Positions 1-64,000 of a DNA stretch of 64,000 bases are shown here, piece after piece. Position 1 is the first letter of the stretch. The number at the start of each line of letters is the position of its first letter. The position numbers were made by a program, and so were the translations under genes. Source of the DNA: Terriglobus sp. RCC_193 (GTDB lineage: Bacteria; Acidobacteriota; Terriglobia; Terriglobales; Acidobacteriaceae); contig NZ_JBFUPK010000002.1 in the NCBI RefSeq assembly GCF_041355105.1, positions 124,001 through 188,000 on the forward strand, read 5' to 3'. The notes under the pieces were generated by a model, which searched no databases, was not told the DNA's origin, and saw only the letters and a program-made list of their open reading frames with translations.

Positions 1-1135
1 TTACCACCATCTTGTCCAGATTAGCCAGCACATGGGAACGATCAAGATCGCGAGCGCATAAATACGTCTCCACGTTCTTCAGCACAGGCTCTTCCGACAA
101 GTAGTAGCGAATGATGTCCGGCACATAGGCATACAACGCCTTGTCATCCGCGACGCCCGTGCCGAATGCATTGGCCAGCGTGACATTGCCCGCGCGATAC
201 GCGTTAAACAACCCTGCAACACCCAGCATGGAATCCGGGCGGAAGCTCATGGGATCAATAAAGTCATCGTCCACGCGGCGATAAATCACATCCACACGGC
301 GCAGGCCGCTGGTAGTACGCATGTACACCACGTTGTCATGCGTGGTCAGATCACGACCTTCGACAAGTTCAATGCCCATCTGACGTGCAAGATAAGCGTG
401 CTCGTAATACGCAGAATTAAATACACCCGGCGTCAGCAAAACGATGTTCGGTTCCGGCCTGCCTTCCGGTGCAAGCGAACGCAGCGTGCCCAGCAATAAC
501 TGTGTGTACTGCTCAATCGGTCGTACGTTATAGCGACGAAACATCACCGGGAAAATGCGCTTCATCACACGCCGATTCGTCAGCATGTAACTAACACCGG
601 AGGGCACGCGAAGATTGTCCTCCAACACAACGAACTCGCCATTCTCCAAGCGAATCAGGTCTGTTCCAGTGACGGCGATGTACACATTACGCGGCACCTG
701 CAAACCAATCATGTGCCGCCGGAACTGCTTGCAGCTATACACAATCTCGCGGGGTACCACACCGTCGGACAGGATGCGGCCCTCGTTGTAAATGTCCTTC
801 AGAAACAGATTCAACGCGGTGATACGCTGCGTCAGCCCTCGTTCCACCACGGCCCACTCCGACGCAGTAATCATGCGCGGCAACAGATCGTAGGGAAATA
901 TCTTCTCTGTTCCTTCATCGCGGCCATAAACCGTAAAGGTAATGCCCTGGTTCAGAAACGACAGGTCCGCAGCCTGTTTGCGGCGCTCCACCTCTGTCTT
1001 GGGCAACGAGGAAAACTGCTCCATCAGCACTTGGTATTGCGGGCGCAGTTCGCCAGGCGCAGCGAACATCTCGTCGTACGCATTGTCCAGCAGATATCCG
1101 TCCAGGTTGGGCTTGAGCAGCTCTACGTTGTCCAT
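1..1135 (-). CDS. Circularly permuted type 2 ATP-grasp protein, 3' end cut by the window
   Basis: The frame is open from an ATG at 1135 down to the window edge, giving about 378 residues without the C-terminus. The sequence matches the circularly permuted ATP-grasp family (DUF404/DUF407): it has the segments [36 protein letters not shown] and [17 protein letters not shown], the last two typical of the nucleotide-binding core. Members are thought to ligate amino acids or peptides and are often encoded beside an alpha-E protein and a transglutaminase; whether those follow here lies outside the window. It sits 76 nt downstream of tyrA on the same strand and may be the last gene of that operon, although its role in aromatic metabolism is not evident. 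The substrate is unknown. Confidence 0.85.
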
Positions 1136-1211
1136 GGGTTCCTGACAGTATAGAGTCGCCCCTGCGAACCGCCTACTACTACTTCGTCTGCGCGATCGCC
1201 TTCAAGATTTT

Positions 1212-2051
1212 CTAAAGCTGGCGCCGAAATGCATTTGCGCGCCCAAATTCCTCGCGCAGCTCCGGTGTCTTCAGGTTCTCGCGCAGATGCTGCAACCGCT
1301 GCTCCAGCGTCAGCAGTGTCTCCGCAATGTTCTCCTGATTCGTATGGGCAATGTCGCGCCACATGCTGAAGGGGCTGCTGCCCAGCCGTGTCATCTCCCG
1401 CAGCGCGCGGCCACCAATGGCACGCAGTTCCGGAGAATCACCGAACTTGTCTTCCAACATCGCAGACATGGCCGTAGACACCATCTGTGGCATGTGGCTC
1501 ACCCACGCGCAGATTTCGTCATGCCGCGCGGCATCCATATCCAGCAGCTTTGCGCCAAACTTCTCCACCCATCCGCGCCACTCGGCTTCAATGGGAGTGG
1601 TCTCATGCATGGGCGTGAAGATCCACGTCGCGCCACGGAATAGCGAGGCCTCCGCCAGCGACGCGCCGCCGCTCTCCTTCCCCGCCATGGGATGCCCAGG
1701 AAGAAAGTTATCGGGCATCAGCCGTTCCGCCGCACGCAGAATCTCGGCCTTGGTAGAACCTGCATCTGTGACAAGCTGGCCCGGTCGCAGTTGCGGCGCA
1801 ATGCCCTGTATCCACTGCAGAATCGCCAGCACCGGCACCGCCAGCACAATCACATCTGCCGCAGCAATTGCCGCGCGGTGCTCCTCCGGCGAACGCGCCG
1901 CACGATCAATCGCCCCGGATGCTTCCGCTGCTTTCAGTTCATCGCCGCTGGCGTCGATGCCTGTAATGGAACCGGAAAATCCGGCTTCACGCAGCGCAAG
2001 ACCCACCGATGCACCGATGAGCCCTGTGCCGATAATGAGAACCGATTTCAT
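1212..2051 (-). CDS. tyrA: Prephenate dehydrogenase
   Basis: The 279-residue protein oxidises and decarboxylates prephenate to 4-hydroxyphenylpyruvate, the tyrosine branch of aromatic biosynthesis. The N-terminus has the Rossmann NAD(P) motif GTGLIGASVG at residues 8-17. The segment GHPMAGKESGG near residue 120 carries the catalytic His region, and SHMPQMVSTAM near residue 190 belongs to the helical dimerisation domain. No ACT or chorismate mutase domain is fused, so this is the monofunctional form, and mutase activity is supplied by the separate gene at 3926-4192. The ATG overlaps the stop of the upstream hydrolase gene by 4 nt (ATGA), which suggests translational coupling. Confidence 0.93.
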   Translation of the reverse strand: MKSVLIIGTGLIGASVGLALREAGFSGSITGIDASGDELKAAEASGAIDRAARSPEEHRAAIAAADVIVLAVPVLAILQWIQGIAPQLRPGQLVTDAGSTKAEILRAAERLMPDNFLPGHPMAGKESGGASLAEASLFRGATWIFTPMHETTPIEAEWRGWVEKFGAKLLDMDAARHDEICAWVSHMPQMVSTAMSAMLEDKFGDSPELRAIGGRALREMTRLGSSPFSMWRDIAHTNQENIAETLLTLEQRLQHLRENLKTPELREEFGRANAFRRQL

Positions 2052-2731
2052 TGCGCCGCAAGATGCTCTTCAAAGAAGAGCACGGATCGCCGCTTCGCCA
2101 GGTCCGCTGCATCCGCTACATAGCTGTTGGGATCTGGCTTGCGATTGAACGCATGACCAGCGCCGGGGTACAGGAACACCGGCACCTCTGGATGAGCAAG
2201 TTGAATCTTCGCAATCGCCTCTGCGGAGATATGTGTATCTGCACCACCAAAATGCAGAATGATGGGGTTCTGCGGCGTCTCCTGCACCAGGGTTGGAATA
2301 AGGCCACCGTAGTACCCCACAGCGGCATCAATCTTCGACCGGCACGACGTCACCCAGGCCATCGATCCGCCATAGCAGTAGCCCACAATGCCCACCTTCA
2401 CATCCGCCTGAGCACGAAGCCAGCCCACCGCAGCTTCTACATCCAGCAGTGACTTCGCGACATCGAGCTTCTGATACAGCGGACCGGCCTTTGCCCAGCC
2501 AGCCTCGTCATAGTTGAGAAATACATCCTTCTCAATACGGTCAAAGATCGCAGGCGCGATGCTGAGATAACCCTCGGCGGCCCACTCATCCGTTACTGCG
2601 CGGATGTGGTCGTTTACACCGAAGATCTCCTGCACCACCACCAGCGCGCCCTTTGGTTCGCCCGCCGGACGCGACACATACGCGCTTAGATCCACTCCAT
2701 CGGATGCGGTCAGCTTTACCCACTCGCTCAC
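2048..2731 (-). CDS. Dienelactone hydrolase family protein
   Basis: This 227-residue alpha/beta hydrolase resembles carboxymethylenebutenolidase. It has the nucleophile motif GYCYGG (Cys nucleophile), a late Asp in GGADTHIS and the His in GAGHAFNR, the Cys-Asp-His triad of the family. I chose the GTG at 2731 because AGGAGA lies 8 nt upstream and the family homology begins there; an ATG 75 nt further upstream would add an unrelated tail. The gene sits inside the aromatic amino-acid operon between DAHP synthase and tyrA. Dienelactone hydrolases usually act in catabolism of aromatic ring-cleavage products, so its presence in a biosynthetic operon is odd and its substrate here is unknown. Confidence 0.85.
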   Translation of the reverse strand: MSEWVKLTASDGVDLSAYVSRPAGEPKGALVVVQEIFGVNDHIRAVTDEWAAEGYLSIAPAIFDRIEKDVFLNYDEAGWAKAGPLYQKLDVAKSLLDVEAAVGWLRAQADVKVGIVGYCYGGSMAWVTSCRSKIDAAVGYYGGLIPTLVQETPQNPIILHFGGADTHISAEAIAKIQLAHPEVPVFLYPGAGHAFNRKPDPNSYVADAADLAKRRSVLFFEEHLAAQ

Positions 2732-2833
2732 GCCTGCTGTCTCCTGTTGGTTTTGAGTGTAGCGCGTCGTTCCATGCAATGAACAAAGCCGCGCCCCGAA
2801 GAGCACGGCCTTTGCACATACTGGCGCGATTGG

Positions 2834-3853
2834 TTACGCGACCGTGCGTCCCACCACCGGCGCAAGCTGACGAAGCTGGTTCACCAGCTTCTCCAACTGC
2901 TCCGGATACAACGACTGCGCGCCGTCGCTCATGGCCTTCTCCGGGTTCGGATGCATCTCCATCAGCAGGCCGTCTGCTCCGGCAGCCACCGAAGCCAGCG
3001 CCATCGGCGGAACAAACTCACGCTTGCCCACACCATGCGACGGATCACCCAGCACCGGCAGGTGTGTCAGCTTCTTCAACACCGGAATTGCCGAAATATC
3101 CATCGTGTTGCGCGTCGCCGTCTCAAAGGTGCGGATACCACGCTCGCACAACATCAGATCGTAGTTTCCACCGGACAGAATGTATTCGGCCGACAGCAGA
3201 ACCTCTTCAATCGTCGCCGCAATACCGCGCTTCAGCAGCACCGGCTTGCGCACATGGCCAAGTTCACGCAGCAGGTTGAAGTTCTGCATGTTGCGCGCGC
3301 CCACCTGGAAGCAGTCGATATACGGCAGCATCACTTCAATCTGCGAAATCTCCATCACTTCCGTGATGACCAACAGGCCGGTTTCATCGCCCACTTCACG
3401 CAGCAGCTTCAGGCCATCCACGCCCATGCCCTGGAAGCTGTACGGCGAAGAACGCGGCTTGTATGCGCCGCCACGCAGGAACTGTCCACCGGCAGCCTTC
3501 ACCTGCTGCGCGGAAAGGCGAATCTGCTCGCGCGATTCCACCGAGCACGGGCCTGCCATGATGGTGACATTCTCGCCGCCCACCTTCACGCCGTTGGAGA
3601 AGGTGATGACCGTTCCCTCCGGACGGAAGCCGCGGCCTGCCAGCTTGTACGGCGAAGAGATGCGATACGCCGTCTGTACGCCGGAGAGCACCTGGAATTC
3701 CGCCACATCAAACGCCGCCGGTGTACCCACACCCGCCAGGATCATCTGACCTTCACCGCTGGTGCGGTGCACATTGAAGCCGAGCTCCACCATCTGCTCA
3801 ATCACCGCCTGGATCTGCTCCCTGCTGGCGGTCCCCTGCATCACCACGATCAT
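2834..3853 (-). CDS. aroF: 3-deoxy-7-phosphoheptulonate (DAHP) synthase, type I-beta
   Basis: It catalyses the first step of the shikimate pathway, condensing phosphoenolpyruvate with erythrose 4-phosphate. The 339 residues begin with a ferredoxin-like regulatory domain of about 70 residues (MIVVMQGTASREQI onward), as in the Thermotoga enzyme, followed by the TIM barrel with MAGPCSVES, GGAYKPRSSPYSFQG, PVLLKRG, CERGIRTFE and DPSHGVGKRE, which carry the metal and substrate ligands. The N-terminal domain is the known site of Tyr or Phe feedback in this class. It lies 72 nt after the chorismate mutase gene in the same operon, so flux into chorismate and its Phe/Tyr branch are co-controlled. Confidence 0.95.
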   Translation of the reverse strand: MIVVMQGTASREQIQAVIEQMVELGFNVHRTSGEGQMILAGVGTPAAFDVAEFQVLSGVQTAYRISSPYKLAGRGFRPEGTVITFSNGVKVGGENVTIMAGPCSVESREQIRLSAQQVKAAGGQFLRGGAYKPRSSPYSFQGMGVDGLKLLREVGDETGLLVITEVMEISQIEVMLPYIDCFQVGARNMQNFNLLRELGHVRKPVLLKRGIAATIEEVLLSAEYILSGGNYDLMLCERGIRTFETATRNTMDISAIPVLKKLTHLPVLGDPSHGVGKREFVPPMALASVAAGADGLLMEMHPNPEKAMSDGAQSLYPEQLEKLVNQLRQLAPVVGRTVA

Positions 3854-3925
3854 CGCTGCTGTTCCTTCGCTTCCCTGCCGGCTCTCACGGCAGATTCGTT
3901 CGTTTTCTTCACTAACTTTTGCTGC

Positions 3926-4192
3926 TTACGCCTTCGGCTTCCGCTGCAATCCACGCATCACATCCATAATGCGTTCGTAAATGTCGGCCAGCTCCGCCTG
4001 CGGAATCTCGCCAGTGTTGCTCGCAGCGACATGGGCCAGAACAGCCTGTTCGCGCTCCGGTTCGTAGATGTTGCTGCCGCTCTGCGACTTCAACTCACCA
4101 ATGGCCGCGGCTGCTGCTGCGCGCTCGCACAGGAGCTTGACGATCTGCTCGTCGATACCATCGATCTTCTGCCGCCAGTCTGCAATCTCCAT
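3926..4192 (-). CDS. Chorismate mutase, AroQ class
   Basis: This 88-residue all-helical enzyme converts chorismate to prephenate. Compared with the E. coli mutase domain, the active-site residues line up with a constant offset of four: Arg7, Arg24, Lys35, Glu44 (for Asp48), Arg47 and Glu48. Nothing is fused to it, so it is a stand-alone monofunctional mutase feeding the separate tyrA and presumably a distant prephenate dehydratase. The gene lies between trpA (52 nt away) and DAHP synthase (72 nt away). In some bacteria AroQ binds DAHP synthase and gains activity; the adjacency fits that, but it is not shown here. Confidence 0.92.
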   Translation of the reverse strand: MEIADWRQKIDGIDEQIVKLLCERAAAAAAIGELKSQSGSNIYEPEREQAVLAHVAASNTGEIPQAELADIYERIMDVMRGLQRKPKA

Positions 4193-4244
4193 CGTTACCC
4201 TCTGCTTTTTTGGTCTTGTGTTCCATTATCCGGTGCAGCCAGTC

Positions 4245-5006
4245 CTACGACCGCAAAGACTTCACGAATTTCCCAACATTTGTGGCCTCTTCACCGGCCT
4301 TGCTCTCTTCAATCAACTTCACAATCGCACTGCCGACAACCGCCGCGTCCGCAAATTCGCTCACCGAGCGTACATGCTCCGCCGTGGAGATGCCAAAACC
4401 CACCGCCACAGGAATCTTCGCAAACTGTTTCAGCCGCGCCACCAGCGATTCCGCATCGGAGGCAATCTGCGCCTGCGTCCCCGTAATTCCCACACGCGAA
4501 ATCGCATACACAAACCCCTTGCTATGCTCCGCAATGGCCTTCAAACGCTCATCCGGCGAAGTGGGCGCAGCCAGGAACACCGGAGCAAGATCGTTCTTCT
4601 GCATCTCCGCCAGGTACTCGTCCGCTTCTTCCACAATCATGTCCGTCAGCAGGACACCGTCTGCCCCTGCATCCTTCGCGGCCTTGCAGAACTCCGGCAA
4701 TCCCATACGAACCACGGGATTCAGATAGCTGAACAGGATGATGCCCGCCTGCGGCCGCGCCGCACGAATCTTTTTCGCCAGAGCCAGCACATCGCTCAAG
4801 CGCACGCCACGCGCCACGGCACGCTCACTGGCACGCTGAATCACCGGGCCATCCGCCAGCGGATCGCTGAACGGAACACCAAGCTCCAGCACCTGCGCAC
4901 CGTTATCAACCGCGGCCAGAGCAATGTCATATGTCGCATCGAGGGAAGGATCACCCGCGGTCAGATAGACAACCAGTCCAGGCTTGTTTGAGAAATCAAT
5001 CGCCAC
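4245..5006 (-). CDS. trpA: Tryptophan synthase alpha subunit
   Basis: It cleaves indole-3-glycerol phosphate to indole, which is channelled to the beta subunit. The 253-residue TIM barrel has catalytic Glu41 in LELGVPFSDP and Asp52 in LADGPVIQ, plus the phosphate-binding segments VGFGIST and VVGSAIV. Its start directly follows the trpB stop with no gap, so the two subunits are almost certainly translationally coupled. The length is close to the family norm of about 260. Confidence 0.96.
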   Translation of the reverse strand: MAIDFSNKPGLVVYLTAGDPSLDATYDIALAAVDNGAQVLELGVPFSDPLADGPVIQRASERAVARGVRLSDVLALAKKIRAARPQAGIILFSYLNPVVRMGLPEFCKAAKDAGADGVLLTDMIVEEADEYLAEMQKNDLAPVFLAAPTSPDERLKAIAEHSKGFVYAISRVGITGTQAQIASDAESLVARLKQFAKIPVAVGFGISTAEHVRSVSEFADAAVVGSAIVKLIEESKAGEEATNVGKFVKSLRS

Positions 5007-6242
5007 TTACAAACCCTTCCCTTCGGCTCCGCGCAGGTCCATCTCATTCGCCAGAATGCCCATATCTTTATCGCCGCGACCACTCACGTTGATCATGATG
5101 ATCTTGTCTTTGCCAAGTGTTGGCGCGACTTTAATCGCATGTGCCACAGCGTGGGCTGACTCCAGCGCAGGCAGAATACCTTCGGTCTGCGCCAGCACCT
5201 TCACCGCATTCAATGCCTCGTTATCCGTGGCGCTGACATACTCCGCGCGCTTCTGGTCATGCAGCATGGCGTGCTCAGGACCGACGCTGGCATAGTCCAA
5301 TCCCGCGCTGACAGAATGCGTGGAAGCCACCTGTCCCGCATCGTCCTGTAACACGTAGCTATACGTGCCTTGCAATACGCCCGGCAGACCACCACTGAAA
5401 CGCGCCGCATGTTCACCAAGCGCCGTGCCACGGCCACCAGCTTCAACACCAATCAGGCGAACATTCGCATCCGGGATGAACTCATAGAACGCGCCAATCG
5501 CATTCGATCCGCCGCCCACGCACGCAATCACCACATCCGGATTGCGTCCCACCTGCTCCGCAAACTGCTGCTTCGCTTCCTTGCTGATGACGCGATGAAA
5601 GTCGCGCACCATCGTTGGATACGGATGCGATCCGAGCGCCGAACCCAGGATGTAAAACGTGTCGCGAACATTGGTAACCCAGTCACGCATCGCTTCGTTG
5701 ATGGCATCCTTCAGCGTGGCCGAACCGGCAGAAACACCGCGTACTTCAGCGCCCAGAAGATGCATACGCAGCACATTCAACTCCTGCCGACGCATGTCTT
5801 CTTCGCCCATATAGATAACGCAATCAAGGCCCAGCAGAGCACATACGGTCGCCGTGGCCACACCGTGCTGTCCCGCGCCCGTCTCCGCGATGATGCGCTT
5901 CTTGCCCATGCGCTTCGCCAGCAGGCCCTGGCCCAGAGCGTTGTTGATCTTGTGCGCGCCGGTATGCAGCAGGTCTTCGCGCTTCAGGTAAATCTGCGCG
6001 CCGCCCAGCTCCTGGCTCAAACGCTTCGCGTAATACAGCGGCGTGGGACGTCCGACGTAGTGCTTCAGCAGATCCGCCAGTTCCGCCTGAAATGCTGCAT
6101 CGTCACGAGCCTGCACATAGGCCTGTTCCAGTTCCAGGAGCGCCGCCATCAGCGTCTCCGGCACATAGCGGCCGCCGTACGCGCCAAAGCGCCCCGTTCC
6201 CAGCGAGCGGCTTATTTCCGTTGTCGATTCCACAACCGGCAT
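5007..6242 (-). CDS. trpB: Tryptophan synthase beta subunit
   Basis: This PLP enzyme joins indole and serine to make tryptophan. The 411 residues include the PLP lysine at about residue 98 in HTGAHKINN, the catalytic Glu in AETGAGQHG and the phosphate-binding loop [10 protein letters not shown]. It is the first structural gene of the minus-strand aromatic operon. Its 5' leader carries an apparent attenuator (terminator at 6276-6309, leader ORF at 6362-6442). trpC and trpF lie in a separate unit at 6989-8480, so the trp genes are split with a small plus-strand gene between. Confidence 0.97.
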
Positions 6243-6275
6243 CTCTTGCTGTCCCTCTGCGTCTGTCCTGCGTTC

Positions 6276-6309
6276 AAAACTAAAAACCGCGGCCCTAGTG
6301 GGTCCGCGG
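6276..6309 (-). terminator. Intrinsic terminator in the trpB leader (attenuator)
   Basis: On the minus strand CCGCGG-A-CCC, loop ACTA, then GGGCCGCGG forms a 9-bp stem with one bulged A, followed at once by TTTTTAGTTTT. It ends about 34 nt before the trpB ATG and no minus-strand gene lies upstream for it to terminate. A terminator placed between promoter and first gene is the signature of transcription attenuation. The pairing is read directly from sequence; activity is inferred. Confidence 0.75.
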
Positions 6310-6390
6310 CTCCGGGAATCTCTGATCTCTTACTCTGCTGCCCTGGTCTGACAGCGATTGCTTAGAGAGCGTGTTCCATTGGCGCCGCGG
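6304..6390 (-). promoter_or_regulatory. Candidate antiterminator pairing of the aromatic operon leader
   Basis: The minus-strand segment CCGCGGCGCC (6390 to 6381) can pair with GGAGCCGCGG (6313 to 6304) at 9 of 10 positions. The second segment is the 5' arm of the terminator, so the two structures exclude each other. The first segment lies just downstream of the aromatic codons of the leader ORF. A ribosome stalled on those codons would leave it free to form the antiterminator; a ribosome running on to the stop would cover it and allow termination. This is inference from base pairing. Confidence 0.6.
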
Positions 6391-6442
6391 GGGTTGCCCC
6401 GTAACGGAAAGTAAATCGCCAAAAATAGACAGAACGCACCAT
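6362..6442 (-). CDS. Putative aromatic-rich attenuator leader peptide (26 aa)
   Basis: The minus-strand ORF starts at ATG 6442 and ends at TAA 6362-6364. Residues 5-14 read VYFWRFTFRY, with six aromatic residues (Tyr, Phe, Trp, Phe, Phe, Tyr) in nine positions. All three aromatic amino acids are represented, matching the operon downstream, which makes tryptophan, chorismate/prephenate and tyrosine precursors. A weak AGGTAGG lies about 10 nt upstream of the ATG. The ORF ends about 53 nt before the terminator stem. The reading frame is certain; translation and the regulatory role are inferred from composition and position. Confidence 0.65.
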   Translation of the reverse strand: MVRSVYFWRFTFRYGATPAAPMEHAL

Positions 6443-6562
6443 CAGGGAAAAGCCTACCTGAAATTGCGCTCTTTGAAAAGGAAACCTTCGCGGCAACAAC
6501 CACCATCCATCCCCATCACGTGCGTTGGCCGAGTCCCCAAACGGCCTCGCGGGAGCGATGCG

Positions 6563-6895
6563 ATGTTCTTAAAACAAATGGCAGCAGCAGTTGCAATGGC
6601 AGGTTTGCTGGCTCCTTTTGCAGCAATGGCGCAGGAATCTCACGCCGACGCCAAGGCCCAGGTGGAAGAGCGTGATGCGCATCATCACAATAAGGCGAAG
6701 ATCGTGGGTGGCTCCGCCGCGGGCGGGGCAGCTACAGGAGCACTTGTGGGTGGCCCCGTGGGCGCCGCGGTCGGTGCAGGTGTAGGCGCAACAGGCGGTG
6801 TGGTCGCCAACAAGGCACGCAAGCACAACTCCATCAAGAAGCGCGAGGAAACTGCGCGTCCGGACGAACCCAGAAATGACGAACCCAGAAACTAA
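6563..6895 (+). CDS. Secreted glycine-zipper protein
   Basis: The 110-residue product begins MFLKQMAAAVAMAGLLAPFAAMAQ, a signal peptide with an AMA-Q cleavage site. Then come a His-rich charged stretch (DAHHHNK), a glycine-zipper hairpin at about residues 48-83 (GGSAAGGAATGALVGGPVGAAVGAGVGATGG) and a basic, then acidic tail with a repeated DEPRN. Glycine-zipper proteins of this size sit in the periplasm or outer membrane. I chose ATG 6563 because GGGAG lies 8 nt upstream and the signal peptide begins there. It is convergent with trpF and unrelated to the trp genes. Confidence 0.75.
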   Translation: MFLKQMAAAVAMAGLLAPFAAMAQESHADAKAQVEERDAHHHNKAKIVGGSAAGGAATGALVGGPVGAAVGAGVGATGGVVANKARKHNSIKKREETARPDEPRNDEPRN

Positions 6896-6961
6896 CTCTT
6901 GTATTCGCTCTCAAAAAGAGAGAGTATGAAGTTCAACTTTGTCCTTTGGCGAGGACAAGCA

Positions 6962-6992
6962 GGGCGAGCGGCGACGGCTGCTCGCCCTTTAT
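6962..6992 (+). terminator. Terminator after the glycine-zipper gene
   Basis: GGGCGAGC at 6962-6969 pairs with GCTCGCCC at 6980-6987 and is followed by TTTATC. It lies between the convergent glycine-zipper gene and trpF and overlaps the trpF stop. A second small hairpin, GTCCT/AGGAC, lies just upstream near 6940-6957. Confidence 0.6.
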
Positions 6993-7672
6993 CTTTCCGT
7001 TGAGCCGTTCCGTGCGGCATGAACAAACTGCTGCATCCGTGCTGCATCCTTCACACCTGGCGCAGATTCCACACCGCTGGAAATATCCACGCCCCACGGC
7101 CTGAGGACACGCACTGCCTCCGCCACATTCTCCGGACGCAAACCACCTGCGGCAATCACCGGCAACGGCGCCTCCTGCACTACCGAAGCGGCTGCGCCCC
7201 AATCAAACGTCACTCCTGTGCCGCCGCTGCCCTGCTTCGTCCGCGAATCCATCAAAGCGGCATCCACCAGGTTGGAATCCGCCAGTGCCGATAATTCCGC
7301 ACGCAGCCGTTCCTGTTGCAGTTCCGCAGGCTCATCCACGTCCCAATGCACCACCTGGATCAGCCGCGGCGCATCGCTCTTCGGAAAACGCAGACGCAAA
7401 GCAGATGCCAGCGCCGCGTCGAACGCTCCGTGGATCTGGATACCCGTGATTCCCGCCGCCTCTGCTGTACGCAGAATGAACTCCGGATCGCGTTGGGTAA
7501 ACACACCAAACGTGGCTACGTGGGACGGCAACTGCGAAGTAATCGTCCGCACATGCTCCGCCGTCACCAGCCGCTTGCCATGCGCAAAGATGAACCCCAG
7601 CGCGTCCACGCCCAGTTCAACGGCGCGCTGGCAATCCTCCAGTCGCGTATTGCCGCAGATTTTCACCCACAT
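6989..7672 (-). CDS. trpF: Phosphoribosylanthranilate isomerase
   Basis: It performs the Amadori rearrangement of N-(5-phosphoribosyl)anthranilate, the third step to tryptophan. The 227-residue barrel starts MWVKICGNTR with the catalytic Cys at position 6, and it has the catalytic Asp in LMDSRTKQGSGGTG and the phosphate site AAGGLRPENV. I chose ATG 7672 because homology begins there and a GGAG lies about 10 nt upstream; it starts 7 nt after the trpC stop. trpC and trpF are separate genes here, not fused as in enteric bacteria. Confidence 0.95.
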   Translation of the reverse strand: MWVKICGNTRLEDCQRAVELGVDALGFIFAHGKRLVTAEHVRTITSQLPSHVATFGVFTQRDPEFILRTAEAAGITGIQIHGAFDAALASALRLRFPKSDAPRLIQVVHWDVDEPAELQQERLRAELSALADSNLVDAALMDSRTKQGSGGTGVTFDWGAAASVVQEAPLPVIAAGGLRPENVAEAVRVLRPWGVDISSGVESAPGVKDAARMQQFVHAARNGSTER

Positions 7673-7679
7673 GGGAACG

Positions 7680-8480
7680 CTACTCCGCCGCCACAAGCTG
7701 CGGTTGCAGAAGAGCAGCCAATGCATCGCCCGGATCATCCTTCCGCATCAGCGATTCGCCGATCAGAAACGCGTCATACCCTGCACCCAACATGCGACGG
7801 ATGTCCGCGGACGAACCAATACCGCTCTCCGCCACACGCACAGCATCCGTTGGCAGCAGCTCCGCCAGCTTCTCCGCTTCTGCCGTGTTCACTTCAAAGG
7901 TGCGCAGATTGCGGCTGTTCACACCGAACATCTCGCATCCCAGATCCAGCGCCCGGGCCAGTTCTTCGCGATCGTGCACCTCGCACAACACATCCAACTC
8001 TGCGTTCTTCGCAGCCGCGCGCAACGTCCGAAGCTCCGCATCCGACAGCGCCGCCACAATCAGCAGAATGGCATCCGCTCGATGCGCACGCGCCTCCACA
8101 ATCTGAAACTCGTCGACCATGAAGTCTTTGCGCAGGCATGGCAGCTTCACCGATTGCGAAGCAATCTCCAGGTTCCGCAACGAGCCCTGAAAAAATGGCT
8201 CATCCGTCAGCACACTCAGGCACGCCGCACCGCCACGCTCCAACGACTGCGCCAGCCATGCCGGATCAAACTCCGGTCGGATCAACCCCTTGCTAGGAGA
8301 AGCCTTTTTCAACTCCGCAATCACCGCCGGACGCGTCTTCGCAGCCATACGCAATGCCGCGGCAAATCCACGCGGCGTATGGTCGGCGGCCATCCGCTCC
8401 AATTCACGCAAACGGTCGGGCGACCGCTGCTGCGCAAGTGCAATGCGGGTCTGAACAAGTATGCGATCAAGATGCGTCAT
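7680..8480 (-). CDS. trpC: Indole-3-glycerol phosphate synthase
   Basis: It closes the indole ring, the step before tryptophan synthase. The 266-residue barrel has AELKKASPSKGLI with the substrate-binding Lys, LRKDFMVDEFQI with the catalytic Lys, and GVNSRNLRTFEV and ESGIGSSADI at the phosphate site. The start at 8480 has an AGGAA 7-8 nt upstream. It is followed closely by trpF, and tRNA-Leu lies 106 nt upstream on the same strand, separated by a strong hairpin. Confidence 0.95.
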   Translation of the reverse strand: MTHLDRILVQTRIALAQQRSPDRLRELERMAADHTPRGFAAALRMAAKTRPAVIAELKKASPSKGLIRPEFDPAWLAQSLERGGAACLSVLTDEPFFQGSLRNLEIASQSVKLPCLRKDFMVDEFQIVEARAHRADAILLIVAALSDAELRTLRAAAKNAELDVLCEVHDREELARALDLGCEMFGVNSRNLRTFEVNTAEAEKLAELLPTDAVRVAESGIGSSADIRRMLGAGYDAFLIGESLMRKDDPGDALAALLQPQLVAAE

Positions 8481-8535
8481 GGCTGTTCCTAATGCTAAAC
8501 CCGGCCGGGAAGGAGACTGTAAATTCCACAAATGC

Positions 8536-8567
8536 AGAAGCGCGATGCCTGGGCATCGCGCTTCTGA
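8536..8567 (-). terminator. Strong hairpin between tRNA-Leu and trpC
   Basis: A perfect 15-bp stem (CAGAAGCGCGATGCC paired with its complement across a 2-nt centre) follows the tRNA-Leu gene by about 20 nt. There is no T-run after it on the minus strand, so it could be a weak terminator, a processing stem or part of the trpC leader. Confidence 0.5.
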
Positions 8568-8586
8568 CGTTCCTTACAGAACTTGA

Positions 8587-8673
8587 TGGTGCCGAAAAGA
8601 GGACTCGAACCTCCACACCCTTGCGAGTACATGGACCTGAACCATGCGCGTCTGCCAATTCCGCCATTTCGGC
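8587..8673 (-). tRNA. tRNA-Leu (anticodon CAG)
   Basis: The minus strand folds into a class II cloverleaf. It has acceptor arms GCCGAAA/TTTCGGC, a D arm with AATTGGCAGAC, anticodon stem CATGG/CCATG around loop TTCAGGT (anticodon CAG, reading CUG), a long variable arm and T loop TTCGAGT. The CCA end is encoded. Confidence 0.96.
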
Positions 8674-8745
8674 ACGGAGCGAGCGTCACAGGCATGAGCC
8701 AGAACTTCGCTTGCAGTTCTTTCAGTGTCCCAAAGGATGAACAGG

Positions 8746-9123
8746 ATGTCAAACCAGGCCGCTTCTCATCAACCTTCTGTCACTATCCAACCTTCAGACT
8801 TTTCAGTAGCATCCAAAGCGCAGCACATCACTGAACTACGCTGGGAGCGCCGTTTTCGCATGGATCAGAGCAACGTAAACCCGCCTACTGCCCCCGCAAC
8901 CGAATCCGTGATTCCGGAAGACCTCGCGCTTGAGATCCGCAAGCTGGCGCACGACCTCAGCAATGCTCTTGAAATCATCGTGCAGACAGGCTATCTGCTC
9001 AGCACGGCGGGTTTGAAATCGCCAGCCAGCGATTGGTTGCACATGCTCGACAATGGCACCAGCAAGGCACTCGAAATCAACCTGGCACTGCGCAGCTACA
9101 TCAAGACGCACAGCCCGAAATAA
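8746..9123 (+). CDS. Small protein with a histidine-kinase-like dimerisation helix
   Basis: The 125-residue protein has a low-complexity first half and then IRKLAHDLSNALEIIVQTGYLL at about residues 69-90. This resembles the phosphoacceptor helix (H-box: Ala-His-Asp-Leu-x-Asn) of sensor kinases. No ATP-binding domain follows. It could be a phosphotransfer or dimerisation module, or a relic. I chose ATG 8746 because AAAGGA lies 8 nt upstream. It is convergent with a response-regulator gene at 9196-9810, so a functional link is possible but unproven. Confidence 0.65.
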   Translation: MSNQAASHQPSVTIQPSDFSVASKAQHITELRWERRFRMDQSNVNPPTAPATESVIPEDLALEIRKLAHDLSNALEIIVQTGYLLSTAGLKSPASDWLHMLDNGTSKALEINLALRSYIKTHSPK

Positions 9124-9142
9124 AGTAATACGGAAACAGAAA

Positions 9143-9170
9143 GGCGCTCCCACCGGAAGCGCCTTTTTCT
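9143..9170. terminator. Bidirectional terminator between convergent genes
   Basis: GGCGCTCC and GGAAGCGCC form a stem with a 4-nt loop (CACC) and one bulged A, followed by TTTTTCTT on the plus strand. The other side is A-rich (AGAAA), so it can also act on the minus strand. It lies between the stops of the kinase-like protein and the response regulator. Confidence 0.75.
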
Positions 9171-9195
9171 TGTGAGGGGATGATTTCCCCATCAT

Positions 9196-9810
9196 TTAAC
9201 GCGATTTCTTTGCAGTCTTCTTTGCGGTCGTTTTCTTCGCGGCAGCTTTCTTCACCGGCGTAGCCTTCTTCGCAATGACCTTCTTTGCAGGCGCAGCTTT
9301 CTTCGCCGGAACAATTTTCTTCACAGCCGGAGCAGTCTTCTTCGCCACAACAGTTTTCTTCGCAGGGGCAGACTTCTTCACCACCGCAGCCGACTTCTTC
9401 GCGGCGGACTTCACAGGCTTCTTCGCCGTGGCTTTTTCCTTCGCTGCGGTATGACGCGCGAACAGCGCCTCCAACTGCTGCAGCAGAATGCGCGTGTGCA
9501 TCGGCTTCACCAGCATCTTGTCCGCGCCCATGGACGAAAGCGCTTCATCATCGATGGGGAATGCGGTAAGCAAGGCAATCGCCGGCTTGTATGAGGCTTC
9601 CTTCGCCGCCGCAATCACTTCGGCACCGGCATGCTCGTCTTCCATGCGCATGTCCGTGATCACCATCTCGTATTCACGATGGCGGATACGGCTCTTGCCT
9701 TCGCGTGCGCTCGTGGCCGTATCCACGTCAAATCCGCTGATCTCAAGAACTGCCTTGAGAGTAAGCAGAACGGCAACTTCATCATCAACCAGCAGAATGC
9801 GACGTTTCAT
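9196..9810 (-). CDS. Response regulator receiver protein with a lysine/alanine-rich histone H1-like tail
   Basis: Residues 1-120 are a receiver domain: acidic pair DDE at 9-11, phosphoacceptor Asp53 in MVITDMRM, conserved Thr in LLTAFP and Lys in MLVKPM. Residues 122-204 are a disordered basic tail built of repeats such as AAKK, PAKK and VAKK, ending KKTAKKSR, like bacterial histone H1 homologues. No DNA-binding or enzymatic output domain is present. The tail probably binds nucleic acid without sequence specificity, which would couple phosphorylation to chromatin-like binding. That coupling is inference; the fusion itself is directly visible. Confidence 0.88.
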   Translation of the reverse strand: MKRRILLVDDEVAVLLTLKAVLEISGFDVDTATSAREGKSRIRHREYEMVITDMRMEDEHAGAEVIAAAKEASYKPAIALLTAFPIDDEALSSMGADKMLVKPMHTRILLQQLEALFARHTAAKEKATAKKPVKSAAKKSAAVVKKSAPAKKTVVAKKTAPAVKKIVPAKKAAPAKKVIAKKATPVKKAAAKKTTAKKTAKKSR

Positions 9811-10003
9811 GGAACGTGTCTATCTCCCGTGCAGCAGAACCTTGCCTGCCTCCGCACCACATGCAAGCATAACTCTTTCCCCCTGTCATGTACCGCCTCC
9901 TACTGCACTTTTCGTTTCCTGCGGCAAGCTTCCAGAACGTCCGCAAGGCGCAGACTCGGCAATTGATGACGCACACCAACCATTCGACCGTGGCACCACG
10001 TTG

Positions 10004-10009
10004 TATACT
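10004..10009 (+). promoter_or_regulatory. Possible -10 box of infC
   Basis: TATACT lies about 45 nt upstream of the proposed infC start in an otherwise gene-free stretch. A TTCGAC 15 nt further up is only a weak -35. The stretch 9811-10053 shows nothing else recognisable. Confidence 0.4.
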
Positions 10010-10041
10010 GGTTTGTGCAGAGGCACGTCTAAGTGCGCTGC

Positions 10042-10056
10042 GGAGGCCCGGCTATT
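10042..10056 (+). promoter_or_regulatory. Shine-Dalgarno and AUU start of infC
   Basis: GGAGG at 10042-10046 is followed after exactly 7 nt by ATT at 10054. The only other upstream start, GTG at 10033, lies before this SD and would place it inside the coding region. AUU starts on infC are established in E. coli and relatives, where IF-3 discriminates against its own start codon. Confidence 0.65.
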
Positions 10057-10650
10057 CCACCGTTTACTGACAAGCGTTCCGTCAAGAGTTTCATCCGTAC
10101 CAACGAAAAAATCCGCGCGCGCGAAATCCGCGTGATCGATGAAAATGGCGAGCAGCTTGGCATCATGGCCCCGTTCGACGCGTTGAAGATTGCGCGCGAG
10201 CGTTCGCTGGATCTCGTGGAGATCTCCCCGAACGCCGTCCCGCCCGTCTGCCGCATCCAGGATTACGGCAAGTACCTCTACGAGAAGGACAAGAGCGACC
10301 GCGCTGCACGCAAGAAGCAGAAGGTCATCGTCATCAAGGAAGTCAAGTTCTCCGTCACCGTGGACGAGCATGACTACCAGACCAAAAAGAACCAGGCCGT
10401 CCGCTTCCTGAACGAAGGCGACAAGGTGAAGGCCAGCCTGCGTTTCCGTGGTCGCCAGATGGCGCATCGTGACCTGGGCTACAAGATCATCAATCGCCTC
10501 ATTATGGATATTGGTCCTGCAGGCATTGTGGAATTCATGCCGCGCATGGAAGGCACCACGCTCCATGCCATCATCGCTCCCAGCAAGAAGCAGGAAGCAC
10601 CAGTGCCAAAGAAGACCGCTGCGGAAGAAGCCGTTCCGGCTGAAGCATAA
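10054..10650 (+). CDS. infC: Translation initiation factor IF-3
   Basis: IF-3 keeps ribosomal subunits apart and checks the start codon and initiator tRNA. The N-terminal domain has FIRTNEKIRAREIRVID and LDLVEISPNAVPPVCRIQDYGKY; the linker is KKQKVIVIKEVKF; the C-terminal domain has FLNEGDKVKASLRFRGRQMAH. A 20-residue Ala/Lys/Glu tail extends beyond the usual end. Read from the AUU at 10054 it is 198 residues. The gene is followed at once by a terminator, so it is not in the common infC-rpmI-rplT operon here. Confidence 0.93.
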   Translation: MPPFTDKRSVKSFIRTNEKIRAREIRVIDENGEQLGIMAPFDALKIARERSLDLVEISPNAVPPVCRIQDYGKYLYEKDKSDRAARKKQKVIVIKEVKFSVTVDEHDYQTKKNQAVRFLNEGDKVKASLRFRGRQMAHRDLGYKIINRLIMDIGPAGIVEFMPRMEGTTLHAIIAPSKKQEAPVPKKTAAEEAVPAEA

Positions 10651-10670
10651 GCGGATTCGCCAATGACGAA

Positions 10671-10702
10671 AGACACGGCCTGGGCCGTGTCTTTTACTTT
10701 TT
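10671..10702 (+). terminator. infC terminator
   Basis: AGACACGGC, loop CTGG, GCCGTGTCT gives a 9-bp GC-rich stem followed by TTTACTTTTT. It lies 20 nt after the infC stop. Confidence 0.85.
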
Positions 10703-10800
10703 AAGGGAACTCCGACGTTATGTCCGCGGGAACGCTGAACGCTCTGGGGCGAATGGCTGTTTCATGAATATCGAGACACCAAACAGGGTGTCTTGTATTC

Positions 10801-11721
10801 CTACCCGGCCATCTTCCCGAACCGCGAAACAATGCTCAGCCGTTCACTCGCAAGCGTCCGCCGCGCCTGCAGCCGGGCATGGGTCGCCCACGGCCCCACA
10901 GGATCAAGCCGCACATAACAGAGCCAGTGCCGCAACGCCTTGCGCTTCTCGCCCGTACGTTCATACGCCAGCGCCAGGTTGTAATGCGCATCGGCATACT
11001 GCGGCACCAATTGAATGGCTCGGTGATAGGCCGTAATCGCCTCCGGAAGCCGCCGCAACTCATCCAGCACATTGCCCAGGTCAAAGAACGCCAGCGCGTA
11101 GTCAGGATCAATCTCCGCGGCCGCGCGATACCGCTTCTCCGCCTCTTCAAATCTGCGGTCGTTATACAGAATGGTGCCCAGATTAATGGAAGCAGGCGCA
11201 TGCTTCGGCCAGATCGTCAGCACCTGTTCGTATAGCTCAGCCGCCTCGGCCAGTGTCTCGGTCTTCTCTTCCAACTGAACGGCGCGCTGAAACAGCTCCT
11301 GCGCCCGAGCCTGATCGCGAAGCTGCTGGTCGCGCGGCAACTCCCGCCGCACCACCGTCAACGCCCGCTTCGGCGCTTCAAAATCAAAGGCAAGCTGCTG
11401 TGTCAGTGGATCCAGCAATGCTCCGGCATGACGAAAGACCAGCTTCGCACCCTGCGATACGGGAGCAAAACTGTGCAGCGGATCGGCAAAACCCGCACGC
11501 TGCATCGCCTCCAGGGAAACGCGGATCGACTTCGCGGAATGCCGCTTGTGCTGCAGATCACGCAGACTGCGCATCCCAGCCAGATCTCGGATGGTGAAAT
11601 CGGACGTCTCGGCAATCAGCCCGGCGCGCTGCCACGAAGACACCTGGCGTTCGGGAACGCCCAGAATCCGTGCGGCCTGCGCTCGGCTGTAACGGGAAAC
11701 AGGCGCTGTCATTACGGGCAT
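10801..11721 (-). CDS. MerR-like HTH and tetratricopeptide repeat protein
   Basis: From ATG 11721 the product has about 306 residues. The first 75 form a MerR-like winged helix (YSRAQAARILGVPERQVSSWQRAGLI, then RDLAGMRSLRDLQHKRHSAKSIR). A linker of about 60 residues follows, and then at least four TPR units (LYEQVLTIWPKHAPASINLG, RYRAAAEIDPDYALAFFDLG, AYHRAIQLVPQYADAHYNLA). It looks like a cytoplasmic regulator whose DNA-binding head is tied to a protein-interaction tail. The ligand and target are unknown. An upstream ATG at 11751 is also possible. Confidence 0.8.
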   Translation of the reverse strand: MPVMTAPVSRYSRAQAARILGVPERQVSSWQRAGLIAETSDFTIRDLAGMRSLRDLQHKRHSAKSIRVSLEAMQRAGFADPLHSFAPVSQGAKLVFRHAGALLDPLTQQLAFDFEAPKRALTVVRRELPRDQQLRDQARAQELFQRAVQLEEKTETLAEAAELYEQVLTIWPKHAPASINLGTILYNDRRFEEAEKRYRAAAEIDPDYALAFFDLGNVLDELRRLPEAITAYHRAIQLVPQYADAHYNLALAYERTGEKRKALRHWLCYVRLDPVGPWATHARLQARRTLASERLSIVSRFGKMAG

Positions 11722-12005
11722 CGTCTGTGCTCCAGCGGCGGGCGGGTCCATGCGGCTTTTGCTCGCCTAATGCCGAGTATGATGCCGCCGACCACTACGC
11801 GCAAGATGCCTATAAGCACGAAATGAAGAATCTTGTGGGTAACCTGTACCACAACTGATTCTTTTTTCACGGTCCTCCAACATTCTGGCCTCAGGCGGGC
11901 CAACCGTCCCATTCCCCTCATCTGCCACTTCCCTGTCCGGGCAAATAAAAATCGCCCGGAAACTGGGCGATGGGAATTACAAAAATGGATGTTGGTGAAG
12001 CTACG

Positions 12006-12081
12006 TGGAGCCGACGAACGGACTTGAACCGTTGACCTGCTGATTACGAATCAGCTGCTCTACCAACTGAGCTACGTCGGC
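12006..12081 (-). tRNA. tRNA-Thr (anticodon CGT)
   Basis: The cloverleaf has acceptor GCCGACG/CGTCGGC, D loop AGTTGGTA, anticodon stem GCTGA/TCAGC with loop TTCGTAA (anticodon CGT, reading ACG) and T loop TTCAAGT. CCA is encoded. Confidence 0.96.
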
Positions 12082-12399
12082 GTTCCTTAGTGATTCTATC
12101 GTGGGTTGCCGTGTGTGCCAAATCGCGCTTGAAGCAGCCTTTCTATGACCCGGAATCGGACATGAAAAAGCCGCCTGCGGAGCGGGCGGCTTTTTCTCAG
12201 GGAGAATAGTCCGGACGGAGGCAAAGCCATCTGAACTTTCTGGCGAAAGTCTATGGCTCCACTTCAGGCGGTGTCAAGGAGAATCGCATCTAATTGAATA
12301 AAATGGAGTTAGTCAATAGATTCTATTACATGGTTCGCGAATAAATTCGCCTTTTGTTCTCTTTTATTCACGCGCGTGAAAGCGTATGAGAGGCGCACA
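12082..12399. other. Intergenic stretch between tRNA-Thr and a secreted-protein gene
   Basis: It holds the terminator at 12165-12195, an AT-rich section at 12290-12365 and a 14-bp perfect palindrome, TTCACGCGCGTGAA, at 12367-12380. I see no coding potential. Confidence 0.6.
12165..12195. terminator. Bidirectional terminator
   Basis: AAAAAGCCGCC and GGCGGCTTTTT flank a 9-nt loop and give U-runs on both strands. It probably serves the minus-strand gene ending at 12400. Confidence 0.8.
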
Positions 12400-13539
12400 T
12401 CACGACTGGATTTTGTGTTCCGGTTTACCGCGCAAACCCAGGCTGATGACTTCCATATCGGCCAGCGACGAAGCCGATTTACCACGTGACACCCGGAAGG
12501 CAGCGCGACCACCACCGAACACAATACCCAACGCAAGCGCAGCACCACACATGACGAACACGAAGATCATGATCTGCACCATGACGCTGGCTGCGGCAGA
12601 TACCTTGAACTGCTCCATGTAGCCTTCCGGCTTGTCCCATGCAATCTGCGCCTGATACTTCACGCCGCCCACCAGCTTCGCGGCTTCCTTTGCCGTGAAG
12701 CCACTGGAGGCAATCGCCACAATCGGGCCCGAGCGTGCGACCTGCGGTTCACCTGTCAGAAACGACGCGGGCATCTGCTTGTCTGCAATCGCCTTCTGGA
12801 TCGCGCGCATCCGATCACCCGCGATCGTCGGCGTGGGATAGAAGATCAGCGTCAGCAATCCCGTACCGCTCTTTGACGAACGATAGTGCGCAGTAAGAAT
12901 CTCCGGCGACTTGCTGAAGTCCAGCACAGCGGCGGGAATCGCACCACCACCAGCGACATACGTGTTCTGGCCAACGGCATAACGCAGACTGGTCTTTTCC
13001 AGACCATCCGTTGGCAACTTACCCGGCAGTAACGGATGCGCAGCTTTCGCACCGCTCGGCTTCGGAAGCGTGCCCACCAGTTCCGTAAACGAGCCTGCAG
13101 CAATACCTTTCAGCCCAGCCGGAGCAACGATCACCACTGTATCGCCCTGCCAGAACAGCAACCGTCCTGAGGACACGGCGCAATCCACACCCAGGCTGTT
13201 GCCCGTTGCGCACGGACGCATCTCTATCGTGCGCAAATAGGTAAACGCGCTGTAAGCGCCTGTAGCATCGGCAAGTTCCACAGCAGAGATCGCGGCCTTG
13301 TTTCCCTCTGCCTCATAGATCTTCGCGTCCGACCGTTTGACGATCAGTTCCTTCGCCACATCGTCCGGCAGATGAATGTCATTGACCGTAGCGGGTGCAG
13401 ACGCCTGCCACGGGCCAAAGCGGTCGGCCAGCAGCGGCGCGGGTGGAACGGAAACAGGAGTGGAAGCCGCTGGCGTCTGCGCTATGGCAGAGGAAACCAG
13501 CAAGGCGGAAACAAGCGCGAAATGGGCTAAACGCATCAC
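12400..13539 (-). CDS. Exported protein with a C-terminal membrane anchor (DUF6599-like)
   Basis: The 379-residue product has a signal peptide (MMRLAHFALVSALLVSSAIAQ), a Pro/Ala-rich spacer, a mixed alpha/beta body of about 270 residues and a single transmembrane helix near residues 322-347 (VMVQIMIFVFVMCGAALALGIVFG) before a short basic cytoplasmic tail. Similar proteins are widespread in Acidobacteriota and uncharacterised; I recognise the type but not a function. It is monocistronic, with its terminator at 12165-12195. Confidence 0.75.
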   Translation of the reverse strand: MMRLAHFALVSALLVSSAIAQTPAASTPVSVPPAPLLADRFGPWQASAPATVNDIHLPDDVAKELIVKRSDAKIYEAEGNKAAISAVELADATGAYSAFTYLRTIEMRPCATGNSLGVDCAVSSGRLLFWQGDTVVIVAPAGLKGIAAGSFTELVGTLPKPSGAKAAHPLLPGKLPTDGLEKTSLRYAVGQNTYVAGGGAIPAAVLDFSKSPEILTAHYRSSKSGTGLLTLIFYPTPTIAGDRMRAIQKAIADKQMPASFLTGEPQVARSGPIVAIASSGFTAKEAAKLVGGVKYQAQIAWDKPEGYMEQFKVSAAASVMVQIMIFVFVMCGAALALGIVFGGGRAAFRVSRGKSASSLADMEVISLGLRGKPEHKIQS

Positions 13540-13609
13540 TCAAAAGTGAGACTACCACCATTGCCCAAAGGAAAGCGGAGACGAGCAGCCAGCCTGTTCC
13601 CAGTAGAAG

Positions 13610-15925
13610 CTACTGCCCGCGAGGATCCGGCGAGGACGTCTTCGCAACCCGCGTCGTCACCGAACCGCTGCTCAAACCGCTGGTGTAGCGCGCCACACCT
13701 TTATAGATGGACTCCGCAATGCGTTGGCGATACTCCGGCGTCCGCAGTTGCGCGGCATCCCGAGGGTTCGTCACAAAGCTGATCTCCGTCAGGATCGACG
13801 GCATATTCGCGCCAATCAGCACCACAAACGGAGCCTTCTTCACGCCACGATCCTTCAAACCCTCATTGCCGCGATGCAGCCCTTCGAACAGCGATTTATC
13901 GATATCCGCCGCAAACTCACGCGACTCATCCAGCTTGTCTTTCAGCGTGATTTTCTTCACCAGGTCCGCAAGCTGATGTACTGATTGGTCGCTGACCGCG
14001 TTTTCACGGGCCGCAACGTCCAACGCATCCGGCTGCGAGGTGAAGTTCAGGTAATACGTCTCCACGCCACGGGCGGTCTCATCCTGCGAGCTATTCGCAT
14101 GAATGCTCAGAAAGAGATCCGCCTCAGCCTTGTTCGCAATGGCGGTGCGCGTTTCCAGCGGGATGAATGTGTCATCGCTGCGCGTATAGATGACCTGCGC
14201 ACCCAACTTATCCTGCAGCAGTTTACCCAGCTTCAGCGCCACATCCAGAACAACGTCCTTCTCCATGATGCCGCCCACGCCCAGCGTTCCGCTGTCGTGC
14301 CCACCATGCCCCGCATCAATCACGATGCGATTGATCTTCAACCCCAGCGCGCGCTGCAACGTCCGTGCGCCATCGGCAGTGGGCGCAGCCGCCTGTCCAG
14401 GCTCCGCAGCATCGACCGCCTTTTCATTCCGCTTGCCATTCTTGCGCATTGGCACAGGAATGTCGCCGGTACGCGCATCCGCCACCACAGCAATCGGCTT
14501 GCTCGTGGGCTGCGACGTCGCCTTCTGTGTATCAGGAGCCTTGCTCAAACCCGCCAGATCGCGACCGCTGCTGCGCGTGGCGACTGTGCTTGGAACCGCT
14601 GCAGTGTCTGCAGGCACGGGAGCCGGCGGCAGAGAAATGCCGGACGACATACCCGTCGGGCGATTCGCGTTATTCGCCGCACTTTGTGTCACCGTAGGCG
14701 CATGCAGCAGATCATCCCCACGTAGCTTGTCGCTCGGCAAAGTCGACGTAGCGGGAGGTGGAACAGCAGCAGCCGAACTCTTCGCACCGCCATGAATATC
14801 AATGATGAGTCGATACGGATTCGGCAGCAGAAACGCCGAATACTCCGTGACATCGTTCACATCCAGCACCACGCGGACCACGTCGTTCGCATACTGCGCC
14901 GCACGAATCTTCTTCAGAAATCCATCGTCGGTCACACTGAACGCCTTGCCGCTCAACTCCTGCGCCAACCGTGTTCCATGCAGATCGAAATAGATGCGAT
15001 CCGGATTCGGCACACGCGCCGCTTCATACTGCACCTCGTCGCCCAGATCGATGGCCACGCGCGTATACGTGGGCGTGGACCAGTGCCGAATCGCCGATAC
15101 CGTCGCCAATCCATTACGCGTATGCGTGGGAACATTCGCTGCAGCATCTTCCACTTCCGGCATACGCGCGGTCGGCTTCAATGCAGGCAACGTCGACGAT
15201 TGCGTAGCCGCCGCATTCGCAGCGTCACGAATCTCATGCGGAACCGCCGTCGCAGAAACACCACTCGAAGCAGCACCACGCTGCGACCCGGCAGGCGCAG
15301 CCGCAACCTGTCTCGAACCGGAATCCGAAGCAACAGCCGACGGCAGCACACCTGCCTTCAGGCTCTTCAATGCAGCCTGCGCTTCATCCATGTGTGACGA
15401 CTGCGGATACTCCTCCACAAAGGCCGAGTACTTCATCCGCGCCAGCTTCACATCATGCATATCGTTTGCGGCAACGTGCGCCTCTTCCAATAGTGCAAGG
15501 ATGCGGAAGCTCGAGCGAGGATACTGCGTCCGCAGGAACTCAAATTGCCCAATGGCTGCGGTGAGCATCTTCGGCTCGCGCATCGTCGTGCCCTGATCGG
15601 CGAGCAGCAGGCCTACGTTATAGATGGACTCCGGCGCATGCACGTCCGCGGGATTGCCGTGATAGATGAGACGGTAGGCATCCATCACCGTCGTGTAGTC
15701 GTCGCGGGTGCGCTGCTCCGGCGGAATCGCCATCAACTGTTCGCGTGCTGCCTCGGCAATCTGCCACGGCGTCTGCTCTACAGCCTTCTTCCGTGACTTC
15801 TGCGTTGCAGCGGATGAGCTCGCAGACGTATGCGGTCTTTGCGCGACCGCGCCCAGGGCCAACGGCATCAGCAGGACTGCAGCGACAACGCAACGTGCGC
15901 CTCGAGATGGAGCGAAAGAAGCCAA
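13610..15925 (-). CDS. N-acetylmuramoyl-L-alanine amidase with N-terminal helical repeats and AMIN domain
   Basis: It cleaves the amide bond between peptide and glycan in peptidoglycan, typically during daughter-cell separation. The 771 residues carry a signal peptide, a TPR-like helical section (about 50-200), an AMIN domain (about 280-385: TRVAIDLGDEVQYEAARV and IYFDLHGTRL) that targets division sites, a Ser/Pro/Ala linker of about 130 residues, and an Amidase_3 catalytic domain from about 530 with zinc ligands in VIDAGHGGHDSG, SIHANSS and LTEISFVTN. The helical N-terminal part is not usual for enteric AmiC. Confidence 0.92.
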   Translation of the reverse strand: MASFAPSRGARCVVAAVLLMPLALGAVAQRPHTSASSSAATQKSRKKAVEQTPWQIAEAAREQLMAIPPEQRTRDDYTTVMDAYRLIYHGNPADVHAPESIYNVGLLLADQGTTMREPKMLTAAIGQFEFLRTQYPRSSFRILALLEEAHVAANDMHDVKLARMKYSAFVEEYPQSSHMDEAQAALKSLKAGVLPSAVASDSGSRQVAAAPAGSQRGAASSGVSATAVPHEIRDAANAAATQSSTLPALKPTARMPEVEDAAANVPTHTRNGLATVSAIRHWSTPTYTRVAIDLGDEVQYEAARVPNPDRIYFDLHGTRLAQELSGKAFSVTDDGFLKKIRAAQYANDVVRVVLDVNDVTEYSAFLLPNPYRLIIDIHGGAKSSAAAVPPPATSTLPSDKLRGDDLLHAPTVTQSAANNANRPTGMSSGISLPPAPVPADTAAVPSTVATRSSGRDLAGLSKAPDTQKATSQPTSKPIAVVADARTGDIPVPMRKNGKRNEKAVDAAEPGQAAAPTADGARTLQRALGLKINRIVIDAGHGGHDSGTLGVGGIMEKDVVLDVALKLGKLLQDKLGAQVIYTRSDDTFIPLETRTAIANKAEADLFLSIHANSSQDETARGVETYYLNFTSQPDALDVAARENAVSDQSVHQLADLVKKITLKDKLDESREFAADIDKSLFEGLHRGNEGLKDRGVKKAPFVVLIGANMPSILTEISFVTNPRDAAQLRTPEYRQRIAESIYKGVARYTSGLSSGSVTTRVAKTSSPDPRGQ

Positions 15926-16105
15926 ACCGGCTCCAGTGTATCGAGGTCCTAACCTCTTCTCCGCGCCGAAAACCCGAAGGGTAGCTTCGCTGATTACCCT
16001 GAATAGCCATGCCGCTTCCTAACGGGAAGGCAAATTTCTCTGGCCAAAGATGTTGTAGTTGGCATACAACGGAGACGTTGACAGGCTGCGGCCGGGAGGC
16101 ATGAG

Positions 16106-16390
16106 ATGCCCGACACGAATATTCCTACTCCGCAAACACATGATCCGCAGGTGCATCCGCACCATCACCATTCACTGCACGAAGTGGTGGACGAGCTGAA
16201 GCATCGGATGCACGATGCCGGACATAAACTCAGCGATGTAAGCCACAAGATGGGCGATGCCGTTCTGCAAAAGCATGTTTCGCTCTGCAGCGTCTGCCAC
16301 GTGGAACTGGCACCGGAAGATATGGCTCAGGGCTATTGCTCCGACAAGAATGCCTGCAGTTGCCGCGCCTTCTCCGCACGTTGTTTTTAG
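16106..16390 (+). CDS. Small His- and Cys-rich protein, possible metal binder
   Basis: The 94-residue product has a His cluster (HPHHHHSLHE) at about 17-26, an amphipathic helix and a Cys-rich end with CSVCH near residue 60 and further Cys residues in YCSDKNACSC. The CxxC...C...CxC layout suggests a zinc or other metal site. The start has a strong SD (GGGAGG, 6-8 nt upstream). I do not recognise a named family. Confidence 0.65.
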   Translation: MPDTNIPTPQTHDPQVHPHHHHSLHEVVDELKHRMHDAGHKLSDVSHKMGDAVLQKHVSLCSVCHVELAPEDMAQGYCSDKNACSCRAFSARCF

Positions 16391-16437
16391 GTCGGAGAAA
16401 ACGGATTTTCGCGACTTCGTGATCGGTGTTGCAGGGA

Positions 16438-16701
16438 TACCCCCCTCCCCCCCTTGTTTTCCTAAATTCGTCTTTCTATTGGGTTTAGACGGTTTAGCGA
16501 CTGTAAAATCGTCTGCCCATTGGGGTTAGGGGCAAAATCGTCTTTCTAAAAGAGTTAGGGCCGCATCCTCTGCGGCCCTACTTACTGCTCTATTTCTATT
16601 TTAAAGGTTTGGAGGAAATACCATGCCAACTCTATTTGTTTTGCTTTGTTCGGGTTAGGTGGGTTACGGGCTTGACAGGTTTCGGCCCGGTCGCCGAATG
16701 C
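16438..16701 (+). repeat. Dispersed structured element, copy 1
   Basis: The order is a C-rich tract (16441-16453); three copies of a motif of the form AAAATCGTCTTTCTATTGGG plus GTTA, starting at 16464, 16505 and 16534 (spacing 41 and 29); a mini-ORF beginning ATGCCAAC at 16623 behind GGAGGAAATACC; TTGACAG at 16672; and a terminal hairpin TTCGGC/GCCGAA at about 16681-16698. It lies between convergent genes. An extra stem, GGGCCGCA/TGCGGCCC, occurs at 16558-16578. The other copies are at 33956 and 36135. Confidence 0.7.
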
Positions 16702-16702
16702 T

Positions 16703-17035
16703 TTAGTTTTCTTCCACTACTGCCGCCGTAGGAGCGTTGGTCTTCACAGACTCAATGCCGTGATCACGCGCCGTAGTGGAACTGTAACTCTCGCTGGTGC
16801 CGATCACCTGGCTATTTCCAGCCAGCAGATTGAACCGAGGTTGGCCGGCCTTGTCCGTCAGTCGGTCAAAACGCTCATCCTTCTGCGCGTTTTCCTTGAC
16901 AGATTCAATACCGTGCAAAGCACTCTCTTTTGCCGTGTAGTTCTGGCTTGTGAGAATGATTTCGCCGTTACCAGCCTTCAGGTTGAAGCGGTAGCCGCCG
17001 GACGATGTGGGTTTCAGTACAAACTTGCCTGCCAT
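16703..17035 (-). CDS. YegP family protein (two DUF1508 repeats)
   Basis: This 110-residue protein has two tandem copies of a 50-residue beta-rich unit (FVLKPTSSGGYRFNLKAGNGEIILTS... and PRFNLLAGNSQVIGTSESYSS...), each ending GIESVK. Proteins of this kind are small and cytosolic with no settled function. GGAGG lies 4 nt upstream of the ATG. Confidence 0.88.
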   Translation of the reverse strand: MAGKFVLKPTSSGGYRFNLKAGNGEIILTSQNYTAKESALHGIESVKENAQKDERFDRLTDKAGQPRFNLLAGNSQVIGTSESYSSTTARDHGIESVKTNAPTAAVVEEN

Positions 17036-17082
17036 AAAACCTCCGCCGATACGATACCGCTACTCCGTTACAAAGGGAACAC

Positions 17083-19995
17083 TTAGGCGATTAACCCTGC
17101 CACGGTATCTGGTACGGAGGCTAGTGCCGCATCCAGTTGCGATGGGTCGGTGCCGCCCGCTTCCGCGAGGTCCGGACGTCCGCCGCCCTTGCCGCCAACC
17201 TTTGCGGCTACCGCGCCGACGATTTTGCCTGCCTGCACCTTGCCTGTGAGGTCTTTGGTTACGCCTGCGATCAGCGCGACTTTTCCATCTTCCGTGGCAG
17301 CGCCCAGCACCACGACGCCCGAGCCGAGACGCGTGCGCAGCGTGTCGACGAGCGTGCGCATCTGGTTGCGGTCGAGGCCGCTGACCTTCTGCGCGAGCAC
17401 CTTCACGCCCTTCACTTCCACCGCGGATTCGGCAGCGTTCTCCGTGGAGGCAGAGGCCGACTTCATGCGCGCCTGATCCAGTTCGCGGCGCAGCTTCTTC
17501 AACTCTTCTTCCTGCGCGGAGAGCTTTGCCTGGAAACCTTCGGGATCATTGGCGCCCACAAGTGTCGAAGCCATCTTGGCCAGCGCGAAGCCCTTGCGGA
17601 ATTCCGACAACGAACCGGTTCCAGTGATCGCCTCAACACGACGGATGCCGCTGGAGACAGATGATTCACCCGTGAGCTTCAGCAAGCCAATCTCACCAGT
17701 GGCCAGCGTGTGTGTGCCGCCGCAAAGCTCGGTGGAGAAATCGCCAATCTTCACCACGCGCACCTTGTCGCCGTACTTTTCGCCGAAGAGCGCGGTCGCC
17801 TTGTACTCATTGATAGCCACATCGATGGGCACATCCACAAAGGTTTCCACCTTGGTGTTCGCCAGCACATGCTGATTGACGATGTCTTCAATCTCCTGCA
17901 ACTCCTCATCCGCCACCTGAGCGAAGTGCGAGAAGTCAAAACGAAGGCGATTGCGATTGTTCAGCGATCCCGCCTGCTTCACATGCGTGCCCAACACCTC
18001 ACGCAGTGCAGCCTGAATCAAGTGCGTGCCGGTGTGATTGCGCGTGGTCGCCGTGCGTTCCGCACCATCGACCACTGCATCCACACGATCACCCACGGCG
18101 ATGGGACGCTTCACCGTTACCTTGTGCGCAAAGACTCCGGCAACAGGCTTGGTGCAGCCATGCACTTCAGCAATGGTCGAGGTGTGATCGGTCGGGAACA
18201 GCCAGCCGGTGTCGCCTACCTGACCGCCGCTGTCTGCATAGAAGCTGGTGCGATCAAGGACAACTTCGCCCGTATCGCCCGGCTGCAACACCTGTACGCC
18301 AACGCCATCCTTCACCAGAGCGAGCACTTCCGCACCATCGGCACGGAGGCCGGTATAACCAACAAACTCTGTCTTATCGAGCGAAGCGAATGCAGGCGAT
18401 GCGGTCTTCTGCGATCCACCCTTCCATGAGGCGCGGGCGCGCTTTTGTTCTTCTTCCTTGGCGCGCTCAAAGCCGACCATATCGAACTCGATACCAGCGT
18501 CACGCGCAGCATCGGTCATGAAATCCAGAGGCATCCCAAACGTCTCATAGAGGGAGAATGCCTCACTTCCGAAGAAGTAATCCGGAGTGGAGTAGTCGTC
18601 CAGTATCTGACTGGCGAGATCCTGGCTTCGCTCGACATTCACGACTTCAAGCAACTCGGCCTCGAGCTTATCTTCTGGTCGCGTTTGGCCGGAAAAGAGG
18701 ATGTGGAAGACGTTCTTGTGCAGCGTTGCCGCAAACTCTAATTCATCCGGAAATTTGAAGTTGAAGTATTCGACGTAGCGCGGATGTCCCTGTTTCACCG
18801 AACGCAACTCATCATCGAGACGTTTCGACCCGATAGAAAGTACCCGTGCAAACTGCTGCTCTTCCTGCAGAACCGTTTTCGCAACACGATCTTCCGCATC
18901 CAGCAATTCTGGATACGCAACCTTCATTTCGCCGACAACGGCGTGCACCATCTCGTGCATGAAGGGTTGCTCCTGACCAAGCAAACGTCCATGACGGATG
19001 CCGCGACGAAGAATCTTGCGCAGCACGTAACCGCGGCCTTCATTTGCAGGGTTTACTCCATCTGCGATGAGGAAGGTTGCAGCGCGGGCATGGTCTGCGA
19101 TGATGCGCAGTGAAGCCGCGCCCTTGGCATCGCTGACCGAGCCTTCTTCCGCGTTCATCGCAGAGAAGCCCGTCAGACGAATCGCCGCATCAATCAACGG
19201 AACAAAGAGGTCGCTCTGATAGTTCGAGAGCTTGCCCTGCAGCACGCAGGAGATACGCTCAAGGCCCATGCCCGTATCAATCGACGGCTTGGGCAGCGGC
19301 GTGAGTTCTGGCAGGCCACCGGGCGTGATGTGACGGTCAAACTGCATGAAGACGAGGTTCCAGATCTCCATATAGCGCTGGTCGTCTTCGCCAAAGGGCT
19401 TGTCTTCGCCGGTCTCGCTGGCGGCAAGGCCAAGGTCAAAGTAAATCTCAGAGCATGGACCGCAGGGGCCGGTTTCGCCCATCTGCCAGAAGTTATCCTT
19501 CGCACCAAGCTGGTAGATGCGGTCCTTGGGGACGCCTGCTTCGATCCAGAACTGCTCGGCCTCATCATCGCGCGGCGTCTGCGCGTCGCCCTCGAAGATG
19601 GTGACGTAGAGCTTCGACTTATCGATGCCGAACCACTCATCGGACGTGAGCAGTTCCCACGCGAAGGCGATGGCGTCCTTCTTGAAGTAGTCGCCGAAGC
19701 TGAAGTTACCCAGCATCTCAAAGAAGGTGTGGTGACGACGCGTGAAGCCCACGTTCTCCAGATCGTTGTGCTTGCCGCCGGCGCGGACGCACTTCTGCGA
19801 GGTGGTGGCGCGCGAATAGCTGCGCACATCCGAGCCAAGGAAGACATCCTTGAACTGGTTCATGCCCGCGTTGGCAAAGAGCAGCGTGGGGTCGTTGTGC
19901 GGCACGAGCGACGACGAGTGGATGCGGCGATGGCCCTTGCCCTCAAAAAACCGCAGAAAATCTTCGCGAATCTGGCTTCCGGAACGGTATTGCAT
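17083..19995 (-). CDS. alaS: Alanyl-tRNA synthetase with an unusual insertion
   Basis: It charges tRNA-Ala and edits mischarged serine and glycine. The catalytic core has [35 protein letters not shown] and the [11 protein letters not shown] motif; the editing domain has the zinc ligands [13 protein letters not shown] and ELCGGTH; and the C-terminal DHHA1 domain ends [15 protein letters not shown]. At 970 residues it exceeds the usual length of about 875. The extra length is largely an insertion of about 70 residues near 405-475, between LDDELRS and LYETFGMP, where other AlaRS are nearly contiguous. There is no clear SD; TAGACT lies 9 nt before the ATG. Confidence 0.96.
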
Positions 19996-20061
19996 AGCCT
20001 ATAAAGTCTAGCAGCGGAAACAGAAATGATGGCATGTACTACAATTATCAAAGGAGATTCT

Positions 20062-20307
20062 ATGCGACATATTTCCTTACGCGAAGCAAATCAGCGTCTC
20101 TCTGCCTGTATCGCCGAGGTGGAGCAGGGCGAACATTTCGTGGTGGAGCGCAGAGGTATTCCCGTTGCACAGATCATCCCGTTCCCCACATCGGGTGCCT
20201 CAGCGGATCGTGAGAAAAAGCTGAAACGACTTCTGGAGATGCTGGACCGTGGCCTTCCTTTAGGCGGTGAGAAGTTCCCTTCGCGCGACGAGCTGCATGA
20301 GCGCTGA
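20062..20307 (+). CDS. Phd/YefM family antitoxin
   Basis: The 81-residue protein begins MRHISLREANQRLSACIAEVEQGEHFVVERRG, the DNA-binding N-terminal fold of Phd/YefM antitoxins, and ends in a charged segment expected to wrap the toxin. AAAGGAG lies 6 nt upstream of the ATG. It overlaps the following PIN toxin gene by 11 nt, the normal arrangement of such pairs, and probably represses its own promoter. Confidence 0.9.
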   Translation: MRHISLREANQRLSACIAEVEQGEHFVVERRGIPVAQIIPFPTSGASADREKKLKRLLEMLDRGLPLGGEKFPSRDELHER

Positions 20308-20743
20308 ACGTTACACGCTGGATGCCAACATTATTTTCTACGCGCTGGACGCAGACGCCTCACGCAAACACATGATCGCGCAAGCGCTGCTGCATGCCGC
20401 GCTTCGCAACGATTGCGTTCTTACCCTGCAGGCACTCGCCGAGACATACCACGCGATCAGCCGGAAGGCACCGTCGCGCGTGGAAGAAAGCTCTCACATA
20501 CTGGAAGACCTTGCTTCATTTGTCCCCGTAGTCCATGCGGACTTTAAAGCATTCACTGATGCCATGCATGGGCAGCGCACACGGCGAACGCAGTTCTGGG
20601 ACACCATGCTTTGGGCCACAGCAAAGAAGCACGGTTGCAAGATCATCCTTACGGAAGATGCGCAGGATCGCCCCCAAATTGGAGGTGTTCGATATCTTGA
20701 TCCGTTCCGTGCATCCTCTTCTGAACTACAACCATTCCTCTGA
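20297..20743 (+). CDS. PIN-domain toxin (VapC-like ribonuclease)
   Basis: The 148-residue protein has the PIN acidic residues: Asp in YTLDANIIFYALD, Glu in LQALAETYHAI, Asp in FWDTMLWATAKKHGC and a final Asp in LTEDAQD. VapC toxins cut RNA, commonly tRNA or rRNA. The start at 20297 lies inside the antitoxin gene. All key acidic residues are present, so it should be active. Confidence 0.9.
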   Translation: MSAERYTLDANIIFYALDADASRKHMIAQALLHAALRNDCVLTLQALAETYHAISRKAPSRVEESSHILEDLASFVPVVHADFKAFTDAMHGQRTRRTQFWDTMLWATAKKHGCKIILTEDAQDRPQIGGVRYLDPFRASSSELQPFL

Positions 20744-20797
20744 ACCACTCAACTGCATGTCATACGATGAAGGCAACAACAGGAGTTGATGGCTTTC

Positions 20798-22273
20798 ATG
20801 GAACTATCGCGGCGGATGTTTGTAGGCAGTGCATTGGCAACCGGCATAACAGCCGCAACGCAGACGAAAGGCACCGGCGCGCCTGCAAAGTTTGGGCCTA
20901 TGCCGACGCTGCGCCAACTCCGTTGGCAGCGGATGGAAACCACCGCATTCCTGCACTTCACCGTGAACACCTTTACCGGGCGCGAGTGGGGGCTGGGCGA
21001 CGAAGACCCCAACATCTTTAACCCCACCGAGTTCAACGCAGACAGCATCCTGCTGACGCTGAAGCAAGGCGGCATCAAGGGCGTGATTCTGACCTGCAAG
21101 CACCATGACGGCTTCTGCCTGTGGCCCACCAAGGCCACCGATCACAACATCAGCAAGAGTAAGTTCCAGAACGGCAAGGGCGACATTGTCCGCGACATCT
21201 CCGCTGCGGCGAAGAAGCATGGGCTGAAGTTTGGCGTCTACGTGTCGCCGTGGGACCGGAACAACGCCGCATATGGCAAGCCCGAATACCTGAAGGTTTA
21301 TCGCCAGCAGATCACCGAGTTGTTGACGCAGTACGGCCCCATCTTCGAAGTGTGGTTCGACGGCGCGAACGGTGGCGATGGCTATTATGGCGGTGCGCGC
21401 GAAAAGCGCACCATCGACAAGCACACGTACTACGGCTGGGAAGAAACCTGGGCACTGGTGCGCAAGCTGCAACCCCATGCCGTGATCTTCAGCGATGCCG
21501 GTCCGGACATTCGCTGGGTGGGTAATGAACGTGGCATTGCCGCCGAAAATTGCTGGAGCACGGTCACTCTGCTTAGCGAGCATCATGACGCCACGGCCGT
21601 TCCGGGCGATGTGGACACCAAGCTCTCTGGCGCGGGTTCTGCGGATGGCAAAGAGTGGATTCCGGCGGAGTGCGATGTCTCCATCCGCAAGGGCTGGTTC
21701 TATCACCCGGAAGAGAAGCCGAAATCTGCCGAGACGCTACTCGATATTTATGAGAAGTCCGTGGGCCGCGGTGCGGGGTTATTGCTCAATATCCCGCCAG
21801 ATACGCGTGGCCTGATCGCCGATGCGGACGCGGATGTGCTGTACGCGTTTGCAGCTCGCGTTCAGAAGATATTCGCCACCAACCTGCTGCGCGGCGCGAA
21901 GCTGACGGCGTCGAACGTGCGGTCAGCTGGCTATTCCCCGGCGAAGCTGGTGGACAGCCTGGCGGACAGCTACTGGAGCACCACCGACAGCACGCTGGAT
22001 GGCTCTGTCACAGCGAAGTTCGCGAACAGAACGGAGTTCAACCTGTTCCGCCTGCGGGAAGAGATCGCCCTTGGTCAGCGCGTGCGCGAATTCCAGTTGG
22101 AGATTCGCGACGGCAGCGGGCCGTGGGTGCGGGTGGCCTCGGGTGAAAGCATTGGCAACTGTCGCATTGTGCGGCTGGAAGCGCCTGTTCAGGCAAGCGA
22201 AGTTCGGTTGAGCGTTCGCTGTGCGGCGCCCGTTGCGCTGAGTGAATGGGGCTGTTTCCTGAATCGGGAATAG
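20798..22273 (+). CDS. Alpha-L-fucosidase, GH29, Tat-exported
   Basis: The product has about 491 residues. Its N-terminus MELSRRMFVGSALATG carries a twin-Arg motif and hydrophobic stretch, so it is probably exported folded. The GH29 barrel shows GVILTCKHHDGFCLWPTK, FGVYVSPWDRN and the nucleophile Asp in FEVWFDGANGGDG. The C-terminal 130 residues look like a beta-sandwich carbohydrate-binding module. It would release fucose from plant or microbial glycans. An in-frame ATG at 20789 is an alternative start, but its AGGAG would be only 3 nt away. Confidence 0.9.
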   Translation: MELSRRMFVGSALATGITAATQTKGTGAPAKFGPMPTLRQLRWQRMETTAFLHFTVNTFTGREWGLGDEDPNIFNPTEFNADSILLTLKQGGIKGVILTCKHHDGFCLWPTKATDHNISKSKFQNGKGDIVRDISAAAKKHGLKFGVYVSPWDRNNAAYGKPEYLKVYRQQITELLTQYGPIFEVWFDGANGGDGYYGGAREKRTIDKHTYYGWEETWALVRKLQPHAVIFSDAGPDIRWVGNERGIAAENCWSTVTLLSEHHDATAVPGDVDTKLSGAGSADGKEWIPAECDVSIRKGWFYHPEEKPKSAETLLDIYEKSVGRGAGLLLNIPPDTRGLIADADADVLYAFAARVQKIFATNLLRGAKLTASNVRSAGYSPAKLVDSLADSYWSTTDSTLDGSVTAKFANRTEFNLFRLREEIALGQRVREFQLEIRDGSGPWVRVASGESIGNCRIVRLEAPVQASEVRLSVRCAAPVALSEWGCFLNRE

Positions 22274-22425
22274 CTCGCCCGAAGTTTGAAATGCCGGGCA
22301 ATGCCGCGGAATCTCGGCAGATTGTTGCATTGTTGAAGTGCTACACTGTGCCCTCTGCCTGTCTGTATTCGGGGCGGCGTTTTTCGCGGCTTCGTGACGA
22401 CAGTATTTCTGCCGCCTTTGAACGC

Positions 22426-23616
22426 ATGGACCGACGGACATTATTCACGGTGCAGGCCGGTCTGCTGCTCTTTTTGGGCGGCGTCATTTTTGCGTCCTCG
22501 TATTTTCAGTCACGAAACCGCCGCGACAAAGGTGCCGCGTGGTTTGCCGCAGCCTATTTCTGCGCCGGACTGGGGCTTGGGCTGCAGGCATATCGCGACT
22601 TTATCCCTGCTATTTTCAGCATCCTGTGTGGCAACGGGCTGTTCCTGATGTTCGGTCCGCTGACAAACCGGGCCCTTGCCAAAACCACCGACCAGAAGCA
22701 TGACTATTTCATTCTGCTGCTGCTGCTGAACGCAGCTACGCTGATAAATTACGCCTACTACACGTGGTGGCAGCCCAACGTATTGCTTCGAACCATTGAG
22801 GCCGTTCCCATTGTCGCGGTTATGTACTTAGCCTGCGTCGACCTGATTTTGCGGAACAAGGACGAAATCATCCGCCCTGCCATGCGGGCCATGGTCGCGT
22901 GTTTCATCCTGCAGGCGCTGCCAAACTTTGTCCGCATCGGCTTGGCCTGGAAGTATCATGTCGCGGATGCGTGGTACGCCTGGAGCGGCATCATTACCAT
23001 CGCGGGCCTGGCTCTCAGCTACCTGTGGGTTGGCAATCTGCGGATGCATGCCGAGCTGGAGCGCACGGCTATGACCGATCCGCTGACAGGCCTGTTCAAT
23101 CGGCGCGCCCTGGACGTGTTTGCCATCCGCGAGCTGGAACGTGCCCGCCGCCGTGATCTGCCGTGCTCCGCGCTCATGATGGATGTGGACCGCTTCAAGC
23201 AGATCAATGATGGTCTGGGCCATGCCGCGGGCGACGCTTCTCTATGTGCTGTCGCGGACACGCTGCTGAAGACACTGCGTCTTACCGATATCGCCACACG
23301 TCTTGGTGGCGACGAGTTCTTCGTTCTGCTGCCAGACTGCGATGAAACTCATGCGGGCGAAATCGTAATGAGACTGAAGTCAGCCATCAGCGCACTGCAC
23401 TTGAAGACCATGAGCGAAGTGGAATTCACCATCACCGCCAGCATTGGCTGCATCACCCTGCGCGGACAGAACGCTACGCTGGAAGAACTGCTCCACGGCA
23501 GCGACGTCATGCTCTACCGCGAAAAGCAGGCCTCGCGCTCGGAAACCACCTCCGAAATGAAGCCGCAACCTGTCGCTGTGACCATTCCACGCCGCGCACA
23601 GCCTTACAACGCGTAG
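22426..23616 (+). CDS. Membrane diguanylate cyclase (GGDEF)
   Basis: Of 396 residues, the first 200 contain about six transmembrane helices (VQAGLLLFLGGVIFASSYF, FILLLLLNAATLINYAYY, ITIAGLALSYLWVG). The rest is a GGDEF domain starting TDPLTGLFNRRAL, with an intact GGDEF in RLGGDEFFVLLP and an RxxD inhibitory site (RLTD) five residues before it. It should make cyclic di-GMP with product inhibition. ATG 22426 marks the start of the membrane domain. It is followed by a paralogue. Confidence 0.9.
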   Translation: MDRRTLFTVQAGLLLFLGGVIFASSYFQSRNRRDKGAAWFAAAYFCAGLGLGLQAYRDFIPAIFSILCGNGLFLMFGPLTNRALAKTTDQKHDYFILLLLLNAATLINYAYYTWWQPNVLLRTIEAVPIVAVMYLACVDLILRNKDEIIRPAMRAMVACFILQALPNFVRIGLAWKYHVADAWYAWSGIITIAGLALSYLWVGNLRMHAELERTAMTDPLTGLFNRRALDVFAIRELERARRRDLPCSALMMDVDRFKQINDGLGHAAGDASLCAVADTLLKTLRLTDIATRLGGDEFFVLLPDCDETHAGEIVMRLKSAISALHLKTMSEVEFTITASIGCITLRGQNATLEELLHGSDVMLYREKQASRSETTSEMKPQPVAVTIPRRAQPYNA

Positions 23617-23744
23617 CCTAACGCGTCTCATAAGCAGAAGTAACAAACCATACGATTGACACTTTTCCCTGACGGGCCGGAAGATAGAGCGGTTGTACTG
23701 TGCAGCCTTGCTTCTTTGCCTGCTCCCTCCTGGTCTGTCTCCCC

Positions 23745-24926
23745 ATGGAAAGCCTATTGATCTACCGCATGTACGGTTTGCTGCTCCTCTCCACGGGTTT
23801 TGCTGTGGCGATGCTTTATCGCGCAATCCAGACGCAAAAGATCGATCGTTCCGCATACTGGATTGCCGCAAGCTGTTGCTGCGGCGGCGCAGGTCTGGTG
23901 GCCCTGAGCACCACTTCGAACGTGCTTCACTGGATTGGCATCATCCTCTTCGTTGCCACACCTTCCCTTTTGCACGTTGCCATAGGCTCTGCCACACGGC
24001 AGAGCACGCGCCGGACGCTTCCATGGATGGCCGGCATCGCCACAGTCTGCTTCCTGTGGACTGTCATTCTGAACATCATGTTCCCCGACTGGATCCTGCG
24101 ACGTGCGCCGGCCATTCTTTCCATCCCGTTCATGCAGGCAGGAAACATCTGGTTTCTGTTGCGCCACAAGGACAGCCCCACGCGACTGGCGAATATCGCC
24201 ATGGCCCTCTTTCTGTTTCTGCATATTGTGGTCTTTGCGCTGCGCAGTGACGACATCCTTATGGATGCTTCCCATGAACGCTGGCTGACCTATGCGGGCA
24301 TGACCATCGTGGTGGGATTAGGTGGCAGCTTCCTGGGCATGGAGGCCCTGCGTTCCCGCCACGAAATGGAACGCCTTGCCATGACTGACCCCCTGACTGG
24401 ACTGCTGAACCGGCGTGCGCTGGAGGTGGTGGCGCACCGCGAATTGCAGCGGTGCATTCGCCTGGACAAATCCTGCTCCGCCCTGATGATGGATATCGAC
24501 CGCTTCAAGGAGATTAACGACGCCATGGGCCATGCCGCGGGCGACGCAGCGCTGCGGGCCGTGGCGGAGGTTCTGCAATCCATGCTCCGCCCGACCGATG
24601 CTGTCATTACCCGGCACGGCGGCGATGAGTTCTTCGTTCTACTGCCCGAATACGGCGAAGACAACGCTGAATGGATCGCGAACCAGATCCGGCAGGGCGT
24701 TGCTGAATGCAGATTGCTCGCCGTGGACGACACGCCTTTTCGCATCCAGGTCAGTATCGGGGTGACCACCTGTTCCAAACATGACATGACGGTGCAAGAC
24801 CTTCTGCACGCCAGCGACATCCTCCTCTATCGCGAGAAGCAGATCAGCCGCAGCCAGGAAGCCGCAATGCTTTTGAAAGATCAGCGCGCAGAAGGCGGCG
24901 CCCACGTCCATCCTTCCAACGCATAA
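23745..24926 (+). CDS. Second membrane diguanylate cyclase (GGDEF)
   Basis: This paralogue of the preceding gene has about 393 residues. It has an N-terminal domain of about six membrane helices and a GGDEF domain from TDPLTGLLNRRALEVV with HGGDEFFVLLPEYG. An RxxD (RPTD) is present but lies six, not five, residues before GGDEF, so product inhibition may differ. The two arose by tandem duplication; conservation is strong in the GGDEF domain and weak in the sensor part, suggesting different input signals. The start is uncertain (GTG 23700 is possible). The 3' end overlaps the convergent DUF429 gene by 46 nt. Confidence 0.88.
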   Translation: MESLLIYRMYGLLLLSTGFAVAMLYRAIQTQKIDRSAYWIAASCCCGGAGLVALSTTSNVLHWIGIILFVATPSLLHVAIGSATRQSTRRTLPWMAGIATVCFLWTVILNIMFPDWILRRAPAILSIPFMQAGNIWFLLRHKDSPTRLANIAMALFLFLHIVVFALRSDDILMDASHERWLTYAGMTIVVGLGGSFLGMEALRSRHEMERLAMTDPLTGLLNRRALEVVAHRELQRCIRLDKSCSALMMDIDRFKEINDAMGHAAGDAALRAVAEVLQSMLRPTDAVITRHGGDEFFVLLPEYGEDNAEWIANQIRQGVAECRLLAVDDTPFRIQVSIGVTTCSKHDMTVQDLLHASDILLYREKQISRSQEAAMLLKDQRAEGGAHVHPSNA

Positions 24927-25756
24927 GCGGGATCGCGCGGCTGCCTGAGGCTGTAAAACAACTCTCGATGTTGCGCCATCACCATGCAGGAAATCAGAGC
25001 ATCAAACGCGTCTTCGCTGGCCTTCGCCTGTGCCATCGCTGTTGGCCCCAGCCGTGAATACGCCGCATCTTCCTTACGCTTGCGCGCCAGATACGCAGAT
25101 CGCGCCACCATGTTCGATTTGTGTACGGGGCCGGTGTTCAACCGCGAATACATCTCCACCACCAGCGGCTCACCTGCCCTGGGGCGGTCAAACGGCCATA
25201 TGCGAAAACCAGCTTCATGCAGTCGTTGCAATGTCTTCATGCCGCGCAATGAGGCCGTCCCTACCGAACCCGAGCCGCCGATCTGAAACACGGACTTCGG
25301 CGTAATGCCTTTCACACGCAGCGCCCGCTCCTCCTCAGGAATGTGCGCTGCCAGCTTGCAATCAATGTCTGTTGCGCGCAGCATCCGATGTAACTGCTCG
25401 CCGCTGAAGTCCGCGGGACGTTTGTGAGGTTTGCCCCAGAAGCGGCGGTCTTCGTTCTCGCGCGACAGCCATCGCTCACCGTGCTCTGCCACCACATGCC
25501 AGAACTCCGGCGCAGTGGTGACACCCACCTCGCGCAGGAACCACGCGGGAAAGCTGAAGCAGAAGTCGAACCCCACCACCATTGCAGGATCTTTCTTCGC
25601 CTGTGAAATCAGCCATTCCGCAATCTCGTCGCGGGTTCTGCCGCTCTCCACCCGTACCTTTCCTTCGCGCCATGTTGCGGCAACAATGTGACGGCGCTGT
25701 CCGGCCGTGTCCACACGTCCTGACCAGTCAATCGCGATGATGGTGGAGGGCTGCAT
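24881..25756 (-). CDS. DUF429 family protein
   Basis: The 291-residue protein begins MQPSTIIAIDWSGRVDTAGQ, the Asp-containing start of an RNase H-like fold typical of DUF429, with VVGFDFCFSFP and SEDAFDALISCMVMA carrying further acidic residues that could form a nuclease-like site. The function is not established. It lies 19 nt after recX on the same strand, so the two are probably co-transcribed. ATG 25756 is where homology starts. Confidence 0.75.
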   Translation of the reverse strand: MQPSTIIAIDWSGRVDTAGQRRHIVAATWREGKVRVESGRTRDEIAEWLISQAKKDPAMVVGFDFCFSFPAWFLREVGVTTAPEFWHVVAEHGERWLSRENEDRRFWGKPHKRPADFSGEQLHRMLRATDIDCKLAAHIPEEERALRVKGITPKSVFQIGGSGSVGTASLRGMKTLQRLHEAGFRIWPFDRPRAGEPLVVEMYSRLNTGPVHKSNMVARSAYLARKRKEDAAYSRLGPTAMAQAKASEDAFDALISCMVMAQHRELFYSLRQPRDPAYALEGWTWAPPSAR

Positions 25757-25775
25757 CCTTCTGCTTGGATGCAGC

Positions 25776-26327
25776 TCAGGCCAGATCGTCCGAGGCATCC
25801 GCTTCGGCACGGTCCAGAGCTTCTTCGCCGCTCTTCAAACTTCGCAGCACCGCAAAGATCGCCTTAGAAGAAAAGCCCGCTGCCGTTAACCGGCGCAGAA
25901 CACGCGCTGTACTTTTTTCATCCGTCGGCGTGGCGATGCGTCGCCGTTCCAGATGCTGCCGCACCAGTGCCTGTTCATCCACGCCTTCGTAGGCCTCATC
26001 CAGCGTGGTTTGAATTACTTCTGACGCAATCCCCTTGGCCTGCAGATCCTGCTGCACACGTCGCCGTCCGAAGCTCCGATTCTCCTGTCGCAGCCGCGTG
26101 AAATCCGCTGCAAAACGATCGTCGGAGAGGTAGCGCAGCTCCTGCAGCTTTGCCAGCACCCAGTCCACCGCTTCCGCCCCGGACGGCCCCGGTTCAGCCC
26201 GATCGGACAGCTTGCGGCGCAGGTCGCGAACACTTTGCATCCGTGCGCCAAGCGATTTCAGCGCGTACTCCATCAACCGATCCCGGTCCAGCGGTGGGCG
26301 TGTGCCACGTTGACGTCCGAATGCCAT
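25776..26327 (-). CDS. recX: Regulatory protein RecX
   Basis: RecX binds RecA filaments and limits recombinase and coprotease activity. The 183-residue protein has the three-helix repeats typical of the family: YALKSLGARMQSVRDLRRKL, the YLSDDRFAADFTRLRQENRSFGRRRVQQDL block and a C-terminal repeat. The start is uncertain because no clear SD is visible before ATG 26327. recA is not in the window. Confidence 0.9.
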   Translation of the reverse strand: MAFGRQRGTRPPLDRDRLMEYALKSLGARMQSVRDLRRKLSDRAEPGPSGAEAVDWVLAKLQELRYLSDDRFAADFTRLRQENRSFGRRRVQQDLQAKGIASEVIQTTLDEAYEGVDEQALVRQHLERRRIATPTDEKSTARVLRRLTAAGFSSKAIFAVLRSLKSGEEALDRAEADASDDLA

Positions 26328-26400
26328 GAAAGAAAGATTAGCAAGTGGTATGACCATTGGGGGACTCTGTGTATAAAATGGGCATCCGCAAGGAGAAATT

Positions 26401-27732
26401 ATGCTCACGCGCCGCGAATTTTCCCGCAACGCCGTCGCCACTGCCGCCGGTCTTGCTTTCACCACCACCGCAAACAGCTATGCACGCATTCTGGGCTCCA
26501 ATGACCGAGTGAACGTGGCGGTGATCGGCCTCAACAGCCGCGCCTACGCGCACCTGAGCAGCCTGAAGACAAACCAGTCCGCCGTCAACATCACGCATGT
26601 CGTCGACGTGGATTCCAAGATCCTGGCCAAGTATGCCGCCGCCACCGAGAAGGATTTCGGTGTTGCGCCCAAGGCAGACAAGGACTTCCGCAAGACGCTG
26701 GAGCAGAAGGATGTGGACGCCATCACCATTGCCACGCCTGACCACTGGCACACGCCGCTGGCCATCTACGGCCTGAAGGCAGGCAAGCACGTCTACGTCG
26801 AAAAGCCCTGCAGCCAGAACCTCCACGAGACTGAGTTGCTGATCGCCGCGCAGAAGAAGTACGGCAAGGTCGTCGTGATGGGCAACCAGCAGCACTCCTC
26901 TGACTACACGCGTGACATGGTGGAGCAGGTACGGGGTGGCAACCTGATCGGTCGCGCGTACTACGCCAAGACCTGGTACACCAACGAGCGCAAGAGCATT
27001 GGCGTGGGCAAGCCCATTCCCGTGCCGGACACGCTCGACTGGAACCTGTGGCAGGGACCGGCTCCGCGCCAGGCGTACAAGGACAACATTCACCCGTACA
27101 ACTGGCACTGGTTCCACGTCTGGGGCACAGGTGAGGCTCTGAACAATGGCACTCATGAACTCGACGTTGCGCGCTGGTTCCTGGATGTGAAGTATCCGCA
27201 GCGCGTCTCCGTATCGGGTGGTCGCTATCACTTCAAGGACGATTGGGAATTTTATGACACCCTCAACGCCAGCTTCGAATACGACAACAAGCTGATCGAG
27301 TGGGAGTGCCTCTGCTGCAACCATCTCCGTTACTGGGGACGTGATCGTGGCACCGCCGTGGTTGGCACGGAAGGCACCGTCATCATTGATCGCGACGGCT
27401 ACGAAATCCACGACCTGAAGGGCAAGACCGTGAAGGAGTGGAAGGTGCCCAAGGCTGGCAAGACCAGCAGCATGGACACCGTGGGCCGCGACAGCATGAC
27501 CGACGTCCACTTCAAGAACTGGCTCGACTGCATCAAGGACAGCAGCACGAAGCAGGACCAGCCGATTGAAGATGCGGCACGCTCCGTGGGCACGCTGCTG
27601 ATGGCCAACGTGGCTTATGACCTGAAGAAGGAACTGAAGGTGAACCCGGAGACGGGCACCTTCGTCAACGACCCCGCCGCAACGGCAAAGCGCAAACGCA
27701 CCTACGAAAAAGGCTGGGAGCCGACGGTCTAA
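26401..27732 (+). CDS. Tat-exported Gfo/Idh/MocA family oxidoreductase
   Basis: The 443-residue protein has a Tat signal (TRREFSRNAVATAAGLAF), a Rossmann domain (VNVAVIGLNSRAYAHL), the catalytic-lysine motif YVEKPCSQN and a C-terminal alpha/beta domain with NNGTHELDVARWF. Members oxidise sugars or their derivatives with NAD(P), usually tightly bound when exported. AAGGAG lies 6 nt upstream of the ATG. It is followed by its own terminator and is convergent with the epimerase gene. Confidence 0.9.
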   Translation: MLTRREFSRNAVATAAGLAFTTTANSYARILGSNDRVNVAVIGLNSRAYAHLSSLKTNQSAVNITHVVDVDSKILAKYAAATEKDFGVAPKADKDFRKTLEQKDVDAITIATPDHWHTPLAIYGLKAGKHVYVEKPCSQNLHETELLIAAQKKYGKVVVMGNQQHSSDYTRDMVEQVRGGNLIGRAYYAKTWYTNERKSIGVGKPIPVPDTLDWNLWQGPAPRQAYKDNIHPYNWHWFHVWGTGEALNNGTHELDVARWFLDVKYPQRVSVSGGRYHFKDDWEFYDTLNASFEYDNKLIEWECLCCNHLRYWGRDRGTAVVGTEGTVIIDRDGYEIHDLKGKTVKEWKVPKAGKTSSMDTVGRDSMTDVHFKNWLDCIKDSSTKQDQPIEDAARSVGTLLMANVAYDLKKELKVNPETGTFVNDPAATAKRKRTYEKGWEPTV

Positions 27733-27752
27733 CTGTCACTTGCTGTATTGAA

Positions 27753-27780
27753 ACGGCCCGGCGAAAGCCGGGCCGTTTTG
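27753..27780 (+). terminator. Terminator of the oxidoreductase gene
   Basis: ACGGCCCGGC, loop GAAA, GCCGGGCCGT gives a 10-bp GC stem with a stable tetraloop, then TTTTG. Confidence 0.88.
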
Positions 27781-27822
27781 TTGAGGATGACGCTTCCATC
27801 AGTCATATCGTAAGGTGAAAAG

Positions 27823-27860
27823 CAACAGCCGCTGGCATTGACCAGCGGCTGTTGTTTTCT
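27823..27860. terminator. Second, bidirectional terminator between convergent genes
   Basis: A 13-bp perfect stem (CAACAGCCGCTGG and its complement, 6-nt loop) is followed by TTTTCTT on the plus side and CTTTTC on the minus side. It probably ends the minus-strand epimerase gene. Confidence 0.82.
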
Positions 27861-27874
27861 TCGGGGATATCGGA

Positions 27875-28726
27875 TTACGCCGAGTATCCCATCTCTTCCA
27901 GCACCTTGCGCTCGTAAGCGATGCTCTTGGTCACGCCCGGCATCGGGTCCTTGCCGTTGATCTCATATTCCAGATCGACGCAGCCCTGATACTTGATTTT
28001 GATCAGCGTTTCGAAGATTTGCTTCACCGGCATAATGCCTTCGCCCACGGCTACCTGGCTGTCCTTCTTGTCCTTCTCGGCCAGATCCTTCATGTGGATG
28101 CAGTAGAGGCGCGAGCCGACTTCCTTGATCGTCTCGGGGACATCCTTGCCTGCGCGCATCGTGTGACCTACGTCCACGCAGAAGCCCACACGCTTATCCA
28201 GCTTGCCGATCTTCGCGAGAATGTCCTGTGGCGATGGCCATTCCTTGTCTTCCGGTCCGTGATTGTGGATGGCCAGCTTGATGTCGTACTTCTTCACAAA
28301 GCTTGCCACACGTTCCAGAGCCGCATGCGAGGGTGCTCCGATAATGATCGGGAAGCCCGCAGCCTTGGCATAGTCAAACTTCGCCTTGATGTCCTCGTCC
28401 TCATCCTTCTGGAAGTAGATGGTGCCACCGCCAGTGATCACAAGGCCCTGGCTGCGATACCAGTCGGCATTCTTCTTCACCTCATCCAGCGGTCCCATAG
28501 GCAGGTGAAAATCCTTCAGGTTGATGTTCTTCAGGTTCAGCTGGTGCATGAAGTCCACAAGCTGTTGTGGCTGCTTGAACTCGCGGAAGGTATAGCTGGC
28601 AATGCCCAGCCGGATGGGCGAAGGCTTCGGCGCCATTGCGGAAAGAAAACGCGGTGTTGCGGACGTCGCTGCAGCAAGACCAAGCCCTTTGAGAGCGGTG
28701 CGACGCGTAAACGTACGATGCGACAT
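27875..28726 (-). CDS. Tat-exported sugar phosphate isomerase/epimerase-like protein
   Basis: The 283-residue TIM barrel (AP endonuclease 2-like superfamily) has a Tat signal (TFTRRTALKGLGLAAATSA) and metal-ligand segments LAIHNHGPEDKEW, GFCVDVGHTMRAG and VDLEYEINGKD. Such proteins isomerise or epimerise sugars such as ketoses and inositols. It follows the oxidoreductase at 28769 by 42 nt on the same strand, so they form an operon acting on related sugar substrates outside the cytoplasm. The exact substrate cannot be read from sequence. Confidence 0.85.
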   Translation of the reverse strand: MSHRTFTRRTALKGLGLAAATSATPRFLSAMAPKPSPIRLGIASYTFREFKQPQQLVDFMHQLNLKNINLKDFHLPMGPLDEVKKNADWYRSQGLVITGGGTIYFQKDEDEDIKAKFDYAKAAGFPIIIGAPSHAALERVASFVKKYDIKLAIHNHGPEDKEWPSPQDILAKIGKLDKRVGFCVDVGHTMRAGKDVPETIKEVGSRLYCIHMKDLAEKDKKDSQVAVGEGIMPVKQIFETLIKIKYQGCVDLEYEINGKDPMPGVTKSIAYERKVLEEMGYSA

Positions 28727-28768
28727 GATTCGTTCTCCTAACTAACAACTTTCGGTTTCTGGAAAAAT

Positions 28769-29977
28769 CTATGCCTGATCCAACTTGACCCACTTCGCCT
28801 GTTTCTGCGCGCGCACCACCAGTTCCGCAGCAAGCAACGCCTGCGCCTGATCCTGCGCGGTGTGCGTGCGATGCACCACGTCCGAAACAAACTGGCGACC
28901 GAACGGCAGATCGACATTGTTGCAGTCGATAAATTTCTGCTCTGTGCCGTTGACCATGAACAGGTTGTTGCCTGCCTTGTTCACGCCCACATTGGTGTAC
29001 TTGCGCACTTCGATGTAGCCCTTGGTGCCCAGGATGAAGAGGCGGCCATCGCCCCACGTTCCCAGCCCATCCGGCGTGAACCAGTCGAGGCGCACATAGC
29101 CGAAGCCCTTATCGCCGCGCAGCACCATGTCACCGAAGTCCTGAAACTTGGGATGTTCCGGATGCGCAATGTTGCTGATCTGCGACTCGACAACCTCTGC
29201 CGATGTAGAGCCGGTGTAATAGAGAAACTGCTCCACCTGGTGTGAGCCGATATCGCACAGGATGCCGCCGTACTGCTCCGGTACCCAGAACCAGTCCGGA
29301 CGCGGATCAGCGCCACCGTTGCCCGCATTCGTCGCTCCGCCCTGCACGATCTGGTGCGGCGCAATGTTGATGGTCTGGATCACGCGACCAATCTTGCCCT
29401 GCTTCACGAGTTCGCCCGCGTACACAGCGGCTTTTACTTCCAGCAGTTCGCTGTACAGGATGGCGTAGATGCGGCCGGTTTCCTTCACCGTTTTGCGGAT
29501 GGCTTCCACCTGCTCCAGCGTGGTGGCACCCGGCTTGTCCGAAAGGAAGTCTTTGCCTGCCTTCATGGCGCGGATGCCCAGCGGCGCACGCTCATTCGCA
29601 ATAGTGCTGCTCAGTACAAGCTGAATGCTCTTGTCGTTCAGAATCTCTTCTTCGCTGTGCGCCTGCTTCACATTGGGAAAGGCTTTGGCAAACCGTGCAA
29701 CCTTATTCGGCTCTGCACCATGCCATGCCACCAGCTTGCCGCCGCCGCGAATGATCGCGCCTACCATGCCGTAGATGTGGTCATGGCTCATGCCGCAAAC
29801 GGCGAAGTTGATGCTCTCAGCGGAAGCCGGAACCTCTTGTTTCGGCACCACTTCGTGCTGCACATTCGACTGGCCGCCTTCAGCGAATGCCATTACGTCC
29901 GACATGGCTCCCAGCATTCCCATCGCGCCTGCGCGACGGAAAAATTCACGACGATTGACAGACTCGTTCGCACTCAC
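28769..29977 (-). CDS. Tat-exported Gfo/Idh/MocA family oxidoreductase
   Basis: The protein has about 402 residues: a Tat-type signal (NRREFFRRAGAMGMLGAMSD), a Rossmann domain (INFAVCGMSHDHIYGMVGAI), the lysine motif FLSDKPGATT and the active-site segment CDIGSHQVEQFLYY. I prefer GTG 29977, which has GGAG about 10 nt upstream, over an ATG at 30010. It is only distantly related to the oxidoreductases at 26401 and 62843. It is the first gene of a two-gene operon with the epimerase. Confidence 0.87.
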   Translation of the reverse strand: MSANESVNRREFFRRAGAMGMLGAMSDVMAFAEGGQSNVQHEVVPKQEVPASAESINFAVCGMSHDHIYGMVGAIIRGGGKLVAWHGAEPNKVARFAKAFPNVKQAHSEEEILNDKSIQLVLSSTIANERAPLGIRAMKAGKDFLSDKPGATTLEQVEAIRKTVKETGRIYAILYSELLEVKAAVYAGELVKQGKIGRVIQTINIAPHQIVQGGATNAGNGGADPRPDWFWVPEQYGGILCDIGSHQVEQFLYYTGSTSAEVVESQISNIAHPEHPKFQDFGDMVLRGDKGFGYVRLDWFTPDGLGTWGDGRLFILGTKGYIEVRKYTNVGVNKAGNNLFMVNGTEQKFIDCNNVDLPFGRQFVSDVVHRTHTAQDQAQALLAAELVVRAQKQAKWVKLDQA

Positions 29978-30100
29978 TTTGTATTCACTCCAGGGTAGAT
30001 ACCGTGCCAAAAGACGTATCCACGTTACACCGGCGCAACAAAGTACGCCAGTAGTGGTCCGTCCACGTCAAACTATACAAAGATGAGGAGTGGTGTGCGA

Positions 30101-30943
30101 ATGCGGTACGTGTTGGCAGGTGTAATAGCAGGGCTCTTAATGGCGACCACCGCAGGCGCGCAGAGCGGCCTGGGCAAACTGGATACCTCGCAGCCCACCG
30201 GCATGACGCCGGAACAGATCATTGCAGAGATGGGCAAGAAGGAATCGCAGTTCGTGAAGGCTCGCGACAACTATACCTTCCGCCAATCCGTCGTGATGCA
30301 GAGCATCAACGACGACAACGGCAAGCCCGACGGCGAGTATCGTCAGGTGACGGACATCGGTTTTGATAAAGACGGTAAGCGCAACGAGACCGTCGTCTTC
30401 GCTCCGCAGAACACCCTGGAACGCGTGATCCTGGACGCGTATGACCTGGAAGACGTGGCAAAGCGCATCCCGCTGGTGCTGACCACGGAAGACCTGCCGA
30501 ACTACGACGTGAAGTACGTGGGCAAACAGAAGGTGGACGAACTGGACACGTATGTCTTCGACGCCAGTCCGACGAATGCTGACTTCAAGCATCGTTACTT
30601 CGAAGGCCGCGTCTGGGTCGATCAGAAGGATCTGGAGATTGTGATGATCAATGGCAAGAACGTGCCTGACGACATCAAGCACGGCCACTTCTCCATCCCC
30701 TTCACCACGTATTACGAACAGGTGGATACGGTGAACTGGTTCCCCACTTACACGCGCGCCGATGGCACCGTACACTTTGCCGCCAGCAAAGATGGCCCGG
30801 CCAACGACATTCACATGCGTAACACGGTGAAGTACACCGACTACCGCCGTTATCGCTCGTCAGCGCGCATCATCTACAACGGCCAGGACATCACCAACGA
30901 GAGCAAGCCGGAGAAACAGCAGAGCGAACCGCCAAAGCAATAA
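30101..30943 (+). CDS. Exported protein of the LolA/outer-membrane lipoprotein-sorting type
   Basis: The 280-residue product has a signal peptide (MRYVLAGVIAGLLMATTAGAQ) and a beta-rich body. A strand series ending in RVWVDQKDLEIVMINGK and YEQVDTVNWFPTYTRADG is typical of LolA/LolB-like half-barrels that bind lipids. Acidobacterial genomes hold many such proteins. A specific cargo cannot be assigned. GAGGAG lies about 12 nt upstream; the in-frame GTG at 30095 is an alternative. Confidence 0.65.
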   Translation: MRYVLAGVIAGLLMATTAGAQSGLGKLDTSQPTGMTPEQIIAEMGKKESQFVKARDNYTFRQSVVMQSINDDNGKPDGEYRQVTDIGFDKDGKRNETVVFAPQNTLERVILDAYDLEDVAKRIPLVLTTEDLPNYDVKYVGKQKVDELDTYVFDASPTNADFKHRYFEGRVWVDQKDLEIVMINGKNVPDDIKHGHFSIPFTTYYEQVDTVNWFPTYTRADGTVHFAASKDGPANDIHMRNTVKYTDYRRYRSSARIIYNGQDITNESKPEKQQSEPPKQ

Positions 30944-30963
30944 CGCATCCGTGATGCACCACA

Positions 30964-30991
30964 CGGCGTAATGTCGATCGACATTACGCCG
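30964..30991. terminator. Perfect 28-bp palindrome between convergent genes
   Basis: CGGCGTAATGTCGA reads the same on the other strand across the centre. It overlaps the last codons and stop of the CHAD gene. There is no T-run, so it may be a weak terminator or a protein-binding site. Confidence 0.5.
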
Positions 30992-31919
30992 TTAACTTTG
31001 GTAGCAGTTCGGACAGCCGCAAACGATAGTCAGCCAGCGCTGCGTTCGTGTGTATCTCATAGCGATGCGTCAGCTCAGCCTTGCGCCCGTGGAAGTTCAT
31101 CGACAGTTGCTGCAGCAGCAGCCAGTCATGCCAGTGGCCACCGGCCTCCTGCACCGCCTCAAATCGCTCCGCAGCCGCGCGAACCGGTGTTCCTTCCGGT
31201 GCTATCTCCACCATGTAACGGCACAGTTTCGCTGCCTTGCGAATGGCATGGAGCGTATCTTCATCCAACCGTTCCAGTCGCCGCTGCAACTGCGTGTGCT
31301 CATCCTCGCCTTTGCGCGGACGCTGCGCACGCAATACAGGCTTCACGCGCGCGACAAAGAACTCCTCTGCATGTTCCAACAGTGCGGCTGGAGCTAAGGC
31401 GCGACGACGGGCAGGCTTGATCGTCTGTTCCAGTTCGCGCAGAGAGGCCGCCAGATCCTGCTCTTCATCCTTCAGCACCGCCACCAGCTTTTTCGCTTCG
31501 CCCTCGCGCTGCGCCTCCAGATGTTTGCGCAACTTCTTTGCCTGCCTGCGCACCGCATCGCCCGTACTGCCACTGTGTACGGCAGCCTTCTGCGGTGCAT
31601 CCAGCGCAATCATGCTGGTCTGCACATCCAGATCACGCACCTCACCTGCGGCACGGCGGATGCGCCGCAAACGCTGCATCACCGCCTGGGCTTCAGAACG
31701 GTGTTCGGGCAGACGCATGGGATGATCGCCGTGGCCCAGCAGTTCCAACAACTCCAGATGCGCCTGCACACGACGCGTGGTTGTTCGCAGCCTGTGGACT
31801 GCGCCCACTTCTGTGGACGTGATGGCAACCAGTAGCGCCGCATCCAGAGCAACGACCTGTTCCTTCAACGCCTTGACTGGTTGCAGGCGCGTCGTATTCG
31901 TTCGCGTAGTAACCGGCAT
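30984..31919 (-). CDS. CHAD domain protein
   Basis: The 311-residue helical protein has the conserved histidines and basic residues of the CHAD fold (VGAVHRLRTTTRRVQAHLELL, AAGEVRDLDVQ, LHAIRKAAKLCRYMVE, HWHDWLLLQQL). CHAD domains bind polyphosphate and are often found near polyphosphate or triphosphate enzymes; none is adjacent here. I chose ATG 31919; a longer start at 31955 is possible. Confidence 0.9.
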   Translation of the reverse strand: MPVTTRTNTTRLQPVKALKEQVVALDAALLVAITSTEVGAVHRLRTTTRRVQAHLELLELLGHGDHPMRLPEHRSEAQAVMQRLRRIRRAAGEVRDLDVQTSMIALDAPQKAAVHSGSTGDAVRRQAKKLRKHLEAQREGEAKKLVAVLKDEEQDLAASLRELEQTIKPARRRALAPAALLEHAEEFFVARVKPVLRAQRPRKGEDEHTQLQRRLERLDEDTLHAIRKAAKLCRYMVEIAPEGTPVRAAAERFEAVQEAGGHWHDWLLLQQLSMNFHGRKAELTHRYEIHTNAALADYRLRLSELLPKLTA

Positions 31920-32015
31920 CGTTACTATGAGATGCGTAAGCTGGCACAGACGCATCTCTTTCCGCCCATTCCAGGCACGGATTCAGCCCTGTTCGAAACG
32001 CGAACCGCTATAGAT

Positions 32016-32171
32016 TTAAACGTCGCGGTTCGATCCAAACAGCAGCCACAGAATCACCAGCAACAAAATCAAACTGATGCCGCCGCCACCGTAATACCCA
32101 ATGCCGGGGCCCATGTAGTAGCCACCGCCTCCGAAAATCAGAAGCAGAACAATCAGAAGAACGATCAACAT
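32016..32171 (-). CDS. Small two-helix membrane protein, DUF3309-like (51 aa)
   Basis: On the minus strand, ATG 32171 opens a 51-residue frame: a hydrophobic helix (LIVLLIVLLLIF), a Gly/Tyr-rich turn (GGGGYYMGPGIGYYGGGG), a second helix (ISLILLLVILWLLF) and a short polar end. The pattern matches small stress-associated membrane peptides of the DUF3309 type. GAGG lies 7 nt upstream. No function is known. Confidence 0.7.
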   Translation of the reverse strand: MLIVLLIVLLLIFGGGGYYMGPGIGYYGGGGISLILLLVILWLLFGSNRDV

Positions 32172-32318
32172 TGCGTCACCTCAGAGCAATTTTCGTAAAG
32201 CAAAGTTGCGGGTTGAGATGCACGTTGATGCAACAGGGTGTATCAGAATGCCGGATTGTTCCAAGCGGCGGGCTGAGATGACGTACCCGGCATTCTGTCC
32301 TGCGAGATGAGCAACCTT

Positions 32319-33734
32319 TTAGAAGTGATAGGTGAGATCACCTGCAACGATGAACTGCGTGTGCTTGGTCCCCAGGTCATAGGCGGCCAGATCGTAGGAG
32401 TGTTCCAGACGCACTTCCGGACGGAAGAGAACCGTTGACCCGATCCACATGCCGTAACTCACCAGGTGTTCAGAATACTTTGTTGCAAAGCCGGTTCGCT
32501 GACCTTTGATGTCGTCAAGGAACTCATTGCGGATGGAGAGATACCGATGCGCGCTGAACTCATGCTCCAGGTAATTCACCACTGCTACCTCCGGTGCGAA
32601 ACAGGTACGTTCGCCCGCGGAGCAGAAGGCACCGTTTGCCCCTGTCTCTGTGGGTAGCGGGTTCGCCACGTTCCCGCCAATGTTCGGCACCTGACGCTCG
32701 TACATGAACCATGTCTCGGTATCGGTATGCCAGGTGGCATTGATGCGGTGGTACCAGGTCTCGTAGTAACCCTGCACGTTGTTGTACGCATACTTGCCGT
32801 CGTTGACGGAGTTGGCGCAGGTATAGAGTGCATCGCCGCCCTTGTGCCACGTGTAATTCACGCAGGCCGTCAGGGTAGGCTTGGCATCCTTGGTCCACGG
32901 CGCCACGTCGTTGCCTGCGGATAGCCCAGCCTGCACCAGCCAGTGGTCGGAGAGCTTGATGCTGGCTATGATGCCGGTCTGAGTGTAGGGGTCGACCCCA
33001 TAGAGCAGTGAGTGCGAGTAGGTGTAGTTGTTCGGGGCGAGCTGGGCCTCGATGTCGGGCAGCGAGATGTAGCGGCCCATCCGGATGTTCATCCCCTTGG
33101 CGACTTTGGGGATGTAGAGGTCGACGTAGACCATGACGGGGTCGTAGCCGTTCTGGTGGTTGCGCGCCAGTAGCTGCTGCGACAGGATGCCCTTGGCGGT
33201 GGTGAAGCGATAGTCCTGACCGTAGAGCTGGGCAACGCGGAAACCCCAGTCGACATGGTCCGTCTGCACTGTGTCCGGCAGGCGCTCAATGTACAGCACG
33301 GCCTGGTCGGCGGTGATGCGGTTGGGGCTGTAATAGTACGCGGCCGGAGCGTTTGCGCCGTCGCCCTTGTTGGAGGTGGAGACGTTGAAGCCGCCATTCA
33401 GCCAGCCGTAGACCTTGATACGCGAGCGGTTCTGGTTGATGGCCTGCATCAGGCTGTAGGTCTGCGTGTCCGGCGCGCCGATGACAGGCGTTCCCCCAAC
33501 GGAGTAATCACTGGAGGGAAATGGGGGTGAGTCCAATGGCGCCGGATAACCACGGCGCGCGGGCGCGGGAGCAGATGCCGCAGCGGGCGAAGGATGCCAG
33601 TCCTGCCAGTACGCATCGCCAAGACGCTGGAAGAAGTTGCGGTCCGGTTGCTGTCCGGAGGATTGAACCTGCGAGTAAAGCTGAGCCGGAACTGTGAGAG
33701 CAAGTGTGAACAATGAATAAGCTACGAAACGCAT
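32319..33734 (-). CDS. Outer-membrane beta-barrel porin (BBP2-like)
   Basis: The 471-residue product has a signal peptide, a Pro/Ala-rich periplasmic section (about 45-80) and a long run of amphipathic strands rich in Tyr, Trp and Asn. It ends in phenylalanine (AGDLTYHF), the usual barrel-insertion signal. The segment IKVYGWLNGGFNVSTS and the pattern of strands match the OmpL-like putative porin group abundant in Acidobacteriota. ATG 33734 has GAGGA about 6 nt upstream. An 11-bp-periodic array at 33768-33822 sits just upstream and may control it. Confidence 0.83.
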   Translation of the reverse strand: MRFVAYSLFTLALTVPAQLYSQVQSSGQQPDRNFFQRLGDAYWQDWHPSPAAASAPAPARRGYPAPLDSPPFPSSDYSVGGTPVIGAPDTQTYSLMQAINQNRSRIKVYGWLNGGFNVSTSNKGDGANAPAAYYYSPNRITADQAVLYIERLPDTVQTDHVDWGFRVAQLYGQDYRFTTAKGILSQQLLARNHQNGYDPVMVYVDLYIPKVAKGMNIRMGRYISLPDIEAQLAPNNYTYSHSLLYGVDPYTQTGIIASIKLSDHWLVQAGLSAGNDVAPWTKDAKPTLTACVNYTWHKGGDALYTCANSVNDGKYAYNNVQGYYETWYHRINATWHTDTETWFMYERQVPNIGGNVANPLPTETGANGAFCSAGERTCFAPEVAVVNYLEHEFSAHRYLSIRNEFLDDIKGQRTGFATKYSEHLVSYGMWIGSTVLFRPEVRLEHSYDLAAYDLGTKHTQFIVAGDLTYHF

Positions 33735-33767
33735 CGTTTTCCTCACTCTTGAGTAGAGAGCGAGAGG

Positions 33768-33822
33768 CTGTAGGAAATCTGTAAAGAAGGCATCAGGAAT
33801 TCGTAAAGGATTTTGTAGGTCA
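33768..33822 (-). promoter_or_regulatory. Five-unit 11-bp direct-repeat array, PhoP/PhoB-like operator
   Basis: Read on the minus strand towards the porin, hexamers CCTACA, TTTACG, CTGATG, TTTACA and CCTACA recur every 11 bp. On the plus strand the best pair is CTGTAGG-AAAT-CTGTAAA. An 11-bp direct repeat of TT(T/A)ACA or CTGTCA-like units is how OmpR-family regulators such as PhoB/PhoP bind. It ends 34 bp before the porin ATG. Confidence 0.45.
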
Positions 33823-33955
33823 GCAAGACGATCCGAGAACGTGTCAAACGATTTGGATTGTTAACTATCCTTCCTACCGTCAACATGCCTCGCAGGCAAC
33901 CAGGAGGTGAAAGGAGCAGGATCGCAATCAGTGTCCAGGAGGCTGTGCGGTGATG

Positions 33956-34252
33956 GCCCCTCCCCCCCTCCCCCTGTTCTTGCAAAATCGTCTTTCTATT
34001 GGAGTTACGTCTACGGGCCCATTAAAATCGTCTTTTGATTGGGGTTAGGGGCAAAATCCTCTTTCCAAAAGACTTAACGCCGGACGATGGTGGAGGTGGT
34101 GGAATGGAATGCCCTTCTTCCAGAGTAGTTCGCCGGAGAAGGAAACATGCCAACAAATCAGGGACTTAAATGACTGTTTCTGCTGGGGTTGTTCAGCTCA
34201 GCAGATAGCTGAGGGGTTGACAGTGTTTGCTGCGGTCAAGCCGCGGCATTCT
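33956..34252 (+). repeat. Dispersed structured element, copy 2
   Basis: It has the same order as copy 1: C-rich tract (33957-33974); three AAAATCGTCTTT motifs at 33984, 34024 and 34053 (spacing 40 and 29); mini-ORF ATGCCAACAAAT at 34147 behind GGAGAAGGAAAC; TTGACAG at 34217; and a terminal hairpin GCTGCGG/CCGCGGC at about 34228-34247. It lies directly upstream of poxB. The rest of the gene-free stretch 33735-34343 holds only the array at 33768-33822. Confidence 0.7.
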
Positions 34253-34343
34253 TCAGACACGACGCGAAGTTGCAGTCTTTAGCCATCACCAGGAACACAA
34301 ACAGAGCCCGGACTCTGCATCCAACCGTGCAGGTGAAAACTGC

Positions 34344-36083
34344 ATGGCGACCGTAGCAGAAGTTCTGATTGAGACTCTTGTCCAAGTGGGTGTGAAACGC
34401 GTGTATGGTCTACCGGGGGACTCGCTGAATGCGGTCACCGATACCATCCGCAAGCGCAACGACATTCAATGGGTGCATGTGCGGAACGAGGAAGCCGCAG
34501 CCTTTGCCGCGGGCGCTGAAGCGCATCTGACGGGCGAGATCACCGTTTGCGCGGGAAGCTGCGGCCCCGGCAATCTGCACTTTATCAATGGGCTTTACGA
34601 TGCGCACCGCAGCCGTGTTCCGGTGCTGGCGCTGGCCGCGCAGATACCAACAATCGAAATCGGGACGGGGTATTTTCAGGAGACTTCGCCAACGCACCTG
34701 TTCAAAGAGTGCAGCCACTACATTGGCGAGGTAAATGAGGCAGACCAATTGCCGCGGGTGCTGGGTATTGCCATGCGCACGGCGATTGCGCAGCGTGGCG
34801 TGGCAGTGGTGGTGCTGCCGGGCAACATTGCGTTGGCAGAGGCCACGGCTGCAGCACACGCGCTGGGCTTCAGCCGGAATGATGCGCGTGTGGTTCCAGG
34901 CGAGGAGAGTCTGGAGAAGGCTGCCGAGATTCTGCTCCATGCCCGGCGCGTTACGATCCTGGCCGGTGCCGGATGCAAAGGTGCCCATAAGGAACTGTTG
35001 GCGCTGGCAGAGCAGTTGCAGGCACCGATTGTGCATGCGCTGCGCGGCAAAGAGTTCGTGGAATACGACAATCCTTACGACGTTGGCATGACCGGGTTGC
35101 TGGGCTTTTCGTCGGGCTATCGCGCGATGAAGCGTTGCGACGCGATGCTTGCACTGGGTACGGATTTTCCCTATACGCAGTTCTATCCAGAGGGTGCAAA
35201 GAAGATTCAGGTAGACGTGCGCGGCGAACAGATCGGTCGGCGCACGACTGTGGACGTTGGTCTCATCGGCACAGTGAAGGAAACCATCGAGGCGCTGCTG
35301 CCACTGCTGGACAAGAAGAAAAAGAATTCGTCGCATTTGAAGAGCTGCCTGGAACACTACAAGGACACGCGCAAGGACCTGGATGAGCTGGCCGTGGGCA
35401 AGCCGGGGTCGTCGCCGCTGCATCCGGAGTTCGTAGCGAAGGTGCTGAACGAAATGGCGACCGATGATGCTGTGTTCACAGTGGATGTTGGTACGCCAAG
35501 CATCTGGGCTGCGCGCTATCTCAAGTTCAATGGCAAACGGCGACTTATAGGCTCATGGGTGCATGGCACCATGGCGTGCGCGTTGCCGCAGGCGCTGGGT
35601 GCGCAGGCGACGTTTCCCGAGCGACAAGTGATATCGATGTCTGGCGATGGCGGGCTGGCGATGCTGATGGGAGAACTGCTGACCGCAGTGCAGAACAAAC
35701 TGCCGGTGAAGATCATCGTCTTCAACAACCAATCGCTTGCGTTCGTTGAAACAGAGATGATGGCCGCAGGCATTGTGCCATTCGGCACCGATCTGCGGAA
35801 TCCTGACTTCTCGACTGTTGCGACTGCCTGCGGTCTACTGGGCGTTCGCGTGGAACAACCAGAGCAGTTGCGTGCCGCCCTGGACCAGGCATTTGCTTAT
35901 CCGGGACCTGCATTGGTGGACGTGCTGACCGCGCGACGGACACTCTCAATGCCGCCGACGATCAGTGCACAGCAAGCGATGGGATTCGGACTCTACCTGT
36001 CGAAGGCTGTGCTCAATGGACGTGGCGATGAGGTCGTTGATTTGGCGAAGACAAATCTGCTGGACAGGATTCTGGGCGACTAA
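34344..36083 (+). CDS. poxB: Pyruvate oxidase / pyruvate dehydrogenase (quinone)-like ThDP enzyme
   Basis: The 579-residue protein follows the three-domain ThDP layout. The N-terminal Pyr domain has the catalytic Glu in VHVRNEEAAAFAAG, the middle domain has the nucleotide-binding pattern RRVTILAGAGCKGAH, and the C-terminal PP domain has SMSGDGGLAMLMGELLTAV and VFNNQSLAFV. It is closest to PoxB, which decarboxylates pyruvate to acetate and passes electrons to quinone at the membrane. The C-terminal helix is weakly amphipathic (GLYLSKAVLNG), as needed for membrane docking. I chose ATG 34344, with AGGTGA upstream. Repeat element copy 2 lies in its 5' region and copy 3 follows its stop. Confidence 0.85.
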   Translation: MATVAEVLIETLVQVGVKRVYGLPGDSLNAVTDTIRKRNDIQWVHVRNEEAAAFAAGAEAHLTGEITVCAGSCGPGNLHFINGLYDAHRSRVPVLALAAQIPTIEIGTGYFQETSPTHLFKECSHYIGEVNEADQLPRVLGIAMRTAIAQRGVAVVVLPGNIALAEATAAAHALGFSRNDARVVPGEESLEKAAEILLHARRVTILAGAGCKGAHKELLALAEQLQAPIVHALRGKEFVEYDNPYDVGMTGLLGFSSGYRAMKRCDAMLALGTDFPYTQFYPEGAKKIQVDVRGEQIGRRTTVDVGLIGTVKETIEALLPLLDKKKKNSSHLKSCLEHYKDTRKDLDELAVGKPGSSPLHPEFVAKVLNEMATDDAVFTVDVGTPSIWAARYLKFNGKRRLIGSWVHGTMACALPQALGAQATFPERQVISMSGDGGLAMLMGELLTAVQNKLPVKIIVFNNQSLAFVETEMMAAGIVPFGTDLRNPDFSTVATACGLLGVRVEQPEQLRAALDQAFAYPGPALVDVLTARRTLSMPPTISAQQAMGFGLYLSKAVLNGRGDEVVDLAKTNLLDRILGD

Positions 36084-36134
36084 CTACCTCGCCTTGCGTG
36101 GCTGTGAGCCCGATTGATGTTTCATTTCCGGAGA

Positions 36135-36422
36135 GGGGTCCCCCTCCCCCTTGTTTTTCAAAATCGTCATTTCATTGGGGTTACGGAGCCAGTTCCGCTA
36201 AAATCCTCTACCCTTTGGGGTTACGGGTAAAATCGTCTATCCATGGGACTTAGCGATTTTCACCCCATGAATATCTGAGATGGCTATTTCTATTGTAATG
36301 AGCCAAGCAGGGCAATCATGCCAACAAATTTGGCCAGTTATGTGATTGATGGGGATAGGGTTATGTTGATTTCAGGCGTGCGGCGGGGTTGACAGATGTC
36401 GCTGCGCGGCCAGCCGCAGGAA
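36135..36422 (+). repeat. Dispersed structured element, copy 3
   Basis: It starts with a C-rich tract (36139-36150), then motifs at 36160, 36200 and 36229 (spacing 40 and 29), mini-ORF ATGCCAACAAAT at 36318 (24 codons here), TTGACAG at 36389, and terminal hairpin CTGCG/CGCAG at about 36402-36419. It lies 52 nt after the poxB stop, so poxB is flanked by two elements in direct orientation about 2.2 kb apart. Nothing else is seen in 36084-36502. Confidence 0.7.
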
Positions 36423-36502
36423 GCTGAGGAGCGCGGCGCGGAACGGTTGGCTCCTGTGTGCTGCGTGGGCCGCGCATTTGGGGATGAGGGCGAAAAACGC
36501 AT

Positions 36503-36763
36503 GTGAGGCGGAGTGCGGATACAACGAAGAAGGAACCGGCCAGCGAGAAGGTTGCCGACACGTCTGAGCAGCGGGGCTGGCTGTACGGCGTTGCCTTCCT
36601 GCTGCGACCTGGGCTGATCTTGCCGTTTTATGAGTTGTTCACGTCGCTCGGCAGCGGCGCGCTGGGATTACTGATCCTGTTCTGGGGCATGCAGTACGCA
36701 TGGAACGTCTTGGCTAAACCAACGGTGGATTTGGATGGACCGTTTGCTATGACGGTACTGTAA
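36503..36763 (+). CDS. Small membrane protein of unknown function
   Basis: From a GTG at 36503 the frame gives 86 residues: a charged N-terminus (TTKKEPASEKV), then two hydrophobic segments (GVAFLLRPGLILPFYELF and GALGLLILFWGMQYAWNVL). There is only a weak SD. It precedes the COMM-like operon by 77 nt on the same strand and could belong to it. I do not recognise a family. Confidence 0.45.
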   Translation: MRRSADTTKKEPASEKVADTSEQRGWLYGVAFLLRPGLILPFYELFTSLGSGALGLLILFWGMQYAWNVLAKPTVDLDGPFAMTVL

Positions 36764-36840
36764 AGCTAACCGCTGTGATTAAGATTTGCTAGACAAGTGC
36801 CTATACTCGAATCTAAGTTGTTTAGATCTAGGAGTTCGAC

Positions 36841-37506
36841 GTGAGTTCGTTCCCGATAGTCGCCGACATTACTGCCCCCCTTAAAGATTTCCTTGCTGAT
36901 GCTCCAGCTCAGATAAAGCCCTATCTCAAGCGTGGCTTCACAGCTTTGGGCTCGCTGACAGATAAACAAGTGACGATCCTGGCAGACTTGATGAAGGAAA
37001 GCGTCGACCAGTCTGGCGAGGTTGACATCGAAGATCTATCTTCTAAAGTCGGAATCGAACCAGAAGTTGCCAACGTCTTGACGACTGCAACTTCCTTGCT
37101 CATAGCGCTTACCCTGTCAAGGGAAGAAGAGCCTGATGCGATTGCCACCGAACTTCTAGATTCCGGACTGGCCAATCCCGAATGCCGCGAGGTGGTGACA
37201 AGGCTTCTCCAGTCGCTTCACGATGACAAAGGTTCCATAAAACATTCTTCTGAGTTGAATGACTTGGCGAACGACATTTTGCCATCGTTCAAATCATTTG
37301 AAACCACGCTTGACATGCGACTTCGATTTAAGGGTAGCGAAATCGATCTCTTTGTTCCCGTGATCGTTGCTAGTCTCAGAACTGATTTCAGCCGAAGCAA
37401 CAGCTTCTTCCAAATGACGAAATCGGATGTGTCCAGACTGATCGAGCAGCTTGAGAAGCTAAGAAACCAAATTGAGGCTGCGGAAAGATGGATTCAAAAA
37501 GCCTAG
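36841..37506 (+). CDS. Unknown helical protein resembling COMM-domain proteins
   Basis: The 221-residue protein starts at GTG 36841. Residues 1-145 are predicted mostly helical (LKRGFTALGSLTDKQVTILADLM, VANVLTTATSLLIALTLSREEE). Residues 148-221 read as beta strands with a Pro-Val (LDMRLRFKGSEIDLFVPVIVASL), an F-x-M step (FFQMTKSDV) and a long terminal helix (RLIEQLEKLRNQIEAAERWIQ). This is the layout of COMMD proteins: helical HN domain, then COMM domain, about 200 residues. The likeness is by pattern only. Codon use is more AT-rich than that of its neighbours. It overlaps the next gene by 19 nt. Confidence 0.6.
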   Translation: MSSFPIVADITAPLKDFLADAPAQIKPYLKRGFTALGSLTDKQVTILADLMKESVDQSGEVDIEDLSSKVGIEPEVANVLTTATSLLIALTLSREEEPDAIATELLDSGLANPECREVVTRLLQSLHDDKGSIKHSSELNDLANDILPSFKSFETTLDMRLRFKGSEIDLFVPVIVASLRTDFSRSNSFFQMTKSDVSRLIEQLEKLRNQIEAAERWIQKA

Positions 37507-37787
37507 TGATTTTTTGGCTCATGAGAGTTGGGGCGACCGCCATGGGCGTTCTGCTTCTGTATTGTCGTTGGGGCCGAGGCGGACTAAAATATTATGTCCC
37601 CCGTGACATAATGCGCACTTTTAACTTGAGCGAGAACACGAGAAGCCAACTTGAATTGCTGTTATTCGTCATAATAGGTACAGCGGTCGCGATCATCTTC
37701 GCTGATCCCCAGACAGCCCGGCAAGGTATCGCGGCGGGAATGGGTTGGACAGGGATGTTGGCGAGACCAGGAAAGGCCCAGCAGTAA
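37488..37787 (+). CDS. Small two-helix membrane protein
   Basis: The 99-residue protein has two hydrophobic segments (LVIFWLMRVGATAMGVLLLYC and LELLLFVIIGTAVAIIFA) around a short basic loop, then a conserved-looking ADPQTARQGIAAGMGWTGML tail. The RQ-x-x-x-AG-x-GW pattern recalls small membrane partners found beside effector genes, but I cannot name a family. The start overlaps the COMM-like gene and the stop abuts the next start, so the three genes are translationally coupled. Confidence 0.7.
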   Translation: MDSKSLVIFWLMRVGATAMGVLLLYCRWGRGGLKYYVPRDIMRTFNLSENTRSQLELLLFVIIGTAVAIIFADPQTARQGIAAGMGWTGMLARPGKAQQ

Positions 37788-38450
37788 ATGATTCTGAAGA
37801 AGACATCGTATGACTATGTCTGGTGGTCGGTCGCAGTGGTGGCCGCTTTGGCTGTCTTTGCTATGGATTGGCAAGGCGCATTGCATGCTTTTGCCCCTGC
37901 ACTGCTTCTGGTTGCGCTTTGTGGAAGTGCTTTCTTAGCTTTCTTCGTAAAGCGAGGAACACCTGAGGAACTTCCGGCGCCAATACAGGCATTCACTATC
38001 GACGTGCCGGCAGAAGTAGCCTCTCTACAAGACGCTGTGTATGCACTCCCTGCGCGGACGGTGACACATTCAACGAATGCGCAACCTCACCCGGATCTAG
38101 GGAAGCACGCAATTCATGCTTCATTTCATCAACTCATTAGGAATGAGGAATTTCCGGAACTTGCCAACGAAAACCTTTCGGAACGTATGCGAGCGGTTCA
38201 GCATGCTTGGCTGGCTGTGACAACGCGGGAAGTGGCGGCAGCGAAGCGGCGTAATGTTCTAAAGGAAGCTAGCGAACTAGCGCAAATGCTCCGAGGAAAG
38301 AATCTAGCAGTTCATATTTCTGCCGAGAATGAGATCGCTATTTGCGGACGCGGGAACTCTCAAAACTGGCCTACTGTAGAACCGACCTTAGAATTTCTAG
38401 CCGGTGCGGACTCTGAGTCCTCTGACTCTTCAAGCCAATATGCCAATTGA
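37788..38450 (+). CDS. Membrane-anchored protein of unknown function
   Basis: The 220-residue protein has two N-terminal membrane helices (YVWWSVAVVAALAVFAMDW and ALLLVALCGSAFLAFFV) and a mostly helical soluble domain (about 85-190) rich in His, Glu and Lys, with a Ser-rich end (ADSESSDSSSQYAN). Its ATG directly follows the stop of the preceding gene. It is the last gene of the lower-GC operon; a 40-bp palindrome 60 nt downstream may end transcription. Confidence 0.68.
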   Translation: MILKKTSYDYVWWSVAVVAALAVFAMDWQGALHAFAPALLLVALCGSAFLAFFVKRGTPEELPAPIQAFTIDVPAEVASLQDAVYALPARTVTHSTNAQPHPDLGKHAIHASFHQLIRNEEFPELANENLSERMRAVQHAWLAVTTREVAAAKRRNVLKEASELAQMLRGKNLAVHISAENEIAICGRGNSQNWPTVEPTLEFLAGADSESSDSSSQYAN

Positions 38451-38510
38451 TATCTGACTAACTTGCAACTAAGCCAATGCGATTGCTTCGACTCGTAGAC
38501 GGTTGATGGC

Positions 38511-38550
38511 AACGAAGGAGGCCGGTGCAGTTGCACCGGCCTCCTTCGTT
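38511..38550. terminator. Long near-perfect palindrome after the unknown operon
   Basis: An 18-bp stem (AACGAAGGAGGCCGGTGC and its complement) closes a 4-nt loop. Its inner part, GGCCGGTGC/GCACCGGCC, recurs in the hairpin at 39063-39086, so the two belong to one repeat family. Confidence 0.7.
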
Positions 38551-38570
38551 GTAGAAGCGCCATTCGATTA

Positions 38571-38723
38571 CTGCACTAACGGTTTTTCTTCTTCGTTCTT
38601 ACGGCAGCGGCTACCTTGTCTGCGTCGTCGAGGTCGAGGAGTTTTACGCCCATGGTGGCTCGGCCTGCGGCGCGGATGCTTTTGGTGTCGATGCGGATGA
38701 TCTTGCCGAACTGGTTGGTGACT
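38571..38723 (-). pseudogene. Duplicated fragment of the gyrA 3' end
   Basis: This segment matches 39133-39304, the last 57 codons of gyrA, almost base for base over most of its length (for example ACGCCCATGGTGGCTCGGCC). It lacks about 19-22 nt present in gyrA near the acidic tail and ends abruptly in TGGTGACTTAGG. It has no start and no other part of gyrA. It lies in tandem downstream of gyrA. Confidence 0.85.
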
Positions 38724-38725
38724 TA

Positions 38726-38985
38726 GGCGGTCCTGGTCTTTGACGTCGGCTTGATTTCTGACGCCACGTCCTCCACAGTCCTGTTGTCCAACCATTGGTG
38801 GCGGTCGCGGGTGTAGTCGCCTTTGCCGGAGAGATTCAGGCGCGTGTGTTGTGCCGTGCCGTCGACGCCGATTCGCGGCCGATGAGTTCAAGCATTTCTA
38901 CCTGGAACTGCTCGTCCGTCAGTACGTCCTGATCTTTCAAGACTCAGCCCCTCCGCAACCAGTCTGCCGCTGCTCGAAAGCAGGA
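38726..38985 (-). other. Decayed coding debris
   Basis: The minus strand shows fragments that look coding but are broken. From 38940 a frame reads KDQDVLTDEQFQVEMLELIG and then stops near 38832; a shifted frame continues with SGKGDYTRDRHQWLDNRTVE and ends at 38723. This suggests one ancestral frame with a frameshift. I cannot name the parent gene. Confidence 0.4.
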
Positions 38986-38987
38986 TG

Positions 38988-39060
38988 ATCCCTCAGGGGC
39001 TAAAGCCCAGCAATGCAGGAAAGCGTTACGGCACGGCTGAAGCCGTGCCCTTCCGGAAGA
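38988..39060 (+). repeat. Intergenic copy of the repeat found inside gyrA
   Basis: TCCCTCAGGGGCTAAAGCCC and then ACGGCTGAAGCCGTGCCCTT match the units at 39657-39905 inside gyrA (TCCCTCAGGGGCTGAAGCCC and GGGCTGAAGCCCGTCCCCTT) with one to three differences. Each contains an imperfect palindrome around GCTGAAGC. Confidence 0.75.
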
Positions 39061-39062
39061 AA

Positions 39063-39086
39063 TGGCCGGTGCTTTTGCACCGGCCA
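39063..39086. terminator. Hairpin downstream of gyrA
   Basis: TGGCCGGTGC, loop TTTT, GCACCGGCCA lies 45 nt past the gyrA stop on the minus strand. It repeats the core of the palindrome at 38511-38550. The T-run after the stem on the minus strand is weak. Confidence 0.55.
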
Positions 39087-39130
39087 CTTTATTGAAGTTG
39101 CTACGAAGAAAGCTTCTGTGAGTTGCCTAT

Positions 39131-42409
<3,279 letters not shown>

Positions 42410-42479
42410 TGTCTATATCAGTATAAATGGCGGGGCTAGAAGTAATTTCAGATTTCCCCAGTTCTTGAATTAACCGGCC

Positions 42480-42504
42480 ATCAATTGCAAAGCTTGCAAT
42501 TGAT
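42480..42504. promoter_or_regulatory. Perfect inverted repeat upstream of the Fic gene
   Basis: ATCAATTGCAA, 3-nt centre AGC, TTGCAATTGAT lies 36 bp before the proposed Fic start and 70 bp before gyrA on the other strand. An 11-bp-arm dyad in a promoter region is typical of an operator. Confidence 0.5.
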
Positions 42505-42540
42505 TTCGTGCTAATTTCAATCTAGATGGAGATTTGAAAA

Positions 42541-43698
42541 TTGGACCGTGGCATGCAAGGCCAATACATAAAACAAGGCAGCGGACTTTCTGCCTTTAAG
42601 GCATTTGATCCAAAACCTTTGCCGCCCGATCCTTCCCTCGAATTGTCTGCGGGGCTAAGCCGTGCGATTTCACGGGCAGACCAGATGTTGGGCCGTCTCG
42701 ATGGTTTGTCATCGATACTCCGCCACCCCGATCTTTTGATCTATTTCTACATTCGTAAGGAAGCGGTCCTCTCATCCCAGATCGAAGGCACCCAATCCAC
42801 GCTTTCTGAGCTTCTTCTTTTTGAAGCCGAGCCGGAACTTCGAAATGACGACATTGTGGAAGTACTCAATTACGTGGCTGCTATGCGTCATGGGTTAGAG
42901 CGTCTCAGTTCCGGTTTCCCCTTGAGTCTTCGGCTCATTAAAGAGATGCACGAACACCTGCTGCGGGAAGGACGTGGCAGCGACAGGACTCCTGGAGAAT
43001 TCCGGCGTTCACAGAACTGGATTGGAGGAACATATCCCGGCAACGCGTTATACGTTCCTCCTCCTGTGCCTGAGATGAACGCAGCACTGGACTACTTTGA
43101 AAAGTTTATGAATGGTGCCGCAGAGGAGATGCCCATTCTGATTCAGTGCGCTCTTCTTCATCTGCAGTTTGAAACCATCCATCCTTTTCTGGATGGCAAC
43201 GGCAGACTTGGACGTCTGCTGATGACGATGCTGTTGGTCCAAAGAGGAGTTCTCACAAAGCCTTTGCTTTATATGTCCCTTTACCTGAAGCAGAACAAAG
43301 CTCGCTACTACGAGCTGCTTCAGGAGGTTCGTTTCAAAGGAAACTGGGAAGAATGGGTACTCTTCTTTGTCGAGGGAGTAACGATCACGGCAGAGCGGGC
43401 CGTTACATTAGCCAGACAGATACTGGATCTTTTCCAGAAAGATGAAGATAAGGTTCAAACGCTGGGACCCAAGAGAGGCTCTGCCTTGCAAGTTCTGCAA
43501 GCGTTGCAGCATTCGCCTTACTCATCCGCAAAGCATATCTCCGAGAAAACAGGGCTTGCATTCAATACATGCGTATCTTCGATGCAACAACTCGAATCAC
43601 TTGGAATTGTTCACGAGATCACCGGCAGGGAACGTAAGAAAACCTACCGGTATTCCGAGTACGTTACACTTCTCGACCAAGGCACAGACCTGCCATAA
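42541..43698 (+). CDS. Fic family protein (probable AMP transferase) with C-terminal winged helix
   Basis: Fic proteins usually transfer AMP to hydroxyls on target proteins. The 385 residues hold the active-site motif HPFLDGNGRLGR at about residue 218, complete with His, Asp, the anion-binding GNGR and the final Arg. An N-terminal inhibitory helix motif SSQIEG at about 79-84 has the Glu that blocks ATP binding, so this is a class II, self-inhibited Fic. The C-terminal 70 residues form a winged helix (AKHISEKTGLAFNTCVSSMQQLESLGIV). The TTG at 42541 has GGAG 9 nt upstream; ATG 42553 is an alternative. Confidence 0.92.
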   Translation: MDRGMQGQYIKQGSGLSAFKAFDPKPLPPDPSLELSAGLSRAISRADQMLGRLDGLSSILRHPDLLIYFYIRKEAVLSSQIEGTQSTLSELLLFEAEPELRNDDIVEVLNYVAAMRHGLERLSSGFPLSLRLIKEMHEHLLREGRGSDRTPGEFRRSQNWIGGTYPGNALYVPPPVPEMNAALDYFEKFMNGAAEEMPILIQCALLHLQFETIHPFLDGNGRLGRLLMTMLLVQRGVLTKPLLYMSLYLKQNKARYYELLQEVRFKGNWEEWVLFFVEGVTITAERAVTLARQILDLFQKDEDKVQTLGPKRGSALQVLQALQHSPYSSAKHISEKTGLAFNTCVSSMQQLESLGIVHEITGRERKKTYRYSEYVTLLDQGTDLP

Positions 43699-43834
43699 AA
43701 ATCCACTAAGGAACCGATGTGCAGCCGGCCAAAGCCGCGACTTTTTCTCCAAGTGGTGTTCCTACTGATGCGTGCTTTTGACGACGACGGCGATGGGCGC
43801 CGCGGCGATCTGGGAAGGCGCAGGATGGTTGGCC

Positions 43835-44242
43835 ATGAAACGGTTTGGGCGTGCGGTGATGTCGGGTGTTTTGCTGGCGGGTATGGTGGCTCCAGTGGCG
43901 GCTTCGGCGCAGGGTCCTCGGCCAGGGCAGTATGCCAGCAGCTATTACGGCAATGGCTATCGTAATGATGGCCGCAGTAACAATGGCTATCGCGATACGG
44001 ATTATCGCAATGGCTACTACGGTGGTGGTTATCGTAACGATGGTCGCTACTACTATGACAACCGTCATCATGGTGTTGGACCGGGTACGGGTGCGGCGAT
44101 TGGCGGCATTGCCGGTGTGGTGCTTGGCGGTCTGCTGGGCGGCGGTAAGGGTGCGCTGATTGGTGGTGCGGCAGGTGCCGGTGTGGGTGCGATTGCCGGT
44201 GCGGCGAATCAGAATTCGCATCGTAGCTACTACGGTTACTAA
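43835..44242 (+). CDS. Secreted Tyr/Asn/Gly-rich glycine-zipper protein
   Basis: The 135-residue product has a signal peptide (MKRFGRAVMSGVLLAGMVAPVAASAQ), a low-complexity section of YGNGYRNDGR-like repeats (about 35-85) and a glycine-zipper hairpin (AAIGGIAGVVLGGLLGGGKGALIGGAAGAG), ending HRSYYGY. It probably associates with the outer membrane. It resembles the protein at 6563 only in the zipper. ATG 43835 begins the signal peptide. Confidence 0.75.
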   Translation: MKRFGRAVMSGVLLAGMVAPVAASAQGPRPGQYASSYYGNGYRNDGRSNNGYRDTDYRNGYYGGGYRNDGRYYYDNRHHGVGPGTGAAIGGIAGVVLGGLLGGGKGALIGGAAGAGVGAIAGAANQNSHRSYYGY

Positions 44243-44575
44243 AAGTTTTGACTAAGTGAGGAAGGGCCGAGGCATTTGCCTCGGCCCTTCCGTTTGATCG
44301 GTTAAGAGGTTTGGTTTTCCTGATGCATTCCCATGGTGCCAGCGAATGCAGGTCCCCTTCGCTTCGCTCGAGGGCATGCTTCGGCTTCGCTCTGGATGAC
44401 GGACTTCGTTCGTTAGAGCTTCACGGGATCGCACCGCTTAACGCAGGTTCTTCCGCTTCGCTCTGGATGACGAACCTCGTTCGATGGAGCTTCGCGGGAT
44501 CGCACTGCCGTGCGATAACCCAGGTGAGCTTCGCGCACCTGGGGCGCCCGGTTAGAAGATCACTTCTGTGCGGAG
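44243..44575. other. Gene-free stretch after the glycine-zipper gene
   Basis: It begins with a hairpin, GAAGGGCCGAGGC/GCCTCGGCCCTTC at about 44262-44291, which probably ends the upstream gene. It then holds the tandem repeat at 44384-44525. No coding potential is seen. Confidence 0.65.
44384..44525 (+). repeat. Two tandem copies of a 71-nt interspersed repeat
   Basis: Both units begin GCTTCGCTCTGGATGACG, at 44384 and 44455, and continue with CGTTCG..GAGCTTC.CGGGATCGCAC. A shorter partial unit (CTTCGCTTCGCTCGAGGGCA) precedes them. Related pieces with AGGAGCTTCGCTTCG occur at 57600-57800. Confidence 0.75.
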
Positions 44576-44968
44576 TTAGCTGCGCACTGGAATGTTCAGG
44601 GTTGTGCCTGCGCCTAGCTTGTTTGGGTCGGCGATGTTGTTTGCCTTTGCGATGATGCCGTAGAGATTGCCGTCGCCGTAGAAGTGCTGTGCGATTTTGC
44701 TGAGCATGTCGCCGGGCTTGGTGGTGTAGGGCTGGTCCTGTCCGCCGCTGTTGATGAGTTCGTGTTGCAGGTCGGCGTATTGCGCGTCGACCTTTTTGAT
44801 CTGATCCCATACGAAGTTCAGCGTCACCTGTGAAGGCAGCGTTGCCTTTACATGCAGCTTGTCGCCGGCGAGCGATACATCCTGCAGTTGCGCGCCTTCC
44901 GGGGTGAAGCGGTCGATTGCCTTCAGGACAGGTTCATACTTCTGCTGGAGTGTTGCCAGATCAGCCAT
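44576..44968 (-). CDS. LysM domain protein (BON-LysM, Kbp-like)
   Basis: The 130-residue protein has an N-terminal BON-like unit (about 1-70: DVSLAGDKLHVKATLPSQ) and a C-terminal LysM motif (about 80-128: YTTKPGDMLSKIAQHFYGDGNLYGIIAKANNI). No signal peptide is present, as in E. coli Kbp, a cytosolic potassium-binding protein. A cytosolic role is therefore more likely than peptidoglycan binding. AAGGAG lies 8 nt upstream of the ATG. Confidence 0.85.
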   Translation of the reverse strand: MADLATLQQKYEPVLKAIDRFTPEGAQLQDVSLAGDKLHVKATLPSQVTLNFVWDQIKKVDAQYADLQHELINSGGQDQPYTTKPGDMLSKIAQHFYGDGNLYGIIAKANNIADPNKLGAGTTLNIPVRS

Positions 44969-45137
44969 TGCGAAATCTCCTTATGCATGGCTTGGATGCG
45001 CGAAATCATGTGAATGAAGAAACAAAATCGCGGGTTGTGATGGCATTCATCTTTGGCTGTTTGTGAAAGAATCATCCCGCTGCATGGCATGTGCCTTTCA
45101 TCGGCACAAGATCAGAGAAGAGTGGTGGCTTACAACT

Positions 45138-46703
45138 ATGCGTATGAATCGCAGAGGCTTTCTTGGCGGACTGGCAGCTGCTGCTGTTGTCATCTCAACC
45201 CCCAGCCTGGTGGCTGCAGCGACGCGCAGACCCAACATTGTGGTGATTCTGGCGGATGATCTTGGTTATGGCGATGTGTCCAGCTATGGCGCGAAAGATG
45301 TTGCGACACCGCATATTGATTCGCTTTCCAGGCAGGGTTTGCGATTTACGAATGCACATACGGATGCCGCCACCTGCACACCTTCGCGCTATGCCATGAT
45401 GACGGGCAGCTATGCGTGGCGAAAGGACGGCATCGCGGTGCTGCCGGGCGATGCAAAGCTGCTCATCGAGCCGCAACAGGCGACGATTGCCTCTGTGTTG
45501 AAATCTGCCGGATATGCCACAGGGCTGGTGGGCAAATGGCACATTGGACTGGGCGATGGAACGATTGACTGGAATGGCGAGATCAAGCCTGGGCCGTGCG
45601 AGCTTGGCTTTGATGATGCGTTCTTCTTTGCGGCTACGGCAGACCGCGTGCCTACCGTCTATATCCACAATCATCGCGTGGTGAATCTTGATCCTGCCGA
45701 CCCCATCCATGTTTCGTACAAGACAAAGACAGGCAACGAACCTACTGGAAAAGAAGACCCTGAACTGCTGAAGATGAAGTTGAGCGAAGGGCATGACGGC
45801 ACCATTGTGGACGGCATCAGCCGCATTGGCTGGATGGAAGGTGGCAAGTCCGCGCGATGGGTGGATGAACAGATGGCCGCGACCTTCACTGGTAAGGCCG
45901 TTGAATTCATTGACCGCAACCATGACAAGCCTTTCCTGCTGTACTTCACGCCCAGCGATATTCATGTGCCGCGTGCTCCTGCGGAACAGTTCGCGGGCAA
46001 GAATACCTGCGGTGTGCGCTGCGACGTGATCAGCCAGTTGGACTGGAGTGTGGGACAGGTGCTGGCTGCGCTCAAACGCAATCATCTGGATGAGAACACG
46101 CTGGTCATCTTCACATCAGACAATGGGCCTGTTGTGAACGATGGCTATGACGATGGCGCGGATCGCAAGCTGGGGCAGCACAAGCCTGCGGGCCCGTGGC
46201 GTGGCGGGAAGTACTCCATACAGGAGGGCGGAACGCGTGTGCCTTTTGTGGTGCGCTGGCAGGGTACGGTGAAGCCGGGAACATCTGACGCGCTGATGAG
46301 TCAGGTGGATCTGCTGGCAAGCTTTGCCGCGCTTACAAAGCAGGCGGTTCCTGCGGGGTCTGCGCAGGATAGTCAGAATATGTTGCAGCCGCTGTTAGGG
46401 CGCACGATGACTGGCCGGGAATCGCTTGTGGAAGAGGCCACTGCTCTTGCCATTGTGGAGGGACAGTGGAAGCTGGTGGATCGTTCGCAACGGCCTGGCG
46501 TTCATACCAGGCCGGAGACGGGTGGCTTGACGGAGAAGTCCACCCGGCAGTTCTGGGGCCAGCCTGCGTATCCCACGTCGCCGCTGGAACTCTACAACCT
46601 GAAAGACGATCCTTATGAGTTGCACAATCTGGCCGGTGAACACCCGGAGATGGTGCAGAGGCTGCGTGAGAAGCTGCAACAAACACGTGCTTCTATACGC
46701 TGA
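45138..46703 (+). CDS. Exported arylsulfatase-type sulfatase
   Basis: The 521-residue enzyme hydrolyses sulfate esters. It has a Tat-like signal (RMNRRGFLGGLAAAAVVIS), the metal Asp pair in VVILADDLGYGD and the formylglycine site Cys80 in CTPSR, the Cys-type motif that needs a maturing enzyme. Further signatures are VGKWHIGLG and FTSDNGPV. The substrate is probably a sulfated glycan or aryl ester. The start at 45138 is chosen because the signal peptide begins there. Confidence 0.92.
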   Translation: MRMNRRGFLGGLAAAAVVISTPSLVAAATRRPNIVVILADDLGYGDVSSYGAKDVATPHIDSLSRQGLRFTNAHTDAATCTPSRYAMMTGSYAWRKDGIAVLPGDAKLLIEPQQATIASVLKSAGYATGLVGKWHIGLGDGTIDWNGEIKPGPCELGFDDAFFFAATADRVPTVYIHNHRVVNLDPADPIHVSYKTKTGNEPTGKEDPELLKMKLSEGHDGTIVDGISRIGWMEGGKSARWVDEQMAATFTGKAVEFIDRNHDKPFLLYFTPSDIHVPRAPAEQFAGKNTCGVRCDVISQLDWSVGQVLAALKRNHLDENTLVIFTSDNGPVVNDGYDDGADRKLGQHKPAGPWRGGKYSIQEGGTRVPFVVRWQGTVKPGTSDALMSQVDLLASFAALTKQAVPAGSAQDSQNMLQPLLGRTMTGRESLVEEATALAIVEGQWKLVDRSQRPGVHTRPETGGLTEKSTRQFWGQPAYPTSPLELYNLKDDPYELHNLAGEHPEMVQRLREKLQQTRASIR

Positions 46704-46712
46704 CGACCGGCG

Positions 46713-47588
46713 TTAGTTCATCCACTTACGATCGGCTGGGTTACGTTTTTCTTCTTCCGGCGCGATGTAGCGGCCGTCTTCGTCGAACTTCACAACGCGG
46801 TCCTGCTTGCGCATGTAGACCTCAAACTTGCGCGCGGCGCGACGACGCTTCCAGCGGTAATAACCGTTGCGCAGGCCGTACCAGCGTTCACTGGTGGAAC
46901 CAGACAGGCCGCTGCGGTGTGCCAGTTTTGTATAGGCGTAGCCGCTGAGGCCGCAGCAGATGGCCAGCAAGGCCCACAACGCATTGCCCCCAAAGAGCAG
47001 CATCGCCACGTAAATCAGGCCGCCGATCCACACGACGTATTTCGCTTTGGCGCGGAGGACGAAGAAGAGGAGAAATTCTGTGTCGCCGAAGAAGAGGGCG
47101 AAGGAGATGAGGACACCGAATAACGGTGCGCCTACGCCGCCCACCGCGGTGGCAGGGTCCAGGTGGGGCAGAGTGACTCGTCCGCCGGTAACCAAAGGCG
47201 GCAGCGCGGTAAGCAGCGTGGTGAGGATGCCGCCGCCGACTGCCGAAACATAAAACAGTTCCGTGAACCAGCGCGATCCGCGAATGTCTTCCAGCATGGA
47301 GCCGGTGAACCACAGGTTCAGCAGCGCGAACAGAAAGGAGAGGGGGCCACCGTTGAAAAACGGGTAGGTCAGCAACTGCCAGATGTGGCCCTGACGGACG
47401 ACCGACAACGGTGTGAGCAGGAAGAAAATCCCCAGAAAGCGCCACACTGAGGGCAACAGCACTGAAAACAGGCCGCTCAGCAGGTATACCGCCAGCAACG
47501 CGATGACGAGACGGCGAACGGCGCCGCGGAAGGGTGGCAGAGTAAGCGTGACTGGGTCGCGCGGGGACATCTTCCTACATTTCATCAC
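46713..47588 (-). CDS. Rhomboid-like membrane protein lacking the catalytic serine motif
   Basis: The 291-residue protein has six predicted membrane helices. The pattern of a rhomboid is visible: GHIWQLLTYPFFNGG near the loop before helix 2, and GGVGAPLFGVLISFALFF where GxSG would be. In the latter the catalytic Ser is replaced (GAPL), so proteolysis is unlikely. A basic cytosolic tail of about 70 residues (RWKRRRAARKFEVYMRKQ) follows. It may act as a pseudoprotease or chaperone. The start could also be ATG 47570. Confidence 0.78.
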   Translation of the reverse strand: MMKCRKMSPRDPVTLTLPPFRGAVRRLVIALLAVYLLSGLFSVLLPSVWRFLGIFFLLTPLSVVRQGHIWQLLTYPFFNGGPLSFLFALLNLWFTGSMLEDIRGSRWFTELFYVSAVGGGILTTLLTALPPLVTGGRVTLPHLDPATAVGGVGAPLFGVLISFALFFGDTEFLLFFVLRAKAKYVVWIGGLIYVAMLLFGGNALWALLAICCGLSGYAYTKLAHRSGLSGSTSERWYGLRNGYYRWKRRRAARKFEVYMRKQDRVVKFDEDGRYIAPEEEKRNPADRKWMN

Positions 47589-47802
47589 AGTTCGTTCTCA
47601 GCATGCGTAAAGAGAGACGTGTACTCTGCTGAAGTGGCACGACCGTCTTAGCGGCTGAAGTATGCTGCACGAAACAACCCCGCGCTGCGCAGTACGCGTC
47701 TGTAGCAACAACGCACAACTGCACCTGAGCGGGAAAACGATAGTATGGGTCACCGGCACGCACCGGACCTGCAACACAACACCAAAGTTAGAGGGAACGA
47801 TC

Positions 47803-48015
47803 ATGGCAGTGACTTGCCCAGAGTGCGATAACCAGCTCGACATCGATGTGGACGAGGTCGAAGAAGGCGAAACCATCACCTGCGACGAGTGTGGGACAGA
47901 ACTGGAGATTGTCTCCACGGAACCCCTGCAGATTGCGCCGGTGGACGCCGAAGGATATGACGACGAGGACGATGATTATGGCCGTTCTCATGACGAAGAC
48001 GAGGACGAGGAGTAG
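47803..48015 (+). CDS. LysW-like zinc-ribbon protein with an acidic tail
   Basis: The 70-residue protein has two Cys pairs (TCPECDNQLDID and TCDECGTELEIV) and strong overall likeness to LysW, the amino-group carrier of the lysine/arginine AAA pathway. LysW ends in an EDWGE motif whose last Glu is the attachment point. Here the tail is longer and very acidic (DDEDDDYGRSHDEDEDEE) and only ends in Glu-Glu. None of the LysX/Y/Z enzymes is adjacent. AGAGGG lies 6-8 nt upstream. Confidence 0.8.
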   Translation: MAVTCPECDNQLDIDVDEVEEGETITCDECGTELEIVSTEPLQIAPVDAEGYDDEDDDYGRSHDEDEDEE

Positions 48016-48105
48016 TCGCGACTTCTCGCCGCTTTCCGTGTTTTCTTTCATAGAAGGCGGCAGCGTAACGGACAAGCCCGTTGCGACTGCCGCATAAGGT
48101 AAACC

Positions 48106-48465
48106 ATGACGCGATTTCGTACCACGCATCTGCTTTTCGCTGGAGTTCTGCTGCTGGCGCCTGTGCTGTTTCACGGCGCATCTGCTCATGCCCAGGCAGC
48201 GGTCGCGACGCGTAATGTGACCGGCACCGTGGTCGACAAGTCCGGCGCGGCGGTGAAGGGTGCGGTCGTCCACCTGAAGGACGCGCGCGCGCTTTCTCAG
48301 CGCAGCTACATTACGGCAGAAGATGGGCAGTTTCGCTTTGCCCAGCTTTCCACGTCGACGGATTATGAACTGTGGGCAGACCTGAACGGGCGGAAATCCG
48401 ACAGCAAGAATCTCAGCTCCTTCGATAACAAGAAGGTCCAGGACATAACACTGAAGCTGCCGTAA
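48106..48465 (+). CDS. Secreted carboxypeptidase-regulatory-like domain protein
   Basis: The 119-residue product has a signal peptide (LLFAGVLLLAPVLFHGASAHAQA) and a single beta-sandwich: NVTGTVVDKSGAAVKGAVVHLKD, then YITAEDGQFRFAQLSTSTDYELWAD. Such domains occur on TonB-dependent transporters in this phylum; here it stands alone. Its role is unknown. Confidence 0.8.
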   Translation: MTRFRTTHLLFAGVLLLAPVLFHGASAHAQAAVATRNVTGTVVDKSGAAVKGAVVHLKDARALSQRSYITAEDGQFRFAQLSTSTDYELWADLNGRKSDSKNLSSFDNKKVQDITLKLP

Positions 48466-48481
48466 TCCCGGCGGAGCGTTT

Positions 48482-49657
48482 TTAGTGCAGCAGGCCGGCC
48501 TGCGGAGCCTTGCCGCTGTGAACCCATGTCAACAATTCGTCAAAGGCGTGGCCGACCTCGTCCGGCGTGAAGGTGCAGTGGCCCTCGCGATGGACATACT
48601 GCTGCACCAGGTTGTCGGCAAAACCGGCGTGCGCCACTTCGCTGGCGTAGAGCGTCAGGCTATTCGCCGGGATCAACGGATCGTAAATGGTGTGCAGCGC
48701 CAGCATGGGTTTCGTCAGGCGGCCGCTGGGCCAGTAATGGGCCATCAGGTAGTTGCGCGCCTGCTTATCAGGTGCGTAGCGGTGGACACCGTCGTTCAGT
48801 GCATAGTCAGTCGCTGTGTTCACGCTGGTGCCGGTGTAAATCCAGTTGCGATTGTCGAAGGGATTGCCGCCCGCCTTCTTCTGCAGATCGCCGATGACGT
48901 ACGTGAAATAGCCGATGGCGCGCGCCACCTCTACGTCAGAATGCAACTGCGTGAGTTCGCGCATGGCCAGCGCCGCATCGGGTTTGGCGCGCAGGGCGGT
49001 AAGCACTTTTTGCCGCAGCGCCTCACTCTCTTCAAAATTCGCAGGAACAGTATCCAGCGGTCCCATGAGGCCGGGGAAGTAGTAGTCGAACGCGGCGCGA
49101 ATCGCGAAACGACGATCCAGATGCACGTAGCTGGGACCGACGGCACCGCACAGGTTCAGGCCGCCTGCGTAGGTGTTCTTGTTCAGCTCCAGGGTGATCA
49201 TGGTCAGCGCGCCGCCCATTGAACCGCCTGCGGCAAATGTCTCGCGCGGGGCGCCGTACTTTTTGACGAAGTAACGGCGCAGCGATTCCGTGTCGGAATA
49301 TCCCGCCTGGAGAGCCCATCCTGTTTCGCTGTAGCCGCTCTGAATGACGGCGAAACCGCGTTTGTACATCTGCTCCGGCTGCGCACCGATGCTGCCGTCG
49401 AGGCGGTAACGAAATGGCGATTCCGAGTAGCCGTGGTAAAAGACCACCAGCGAACGGTTCCACGATGCGGGTACATCGATGCGGTACTCCGCGCGGCCCA
49501 GCACCCCGACTTCTGTGATGGAGCCGTTGCTGCCGTGCAGCACTTCCGGTTCGCCGGTGGGCGTGGGTGATGCCTGCCCCCGCGCAGCGACTGGCAGCAC
49601 CGCAAAGAATGCGGCAGCAGCGCAGCACAAAAGCCGACGTGAGGCACCGGAGTTCAT
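48482..49657 (-). CDS. Exported alpha/beta hydrolase
   Basis: The product has about 391 residues with a signal peptide (RRLLCCAAAAFFAVLPVAARGQ). The hydrolase fold shows the oxyanion segment VVFYHGYSES, the nucleophile Ser in AAGGSMGGALT, an Asp in TIYDPLIP and the His in REGHCTF. It looks like a secreted esterase or peptidase; the substrate is unknown. ATG 49657 starts the signal peptide; ATG 49675 is also possible. Confidence 0.82.
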   Translation of the reverse strand: MNSGASRRLLCCAAAAFFAVLPVAARGQASPTPTGEPEVLHGSNGSITEVGVLGRAEYRIDVPASWNRSLVVFYHGYSESPFRYRLDGSIGAQPEQMYKRGFAVIQSGYSETGWALQAGYSDTESLRRYFVKKYGAPRETFAAGGSMGGALTMITLELNKNTYAGGLNLCGAVGPSYVHLDRRFAIRAAFDYYFPGLMGPLDTVPANFEESEALRQKVLTALRAKPDAALAMRELTQLHSDVEVARAIGYFTYVIGDLQKKAGGNPFDNRNWIYTGTSVNTATDYALNDGVHRYAPDKQARNYLMAHYWPSGRLTKPMLALHTIYDPLIPANSLTLYASEVAHAGFADNLVQQYVHREGHCTFTPDEVGHAFDELLTWVHSGKAPQAGLLH

Positions 49658-49857
49658 GGGTATGTCTCTCAGCATATCAAGCCCTAATACGCGCCGCGTG
49701 ATGACACCGTTCCCCACCCTCCCTCCTACGATGCAAAGTGAGGATGGCTCGATGCGAATGGCTGAAAATCGCCGCATGGCTATCGTCTTCTGTGAGGTCT
49801 GATGGCGGCAAAGAATTTCCGCGCGTCGCTATGTCCACAGCAGCTACGATAGCGGGA

Positions 49858-51150
49858 ATGCCTTCCGCCGCTCCCACCGCATCGCAACGCCGCTACATGC
49901 CCGCGTGGGTCACCGGCATTCTCTACGGCGGAACATACAACGGCTTCGCGGCTGTGAGCCTCTCGCAACTGATGCCGGAACACGGCGTTTCGCTGGAGCG
50001 CACGGCGGAGATGATCACGCTGATCCTTACCGCAAGCTACGTTAGTTTTCTGCTGACACCGCTGGTGGACTGCGCTCTGCCGCGCCGCGTGTGGGCTGGA
50101 TTGCTGGCCATTGCCGCAGCCGCGTGCCTCTGTTTTTCCGTGCCCATGCTGCGTGCAGCATCCGAAAACGAGGGGCATGGCCCGCACGCAACCGCGTTGA
50201 TCCTGGTGCTGTTCTTCGGCTACCTGTGCAACCAGATGTACACCAGCACCATTGGCGGGATGGTGCCGAATCTTGTGCGTCCGTCGCAGCATTCCGCGGC
50301 CAGTGCGTGGCTCAACATCAGCTACCTTGCGCTTACCGGTGCAGGCGGCGCCATCTGCGTGTGGGAGGTGCGCAATCTTCCCGTTGGCATTGCCATGTTC
50401 ACTGTCCCTATCCCCATTCTTCTGTGCGCCACACCACTCTTCTTCATTCCGAAAGAGGACCGCGCTCCACGCCGCGTGGGCGAAGCGATGCGCAAACTCT
50501 TCAGTGATCTGTGGGAGACGGCGCGGCAACCGAGTTATCTGTTTGCGCTGCTGGTGTTCGTCATCCCCTCTGCAACGTTCGCGCTCCAGAATCTTTTCGG
50601 CGGCATGGGTGCGGACTTTCATGCCAGCCCGGAGTTGACCAATCTCTCCGTGGGACTGCTGTTCACGATTGCATGCGCGATTGGCGCGGCGATTGGCGGA
50701 CCACTGAGCAATCGCTTTGATCGCCGTTTTCTCTTCATTGCACCGGCGATGCTGGCTGCGCTTGGGTCGCTGGCGATGGCGTTTGGCCCGAAGACGCCGT
50801 GGGTGTTTGCAGCCGGACTCTTCTTTTACAACCTGATGGCAGGCATCAACTACACCGCGACCAGCGCGCTGGTCTTCCAGATTGTGGGTAAGAATAATCC
50901 ACTGAGCGCTACGCAGTATGCGGTTTCGATTGCTGCCTGCAATCTGGCCATTGCGGGCTCTGTCTTCACCGATGGCAAGGGAGCGGGCCGCTTTGGAGTA
51001 CGCGGCGCTTTGATCACCGATGCGTTATTGAGCCTCGTGCTGGGCTCGTTGGTTTTATTGCTTGTGTGGAAGTTTGGCGGAGGATTTCCGAAACCACCTA
51101 TCGGCGAAGATGAACTTGCAGAAGCCGTGGCTGGCGCAAAGGCCACTTAG
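49858..51150 (+). CDS. MFS transporter (AmpG-like)
   Basis: The product has about 430 residues with twelve predicted membrane helices. The first loops (WVTGILYGGTYNGFAAVSLSQLMPEHGVSL) resemble AmpG-type muropeptide/siderophore MFS proteins. A large central cytoplasmic loop (PKEDRAPRRVGEAMRKLFSDLWETARQPS) separates the halves. The substrate cannot be read. The start is uncertain (ATG 49831 or 49858). The stop overlaps the convergent porin gene by 4 nt. Confidence 0.82.
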   Translation: MPSAAPTASQRRYMPAWVTGILYGGTYNGFAAVSLSQLMPEHGVSLERTAEMITLILTASYVSFLLTPLVDCALPRRVWAGLLAIAAAACLCFSVPMLRAASENEGHGPHATALILVLFFGYLCNQMYTSTIGGMVPNLVRPSQHSAASAWLNISYLALTGAGGAICVWEVRNLPVGIAMFTVPIPILLCATPLFFIPKEDRAPRRVGEAMRKLFSDLWETARQPSYLFALLVFVIPSATFALQNLFGGMGADFHASPELTNLSVGLLFTIACAIGAAIGGPLSNRFDRRFLFIAPAMLAALGSLAMAFGPKTPWVFAAGLFFYNLMAGINYTATSALVFQIVGKNNPLSATQYAVSIAACNLAIAGSVFTDGKGAGRFGVRGALITDALLSLVLGSLVLLLVWKFGGGFPKPPIGEDELAEAVAGAKAT

Positions 51151-52448
51151 AAAATAATGCGCACGCGCGCACTGAGAAGTGTGGTGGTGTATTCCCTGGT
51201 GGCATTGGTTGGATGTATGGATACCTGCACATCAGGACCGAGATCGACGCTTTGCGTCAGACGAAGACGATAGAACGATTCGAAGACGCTCTCATGATGT
51301 TTGCCTGCACTTGGTTCGCTGTAATTGAAGGCAGCACCGAACATATCGCCCTGACGACCGAAAGGATGCACCTGGGTTAGACCTACGGCCAGGACCTCTC
51401 GTAGAGTGGTGCCCGTGTCGGTGGCCAGGGCGTAACGCACAAATGGCGCCCAGCCGCTGTTGAATTCATGTTCGGTAGAAAAGCCGCCGCCGTAGCCGCT
51501 GCCCTGACTCTTGGTATCGTCGCGCCACATGCCGATGTGGAAGCCCTGGTATCGCTTGCCGAGCGTGCCGGAGAACCAGCCGATTTCGACCGCCTCCATG
51601 TATTTTTTGTCGACCATCGTTGCGAGGCTTTTGTCCGCTCCGCCTTCTGTGTCGACTGCGACCGCGTGGATATAGAGATGACGCGTTGCCTGGTATTCGA
51701 GTGCGGCTCCACCGGCGTAGGTTCCGTTGTACGCAATCGCAGCATTTCCGTCGTTTGCGCCATTCAGGAATTGCGCGGTTTCATCGTCATTAAACATGCT
51801 GAGCGCGATGTGCTGATTGGGATGAATCTTGCCGACGTACAAGGAGAGTCTTCTGCCGAGCATGTCCTGTCGCCAGTAAAGGATGTTCAAAGTAATGGGC
51901 TGCTGTGCGCCACCACCCTGCAAACAGTTGAGCGTAAGTGCCGAACCGAGACTGTTACTTAGATTGAACTGCTGGCTGATGCCGATGTTGGTGCCGGAAC
52001 GCACTAGCAGGCTGATGGAACCGGCTGAACCTTCGTTGGCGTATGCACGCCAGGCACCGGTGAAATCAAGGCGACCGCTGCCCTGATTGTGCCGGACCTG
52101 GTCTGGAGTGACTGCGGCATATTGATTCAACAGGGTGTAGGTTGCGCCTAACTTCAGCCGCTGAGACTTCGCCAGATCATCGGTCACTCGATTGATGGGG
52201 TCCATGATGCCGCGAAGCGGGTCCGGCTGAATGAGCGGCATGGCGGGTATCTTCGACAACGCTTCTGAGTCGATGTCGAGCCGCTGCCGGAGCTGGTTGG
52301 TTCGATTCGTTGACTCGGTAGACACCTGCGCCGATGGGTTCGTTTGCGTAGCGCTCGTGGGGCTGCTCTGTGCCACTGACAGGTGTGGTGCGAACAATAG
52401 CAGAAACGAATAGGTTCTCAGGTGTAGGCACGCTGCATTCCGAAGCAT
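51147..52448 (-). CDS. OprB-type carbohydrate-selective porin
   Basis: The 433-residue product has a signal peptide, a disordered Ser/Thr/Gln section and then the OprB barrel: LKLGATYTLLNQYAAVT, FTGAWRAYANEGSAGSISLLVRSG, LYVGKIHPNQHIALSMFNDDET, HPFGRQGDMFGAAFNYSEP, ending in Phe (ARVRIIF). It probably admits sugars across the outer membrane, which fits the sugar enzymes elsewhere in the window. Confidence 0.85.
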   Translation of the reverse strand: MLRNAACLHLRTYSFLLLFAPHLSVAQSSPTSATQTNPSAQVSTESTNRTNQLRQRLDIDSEALSKIPAMPLIQPDPLRGIMDPINRVTDDLAKSQRLKLGATYTLLNQYAAVTPDQVRHNQGSGRLDFTGAWRAYANEGSAGSISLLVRSGTNIGISQQFNLSNSLGSALTLNCLQGGGAQQPITLNILYWRQDMLGRRLSLYVGKIHPNQHIALSMFNDDETAQFLNGANDGNAAIAYNGTYAGGAALEYQATRHLYIHAVAVDTEGGADKSLATMVDKKYMEAVEIGWFSGTLGKRYQGFHIGMWRDDTKSQGSGYGGGFSTEHEFNSGWAPFVRYALATDTGTTLREVLAVGLTQVHPFGRQGDMFGAAFNYSEPSAGKHHESVFESFYRLRLTQSVDLGPDVQVSIHPTNATREYTTTLLSARVRIIF

Positions 52449-52623
52449 CTTTCGCCCTCCTGATTCTCTCGACCTGTTTGTGCCCTTCGTTTCCGGAACA
52501 CGATAGTACGAGAAAAATCATGTCATCAGCGCTGGCAATTCATACAGCCGGAAGGGCCAGCGGGAGTGGCTGAACGGGCGATGGCGTTTTGATTTTTTTG
52601 AGGAGAAAGCACTAAGGAGGTGA

Positions 52624-52700
52624 TGGTCGGGGCGGAGAGATTCGAACTCCCGACCCTCTGCTCCCAAAGCAGATGCGCTACCAGGCTGCGCTACGCCCCG
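52624..52700 (-). tRNA. tRNA-Pro (anticodon TGG)
   Basis: Acceptor CGGGGCG/CGCCCCG, D loop AGCCTGGTA, anticodon stem TCTGC/GCAGA with loop TTTGGGA (anticodon TGG) and T loop TTCGAAT. CCA is encoded. Confidence 0.96.
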
Positions 52701-52736
52701 ACTGTGTCTATTTTACCTTTATTGAGGGCTTCCGCA

Positions 52737-53318
52737 TCAATGGTGTGCGCCCATTGCGAAGAAACGTCCTGCAATGTATGCCAACAGCAGGATCGGAAGC
52801 GCCAGCAGCAGCATCATGCCCAGGAAGAGCGTGCCGAGAAAAAGCCAGTCGGAGAGCTGATGGCGGCGGCGCTGCTGCGGTGTGGCCGCGCGGACCGGGG
52901 TGGATGGTGCGCCATCTTTGTAGACAGGGATGGTCCCGACGGAACGCTCCAGCAGGGCGAAGTTCTTGCGGTTCGCCTTCCATGCGATGTCAAAGGCATC
53001 GCCCAGGATGGGGACCGTGCCCACGATGGTTTCAATGGCCACGTTGGTAAACATGCGTGCCAGCGTAATGCGAGGCACACCGCGCAGCCACGCGGCCAGG
53101 ATGATGATCCAGGAGGCCATGGCCCCCAGGATGTCGCCGATGCCAGGGATCAGGCCAATGATGCCGTCGAGGCCGAAGCGAATCTGCGTACCGGGGATGC
53201 GCAGAAAGTCATCCAGCAGATGCGCGAGTGCGTCGAGGTTGCGGTCGCTGAAGAAGTCGCCGCCACCGCCGAAGCGTGGGCGCAGGATTTCGGGTTCGGA
53301 AGTGGGACGTGGCGGCAT
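52737..53318 (-). CDS. DUF4112 membrane protein
   Basis: The 193-residue protein has the DUF4112 core: LDALAHLLDDFLRIPGTQIRFGLDGIIGLIPGIGD, then helices including IVGTVPILGDAFDIAWKANRKNFALLE and a C-terminal membrane helix (LGTLFLGMMLLLALPILLLAYIAG). The two GxxPxxGD motifs are characteristic. The function is unknown. It lies 36 nt past the tRNA-Pro CDS-free gap and 40 nt after the acyltransferase-like gene upstream, on the same strand, so those two may be co-transcribed. Confidence 0.88.
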   Translation of the reverse strand: MPPRPTSEPEILRPRFGGGGDFFSDRNLDALAHLLDDFLRIPGTQIRFGLDGIIGLIPGIGDILGAMASWIIILAAWLRGVPRITLARMFTNVAIETIVGTVPILGDAFDIAWKANRKNFALLERSVGTIPVYKDGAPSTPVRAATPQQRRRHQLSDWLFLGTLFLGMMLLLALPILLLAYIAGRFFAMGAHH

Positions 53319-53358
53319 TGCTTTGTCTATTCAACTCGCTTTCCCGCCACAGGGAAAG

Positions 53359-54585
53359 TCATACCCGCAGGAAAATGCGTTTGCGGTAGAGCGGCAGCAC
53401 GATGAGCCATGTGACCAGCACGGCAATCAGCCCATAGCAAAGCTCCGGCCAGCCGTGCCCCGGTATGAGCCAATCCAGCCTGTAATGCAGGGTACGCAGG
53501 ATGTTTCCGTCTGCGGTTTTGATCTGCGAAAAGATGGGCGGCAGCAGCTCTGACACCATGTACGCCAGGATGGAGTTGGTGCCGAAGACCATGAGTGGTT
53601 TGTAGATGGCCGGAGCTTCGTTGGCTGAAAGCCCCTTGCGGCCCCAGCGCTTCGCGTCGATGACGTAAACCGAGACGGCCAGCAGAAGCAGGCTCAGACC
53701 GCCAGCGAGGAGCGAGAACGAACTGGTCCACAGCTTCTTGTTGATGGGGAAGACGATGTTCCACAGCAGGCCCGAGGCGGTCAGCGCAACACCGGCCACG
53801 GCGATGCCAGCAGCCTTGCTGGCGTTGGAGCGCTTGGTGCGCAGCCACATGCCTGCCAGCACGCCATACAGAGCGGTGCTGATGGAGGGCAGCGTGGAGA
53901 GCAGGCCCTCAGGGTCGCGCACGCGCTGGTAGAGATGCTGCGGTGCAAAGATGGCGCGGTCTATGTAAGCGGTCAGGTTGCAGTTGGGGTCGTTGATGGG
54001 AATTTCATGTGTTGGCAGGCCGCATCCGGGGACGGTTACATAACGCATCAGGAGCCAGTAGCTGACGAGGCAGGCGACGGCGATGACAGCCTTGTCCTTC
54101 CAGCCGGAGCGCAGCAGGCACAGCGTTCCCACGATCAGGTAGCAGATGGCTGTCCGCTGCAGCACACCGTAGAAACGGATGCTGTCCAGATGTTGAAAAG
54201 GAAAGGTATTTACGATGAGCCCGAAGAAGACCAGGATGACGGAACGACGCAGCGTGTGCAGAAACAATGTGCGCCGCGAAGCGCCTTTGGCGAGACGCGC
54301 CGCCATGGATAAGACCACCGACAGTCCCACAAGAAATAAGAACGTGGGGAAGACGAGGTCAGTCAGCGTGAAACCGTTCCATTGCGCATGACGCAGTTCG
54401 AAGAAGCCATTGTCTCCAGGCTGGTTGTTGACCAGGATCATGAATGCGATCGTGAGTCCGCGCAGAAGATCAACGCTGAGCAGGCGTTCTGTGCGTGGTG
54501 CTGCTACTGTTGCGGTGCTGACAATATCGGAGTCGGGCGTGCGGGCAAAATCCGGATCAGCAGAAGTGGCATTCGCGGGCATGGA
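53359..54585 (-). CDS. Multi-pass acyltransferase-like protein (HGSNAT/DUF5009 type)
   Basis: The 408-residue protein has about ten membrane helices. The start, RLLSVDLLRGLTIAFMILVNNQPG, is the signature of the heparan-alpha-glucosaminide N-acetyltransferase-like group, and an invariant-type His is seen in FELRHAQWNGFTLTDLVFPTFLFLVG. Members move acyl groups across the membrane onto sugars. The target is unknown, though a cell-envelope glycan is likely. ATG 54585 is chosen for the position of the family homology; no SD is obvious. Confidence 0.82.
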   Translation of the reverse strand, partial: SMPANATSADPDFARTPDSDIVSTATVAAPRTERLLSVDLLRGLTIAFMILVNNQPGDNGFFELRHAQWNGFTLTDLVFPTFLFLVGLSVVLSMAARLAKGASRRTLFLHTLRRSVILVFFGLIVNTFPFQHLDSIRFYGVLQRTAICYLIVGTLCLLRSGWKDKAVIAVACLVSYWLLMRYVTVPGCGLPTHEIPINDPNCNLTAYIDRAIFAPQHLYQRVRDPEGLLSTLPSISTALYGVLAGMWLRTKRSNASKAAGIAVAGVALTASGLLWNIVFPINKKLWTSSFSLLAGGLSLLLLAVSVYVIDAKRWGRKGLSANEAPAIYKPLMVFGTNSILAYMVSELLPPIFSQIKTADGNILRTLHYRLDWLIPGHGWPELCYGLIAVLVTWLIVLPLYRKRIFLRV

Positions 54586-54637
54586 GGAAGCATAAGGCCT
54601 GAGAACGGCTTTTGGATGGTACAATCGTACCTGTAAT

Positions 54638-54714
54638 GGCGGCTATAGTTCAGGGGTTAGAACGCGGGTCTGTGGCACCCGATGTCGAGGGTTCAAATCC
54701 CTCTAGCCGCCCCA
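54638..54714 (+). tRNA. tRNA-His (anticodon GTG)
   Basis: Acceptor GCGGCTA/TAGCCGC with the extra G at -1 opposite C73 that marks tRNA-His, D loop AGGGGTTA, anticodon stem CGGGT/ACCCG with loop CTGTGGC (anticodon GTG) and T loop TTCAAAT. CCA is encoded. Confidence 0.96.
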
Positions 54715-54778
54715 AGAATTAAGCAACGGACACCTAACCGGTGTCCGTTCTTCTTTGCAGTGTGAGAGGCTGTTGGGC

Positions 54779-55501
54779 ATGGCTCTCTTCGCAGGCACCT
54801 CCGGTTGGGCGTATGCAACGTGGAAGCCGGGATTCTACCCGGACAAGTTGCCACAGAAGCGGTTTCTGGAGCATTACGCCACGCGGCTGAACTCCGTGGA
54901 AGTGAATTACACCTTTCGCGCGCTGCCCACAGAAACACAGCTTGCCGGATGGATGGAGGCTGCGGGGCCGGAGTTCCGGTTCTCGTTCAAAGCGCCGGAG
55001 ATCATCACGCATCGCAAACGACTGAAGGAATGCGGCGACGCGGTCGACCGCTTTCTTACCGCACTGACGCCGGTTCGGAATGCTGGCAGGATGGGGGCGT
55101 TGCTGTTTCAACTGCCGCCGAACTTCAAGGTTGATGTTGCAAAGCTGGAGGACTTCCTCTCCCTGCCCCAGATGGCACATGCGGGACGTGTGTGTTTTGA
55201 GTTCCGTAATGTGTCATGGTTCGACGAGGCGACATGGAGCGTTCTGCGCCGGTTTAACGCTGCTGTGTGCATCGCGGAAAGCGAAGACCTGAAGACGCCT
55301 GAGGTCCAGACCGCCAAAGACTTTGCCTGCTACCGTCTGCGCATGGCAGGTGGGTACGACGACGTGACCATTGCCGATCAGGCCGCGAAGTTTCACGCGC
55401 TGGCCGCGGATCGCGATGTGTTTGTGTATTACAAGCACGAAGACGATCCCGCGGGGCCGCTGGCAGCAGAGGCGATGCGGCTGCAGGCGGCAGAGCTTTA
55501 G
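54779..55501 (+). CDS. DUF72 (YecE-like) protein
   Basis: The 240-residue barrel-like protein begins MALFAGTSGWAYATWKPGFYP and has LNSVEVNYTFRALPTE, GALLFQLPPNF, VCFEFRNVSW and VFVYYKHEDDPAGPLAAEAM, all typical of DUF72. The fold resembles TIM-barrel hydrolases; the function is unknown. ATG 54779 is the start of homology. Confidence 0.9.
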   Translation: MALFAGTSGWAYATWKPGFYPDKLPQKRFLEHYATRLNSVEVNYTFRALPTETQLAGWMEAAGPEFRFSFKAPEIITHRKRLKECGDAVDRFLTALTPVRNAGRMGALLFQLPPNFKVDVAKLEDFLSLPQMAHAGRVCFEFRNVSWFDEATWSVLRRFNAAVCIAESEDLKTPEVQTAKDFACYRLRMAGGYDDVTIADQAAKFHALAADRDVFVYYKHEDDPAGPLAAEAMRLQAAEL

Positions 55502-55758
55502 AAATTACCGCGAAATCCGAGGGTGCGAAGTTTGGTGCGGTTCAGCGTGGCGTGGATACCGTCGTGCGGAAAGCTGGACCATGTGCCCACCTCCGCCGCA
55601 GTGAGAGCGCGAAGCGCTTCCGATTCGTTGCGGAAACGTACGGGGCGCAGGTGACGCAGCGCGTGGTCCGGGCCGGGCGAGTCTCCGACGAGTTCCGCGT
55701 ACAGCCACAGTCCCATGCCCAACATGCGCAGTTGCAGGTGAAAGAAATGTTGCTCCAT
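55498..55758 (-). CDS. Small protein of unknown function
   Basis: An 86-residue frame (starting MEQHFFHLQLRMLGMG) lies convergent with DUF72 and overlaps it by 4 nt. It has no signal peptide or known motif. A weak GAG lies upstream. The long open frame and its fit between neighbours favour a real gene. Confidence 0.5.
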   Translation of the reverse strand: MEQHFFHLQLRMLGMGLWLYAELVGDSPGPDHALRHLRPVRFRNESEALRALTAAEVGTWSSFPHDGIHATLNRTKLRTLGFRGNF

Positions 55759-55832
55759 CCGGCTCTACCGTAACGCATCCGGTACGCTAATGCCACACGC
55801 GCCACTTTACGCATCCTAGCGTGCAGGACTTT

Positions 55833-57542
55833 ATGCAGACTTATGCTCGTCGACTTGCTCTTGTAGTTGCATTTGCTCTTCTTCCTCTTTCCGGCTGCAA
55901 ACGCACGCAACAGATCATTCATCACGCCACCAGCAGTGAGCCGGATTACACGCCGCAGATTCTTGCCGCCATTACGCCGGGGCACATGGACGGGATGAAG
56001 TATCCCGACTTCACCGACATCCAGGCGCAGGTGAACAATCTGTATGACGCGCACGACTTCGACCTGTTGTGGGTAAAGGGTGGCAAGCCCACCGCCCAGG
56101 CGGATGCGATGCTGCAGGAGTTTTCCAATGCCATGCAGCGCGGCCTGCGCCCGGAGGATTACGACTCCAGCCGATGGGACGAACGCGTGGCAAACCTGAA
56201 ATCGCCGGAGGGTGCCGCGCTGTTTGATGTGGCGCTGACCGTCAACACGATGCGGTATCTCAACGATCTGCATCAGGGCCGCACGAATCCTGCGCACTTC
56301 ACCTTTGGGGTGAAGGGTTATAACGAGAAAAAGCTCGACGTGGTCACGGTTCTCAACACGCAGATCATTGCTGCATCGGATGTGACCGCTGCAGTGGACG
56401 CGGTGGAGCCGCAGTCGCTGCAGTACAAAGCGTTGAAGACTGGGCTGAAGCACTACCTTGATCTGGTTCCGCAGGACCACATTGCACTGCTGCCAGAGAT
56501 GAATCCCTCTGCCAGGTCCATTGCGATTACGGCCGGCTATCCTGCGCTGCAGCCGTTGCAGCAGAAGCTGGCGCTGCTGGGTGATTACAGCGGTGACGCG
56601 AATGTCAGCGCTTCTTCAGCGGACCTGACAGAAGCACTGAAACACTTCCAGCATCGTCATGGTCTGAACGAAGATGGCAAACTTGGCAGCGCCACGATCG
56701 ATGCGTTGAATACACCGACCACCGCGCGGGTTACGCAGATTGCAGACACGATGGAGCGGTGGCGCTGGCTCAATGATGACTATCAGAATGCCGCCATCGT
56801 TGTGAATCTGCCGGAGTTTGAGTTACGTGCCTTTGAAGGCACCGGCAGCGAGCATCACGAGGTGTTCCGCATGAACGTGGTGGATGGCAAGAGCGATGAC
56901 GACACGCACCACACGCCCGTGATTGCAGAACAGATGAAGTACCTTGTCTTCCGTCCTTACTGGAATGTGCCGCCGTCGATTGCGCGCAAAGAGATTATTC
57001 CGCACATGCAGAAACAGCCGGGCTACCTGAGCGCGAAGAACTACGAGACAGTGGACCTGAAGGGCAACGTCGTTTCACCAAACATTGCCGCCATCGACAA
57101 GGGGACGCAGATGGTGCGGCAGAAGGCGGGCACCTCGAACTCGCTGGGACTGGTGAAATTCATGTTCCCCAACCAGTTCAACGTCTACCTGCACGATACG
57201 AATGAGAAAGCGCTGTTCGCACGCACACGCCGCGACTATTCGCATGGCTGCGTTCGTTTGCAGGATCCGCCGAAGCTGGCGAACTGGTTGCTGCGCGACA
57301 ACTCCAAGTGGGATGAAGACTCCATTGCCGATGCTATGAACGATGGGCAGGACAACAAGACGGTACTGCTGCCCAAGCCCATTCCCGTTGTCGTCTTTTA
57401 CGGCACGGCATGGAGCGACGATGGCGAGATGCACTTCTTCCGTGACATGTATGGCTATGATGACGACCTGGAGAAGACACTGAACGCCGGACGTCCTTAT
57501 CCGCAGAAGCCGATGAGGGCCGTGACGGAGAAGGACGCGTAA
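55833..57542 (+). CDS. L,D-transpeptidase lipoprotein (YcbB-like)
   Basis: The product has about 569 residues and starts with a lipoprotein signal (LALVVAFALLPLSGC). A helical scaffold domain is followed by a peptidoglycan-binding unit at about 250-300 (LTEALKHFQHRHGLNEDGKLGSATI) and a YkuD catalytic domain with the catalytic Cys at about residue 473 in SHGCVRLQDP. It would make 3-3 cross-links or attach proteins to peptidoglycan in the periplasm. ATG 55833 has AGGA close upstream; GTG 55821 is possible. Confidence 0.9.
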   Translation: MQTYARRLALVVAFALLPLSGCKRTQQIIHHATSSEPDYTPQILAAITPGHMDGMKYPDFTDIQAQVNNLYDAHDFDLLWVKGGKPTAQADAMLQEFSNAMQRGLRPEDYDSSRWDERVANLKSPEGAALFDVALTVNTMRYLNDLHQGRTNPAHFTFGVKGYNEKKLDVVTVLNTQIIAASDVTAAVDAVEPQSLQYKALKTGLKHYLDLVPQDHIALLPEMNPSARSIAITAGYPALQPLQQKLALLGDYSGDANVSASSADLTEALKHFQHRHGLNEDGKLGSATIDALNTPTTARVTQIADTMERWRWLNDDYQNAAIVVNLPEFELRAFEGTGSEHHEVFRMNVVDGKSDDDTHHTPVIAEQMKYLVFRPYWNVPPSIARKEIIPHMQKQPGYLSAKNYETVDLKGNVVSPNIAAIDKGTQMVRQKAGTSNSLGLVKFMFPNQFNVYLHDTNEKALFARTRRDYSHGCVRLQDPPKLANWLLRDNSKWDEDSIADAMNDGQDNKTVLLPKPIPVVVFYGTAWSDDGEMHFFRDMYGYDDDLEKTLNAGRPYPQKPMRAVTEKDA

Positions 57543-57599
57543 CCTGCGTGATCCTGACTCATGAAAATCCGTCGTGAGCGGAACCGCATCCCAACATGC

Positions 57600-57800
57600 C
57601 ATCATCCTGAGCGGAGTGTAGTCGAAGGACCTGCTTGCCTCTGTGCCATTACGATGCTGCCATGAAGAAATGACTTCTGCGATTGCAGCGTAGAGTCACC
57701 TTGCCCGGGAAATTGTAGTGATGAGAAAGAAAGCAGGGCCTTCGGCTACGCTCAAGATGGCGACCTTCGGTCGGAGGAGCTTCGCTTCGATACAAGGATG
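57600..57800 (+). repeat. Interspersed repeat fragments
   Basis: The pieces CATCCTGAGCGGAGTGTAGT with CGAAGGACCTGC (57603 onward) and CCTTCGGCTACGCTCAAGAT and GGAGGAGCTTCGCTTCG-type sequence (57738-57795) are typical intergenic repeats related to the family at 44384. Nothing else is seen between 57543 and 57837. Confidence 0.6.
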
Positions 57801-57837
57801 GTTACGGCTGGAATGCGGCTTCGCGATGGAGCAAAAT

Positions 57838-58392
57838 TTAGTGCTGTGCTTCTTCCAGCTTGTTGACCTGGTCAGGCGTCAGTTCTCCGCGAATCTGCAA
57901 CTGCATATGCGTGTATGCCTGCTCCAGCTCGGCACGCGCCTGTGCCGTGCGCTGAATCTCAGTGAACAGGTCGCTTTCTGAAGCGCTGTTGCTGCGCTTC
58001 AGAGAATCCAGCTTCGACTGCTGCTTTACAAACGCGTCATAGCGCTGCTGCAGCGTGTCGCGGTTCTGCGAGAAGACCTGGTCCATACGCTTCTGCTGGT
58101 TGCCGTTCAGGCCCAGCGTTTTGGCCACGCCCTTGTTGTCCCACCAGCGCCCGGAAACGCTGTTGCTACTGTTGCTGCTGTTGCCACGGGAGCCGCCGCG
58201 CATACCGCCTGAGCCATCGCCGTGCGGCATACCGCCGCCACGTATGCCGCCCATCCGGCCACCGCCACCGGGCATGCCCATGCCGCCGCCCGGACCGCCG
58301 CCCGGACCACCAGGGCCCTGGGCGTACGCTGCCGTAGCCGCCATCATCAGGCAGCCCATCAGCAGTATCCGGCTATTGCGTCCCAGCGTCAT
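57838..58392 (-). CDS. Periplasmic Spy/ZraP-like protein with a Gly/Met-rich section
   Basis: The 184-residue product has a signal peptide (ILLMGCLMMAATAAYAQ), a Gly/Pro/Met-rich low-complexity stretch (about 26-75) that may bind metal, then a helical domain (about 85-184) with LNGNQQKRMDQVF and GELTPDQVNKLEE, the LTxxQ repeats of Spy/CpxP chaperones. It lies 24 nt after the anti-sigma gene on the same strand and is the likely target or output of that envelope-stress system. Confidence 0.82.
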   Translation of the reverse strand: MTLGRNSRILLMGCLMMAATAAYAQGPGGPGGGPGGGMGMPGGGGRMGGIRGGGMPHGDGSGGMRGGSRGNSSNSSNSVSGRWWDNKGVAKTLGLNGNQQKRMDQVFSQNRDTLQQRYDAFVKQQSKLDSLKRSNSASESDLFTEIQRTAQARAELEQAYTHMQLQIRGELTPDQVNKLEEAQH

Positions 58393-58416
58393 CCATCCCT
58401 TCCAGCGAACTTCCGT

Positions 58417-58920
58417 TTACTCCACACTTCCATGATGCCGCGTTCCGGCATTCTGTGCACGCCCAAGACCAAGCGCATCCACGGGCAGCGCGCTGCCTGT
58501 GTTCAATGCGGAATCAATCGACTCCAACAGAGCGTTATCGTCTGCAAGCTGCTGCTGCGGACTAGCCTGCGCCGCGGCAGGAATTGTTCGCTGTTCCATT
58601 GCCATTTCGTCACCGGGAATGCCCGCGAAGTGCAGGACACCGACCGTAATCGACATGATGGCAACAGCGGCCATAGCCCACTGCGGAGCCGCAGCCCACA
58701 GGTGTTTACGGCGCGCGGCTGCTGCCAGCGAAGGCTGTGCGGCGCTGCGGCGCTCAGCCCATGACAGCGTCTCTGCCCGGTAGGTCGCCAGAGCGTCTTT
58801 CATCTCCGTGAGCTCTGCCGTCTCCTCCGGACCGCGATGCTGCGAGACCAGCATTTCGCAAAAAAACTCATCGCTGAGATGTTCCGAGGAATCCATCGGG
58901 TTCTGTTTATGTTCTGTCAT
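58417..58920 (-). CDS. Anti-sigma factor-like membrane protein
   Basis: The 167-residue protein has a cytosolic N-terminal part (SSEHLSDEFFCEMLVSQ; about 1-75), a membrane helix (WAMAAVAIMSITVGVLHFAG; about 95-115) and an extracytoplasmic tail. It overlaps the ECF sigma gene by 4 nt (ATGA). Size, topology and position fit an anti-sigma factor, though no zinc motif (HxxxCxxC) is present. Confidence 0.78.
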   Translation of the reverse strand: MTEHKQNPMDSSEHLSDEFFCEMLVSQHRGPEETAELTEMKDALATYRAETLSWAERRSAAQPSLAAAARRKHLWAAAPQWAMAAVAIMSITVGVLHFAGIPGDEMAMEQRTIPAAAQASPQQQLADDNALLESIDSALNTGSALPVDALGLGRAQNAGTRHHGSVE

Positions 58921-59510
58921 ACCCGTTGCCCTCCTACACGTGCCCGAACGGATTTTACCGCGCGATGCAGGTGTGTTTTCACCGTATTTACCGGCATATC
59001 CATTACTTCGGCAATTTCCGCCAGGTCCATCTCTTCGATGAAGCGAAGGAGGAAGACGGTGCGCTGGTTTGGCGAAAGTTCCTCCATTGCCTGGTGCACC
59101 TGGAGCGCCTGCTCGCGTGCCAGCAACGTGCCTTCCGGGGAAGAGCCGCTGCTGCGCAGGTGGTTCGCCATTTCGCTGGCATCCACCGAGGATGCGCCAG
59201 CCTTCTTCCAGAACTTGAACTTCTGCGTACGCGCATGGTCGCGGATCAGGTTCACCGCAATGCCGGTCAGCCACGTGTTCAGACTGCAATCGCCACGGAA
59301 GCCGGCACGATTGCGGTAAGCCTTCAGCAGTGCATCCTGCACGATCGTGTCTGCCAGATCCTCATCCCGCACACTGGCCATGACGAAGCGCAGCAGCCGC
59401 GGACGGTAGTTCCGCGCCAGCGTATCAATGTCGTCCAGCTCCACAGCTACGGAGACTCGTTCCCGGATTGCAAATTTCAACACGTCAGCATGAAGCAGTG
59501 TAGTCGCCAT
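58917..59510 (-). CDS. ECF RNA polymerase sigma factor
   Basis: The product has 197 residues. Region 2 shows YRPRLLRFVMASVRDEDLADTIVQDALLKAYRNRAGFRGDCSLNTWLTGIA, and region 4 shows ELSPNQRTVFLLRFIEEMDLAEIAEVMDMPVNTVKTHLHRAVKSVRA. It heads the operon sigma-anti-sigma-Spy-like and probably controls it. ATG 59510 has AGGA about 9 nt upstream. Confidence 0.93.
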   Translation of the reverse strand: MATTLLHADVLKFAIRERVSVAVELDDIDTLARNYRPRLLRFVMASVRDEDLADTIVQDALLKAYRNRAGFRGDCSLNTWLTGIAVNLIRDHARTQKFKFWKKAGASSVDASEMANHLRSSGSSPEGTLLAREQALQVHQAMEELSPNQRTVFLLRFIEEMDLAEIAEVMDMPVNTVKTHLHRAVKSVRARVGGQRV

Positions 59511-59845
59511 AGCGTCATTTCCTGTAGCGCAGATGCGGAAAACTTTCCTGTCCCGAAAATCGCTGCGGTGCAGGCATAGTGATCGCATAACGTGCGACGA
59601 GACGTTGCGGGTGTGCGAGTACAGTCCGCACTACATTTTCAGGGATGGAGCGGAAAATCGGCTCACACTTCCCTCGCTTGAACGTCACGTGACAGATAAA
59701 CGATGTCCGCATCTTCCCACCTGCACCTGAACCACTGCTTTCGCTACCAATGGCTGATTCCGGACTGCACCGTGTACAATCGAACGTGACGCACTGGAGA
59801 TAAACCCTGCGCCGCCTCTCTGGCAGCGCCTCCTGTGACTTCCGT
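59511..59845. other. Divergent promoter region between the sigma factor and tRNA-Pro
   Basis: TACAAT at 59775-59780, 66 nt before tRNA-Pro, is a possible -10. No strong -35 and no coding potential are visible. Confidence 0.4.
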
Positions 59846-59922
59846 CGGGACGTGGCTCAGCCTGGTAGAGCGCACCCTTGGGGTGGGTGAGGTCGCTAGT
59901 TCGAATCTAGTCGTCCCGACCA
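59846..59922 (+). tRNA. tRNA-Pro (anticodon GGG)
   Basis: Acceptor CGGGACG/CGTCCCG, D loop AGCCTGGTA, anticodon stem CACCC/GGGTG with loop TTGGGGT (anticodon GGG) and T loop TTCGAAT. CCA is encoded. Confidence 0.96.
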
Positions 59923-60116
59923 TTACTTTCTGTGGCTTCGCGATGGTCCTATCCGACTGATAGGGCCATTTGCCTTTTGCTCCGCTTGCCAAGAGAGTCT
60001 CGGCTTTTCAGCCTGTCTTCATCTTCGTTGACTAAGATATTGCCGTATCGACACAAGCGAAGCTGCTGCCCCTTCCTCTTCCGGGACGAGCGAAGCCTTG
60101 TGCAGAAGGCAGGACG

Positions 60117-60683
60117 ATGGAAATTACCTCCCGCGGTCTTTGGACGCTGATTCACGGCATGGGCTTTGGCGCGCTGTTTCTTCTGGCGTGTTCCGCTGCC
60201 ATCTATCAGCTTTGGGGCATTTGCCGCAGCAATGGCGCTGCCCACGGCCACACGGACGCCGTGTTGAAGTGGTATCTGCTGGCCATGGCGCTGCTGGCGT
60301 GGGTCGCTGTTCTTAGCGGAACCTATGTTGTCTATCCCTGGTATCGCGCCGTTGCACCGGCCGGAGCGCATGACCTTGCGCTGTATCCGCAGCTTCTGTT
60401 GAAGTCCAGCCCCACGACGATCGGCTGGCACACGCTTGGCATGGAATGGAAAGAACACGTGGCATGGCTGAGTCCCATTGCCATGACCATGGCGGCAGCC
60501 ACATTCTTCCACTACGGCCGCGACCTGAGAGACCAACGCTATCTGCGCAGTGCCGTGTTGTGGTTCACCATTGTCGCGTTCGCTTCCGCGGCAGTGGCGG
60601 GCACATGGGGTGCCATGATCAACAAATATGCGCCCACAGTGGGTGGGCGCATCTATTCGTTCTCGCAGGCGGAGGCAAAATGA
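60117..60683 (+). CDS. Four-helix membrane protein of unknown function
   Basis: The 188-residue protein has four membrane helices (GMGFGALFLLACSAAIYQLW, WYLLAMALLAWVAVLSGTYVVYPW, a helix with WLSPIAMTMAAATFF, and AVLWFTIVAFASAAVAGTW). Several conserved-looking His and Trp residues near membrane faces (LIHGMGFG, EWKEHVAWLSP, FFHYGRDL) could bind haem. It overlaps the next gene by 4 nt. No family name is recognised. Confidence 0.75.
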   Translation: MEITSRGLWTLIHGMGFGALFLLACSAAIYQLWGICRSNGAAHGHTDAVLKWYLLAMALLAWVAVLSGTYVVYPWYRAVAPAGAHDLALYPQLLLKSSPTTIGWHTLGMEWKEHVAWLSPIAMTMAAATFFHYGRDLRDQRYLRSAVLWFTIVAFASAAVAGTWGAMINKYAPTVGGRIYSFSQAEAK

Positions 60684-61015
60684 ACTCTTCTACTTCCGAG
60701 ATCCGACCATTGCCGAATGGTGCTGGTGCCGCCGCAACGCTGGCTGCGGGAGTTGGCTCTGCCGTGCTGGGCCTGCTGACGCTCGTCAGCGACAAAAGCC
60801 CAGCCATGAAGAGTGCGCTTGTCTTCTATCGCCCCACCGGTGCTCTCTCCGGCGTCACCACAGTGTCGATTGGGGCATGGCTTGCGAGCTGGCTGCTGCT
60901 GCATTGGCTCTGGTCGAAGAAGGATGTGAACGTCAGAAAGATTGTGACCACAGCTTTTGTGTTGCTGGCCGCAAGTCTGCTGTTGACGTTCCCACCGTTT
61001 CTCGACGCATTGTAA
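60680..61015 (+). CDS. Three-helix membrane protein, partner of the preceding gene
   Basis: The 111-residue protein has three hydrophobic segments (AAATLAAGVGSAVLGLLTL, GVTTVSIGAWLASWLLLHWLW, IVTTAFVLLAASLLLTFPPF). The ATGA overlap and shared strand suggest a two-subunit membrane complex with the upstream protein. The function is unknown. Confidence 0.75.
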   Translation: MNSSTSEIRPLPNGAGAAATLAAGVGSAVLGLLTLVSDKSPAMKSALVFYRPTGALSGVTTVSIGAWLASWLLLHWLWSKKDVNVRKIVTTAFVLLAASLLLTFPPFLDAL

Positions 61016-61018
61016 GGA

Positions 61019-61573
61019 TTAGTGCTTTGCCAGTTCGCGCTCAATGGCCTGTGTCATCGCAGGCGCATCGGGCAGTGTGTCCGGCGAGAAGCGTGCCACC
61101 GGCACTCCCTCGCGGCTCACCAGGAACTTTTCAAAGTTCCAGAGAAGTTCCGGCTCCTCGTTTGGCTTCACGCCGAACTTGATCAGACCATCGACCATGC
61201 CCTGCTTGCCTTCGCCCGATGAGCTTGGCTGCGCCTCAATCATGGCTGCGTAAAGTGGATGCTTGGAAGGCCCCACGACGGTAATCTTCGAGAACATGGG
61301 GAAGTCCACGCCAAAAGTGCTGCGGCAGAACTGCTGGATTTCGTCGTTGGAACCCGGTTCCTGCCCGGCGAAATCGTTCGCGGGAAAACCGAGAACCTCA
61401 AATCCCGCATCGTGATAACGCTGGTAGGTTTTTTCCAGCGCATCGTATTGCGGTGTTAGACCGCACTTTGAGGCGACATTCACAATCAGCAGCACCTTGC
61501 CGCGATACTCGCCCAGCGTGGTAACAGTGCCATCCATGCGTGTCAGGGGAACGGAATACAGATCGAAAGCCAT
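61019..61573 (-). CDS. Glutathione peroxidase family (thiol peroxidase)
   Basis: The 184-residue enzyme reduces peroxides. The peroxidatic Cys is in NVASKCGLTPQYDALEK, and the resolving Cys is in EIQQFCRSTFGVDFPMF, so it should work with thioredoxin. The family motif FPCNQF is FPANDF here, so the third Cys is lost. The WNFEKFLV motif with the catalytic Trp and Asn is intact. It is Cys- and not selenocysteine-based. ATG 61573 starts the homology. Confidence 0.92.
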   Translation of the reverse strand: MAFDLYSVPLTRMDGTVTTLGEYRGKVLLIVNVASKCGLTPQYDALEKTYQRYHDAGFEVLGFPANDFAGQEPGSNDEIQQFCRSTFGVDFPMFSKITVVGPSKHPLYAAMIEAQPSSSGEGKQGMVDGLIKFGVKPNEEPELLWNFEKFLVSREGVPVARFSPDTLPDAPAMTQAIERELAKH

Positions 61574-61691
61574 GGCATCCAGCATAATGCCGGCGTCAGC
61601 AAATCGCCGCTCCGGCATGGGAAAACAGTGAAGTGAAACGGCGGGCGAATGCGTCCCTTCCGGGCCATTCCACCCGCCGCAAGGATTGCGA

Positions 61692-62180
61692 TTAGACAGC
61701 AGCAGCCGCCAGGGCAGACTTCTGGCGGCGCTTCTTGTAGGCAGCCAGATCGTCCTGCCACGAGCCCAGCGCAATAGCCAGAGGAGATTCCTCTTCACAA
61801 AGCGCCTGCTGCTGCAAATAGTTCACCTTTTTTCCGAACGGGGAGATGCCATTCGCTACATGCAGCGCCGAGGTAACCTCAGCCACTTCCCTGGCCGACG
61901 CCGCGGTGTCATGCCGATGAGAGACATTCTCCGGTCGGCCTTCCGGGCGGAACGAGCGAGGGAGTTCGCTCTCGTGATACTCAATGCCGGAAGCGGCCAG
62001 CGAACGCGCTGTGGCTGCCAGGGTTTCGCGTTTTGCGGCCATCTTCTTCACGGCGGCGTCCCGCAGAGTTTCATTCGCAAAAACCTCATGCTTCTGCAGG
62101 TGAATCAACTTGCGGTCGTAAAGATCAATTTCGCGATGTAGATCGCGAAGGTAGTACTTATCCTGCACAACAATGCGCAT
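61692..62180 (-). CDS. Unknown protein, mainly helical
   Basis: The 162-residue protein starts MRIVVQDKYYLRDLHREIDLYDRKLIHLQK and has charged helices with coiled-coil character in the first 65 residues, a polar middle (RPEGRPENVSHRHD), a second helical part and a basic/Ala-rich end (KKRRQKSALAAAAV). No signal peptide and no recognised family. A palindromic GC stretch after the stop (61641-61679) may terminate it. Confidence 0.6.
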   Translation of the reverse strand: MRIVVQDKYYLRDLHREIDLYDRKLIHLQKHEVFANETLRDAAVKKMAAKRETLAATARSLAASGIEYHESELPRSFRPEGRPENVSHRHDTAASAREVAEVTSALHVANGISPFGKKVNYLQQQALCEEESPLAIALGSWQDDLAAYKKRRQKSALAAAAV

Positions 62181-62357
62181 CCGGTGTGCTCCTGGCCGTG
62201 GGCCCGATGAAATTGTGTCTCCGAACATGCAGAGGAACCCGGGAGGTTCAAAATGGGGGATGGCAATCCTGCTGCATGCACACAGTCCGTAAGATGCGCA
62301 TTTCACGCTACGCGTCAGCACAGTGAAAAGGTAGCGACGCTTTCTGCTGTAAACGCG

Positions 62358-62385
62358 AAGAGGGCGACCCGAAGGCCGCCCTCTT
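62358..62385 (-). terminator. Hairpin after the cold-shock gene
   Basis: AAGAGGGCG and CGCCCTCTT form a 9-bp stem 20 nt past the cspA stop on the minus strand. The T-run is short on both sides. Confidence 0.6.
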
Positions 62386-62405
62386 TCCATCAGAAACTCT
62401 TAGAG

Positions 62406-62606
62406 TTAGACGGGCTGTACGTTCTCAGCCTGCCAGCCCTTCGGTCCCTTCACGACATTGAAGCTCACGCGCTGGCCTTCCTGCAGCGAGCGGAAACCCT
62501 GAGCCTGAATTGCCGTGTGGTGAACGAATACGTCCTCGCCGTTGTCGCGCGAGATGAATCCAAAACCCTTAGCGTCGTTGAACCACTTCACATTACCCTG
62601 TTCCAT
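62406..62606 (-). CDS. cspA: Cold-shock protein
   Basis: The 66-residue protein is a single cold-shock domain with RNP1 KGFGFIS and RNP2 VFVHHTAI, beginning [14 protein letters not shown]. It binds single-stranded RNA and DNA. ATG 62606 is the family start. The upstream 236 nt (62607-62842) are gene-free and AT-rich and probably hold a long 5' leader, as in other csp genes. Confidence 0.95.
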
Positions 62607-62842
62607 TTGCCTTGTCCCTGTCCTGATACTTCTTTTTGGTGTTTCGCTGAATCTCTCAATACGGTTTTGCAAGTGCGTTTGGGCAGGGCGAGCAAAGAAC
62701 CAAAACTGAGGGTCAAACGATTGGAAACAGCGTAGCACAAACCCTACAAAATATAGTGACTTTTTCTGAGTACATTCCGTCTAAATACAACACACCCTGA
62801 CATTTGCACCATTCTCGTTGCAAAATATCAGCGCTTTTTCCC

Positions 62843-63883
62843 TCAAAATCCGGGGACGCCAGCCGCACGGTAAATCATTTCCATGGCACGAAGGTCCGCA
62901 AGCCCATCTTCGCCGGGCGCAATTGTGTCCCGGTCTTCGCGTACCGCAGCCGCCAGCTCTTCCGCCTCCAGACGAAATTCAGGAAAATCCAACTCGCGTA
63001 CTTTGATTTCCAGGGGGCGATGGTATGCCGGGTTATGCACCGTGCCACGGATGCGATATGGGTCCTGCCAGCGGAACGCGGGCGCCATCAACGCACTGCC
63101 AAACTCACCCATAACCCGCAACGTATCAGGAATATCGCGTTCATACGAAGACGTACAGATCGCGCGAGCGCCAGAGGGGAAGACGCTGGTCCAGCGCACC
63201 TCTCGCTCCATGCCGTTTGCATCGCATGTGGCGGAAGCGTCTTCCACGGCAACAGGCTCTTCGTGCAGCAGAAAACGCGCCGCGTTCAGCGGATAAATCC
63301 CCACGTCCCATAGCGATCCACCACCAGCCAAAGTGCCCTGATCGCGCCATCCGGGCTTGAGCGGGAATCCAAATCCGCTTTCAATACGCAACGATGATTG
63401 CGGCCCGAAGGTTCCCTGTTGTATGAACTCCCGCAGACGCTTATGCGGCATCGTGTGCGGGCAACGATAGGCAAGCCCGAGCCGCACTCCGGCCTGGCGG
63501 CATGCGGCAATCATCACTTCGGCGTCTGCGGAGGTGGAAGCCATCGGCTTCTCGCACAACACGTGCTTCCCTGCCGCTGCGGCTCGTTCCGTGTATTCGC
63601 GATGCAGACACACGGGCAATGCCAGGTAGACGGCGTTTATGGCTGGATTGTCCGCGATCCGGTCAAAGTCAGCGTAAGAATAGGTGGCGTCCGCACCATA
63701 TTTCTTCGCGGTGGCAGCCGCCTTCGTGGCATCGCCACTGACCACTGCCGAGACCCGGCAGGTGAGCGAGCCCCGCAGCTCTTCCAGGAAAGGCCTGGCG
63801 ATATGCCCCAACCCCACCACGGCGAAGCCGAATTTTCCTTCAGAAACGGCTTTCGGAGTACGAAAACGATCCAGCAGACCCAT
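62843..63883 (-). CDS. Gfo/Idh/MocA family oxidoreductase, cytosolic
   Basis: The 346-residue protein has a Rossmann domain (GFAVVGLGHIARPFLEEL), the catalytic Lys in HVLCEKPMASTSADAEVM, the GGGSLWDVGIYPLNAARFL active-site segment, and a C-terminal alpha/beta domain. No signal peptide is present, unlike the members at 26401 and 28769. It resembles NADP-dependent sugar or dihydrodiol dehydrogenases. The substrate is unknown. Bases 63884-64000 hold only a possible start of a plus-strand gene (ATG at 63981), too short to judge. Confidence 0.88.
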   Translation of the reverse strand: MGLLDRFRTPKAVSEGKFGFAVVGLGHIARPFLEELRGSLTCRVSAVVSGDATKAAATAKKYGADATYSYADFDRIADNPAINAVYLALPVCLHREYTERAAAAGKHVLCEKPMASTSADAEVMIAACRQAGVRLGLAYRCPHTMPHKRLREFIQQGTFGPQSSLRIESGFGFPLKPGWRDQGTLAGGGSLWDVGIYPLNAARFLLHEEPVAVEDASATCDANGMEREVRWTSVFPSGARAICTSSYERDIPDTLRVMGEFGSALMAPAFRWQDPYRIRGTVHNPAYHRPLEIKVRELDFPEFRLEAEELAAAVREDRDTIAPGEDGLADLRAMEMIYRAAGVPGF

Positions 63884-64000
63884 GCCCCTAGCCTAAATGC
63901 GCCACATTCCGTTTCTGGCAGCAGGTGGCGCTGGATGCCGGGCCGTTTCGCAACGTTGCCAGCGCAATTGGGTAAAATAAATGAGTAGCGCATCTGGAGC

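Follow-up and report, generated by a model that had tools for sequence, protein, structure and literature searches.

A candidate ribosome-mediated attenuator with phenylalanine, tyrosine and tryptophan control codons ahead of aromatic amino acid genes in Acidobacteriota

Introduction

Control of aromatic amino acid synthesis is known mainly through repressors, attenuators centred on Trp or Phe, TRAP and T-boxes. Acidobacteriota are abundant soil bacteria that have been little studied. Multivalent branched-chain and threonine leaders are known, for instance those of the ilvGMEDA and thr operons. The leader described here resembles them in that one leader covers several amino acids sharing a pathway; theirs differ in the amino acids, and each stands before a single operon and not before a set of aromatic genes. 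Both operons are listed in the available part of PMC1183508.

AroR, a Phe-Tyr-Phe leader before aroF of C. glutamicum (PMC11802643, PMC4046766; Neshat 2014), responds to Phe limitation and not to Tyr according to the accessible portion of a review (PMC11802643). The present element is analogous to AroR in layout, AroR having mixed aromatic codons before a DAHP synthase gene. In contrast, AroR has no Trp reported in those portions, three control residues and an ineffective Tyr, and belongs to another phylum. Since the Tyr codon of AroR gives no response, codon presence alone is no proof of sensing. A first-pass annotation of the present DNA had stated that known leaders respond to Trp or Phe alone, which has to be corrected in view of the Phe-Tyr-Phe codons of AroR (PMC11802643, as far as the available text goes). 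In E. coli, trpL and pheL are leader ORFs whose control codons attenuate the operon behind them (same review, same portion). Our locus shares this plan of control-codon ORF and predicted attenuation, whereas each E. coli leader reads one amino acid. The uORFC-13-1 motif before aroF, confined to Acholeplasma and environmental sequences in the accessible text of PMC8632094, likewise combines a predicted uORF, with Phe codon(s), and a terminator before DAHP synthase. In Actinobacteria, trp attenuators have conserved triple complementary segments, as here, but Trp codons only, and no conserved RNA structures were found before Phe or Tyr operons, in the part of PMC1262725 available. Acidobacteria were among the groups covered by a survey of leader genes that lie near structural genes, which has reinitiation as its subject, and in Naville and Gautheret (2010) almost no predicted acidobacterial attenuator has an associated function, both as given in the accessible extracts.

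Among the matches listed in the open-licence literature, we found no description of an acidobacterial or a three-aromatic leader, and an earlier prediction is possible. The first-pass annotation had regarded a mixed Y/F/W leader in Acidobacteriota as undescribed; a mixed aromatic leader as such is known in AroR. Compared with classical ribosome-mediated attenuation, the novel points are the proposed input of three amino acids, the regulon, the phylum and the predicted leaderless start.

An aromatic leader ahead of trpB

The window, that is, the whole stretch of 64,000 nucleotides analysed, carries an aromatic operon on its minus strand. It begins with trpB (5007-6242; PF00291, called TrpB from its sequence and its position ahead of trpA) and continues with trpA (4245-5006; PF00290), a type II chorismate mutase (3926-4192; PF01817), a DAHP synthase with a ferredoxin-like domain (2834-3853; PF00793, PF18152), a dienelactone hydrolase family protein (2048-2806; PF01738) and prephenate dehydrogenase (tyrA, 1212-2051; PF02153, PF20463). 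Pfam thus confirmed the genes of the combined trp/aro/tyr operon that had been proposed behind the leader. The dienelactone hydrolase family gene lies inside the aromatic operon at 11 of the 65 leader loci treated below, all of them in the source genus. Upstream of the leader, the same strand carries trpF and trpC (6989-8531). A small plus-strand gene (6566-6895) with a glycine-zipper match below the Pfam cut-off separates trpF from the leader, so that the trp genes fall into two likely transcription units. Because this gene separates trpF and trpC from the leader, the latter probably has a promoter of its own.

The leader ORF (6442-6362, minus strand) has 26 codons plus a stop and encodes MVRSVYFWRFTFRYGATPAAPMEHAL. 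It runs from an ATG at 6442-6440 to a TAA that ends at 6362; counted from a TTG at 6499, the open frame would have 45 codons. Its control codons, Y-F-W-R-F-T-F-R-Y (6427-6401, minus strand), comprise six aromatic residues in nine. The intrinsic terminator (helix 3:4 with its U tract; 6313-6276, minus strand, -21.9 kcal/mol) follows, and trpB begins 33 nt past it. The terminator reads GGAGCCGCGG-A-CCC/ACTA/GGG-CCGCGGTTTT at 6313-6283, with the U tract extending to 6276; it was missing from the output of a simple terminator scan, presumably owing to the bulged A. Segment 3, GGAGCCGCGG (6313-6304, minus strand), is common to terminator and antiterminator, and can alternatively pair at 9 of 10 positions with segment 2, CCGCGGCGCC (6390-6381, minus strand), the antiterminator 5′ strand. 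The first-pass annotation had described the 26-codon leader with Y/F/W/F/F/Y within nine codons, the terminator hairpin behind it and the 9-of-10 alternative pairing of the terminator 5′ arm just after the control codons, and all three were recovered on the minus strand. It made no mention of a further hairpin, the protector 1:2 (6422-6379, minus strand; fold -17.5 kcal/mol), which pairs TTGGCG (6422-6417) with CGCCAA (6384-6379), CCG (6407-6405) with CGG (6387-6385), and CGGGG (6401-6397) with CCCCG (6392-6388).

The whole-leader fold is only mildly better than shuffles (z -1.85). At least six aromatic codons in nine stop-free codons turned up in 267 of 20000 upstream regions simulated with a Markov model, each 318 nt long and of the same composition. 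On both strands of the window, 4 of 103596 stop-free nine-codon stretches have at least six aromatic codons, the leader itself included. The only other such site is at 39143-39175 on the plus strand (three overlapping stretches). From aromatic richness alone, chance is only moderately unlikely, and the case for the predicted leader rests on comparison.

Two helices covary in relatives

For the window and 54 further loci, we read the 500 nt that precede trpB (170 nt only at L106). Each of the 19 genus genomes contained a TrpB, which also had a match, sometimes weak, in 145 of the 150 genomes of the family sample. An aromatic leader precedes trpB in all 19 genus genomes, where the leader ORF of the window is kept, and at 7 of 36 other family loci; this count leaves aside aromatic ORFs at L110, L112 and L115 as well as additional ones in the window and at L083, L095, L123 and L125. 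For the trpB alignment, 26 of the 55 sequences were retained, only leaders at the trpB start being used. The leader peptide has the consensus F-x-x-F-T-[FY]-R-Y-W, followed by V-A-A.

Helix 1:2 is built from the control codons themselves, CGC UAC UG (Arg-Tyr-Trp) pairing with CA GUA GCG (Val-Ala). Where residues differ, the partner often changes along, as in CGCUCUUG/CAAGAGCG at L130, CGCUCCUG/CAGGAGCG at L127 and GGC/GCC at L129, and in the lineage of the window the register is shifted to CGGGG/CCCCG. In the MAFFT alignment of the 26 trpB leaders, which was not fitted to the model structure, helix 1:2 has 88.0% standard pairs and 15 doubly changed cells against a shuffled mean of 4.1, a count that 0 of 500 shuffles reached. 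Corresponding values for helix 3:4 were 92.0% and 12 against 4.7 (0 of 500); its 3 pairs changed on both sides were reached by 180 of 500 shuffles. Helix 2:3 showed no covariation among these 26 leaders (2 doubly changed cells against 2.0 in shuffles), and its 72.4% of paired cells was reached by 375 of 500 shuffles. By contrast, the core of the antiterminator, GCGGC/GCCGC, hardly varies, GCGGC being present in 26/26 trpB leaders and in 63 of the 65 leaders overall. Segment 2 is in frame 0 in 51 of the 65 and in another frame in 13, and in the remaining one (L128) it comes past the stop codon. As GCGGC is kept across different reading frames, a constraint on the peptide cannot explain its conservation. 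Helices 1:2 and 3:4 over the 65 leaders, which represent several gene classes (L171, cut by runs of N, was left out), comprise 19 pairs, of which 11 are changed on both sides. Of the cells, 93.2% are paired and 67 are doubly changed, whereas shuffles averaged 14.5 of the latter (0 of 500 reach); these counts lean towards the model, because the alignment was fitted to its structure.

An alignment of relatives had been suggested at first pass as a check on the element. In it, the aromatic codons are conserved throughout the genus and the terminator covaries in both alignments. The alternative pairing is conserved as GCGGC/GCCGC, without covariation of 2:3.

A chance ORF ahead of an ordinary terminator would be compatible with equally aromatic-rich stretches in 1.3% of simulated upstream regions. 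Against it stand the conservation, the covariation and the recurrence at several genes. Moreover, the terminator is not simply the end of the upstream neighbour (6566-6895), as that gene is encoded on the plus strand. The chance-ORF and plain-terminator readings are both rejected by conservation, and we give the former almost no credence.

The same data bear on whether the nascent leader peptide could itself arrest the ribosome, as TnaC does, and so sense an aromatic amino acid in its free form. The motif F-T-[FY]-R-Y-W is conserved, and Thr at -2, found in 45 of the 65 leaders, has no helix to explain it. Most of the conserved leader residues are also paired in the RNA, however, Thr at -2 being unpaired: the conservation of Arg-Tyr and Val-Ala is that of the pairing CGCUAC/GUAGCG, with compensatory changes when residues change. 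Furthermore, aromatic residues interchange (Y/F at -1), and outside the family the peptides share little beyond aromatic content. Peptide arrest has lost most of its support because the Arg-Tyr and Val-Ala codons form a covarying helix, and it now appears improbable.

Predicted response to ribosome position

Each leader was folded with the ribosomal A site at every codon; all sequence as far as 12 nt from that codon's first base was removed, and the folds were run to the end of segment 3. The mean probability of helix 2:3, P(2:3), was 0.94-0.96 with the A site on F-T-Y-R-Y-W, 0.31 one codon on, 0.06 at the next, 0.02 or less beyond and 0 at the stop. Shortening or lengthening the footprint by 3 nt shifts the switch position by one codon. 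In ribosome-free folds, P(2:3) across leaders had a mean of 0.34 and a median of 0.07. Aromatic codons had a mean P(2:3) of 0.73 against 0.40 for permuted labels (maximum 0.454 of 2000). The ORF starts behind these figures, and behind the start-site and codon counts over the 65 leaders, were chosen by script for maximal aromatic content, and some (e.g., L135, L103, L151, L155) may be wrong. The aromatic share was 97% at position -3, 88% at -1, 92% at +1 and 80% at +2.

In the window leader, the ribosome-free truncated transcript has a P(2:3) of 0.91 (1.0 for the aroK leader L137 described below), and the 1:2 hairpin is less stable than 2:3 at equilibrium. Because 2:3 is favoured without the ribosome, 1:2 of the window would protect only if formed first during transcription. 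The only Trp codon of the window leader is codon 8, and it lacks the Trp at +2 that 50 of the 65 leaders carry. Since 2:3 is favoured in the window at all codons up to 15, all six aromatic codons, including Trp 8, can count, and antitermination is predicted with the ribosome on any of the control codons.

The locus thus carries an aromatic leader ORF, an intervening terminator, an antiterminator exclusive with it and a protector hairpin over the control codons. By this anatomy, the putative element is a classical ribosome-mediated attenuator with an unusual input of three amino acids. The ORF, its codons, the three helices with covariation of two, the recurrence and the gene context can all be read directly from the genomes compared. 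From sequence and modelled folds together, ribosome-mediated attenuation with an aromatic input is highly probable. The input proposed is charged tRNA-Phe, tRNA-Tyr and tRNA-Trp together; how evenly the three count is a separate matter, taken up below.

We infer the following course for the promoter, the stalling, the readthrough and the response to each amino acid. Transcription would start at the leader ATG or within a few bases upstream of it, and a ribosome would translate the leader while trailing RNA polymerase. Scarcity of any one of the aminoacyl-tRNAs for Phe, Tyr and Trp would stall the ribosome on the Y/F/W codons. These codons form or cover the 5′ strand of 1:2, so the stall would free segment 2 to pair with segment 3; no terminator would then form, allowing synthesis of the trpBA products and of chorismate mutase, DAHP synthase and prephenate dehydrogenase. 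With all three plentiful, the ribosome would run over segment 2, helix 3:4 would form and transcription would stop before trpB. The same device at aroK in this genome and at DAHP synthase in other genera would make up an aromatic regulon. Reading all three end products of the shared shikimate pathway would amount to an AND-type shut-off, off only when all are plentiful, which would suit the needs of a shared pathway.

Predicted start of the leader transcript

A -10-like hexamer, TAGGCT (6451-6456, minus strand), ends 8 nt ahead of the leader ATG, and a putative, weak -35-like hexamer, TTTTCA, was read from the sequence at 6474-6479 on the same strand. A consensus promoter scan found nothing, so the promoter is read from comparison only. 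TANNNT ending 7-11 nt before the leader start codon is present in 51 of the 65 leaders; in 200 shuffles the number averaged 5.4 and never exceeded 12. By eye, it often appears as TGTATNNT with TTGC farther upstream, and TTGC stands at roughly -35 distance in many relatives. No Shine-Dalgarno signal was found at the leader ORFs (mean -1.68 kcal/mol versus -2.34 kcal/mol in shuffled sequence), whereas one is present at the genes behind them (mean -5.07 kcal/mol, 60 genes). The position of TANNNT and the missing Shine-Dalgarno signal therefore lead us to predict a leaderless or near-leaderless leader transcript, starting within a few bases of the ATG. AroR is reported to be leaderless.

Leaders at other aromatic genes

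A covariance model, R1, was built on the trpB leader, and a broader one, R2, was built later. R1 gave a second strong match in the window's own genome, on another contig (L137, 1001-1160), ahead of shikimate kinase (aroK). The predicted peptide there is MTQFTQPVSFWYRYCFTGAAPADSAVLKH, with Phe, Tyr and Trp codons. By tblastn, the 65 leaders precede trpB-led operons (31), aroK (17), DAHP synthase as first gene (13) and chorismate mutase followed by DAHP synthase (4). Aromatic genes thus lie behind 65/65 leaders. The DAHP-synthase-linked copies are in other genera, and at one of the 13 DAHP-synthase-first loci (L153) a chorismate mutase gene lies farther along. The predicted attenuator is thus not specific to the trpB operon and belongs to an aromatic regulon that includes aroK and DAHP synthase.

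We quote counts at an E value of 0.01, as counts at 0.1 per genome include chance matches. In the order sample, R2 matched 168 of 298 genomes, all but one in the host family, and, under strict filters, 35 of 70 genera. In the phylum sample it matched 55 of 396 genomes, 35 of them in the host family, with about 4 chance matches expected at E 0.01 per genome. Among 50 named loci (of 80) searched by model, two matched, in a Granulicella MAG (L004) and an Acidobacteriaceae MAG (L003). Rfam gave only tRNAs at the gathering score in the window and six other loci, with no leader, T-box or riboswitch match; the weak matches were Ocean-VII (E 7.7, window 6230-6480) and gyrA (E 2.9, L137 leader). As no Rfam family matched, the element has no detectable relation to the Rfam leader families.

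Several candidates were set aside. Two weak matches in the window's own genome, L190 (R1, E 0.0024) and L191 (R2, E 0.005), have no aromatic leader before an aromatic gene. L193 (genome G144, inside the family) and L192 (the third match in genome G285) match the model without an aromatic leader. In four genomes of the genus, no convincing leader was found within about 1.5 kb of genes for prephenate dehydratase or for chorismate-binding enzymes (trpE/pabB type); the only high-scoring ORF near such a gene (L262) is on the strand opposite to it.

Terminated leaders would release a short RNA, and the peTrpL of Sinorhizobium is a reported precedent for a trans-acting leader RNA or peptide (PMC7298713, available in part). 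The transcript might likewise act mainly in trans as a small RNA, or the peptide might be the product, with attenuation secondary. However, all 65 elements lie in cis ahead of an aromatic gene, and the elements that covary are those that cis control requires, which makes a mainly trans-acting role very improbable.

Control codons and the genes behind them

Of the 65 leaders, 60 contain codons for each of Phe, Tyr and Trp, 51 of them within the six-codon zone F-T-Y-R-Y-W, and Trp codons are found in 61. The four leaders lacking Trp (L160, L166, L168 and L170) are the four with chorismate mutase first; DAHP synthase follows it there and no trp gene was found at these loci. As the four belong to one genus, they probably represent one event. 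Trp is kept in L153, where DAHP synthase comes first and chorismate mutase farther along.

The comparison outside the family covered 18 leaders, of which 7 came from R2 matches and 11 from a scan of DAHP synthase loci. Of the 20 R2 matches outside the family, 13 were inspected and 8 are aromatic leaders before aromatic genes (L177-L182, L184, L186). One of them, L179, has its start cut by a contig end, and as it shares its genus with L178, the codon comparison was made without it; the other five inspected (L183, L185, L187-L189) are not aromatic leaders before aromatic genes. The locus scan gave 14 matches in 60 loci, hand-picked among the matches listed, against 1 in shuffled sequence. Three of the 14 were dropped (L229 twice, L245 on the minus strand) as no aromatic gene was visible behind them.

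Fourteen of these 18 leaders precede chorismate mutase or prephenate dehydratase operons, and 10 of the 14 have no Trp in the 12-residue cluster (e.g., QYFYFYYFYLK, RFYFYFYF, AYYYGFYT, FFPFSF). The other four precede DAHP synthase alone or with trpE, such as YWWYYWF before DAHP synthase-trpE; L177, among these four, has no Trp. Trp makes up 4 of 96 aromatic codons in the former group versus 8 of 32 in the latter (Fisher test on codon shares, p 0.0017; Trp presence alone is not significant, p 0.25), with genes assigned by sequence similarity and reading of N-termini and classes set by hand. Because related loci are not independent and the classes are hand-assigned, this trend is a strong hint, not proof, that codon content follows operon content. 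The codon differences among operon types amount to a natural experiment.

These codon counts also bear on whether a real attenuator might answer mainly to one or two aromatics, such as Phe, the others being minor or structural. As the Tyr codon in the F-Y-F leader AroR is without effect according to the accessible text of PMC11802643, one or two of the three aromatics may dominate here as well. In addition, Phe TTT at -3 is the most constant control codon (62/65), and Tyr at +1 and Arg at 0 double as parts of helix 1:2. The retention of Trp codons in 61 of the 65 leaders, and their absence only from four chorismate-mutase-led operons of one genus, argue otherwise, as does the low Trp share outside the family in Phe/Tyr-branch operons compared with the others. 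A dominant single or double input, which overlaps with the three-input reading, is possible though doubtful, and we infer that all three aromatic amino acids are sensed.

We think it likely that Acidobacteriota possess an aromatic regulon in which one leader module reading Phe, Tyr and Trp serves trpB, aroK and DAHP synthase genes, with operon-tuned codons and leaderless translation. Tuning here refers to the few or no Trp codons before chorismate mutase and prephenate dehydratase operons. To our knowledge, no three-input aromatic attenuator has been known earlier, and leader peptides would, if this is true, be a principal aromatic regulator in the phylum.

Phe at -3 (6415-6413 in the window) is TTT in 62 leaders and TTC in one, and no helix explains this preference; the seven aromatic-operon and trp genes of the window use TTT 34 times versus TTC 32 times. 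According to the available part of Elf and Ehrenberg, the sensitivity of attenuation depends on which synonymous control codon is used, and the near-fixed TTT may be a sensitivity-tuned synonymous choice.

Aromatic leaders in other acidobacterial families (L178, L180, L181, L182, L184, L186, L197, L200, L205, L215, L216, L241, L242, L243, L245, L249 and L252) precede chorismate mutase, prephenate dehydratase and DAHP synthase operons, and have little sequence in common with the family leader, which suggests deep divergence or repeated origin. L177 (601-780) has an element resembling these leaders, in which F/Y codons are combined with a strong terminator; DAHP synthase follows at a distance of about 1 kb, and no clear gene separates the two.
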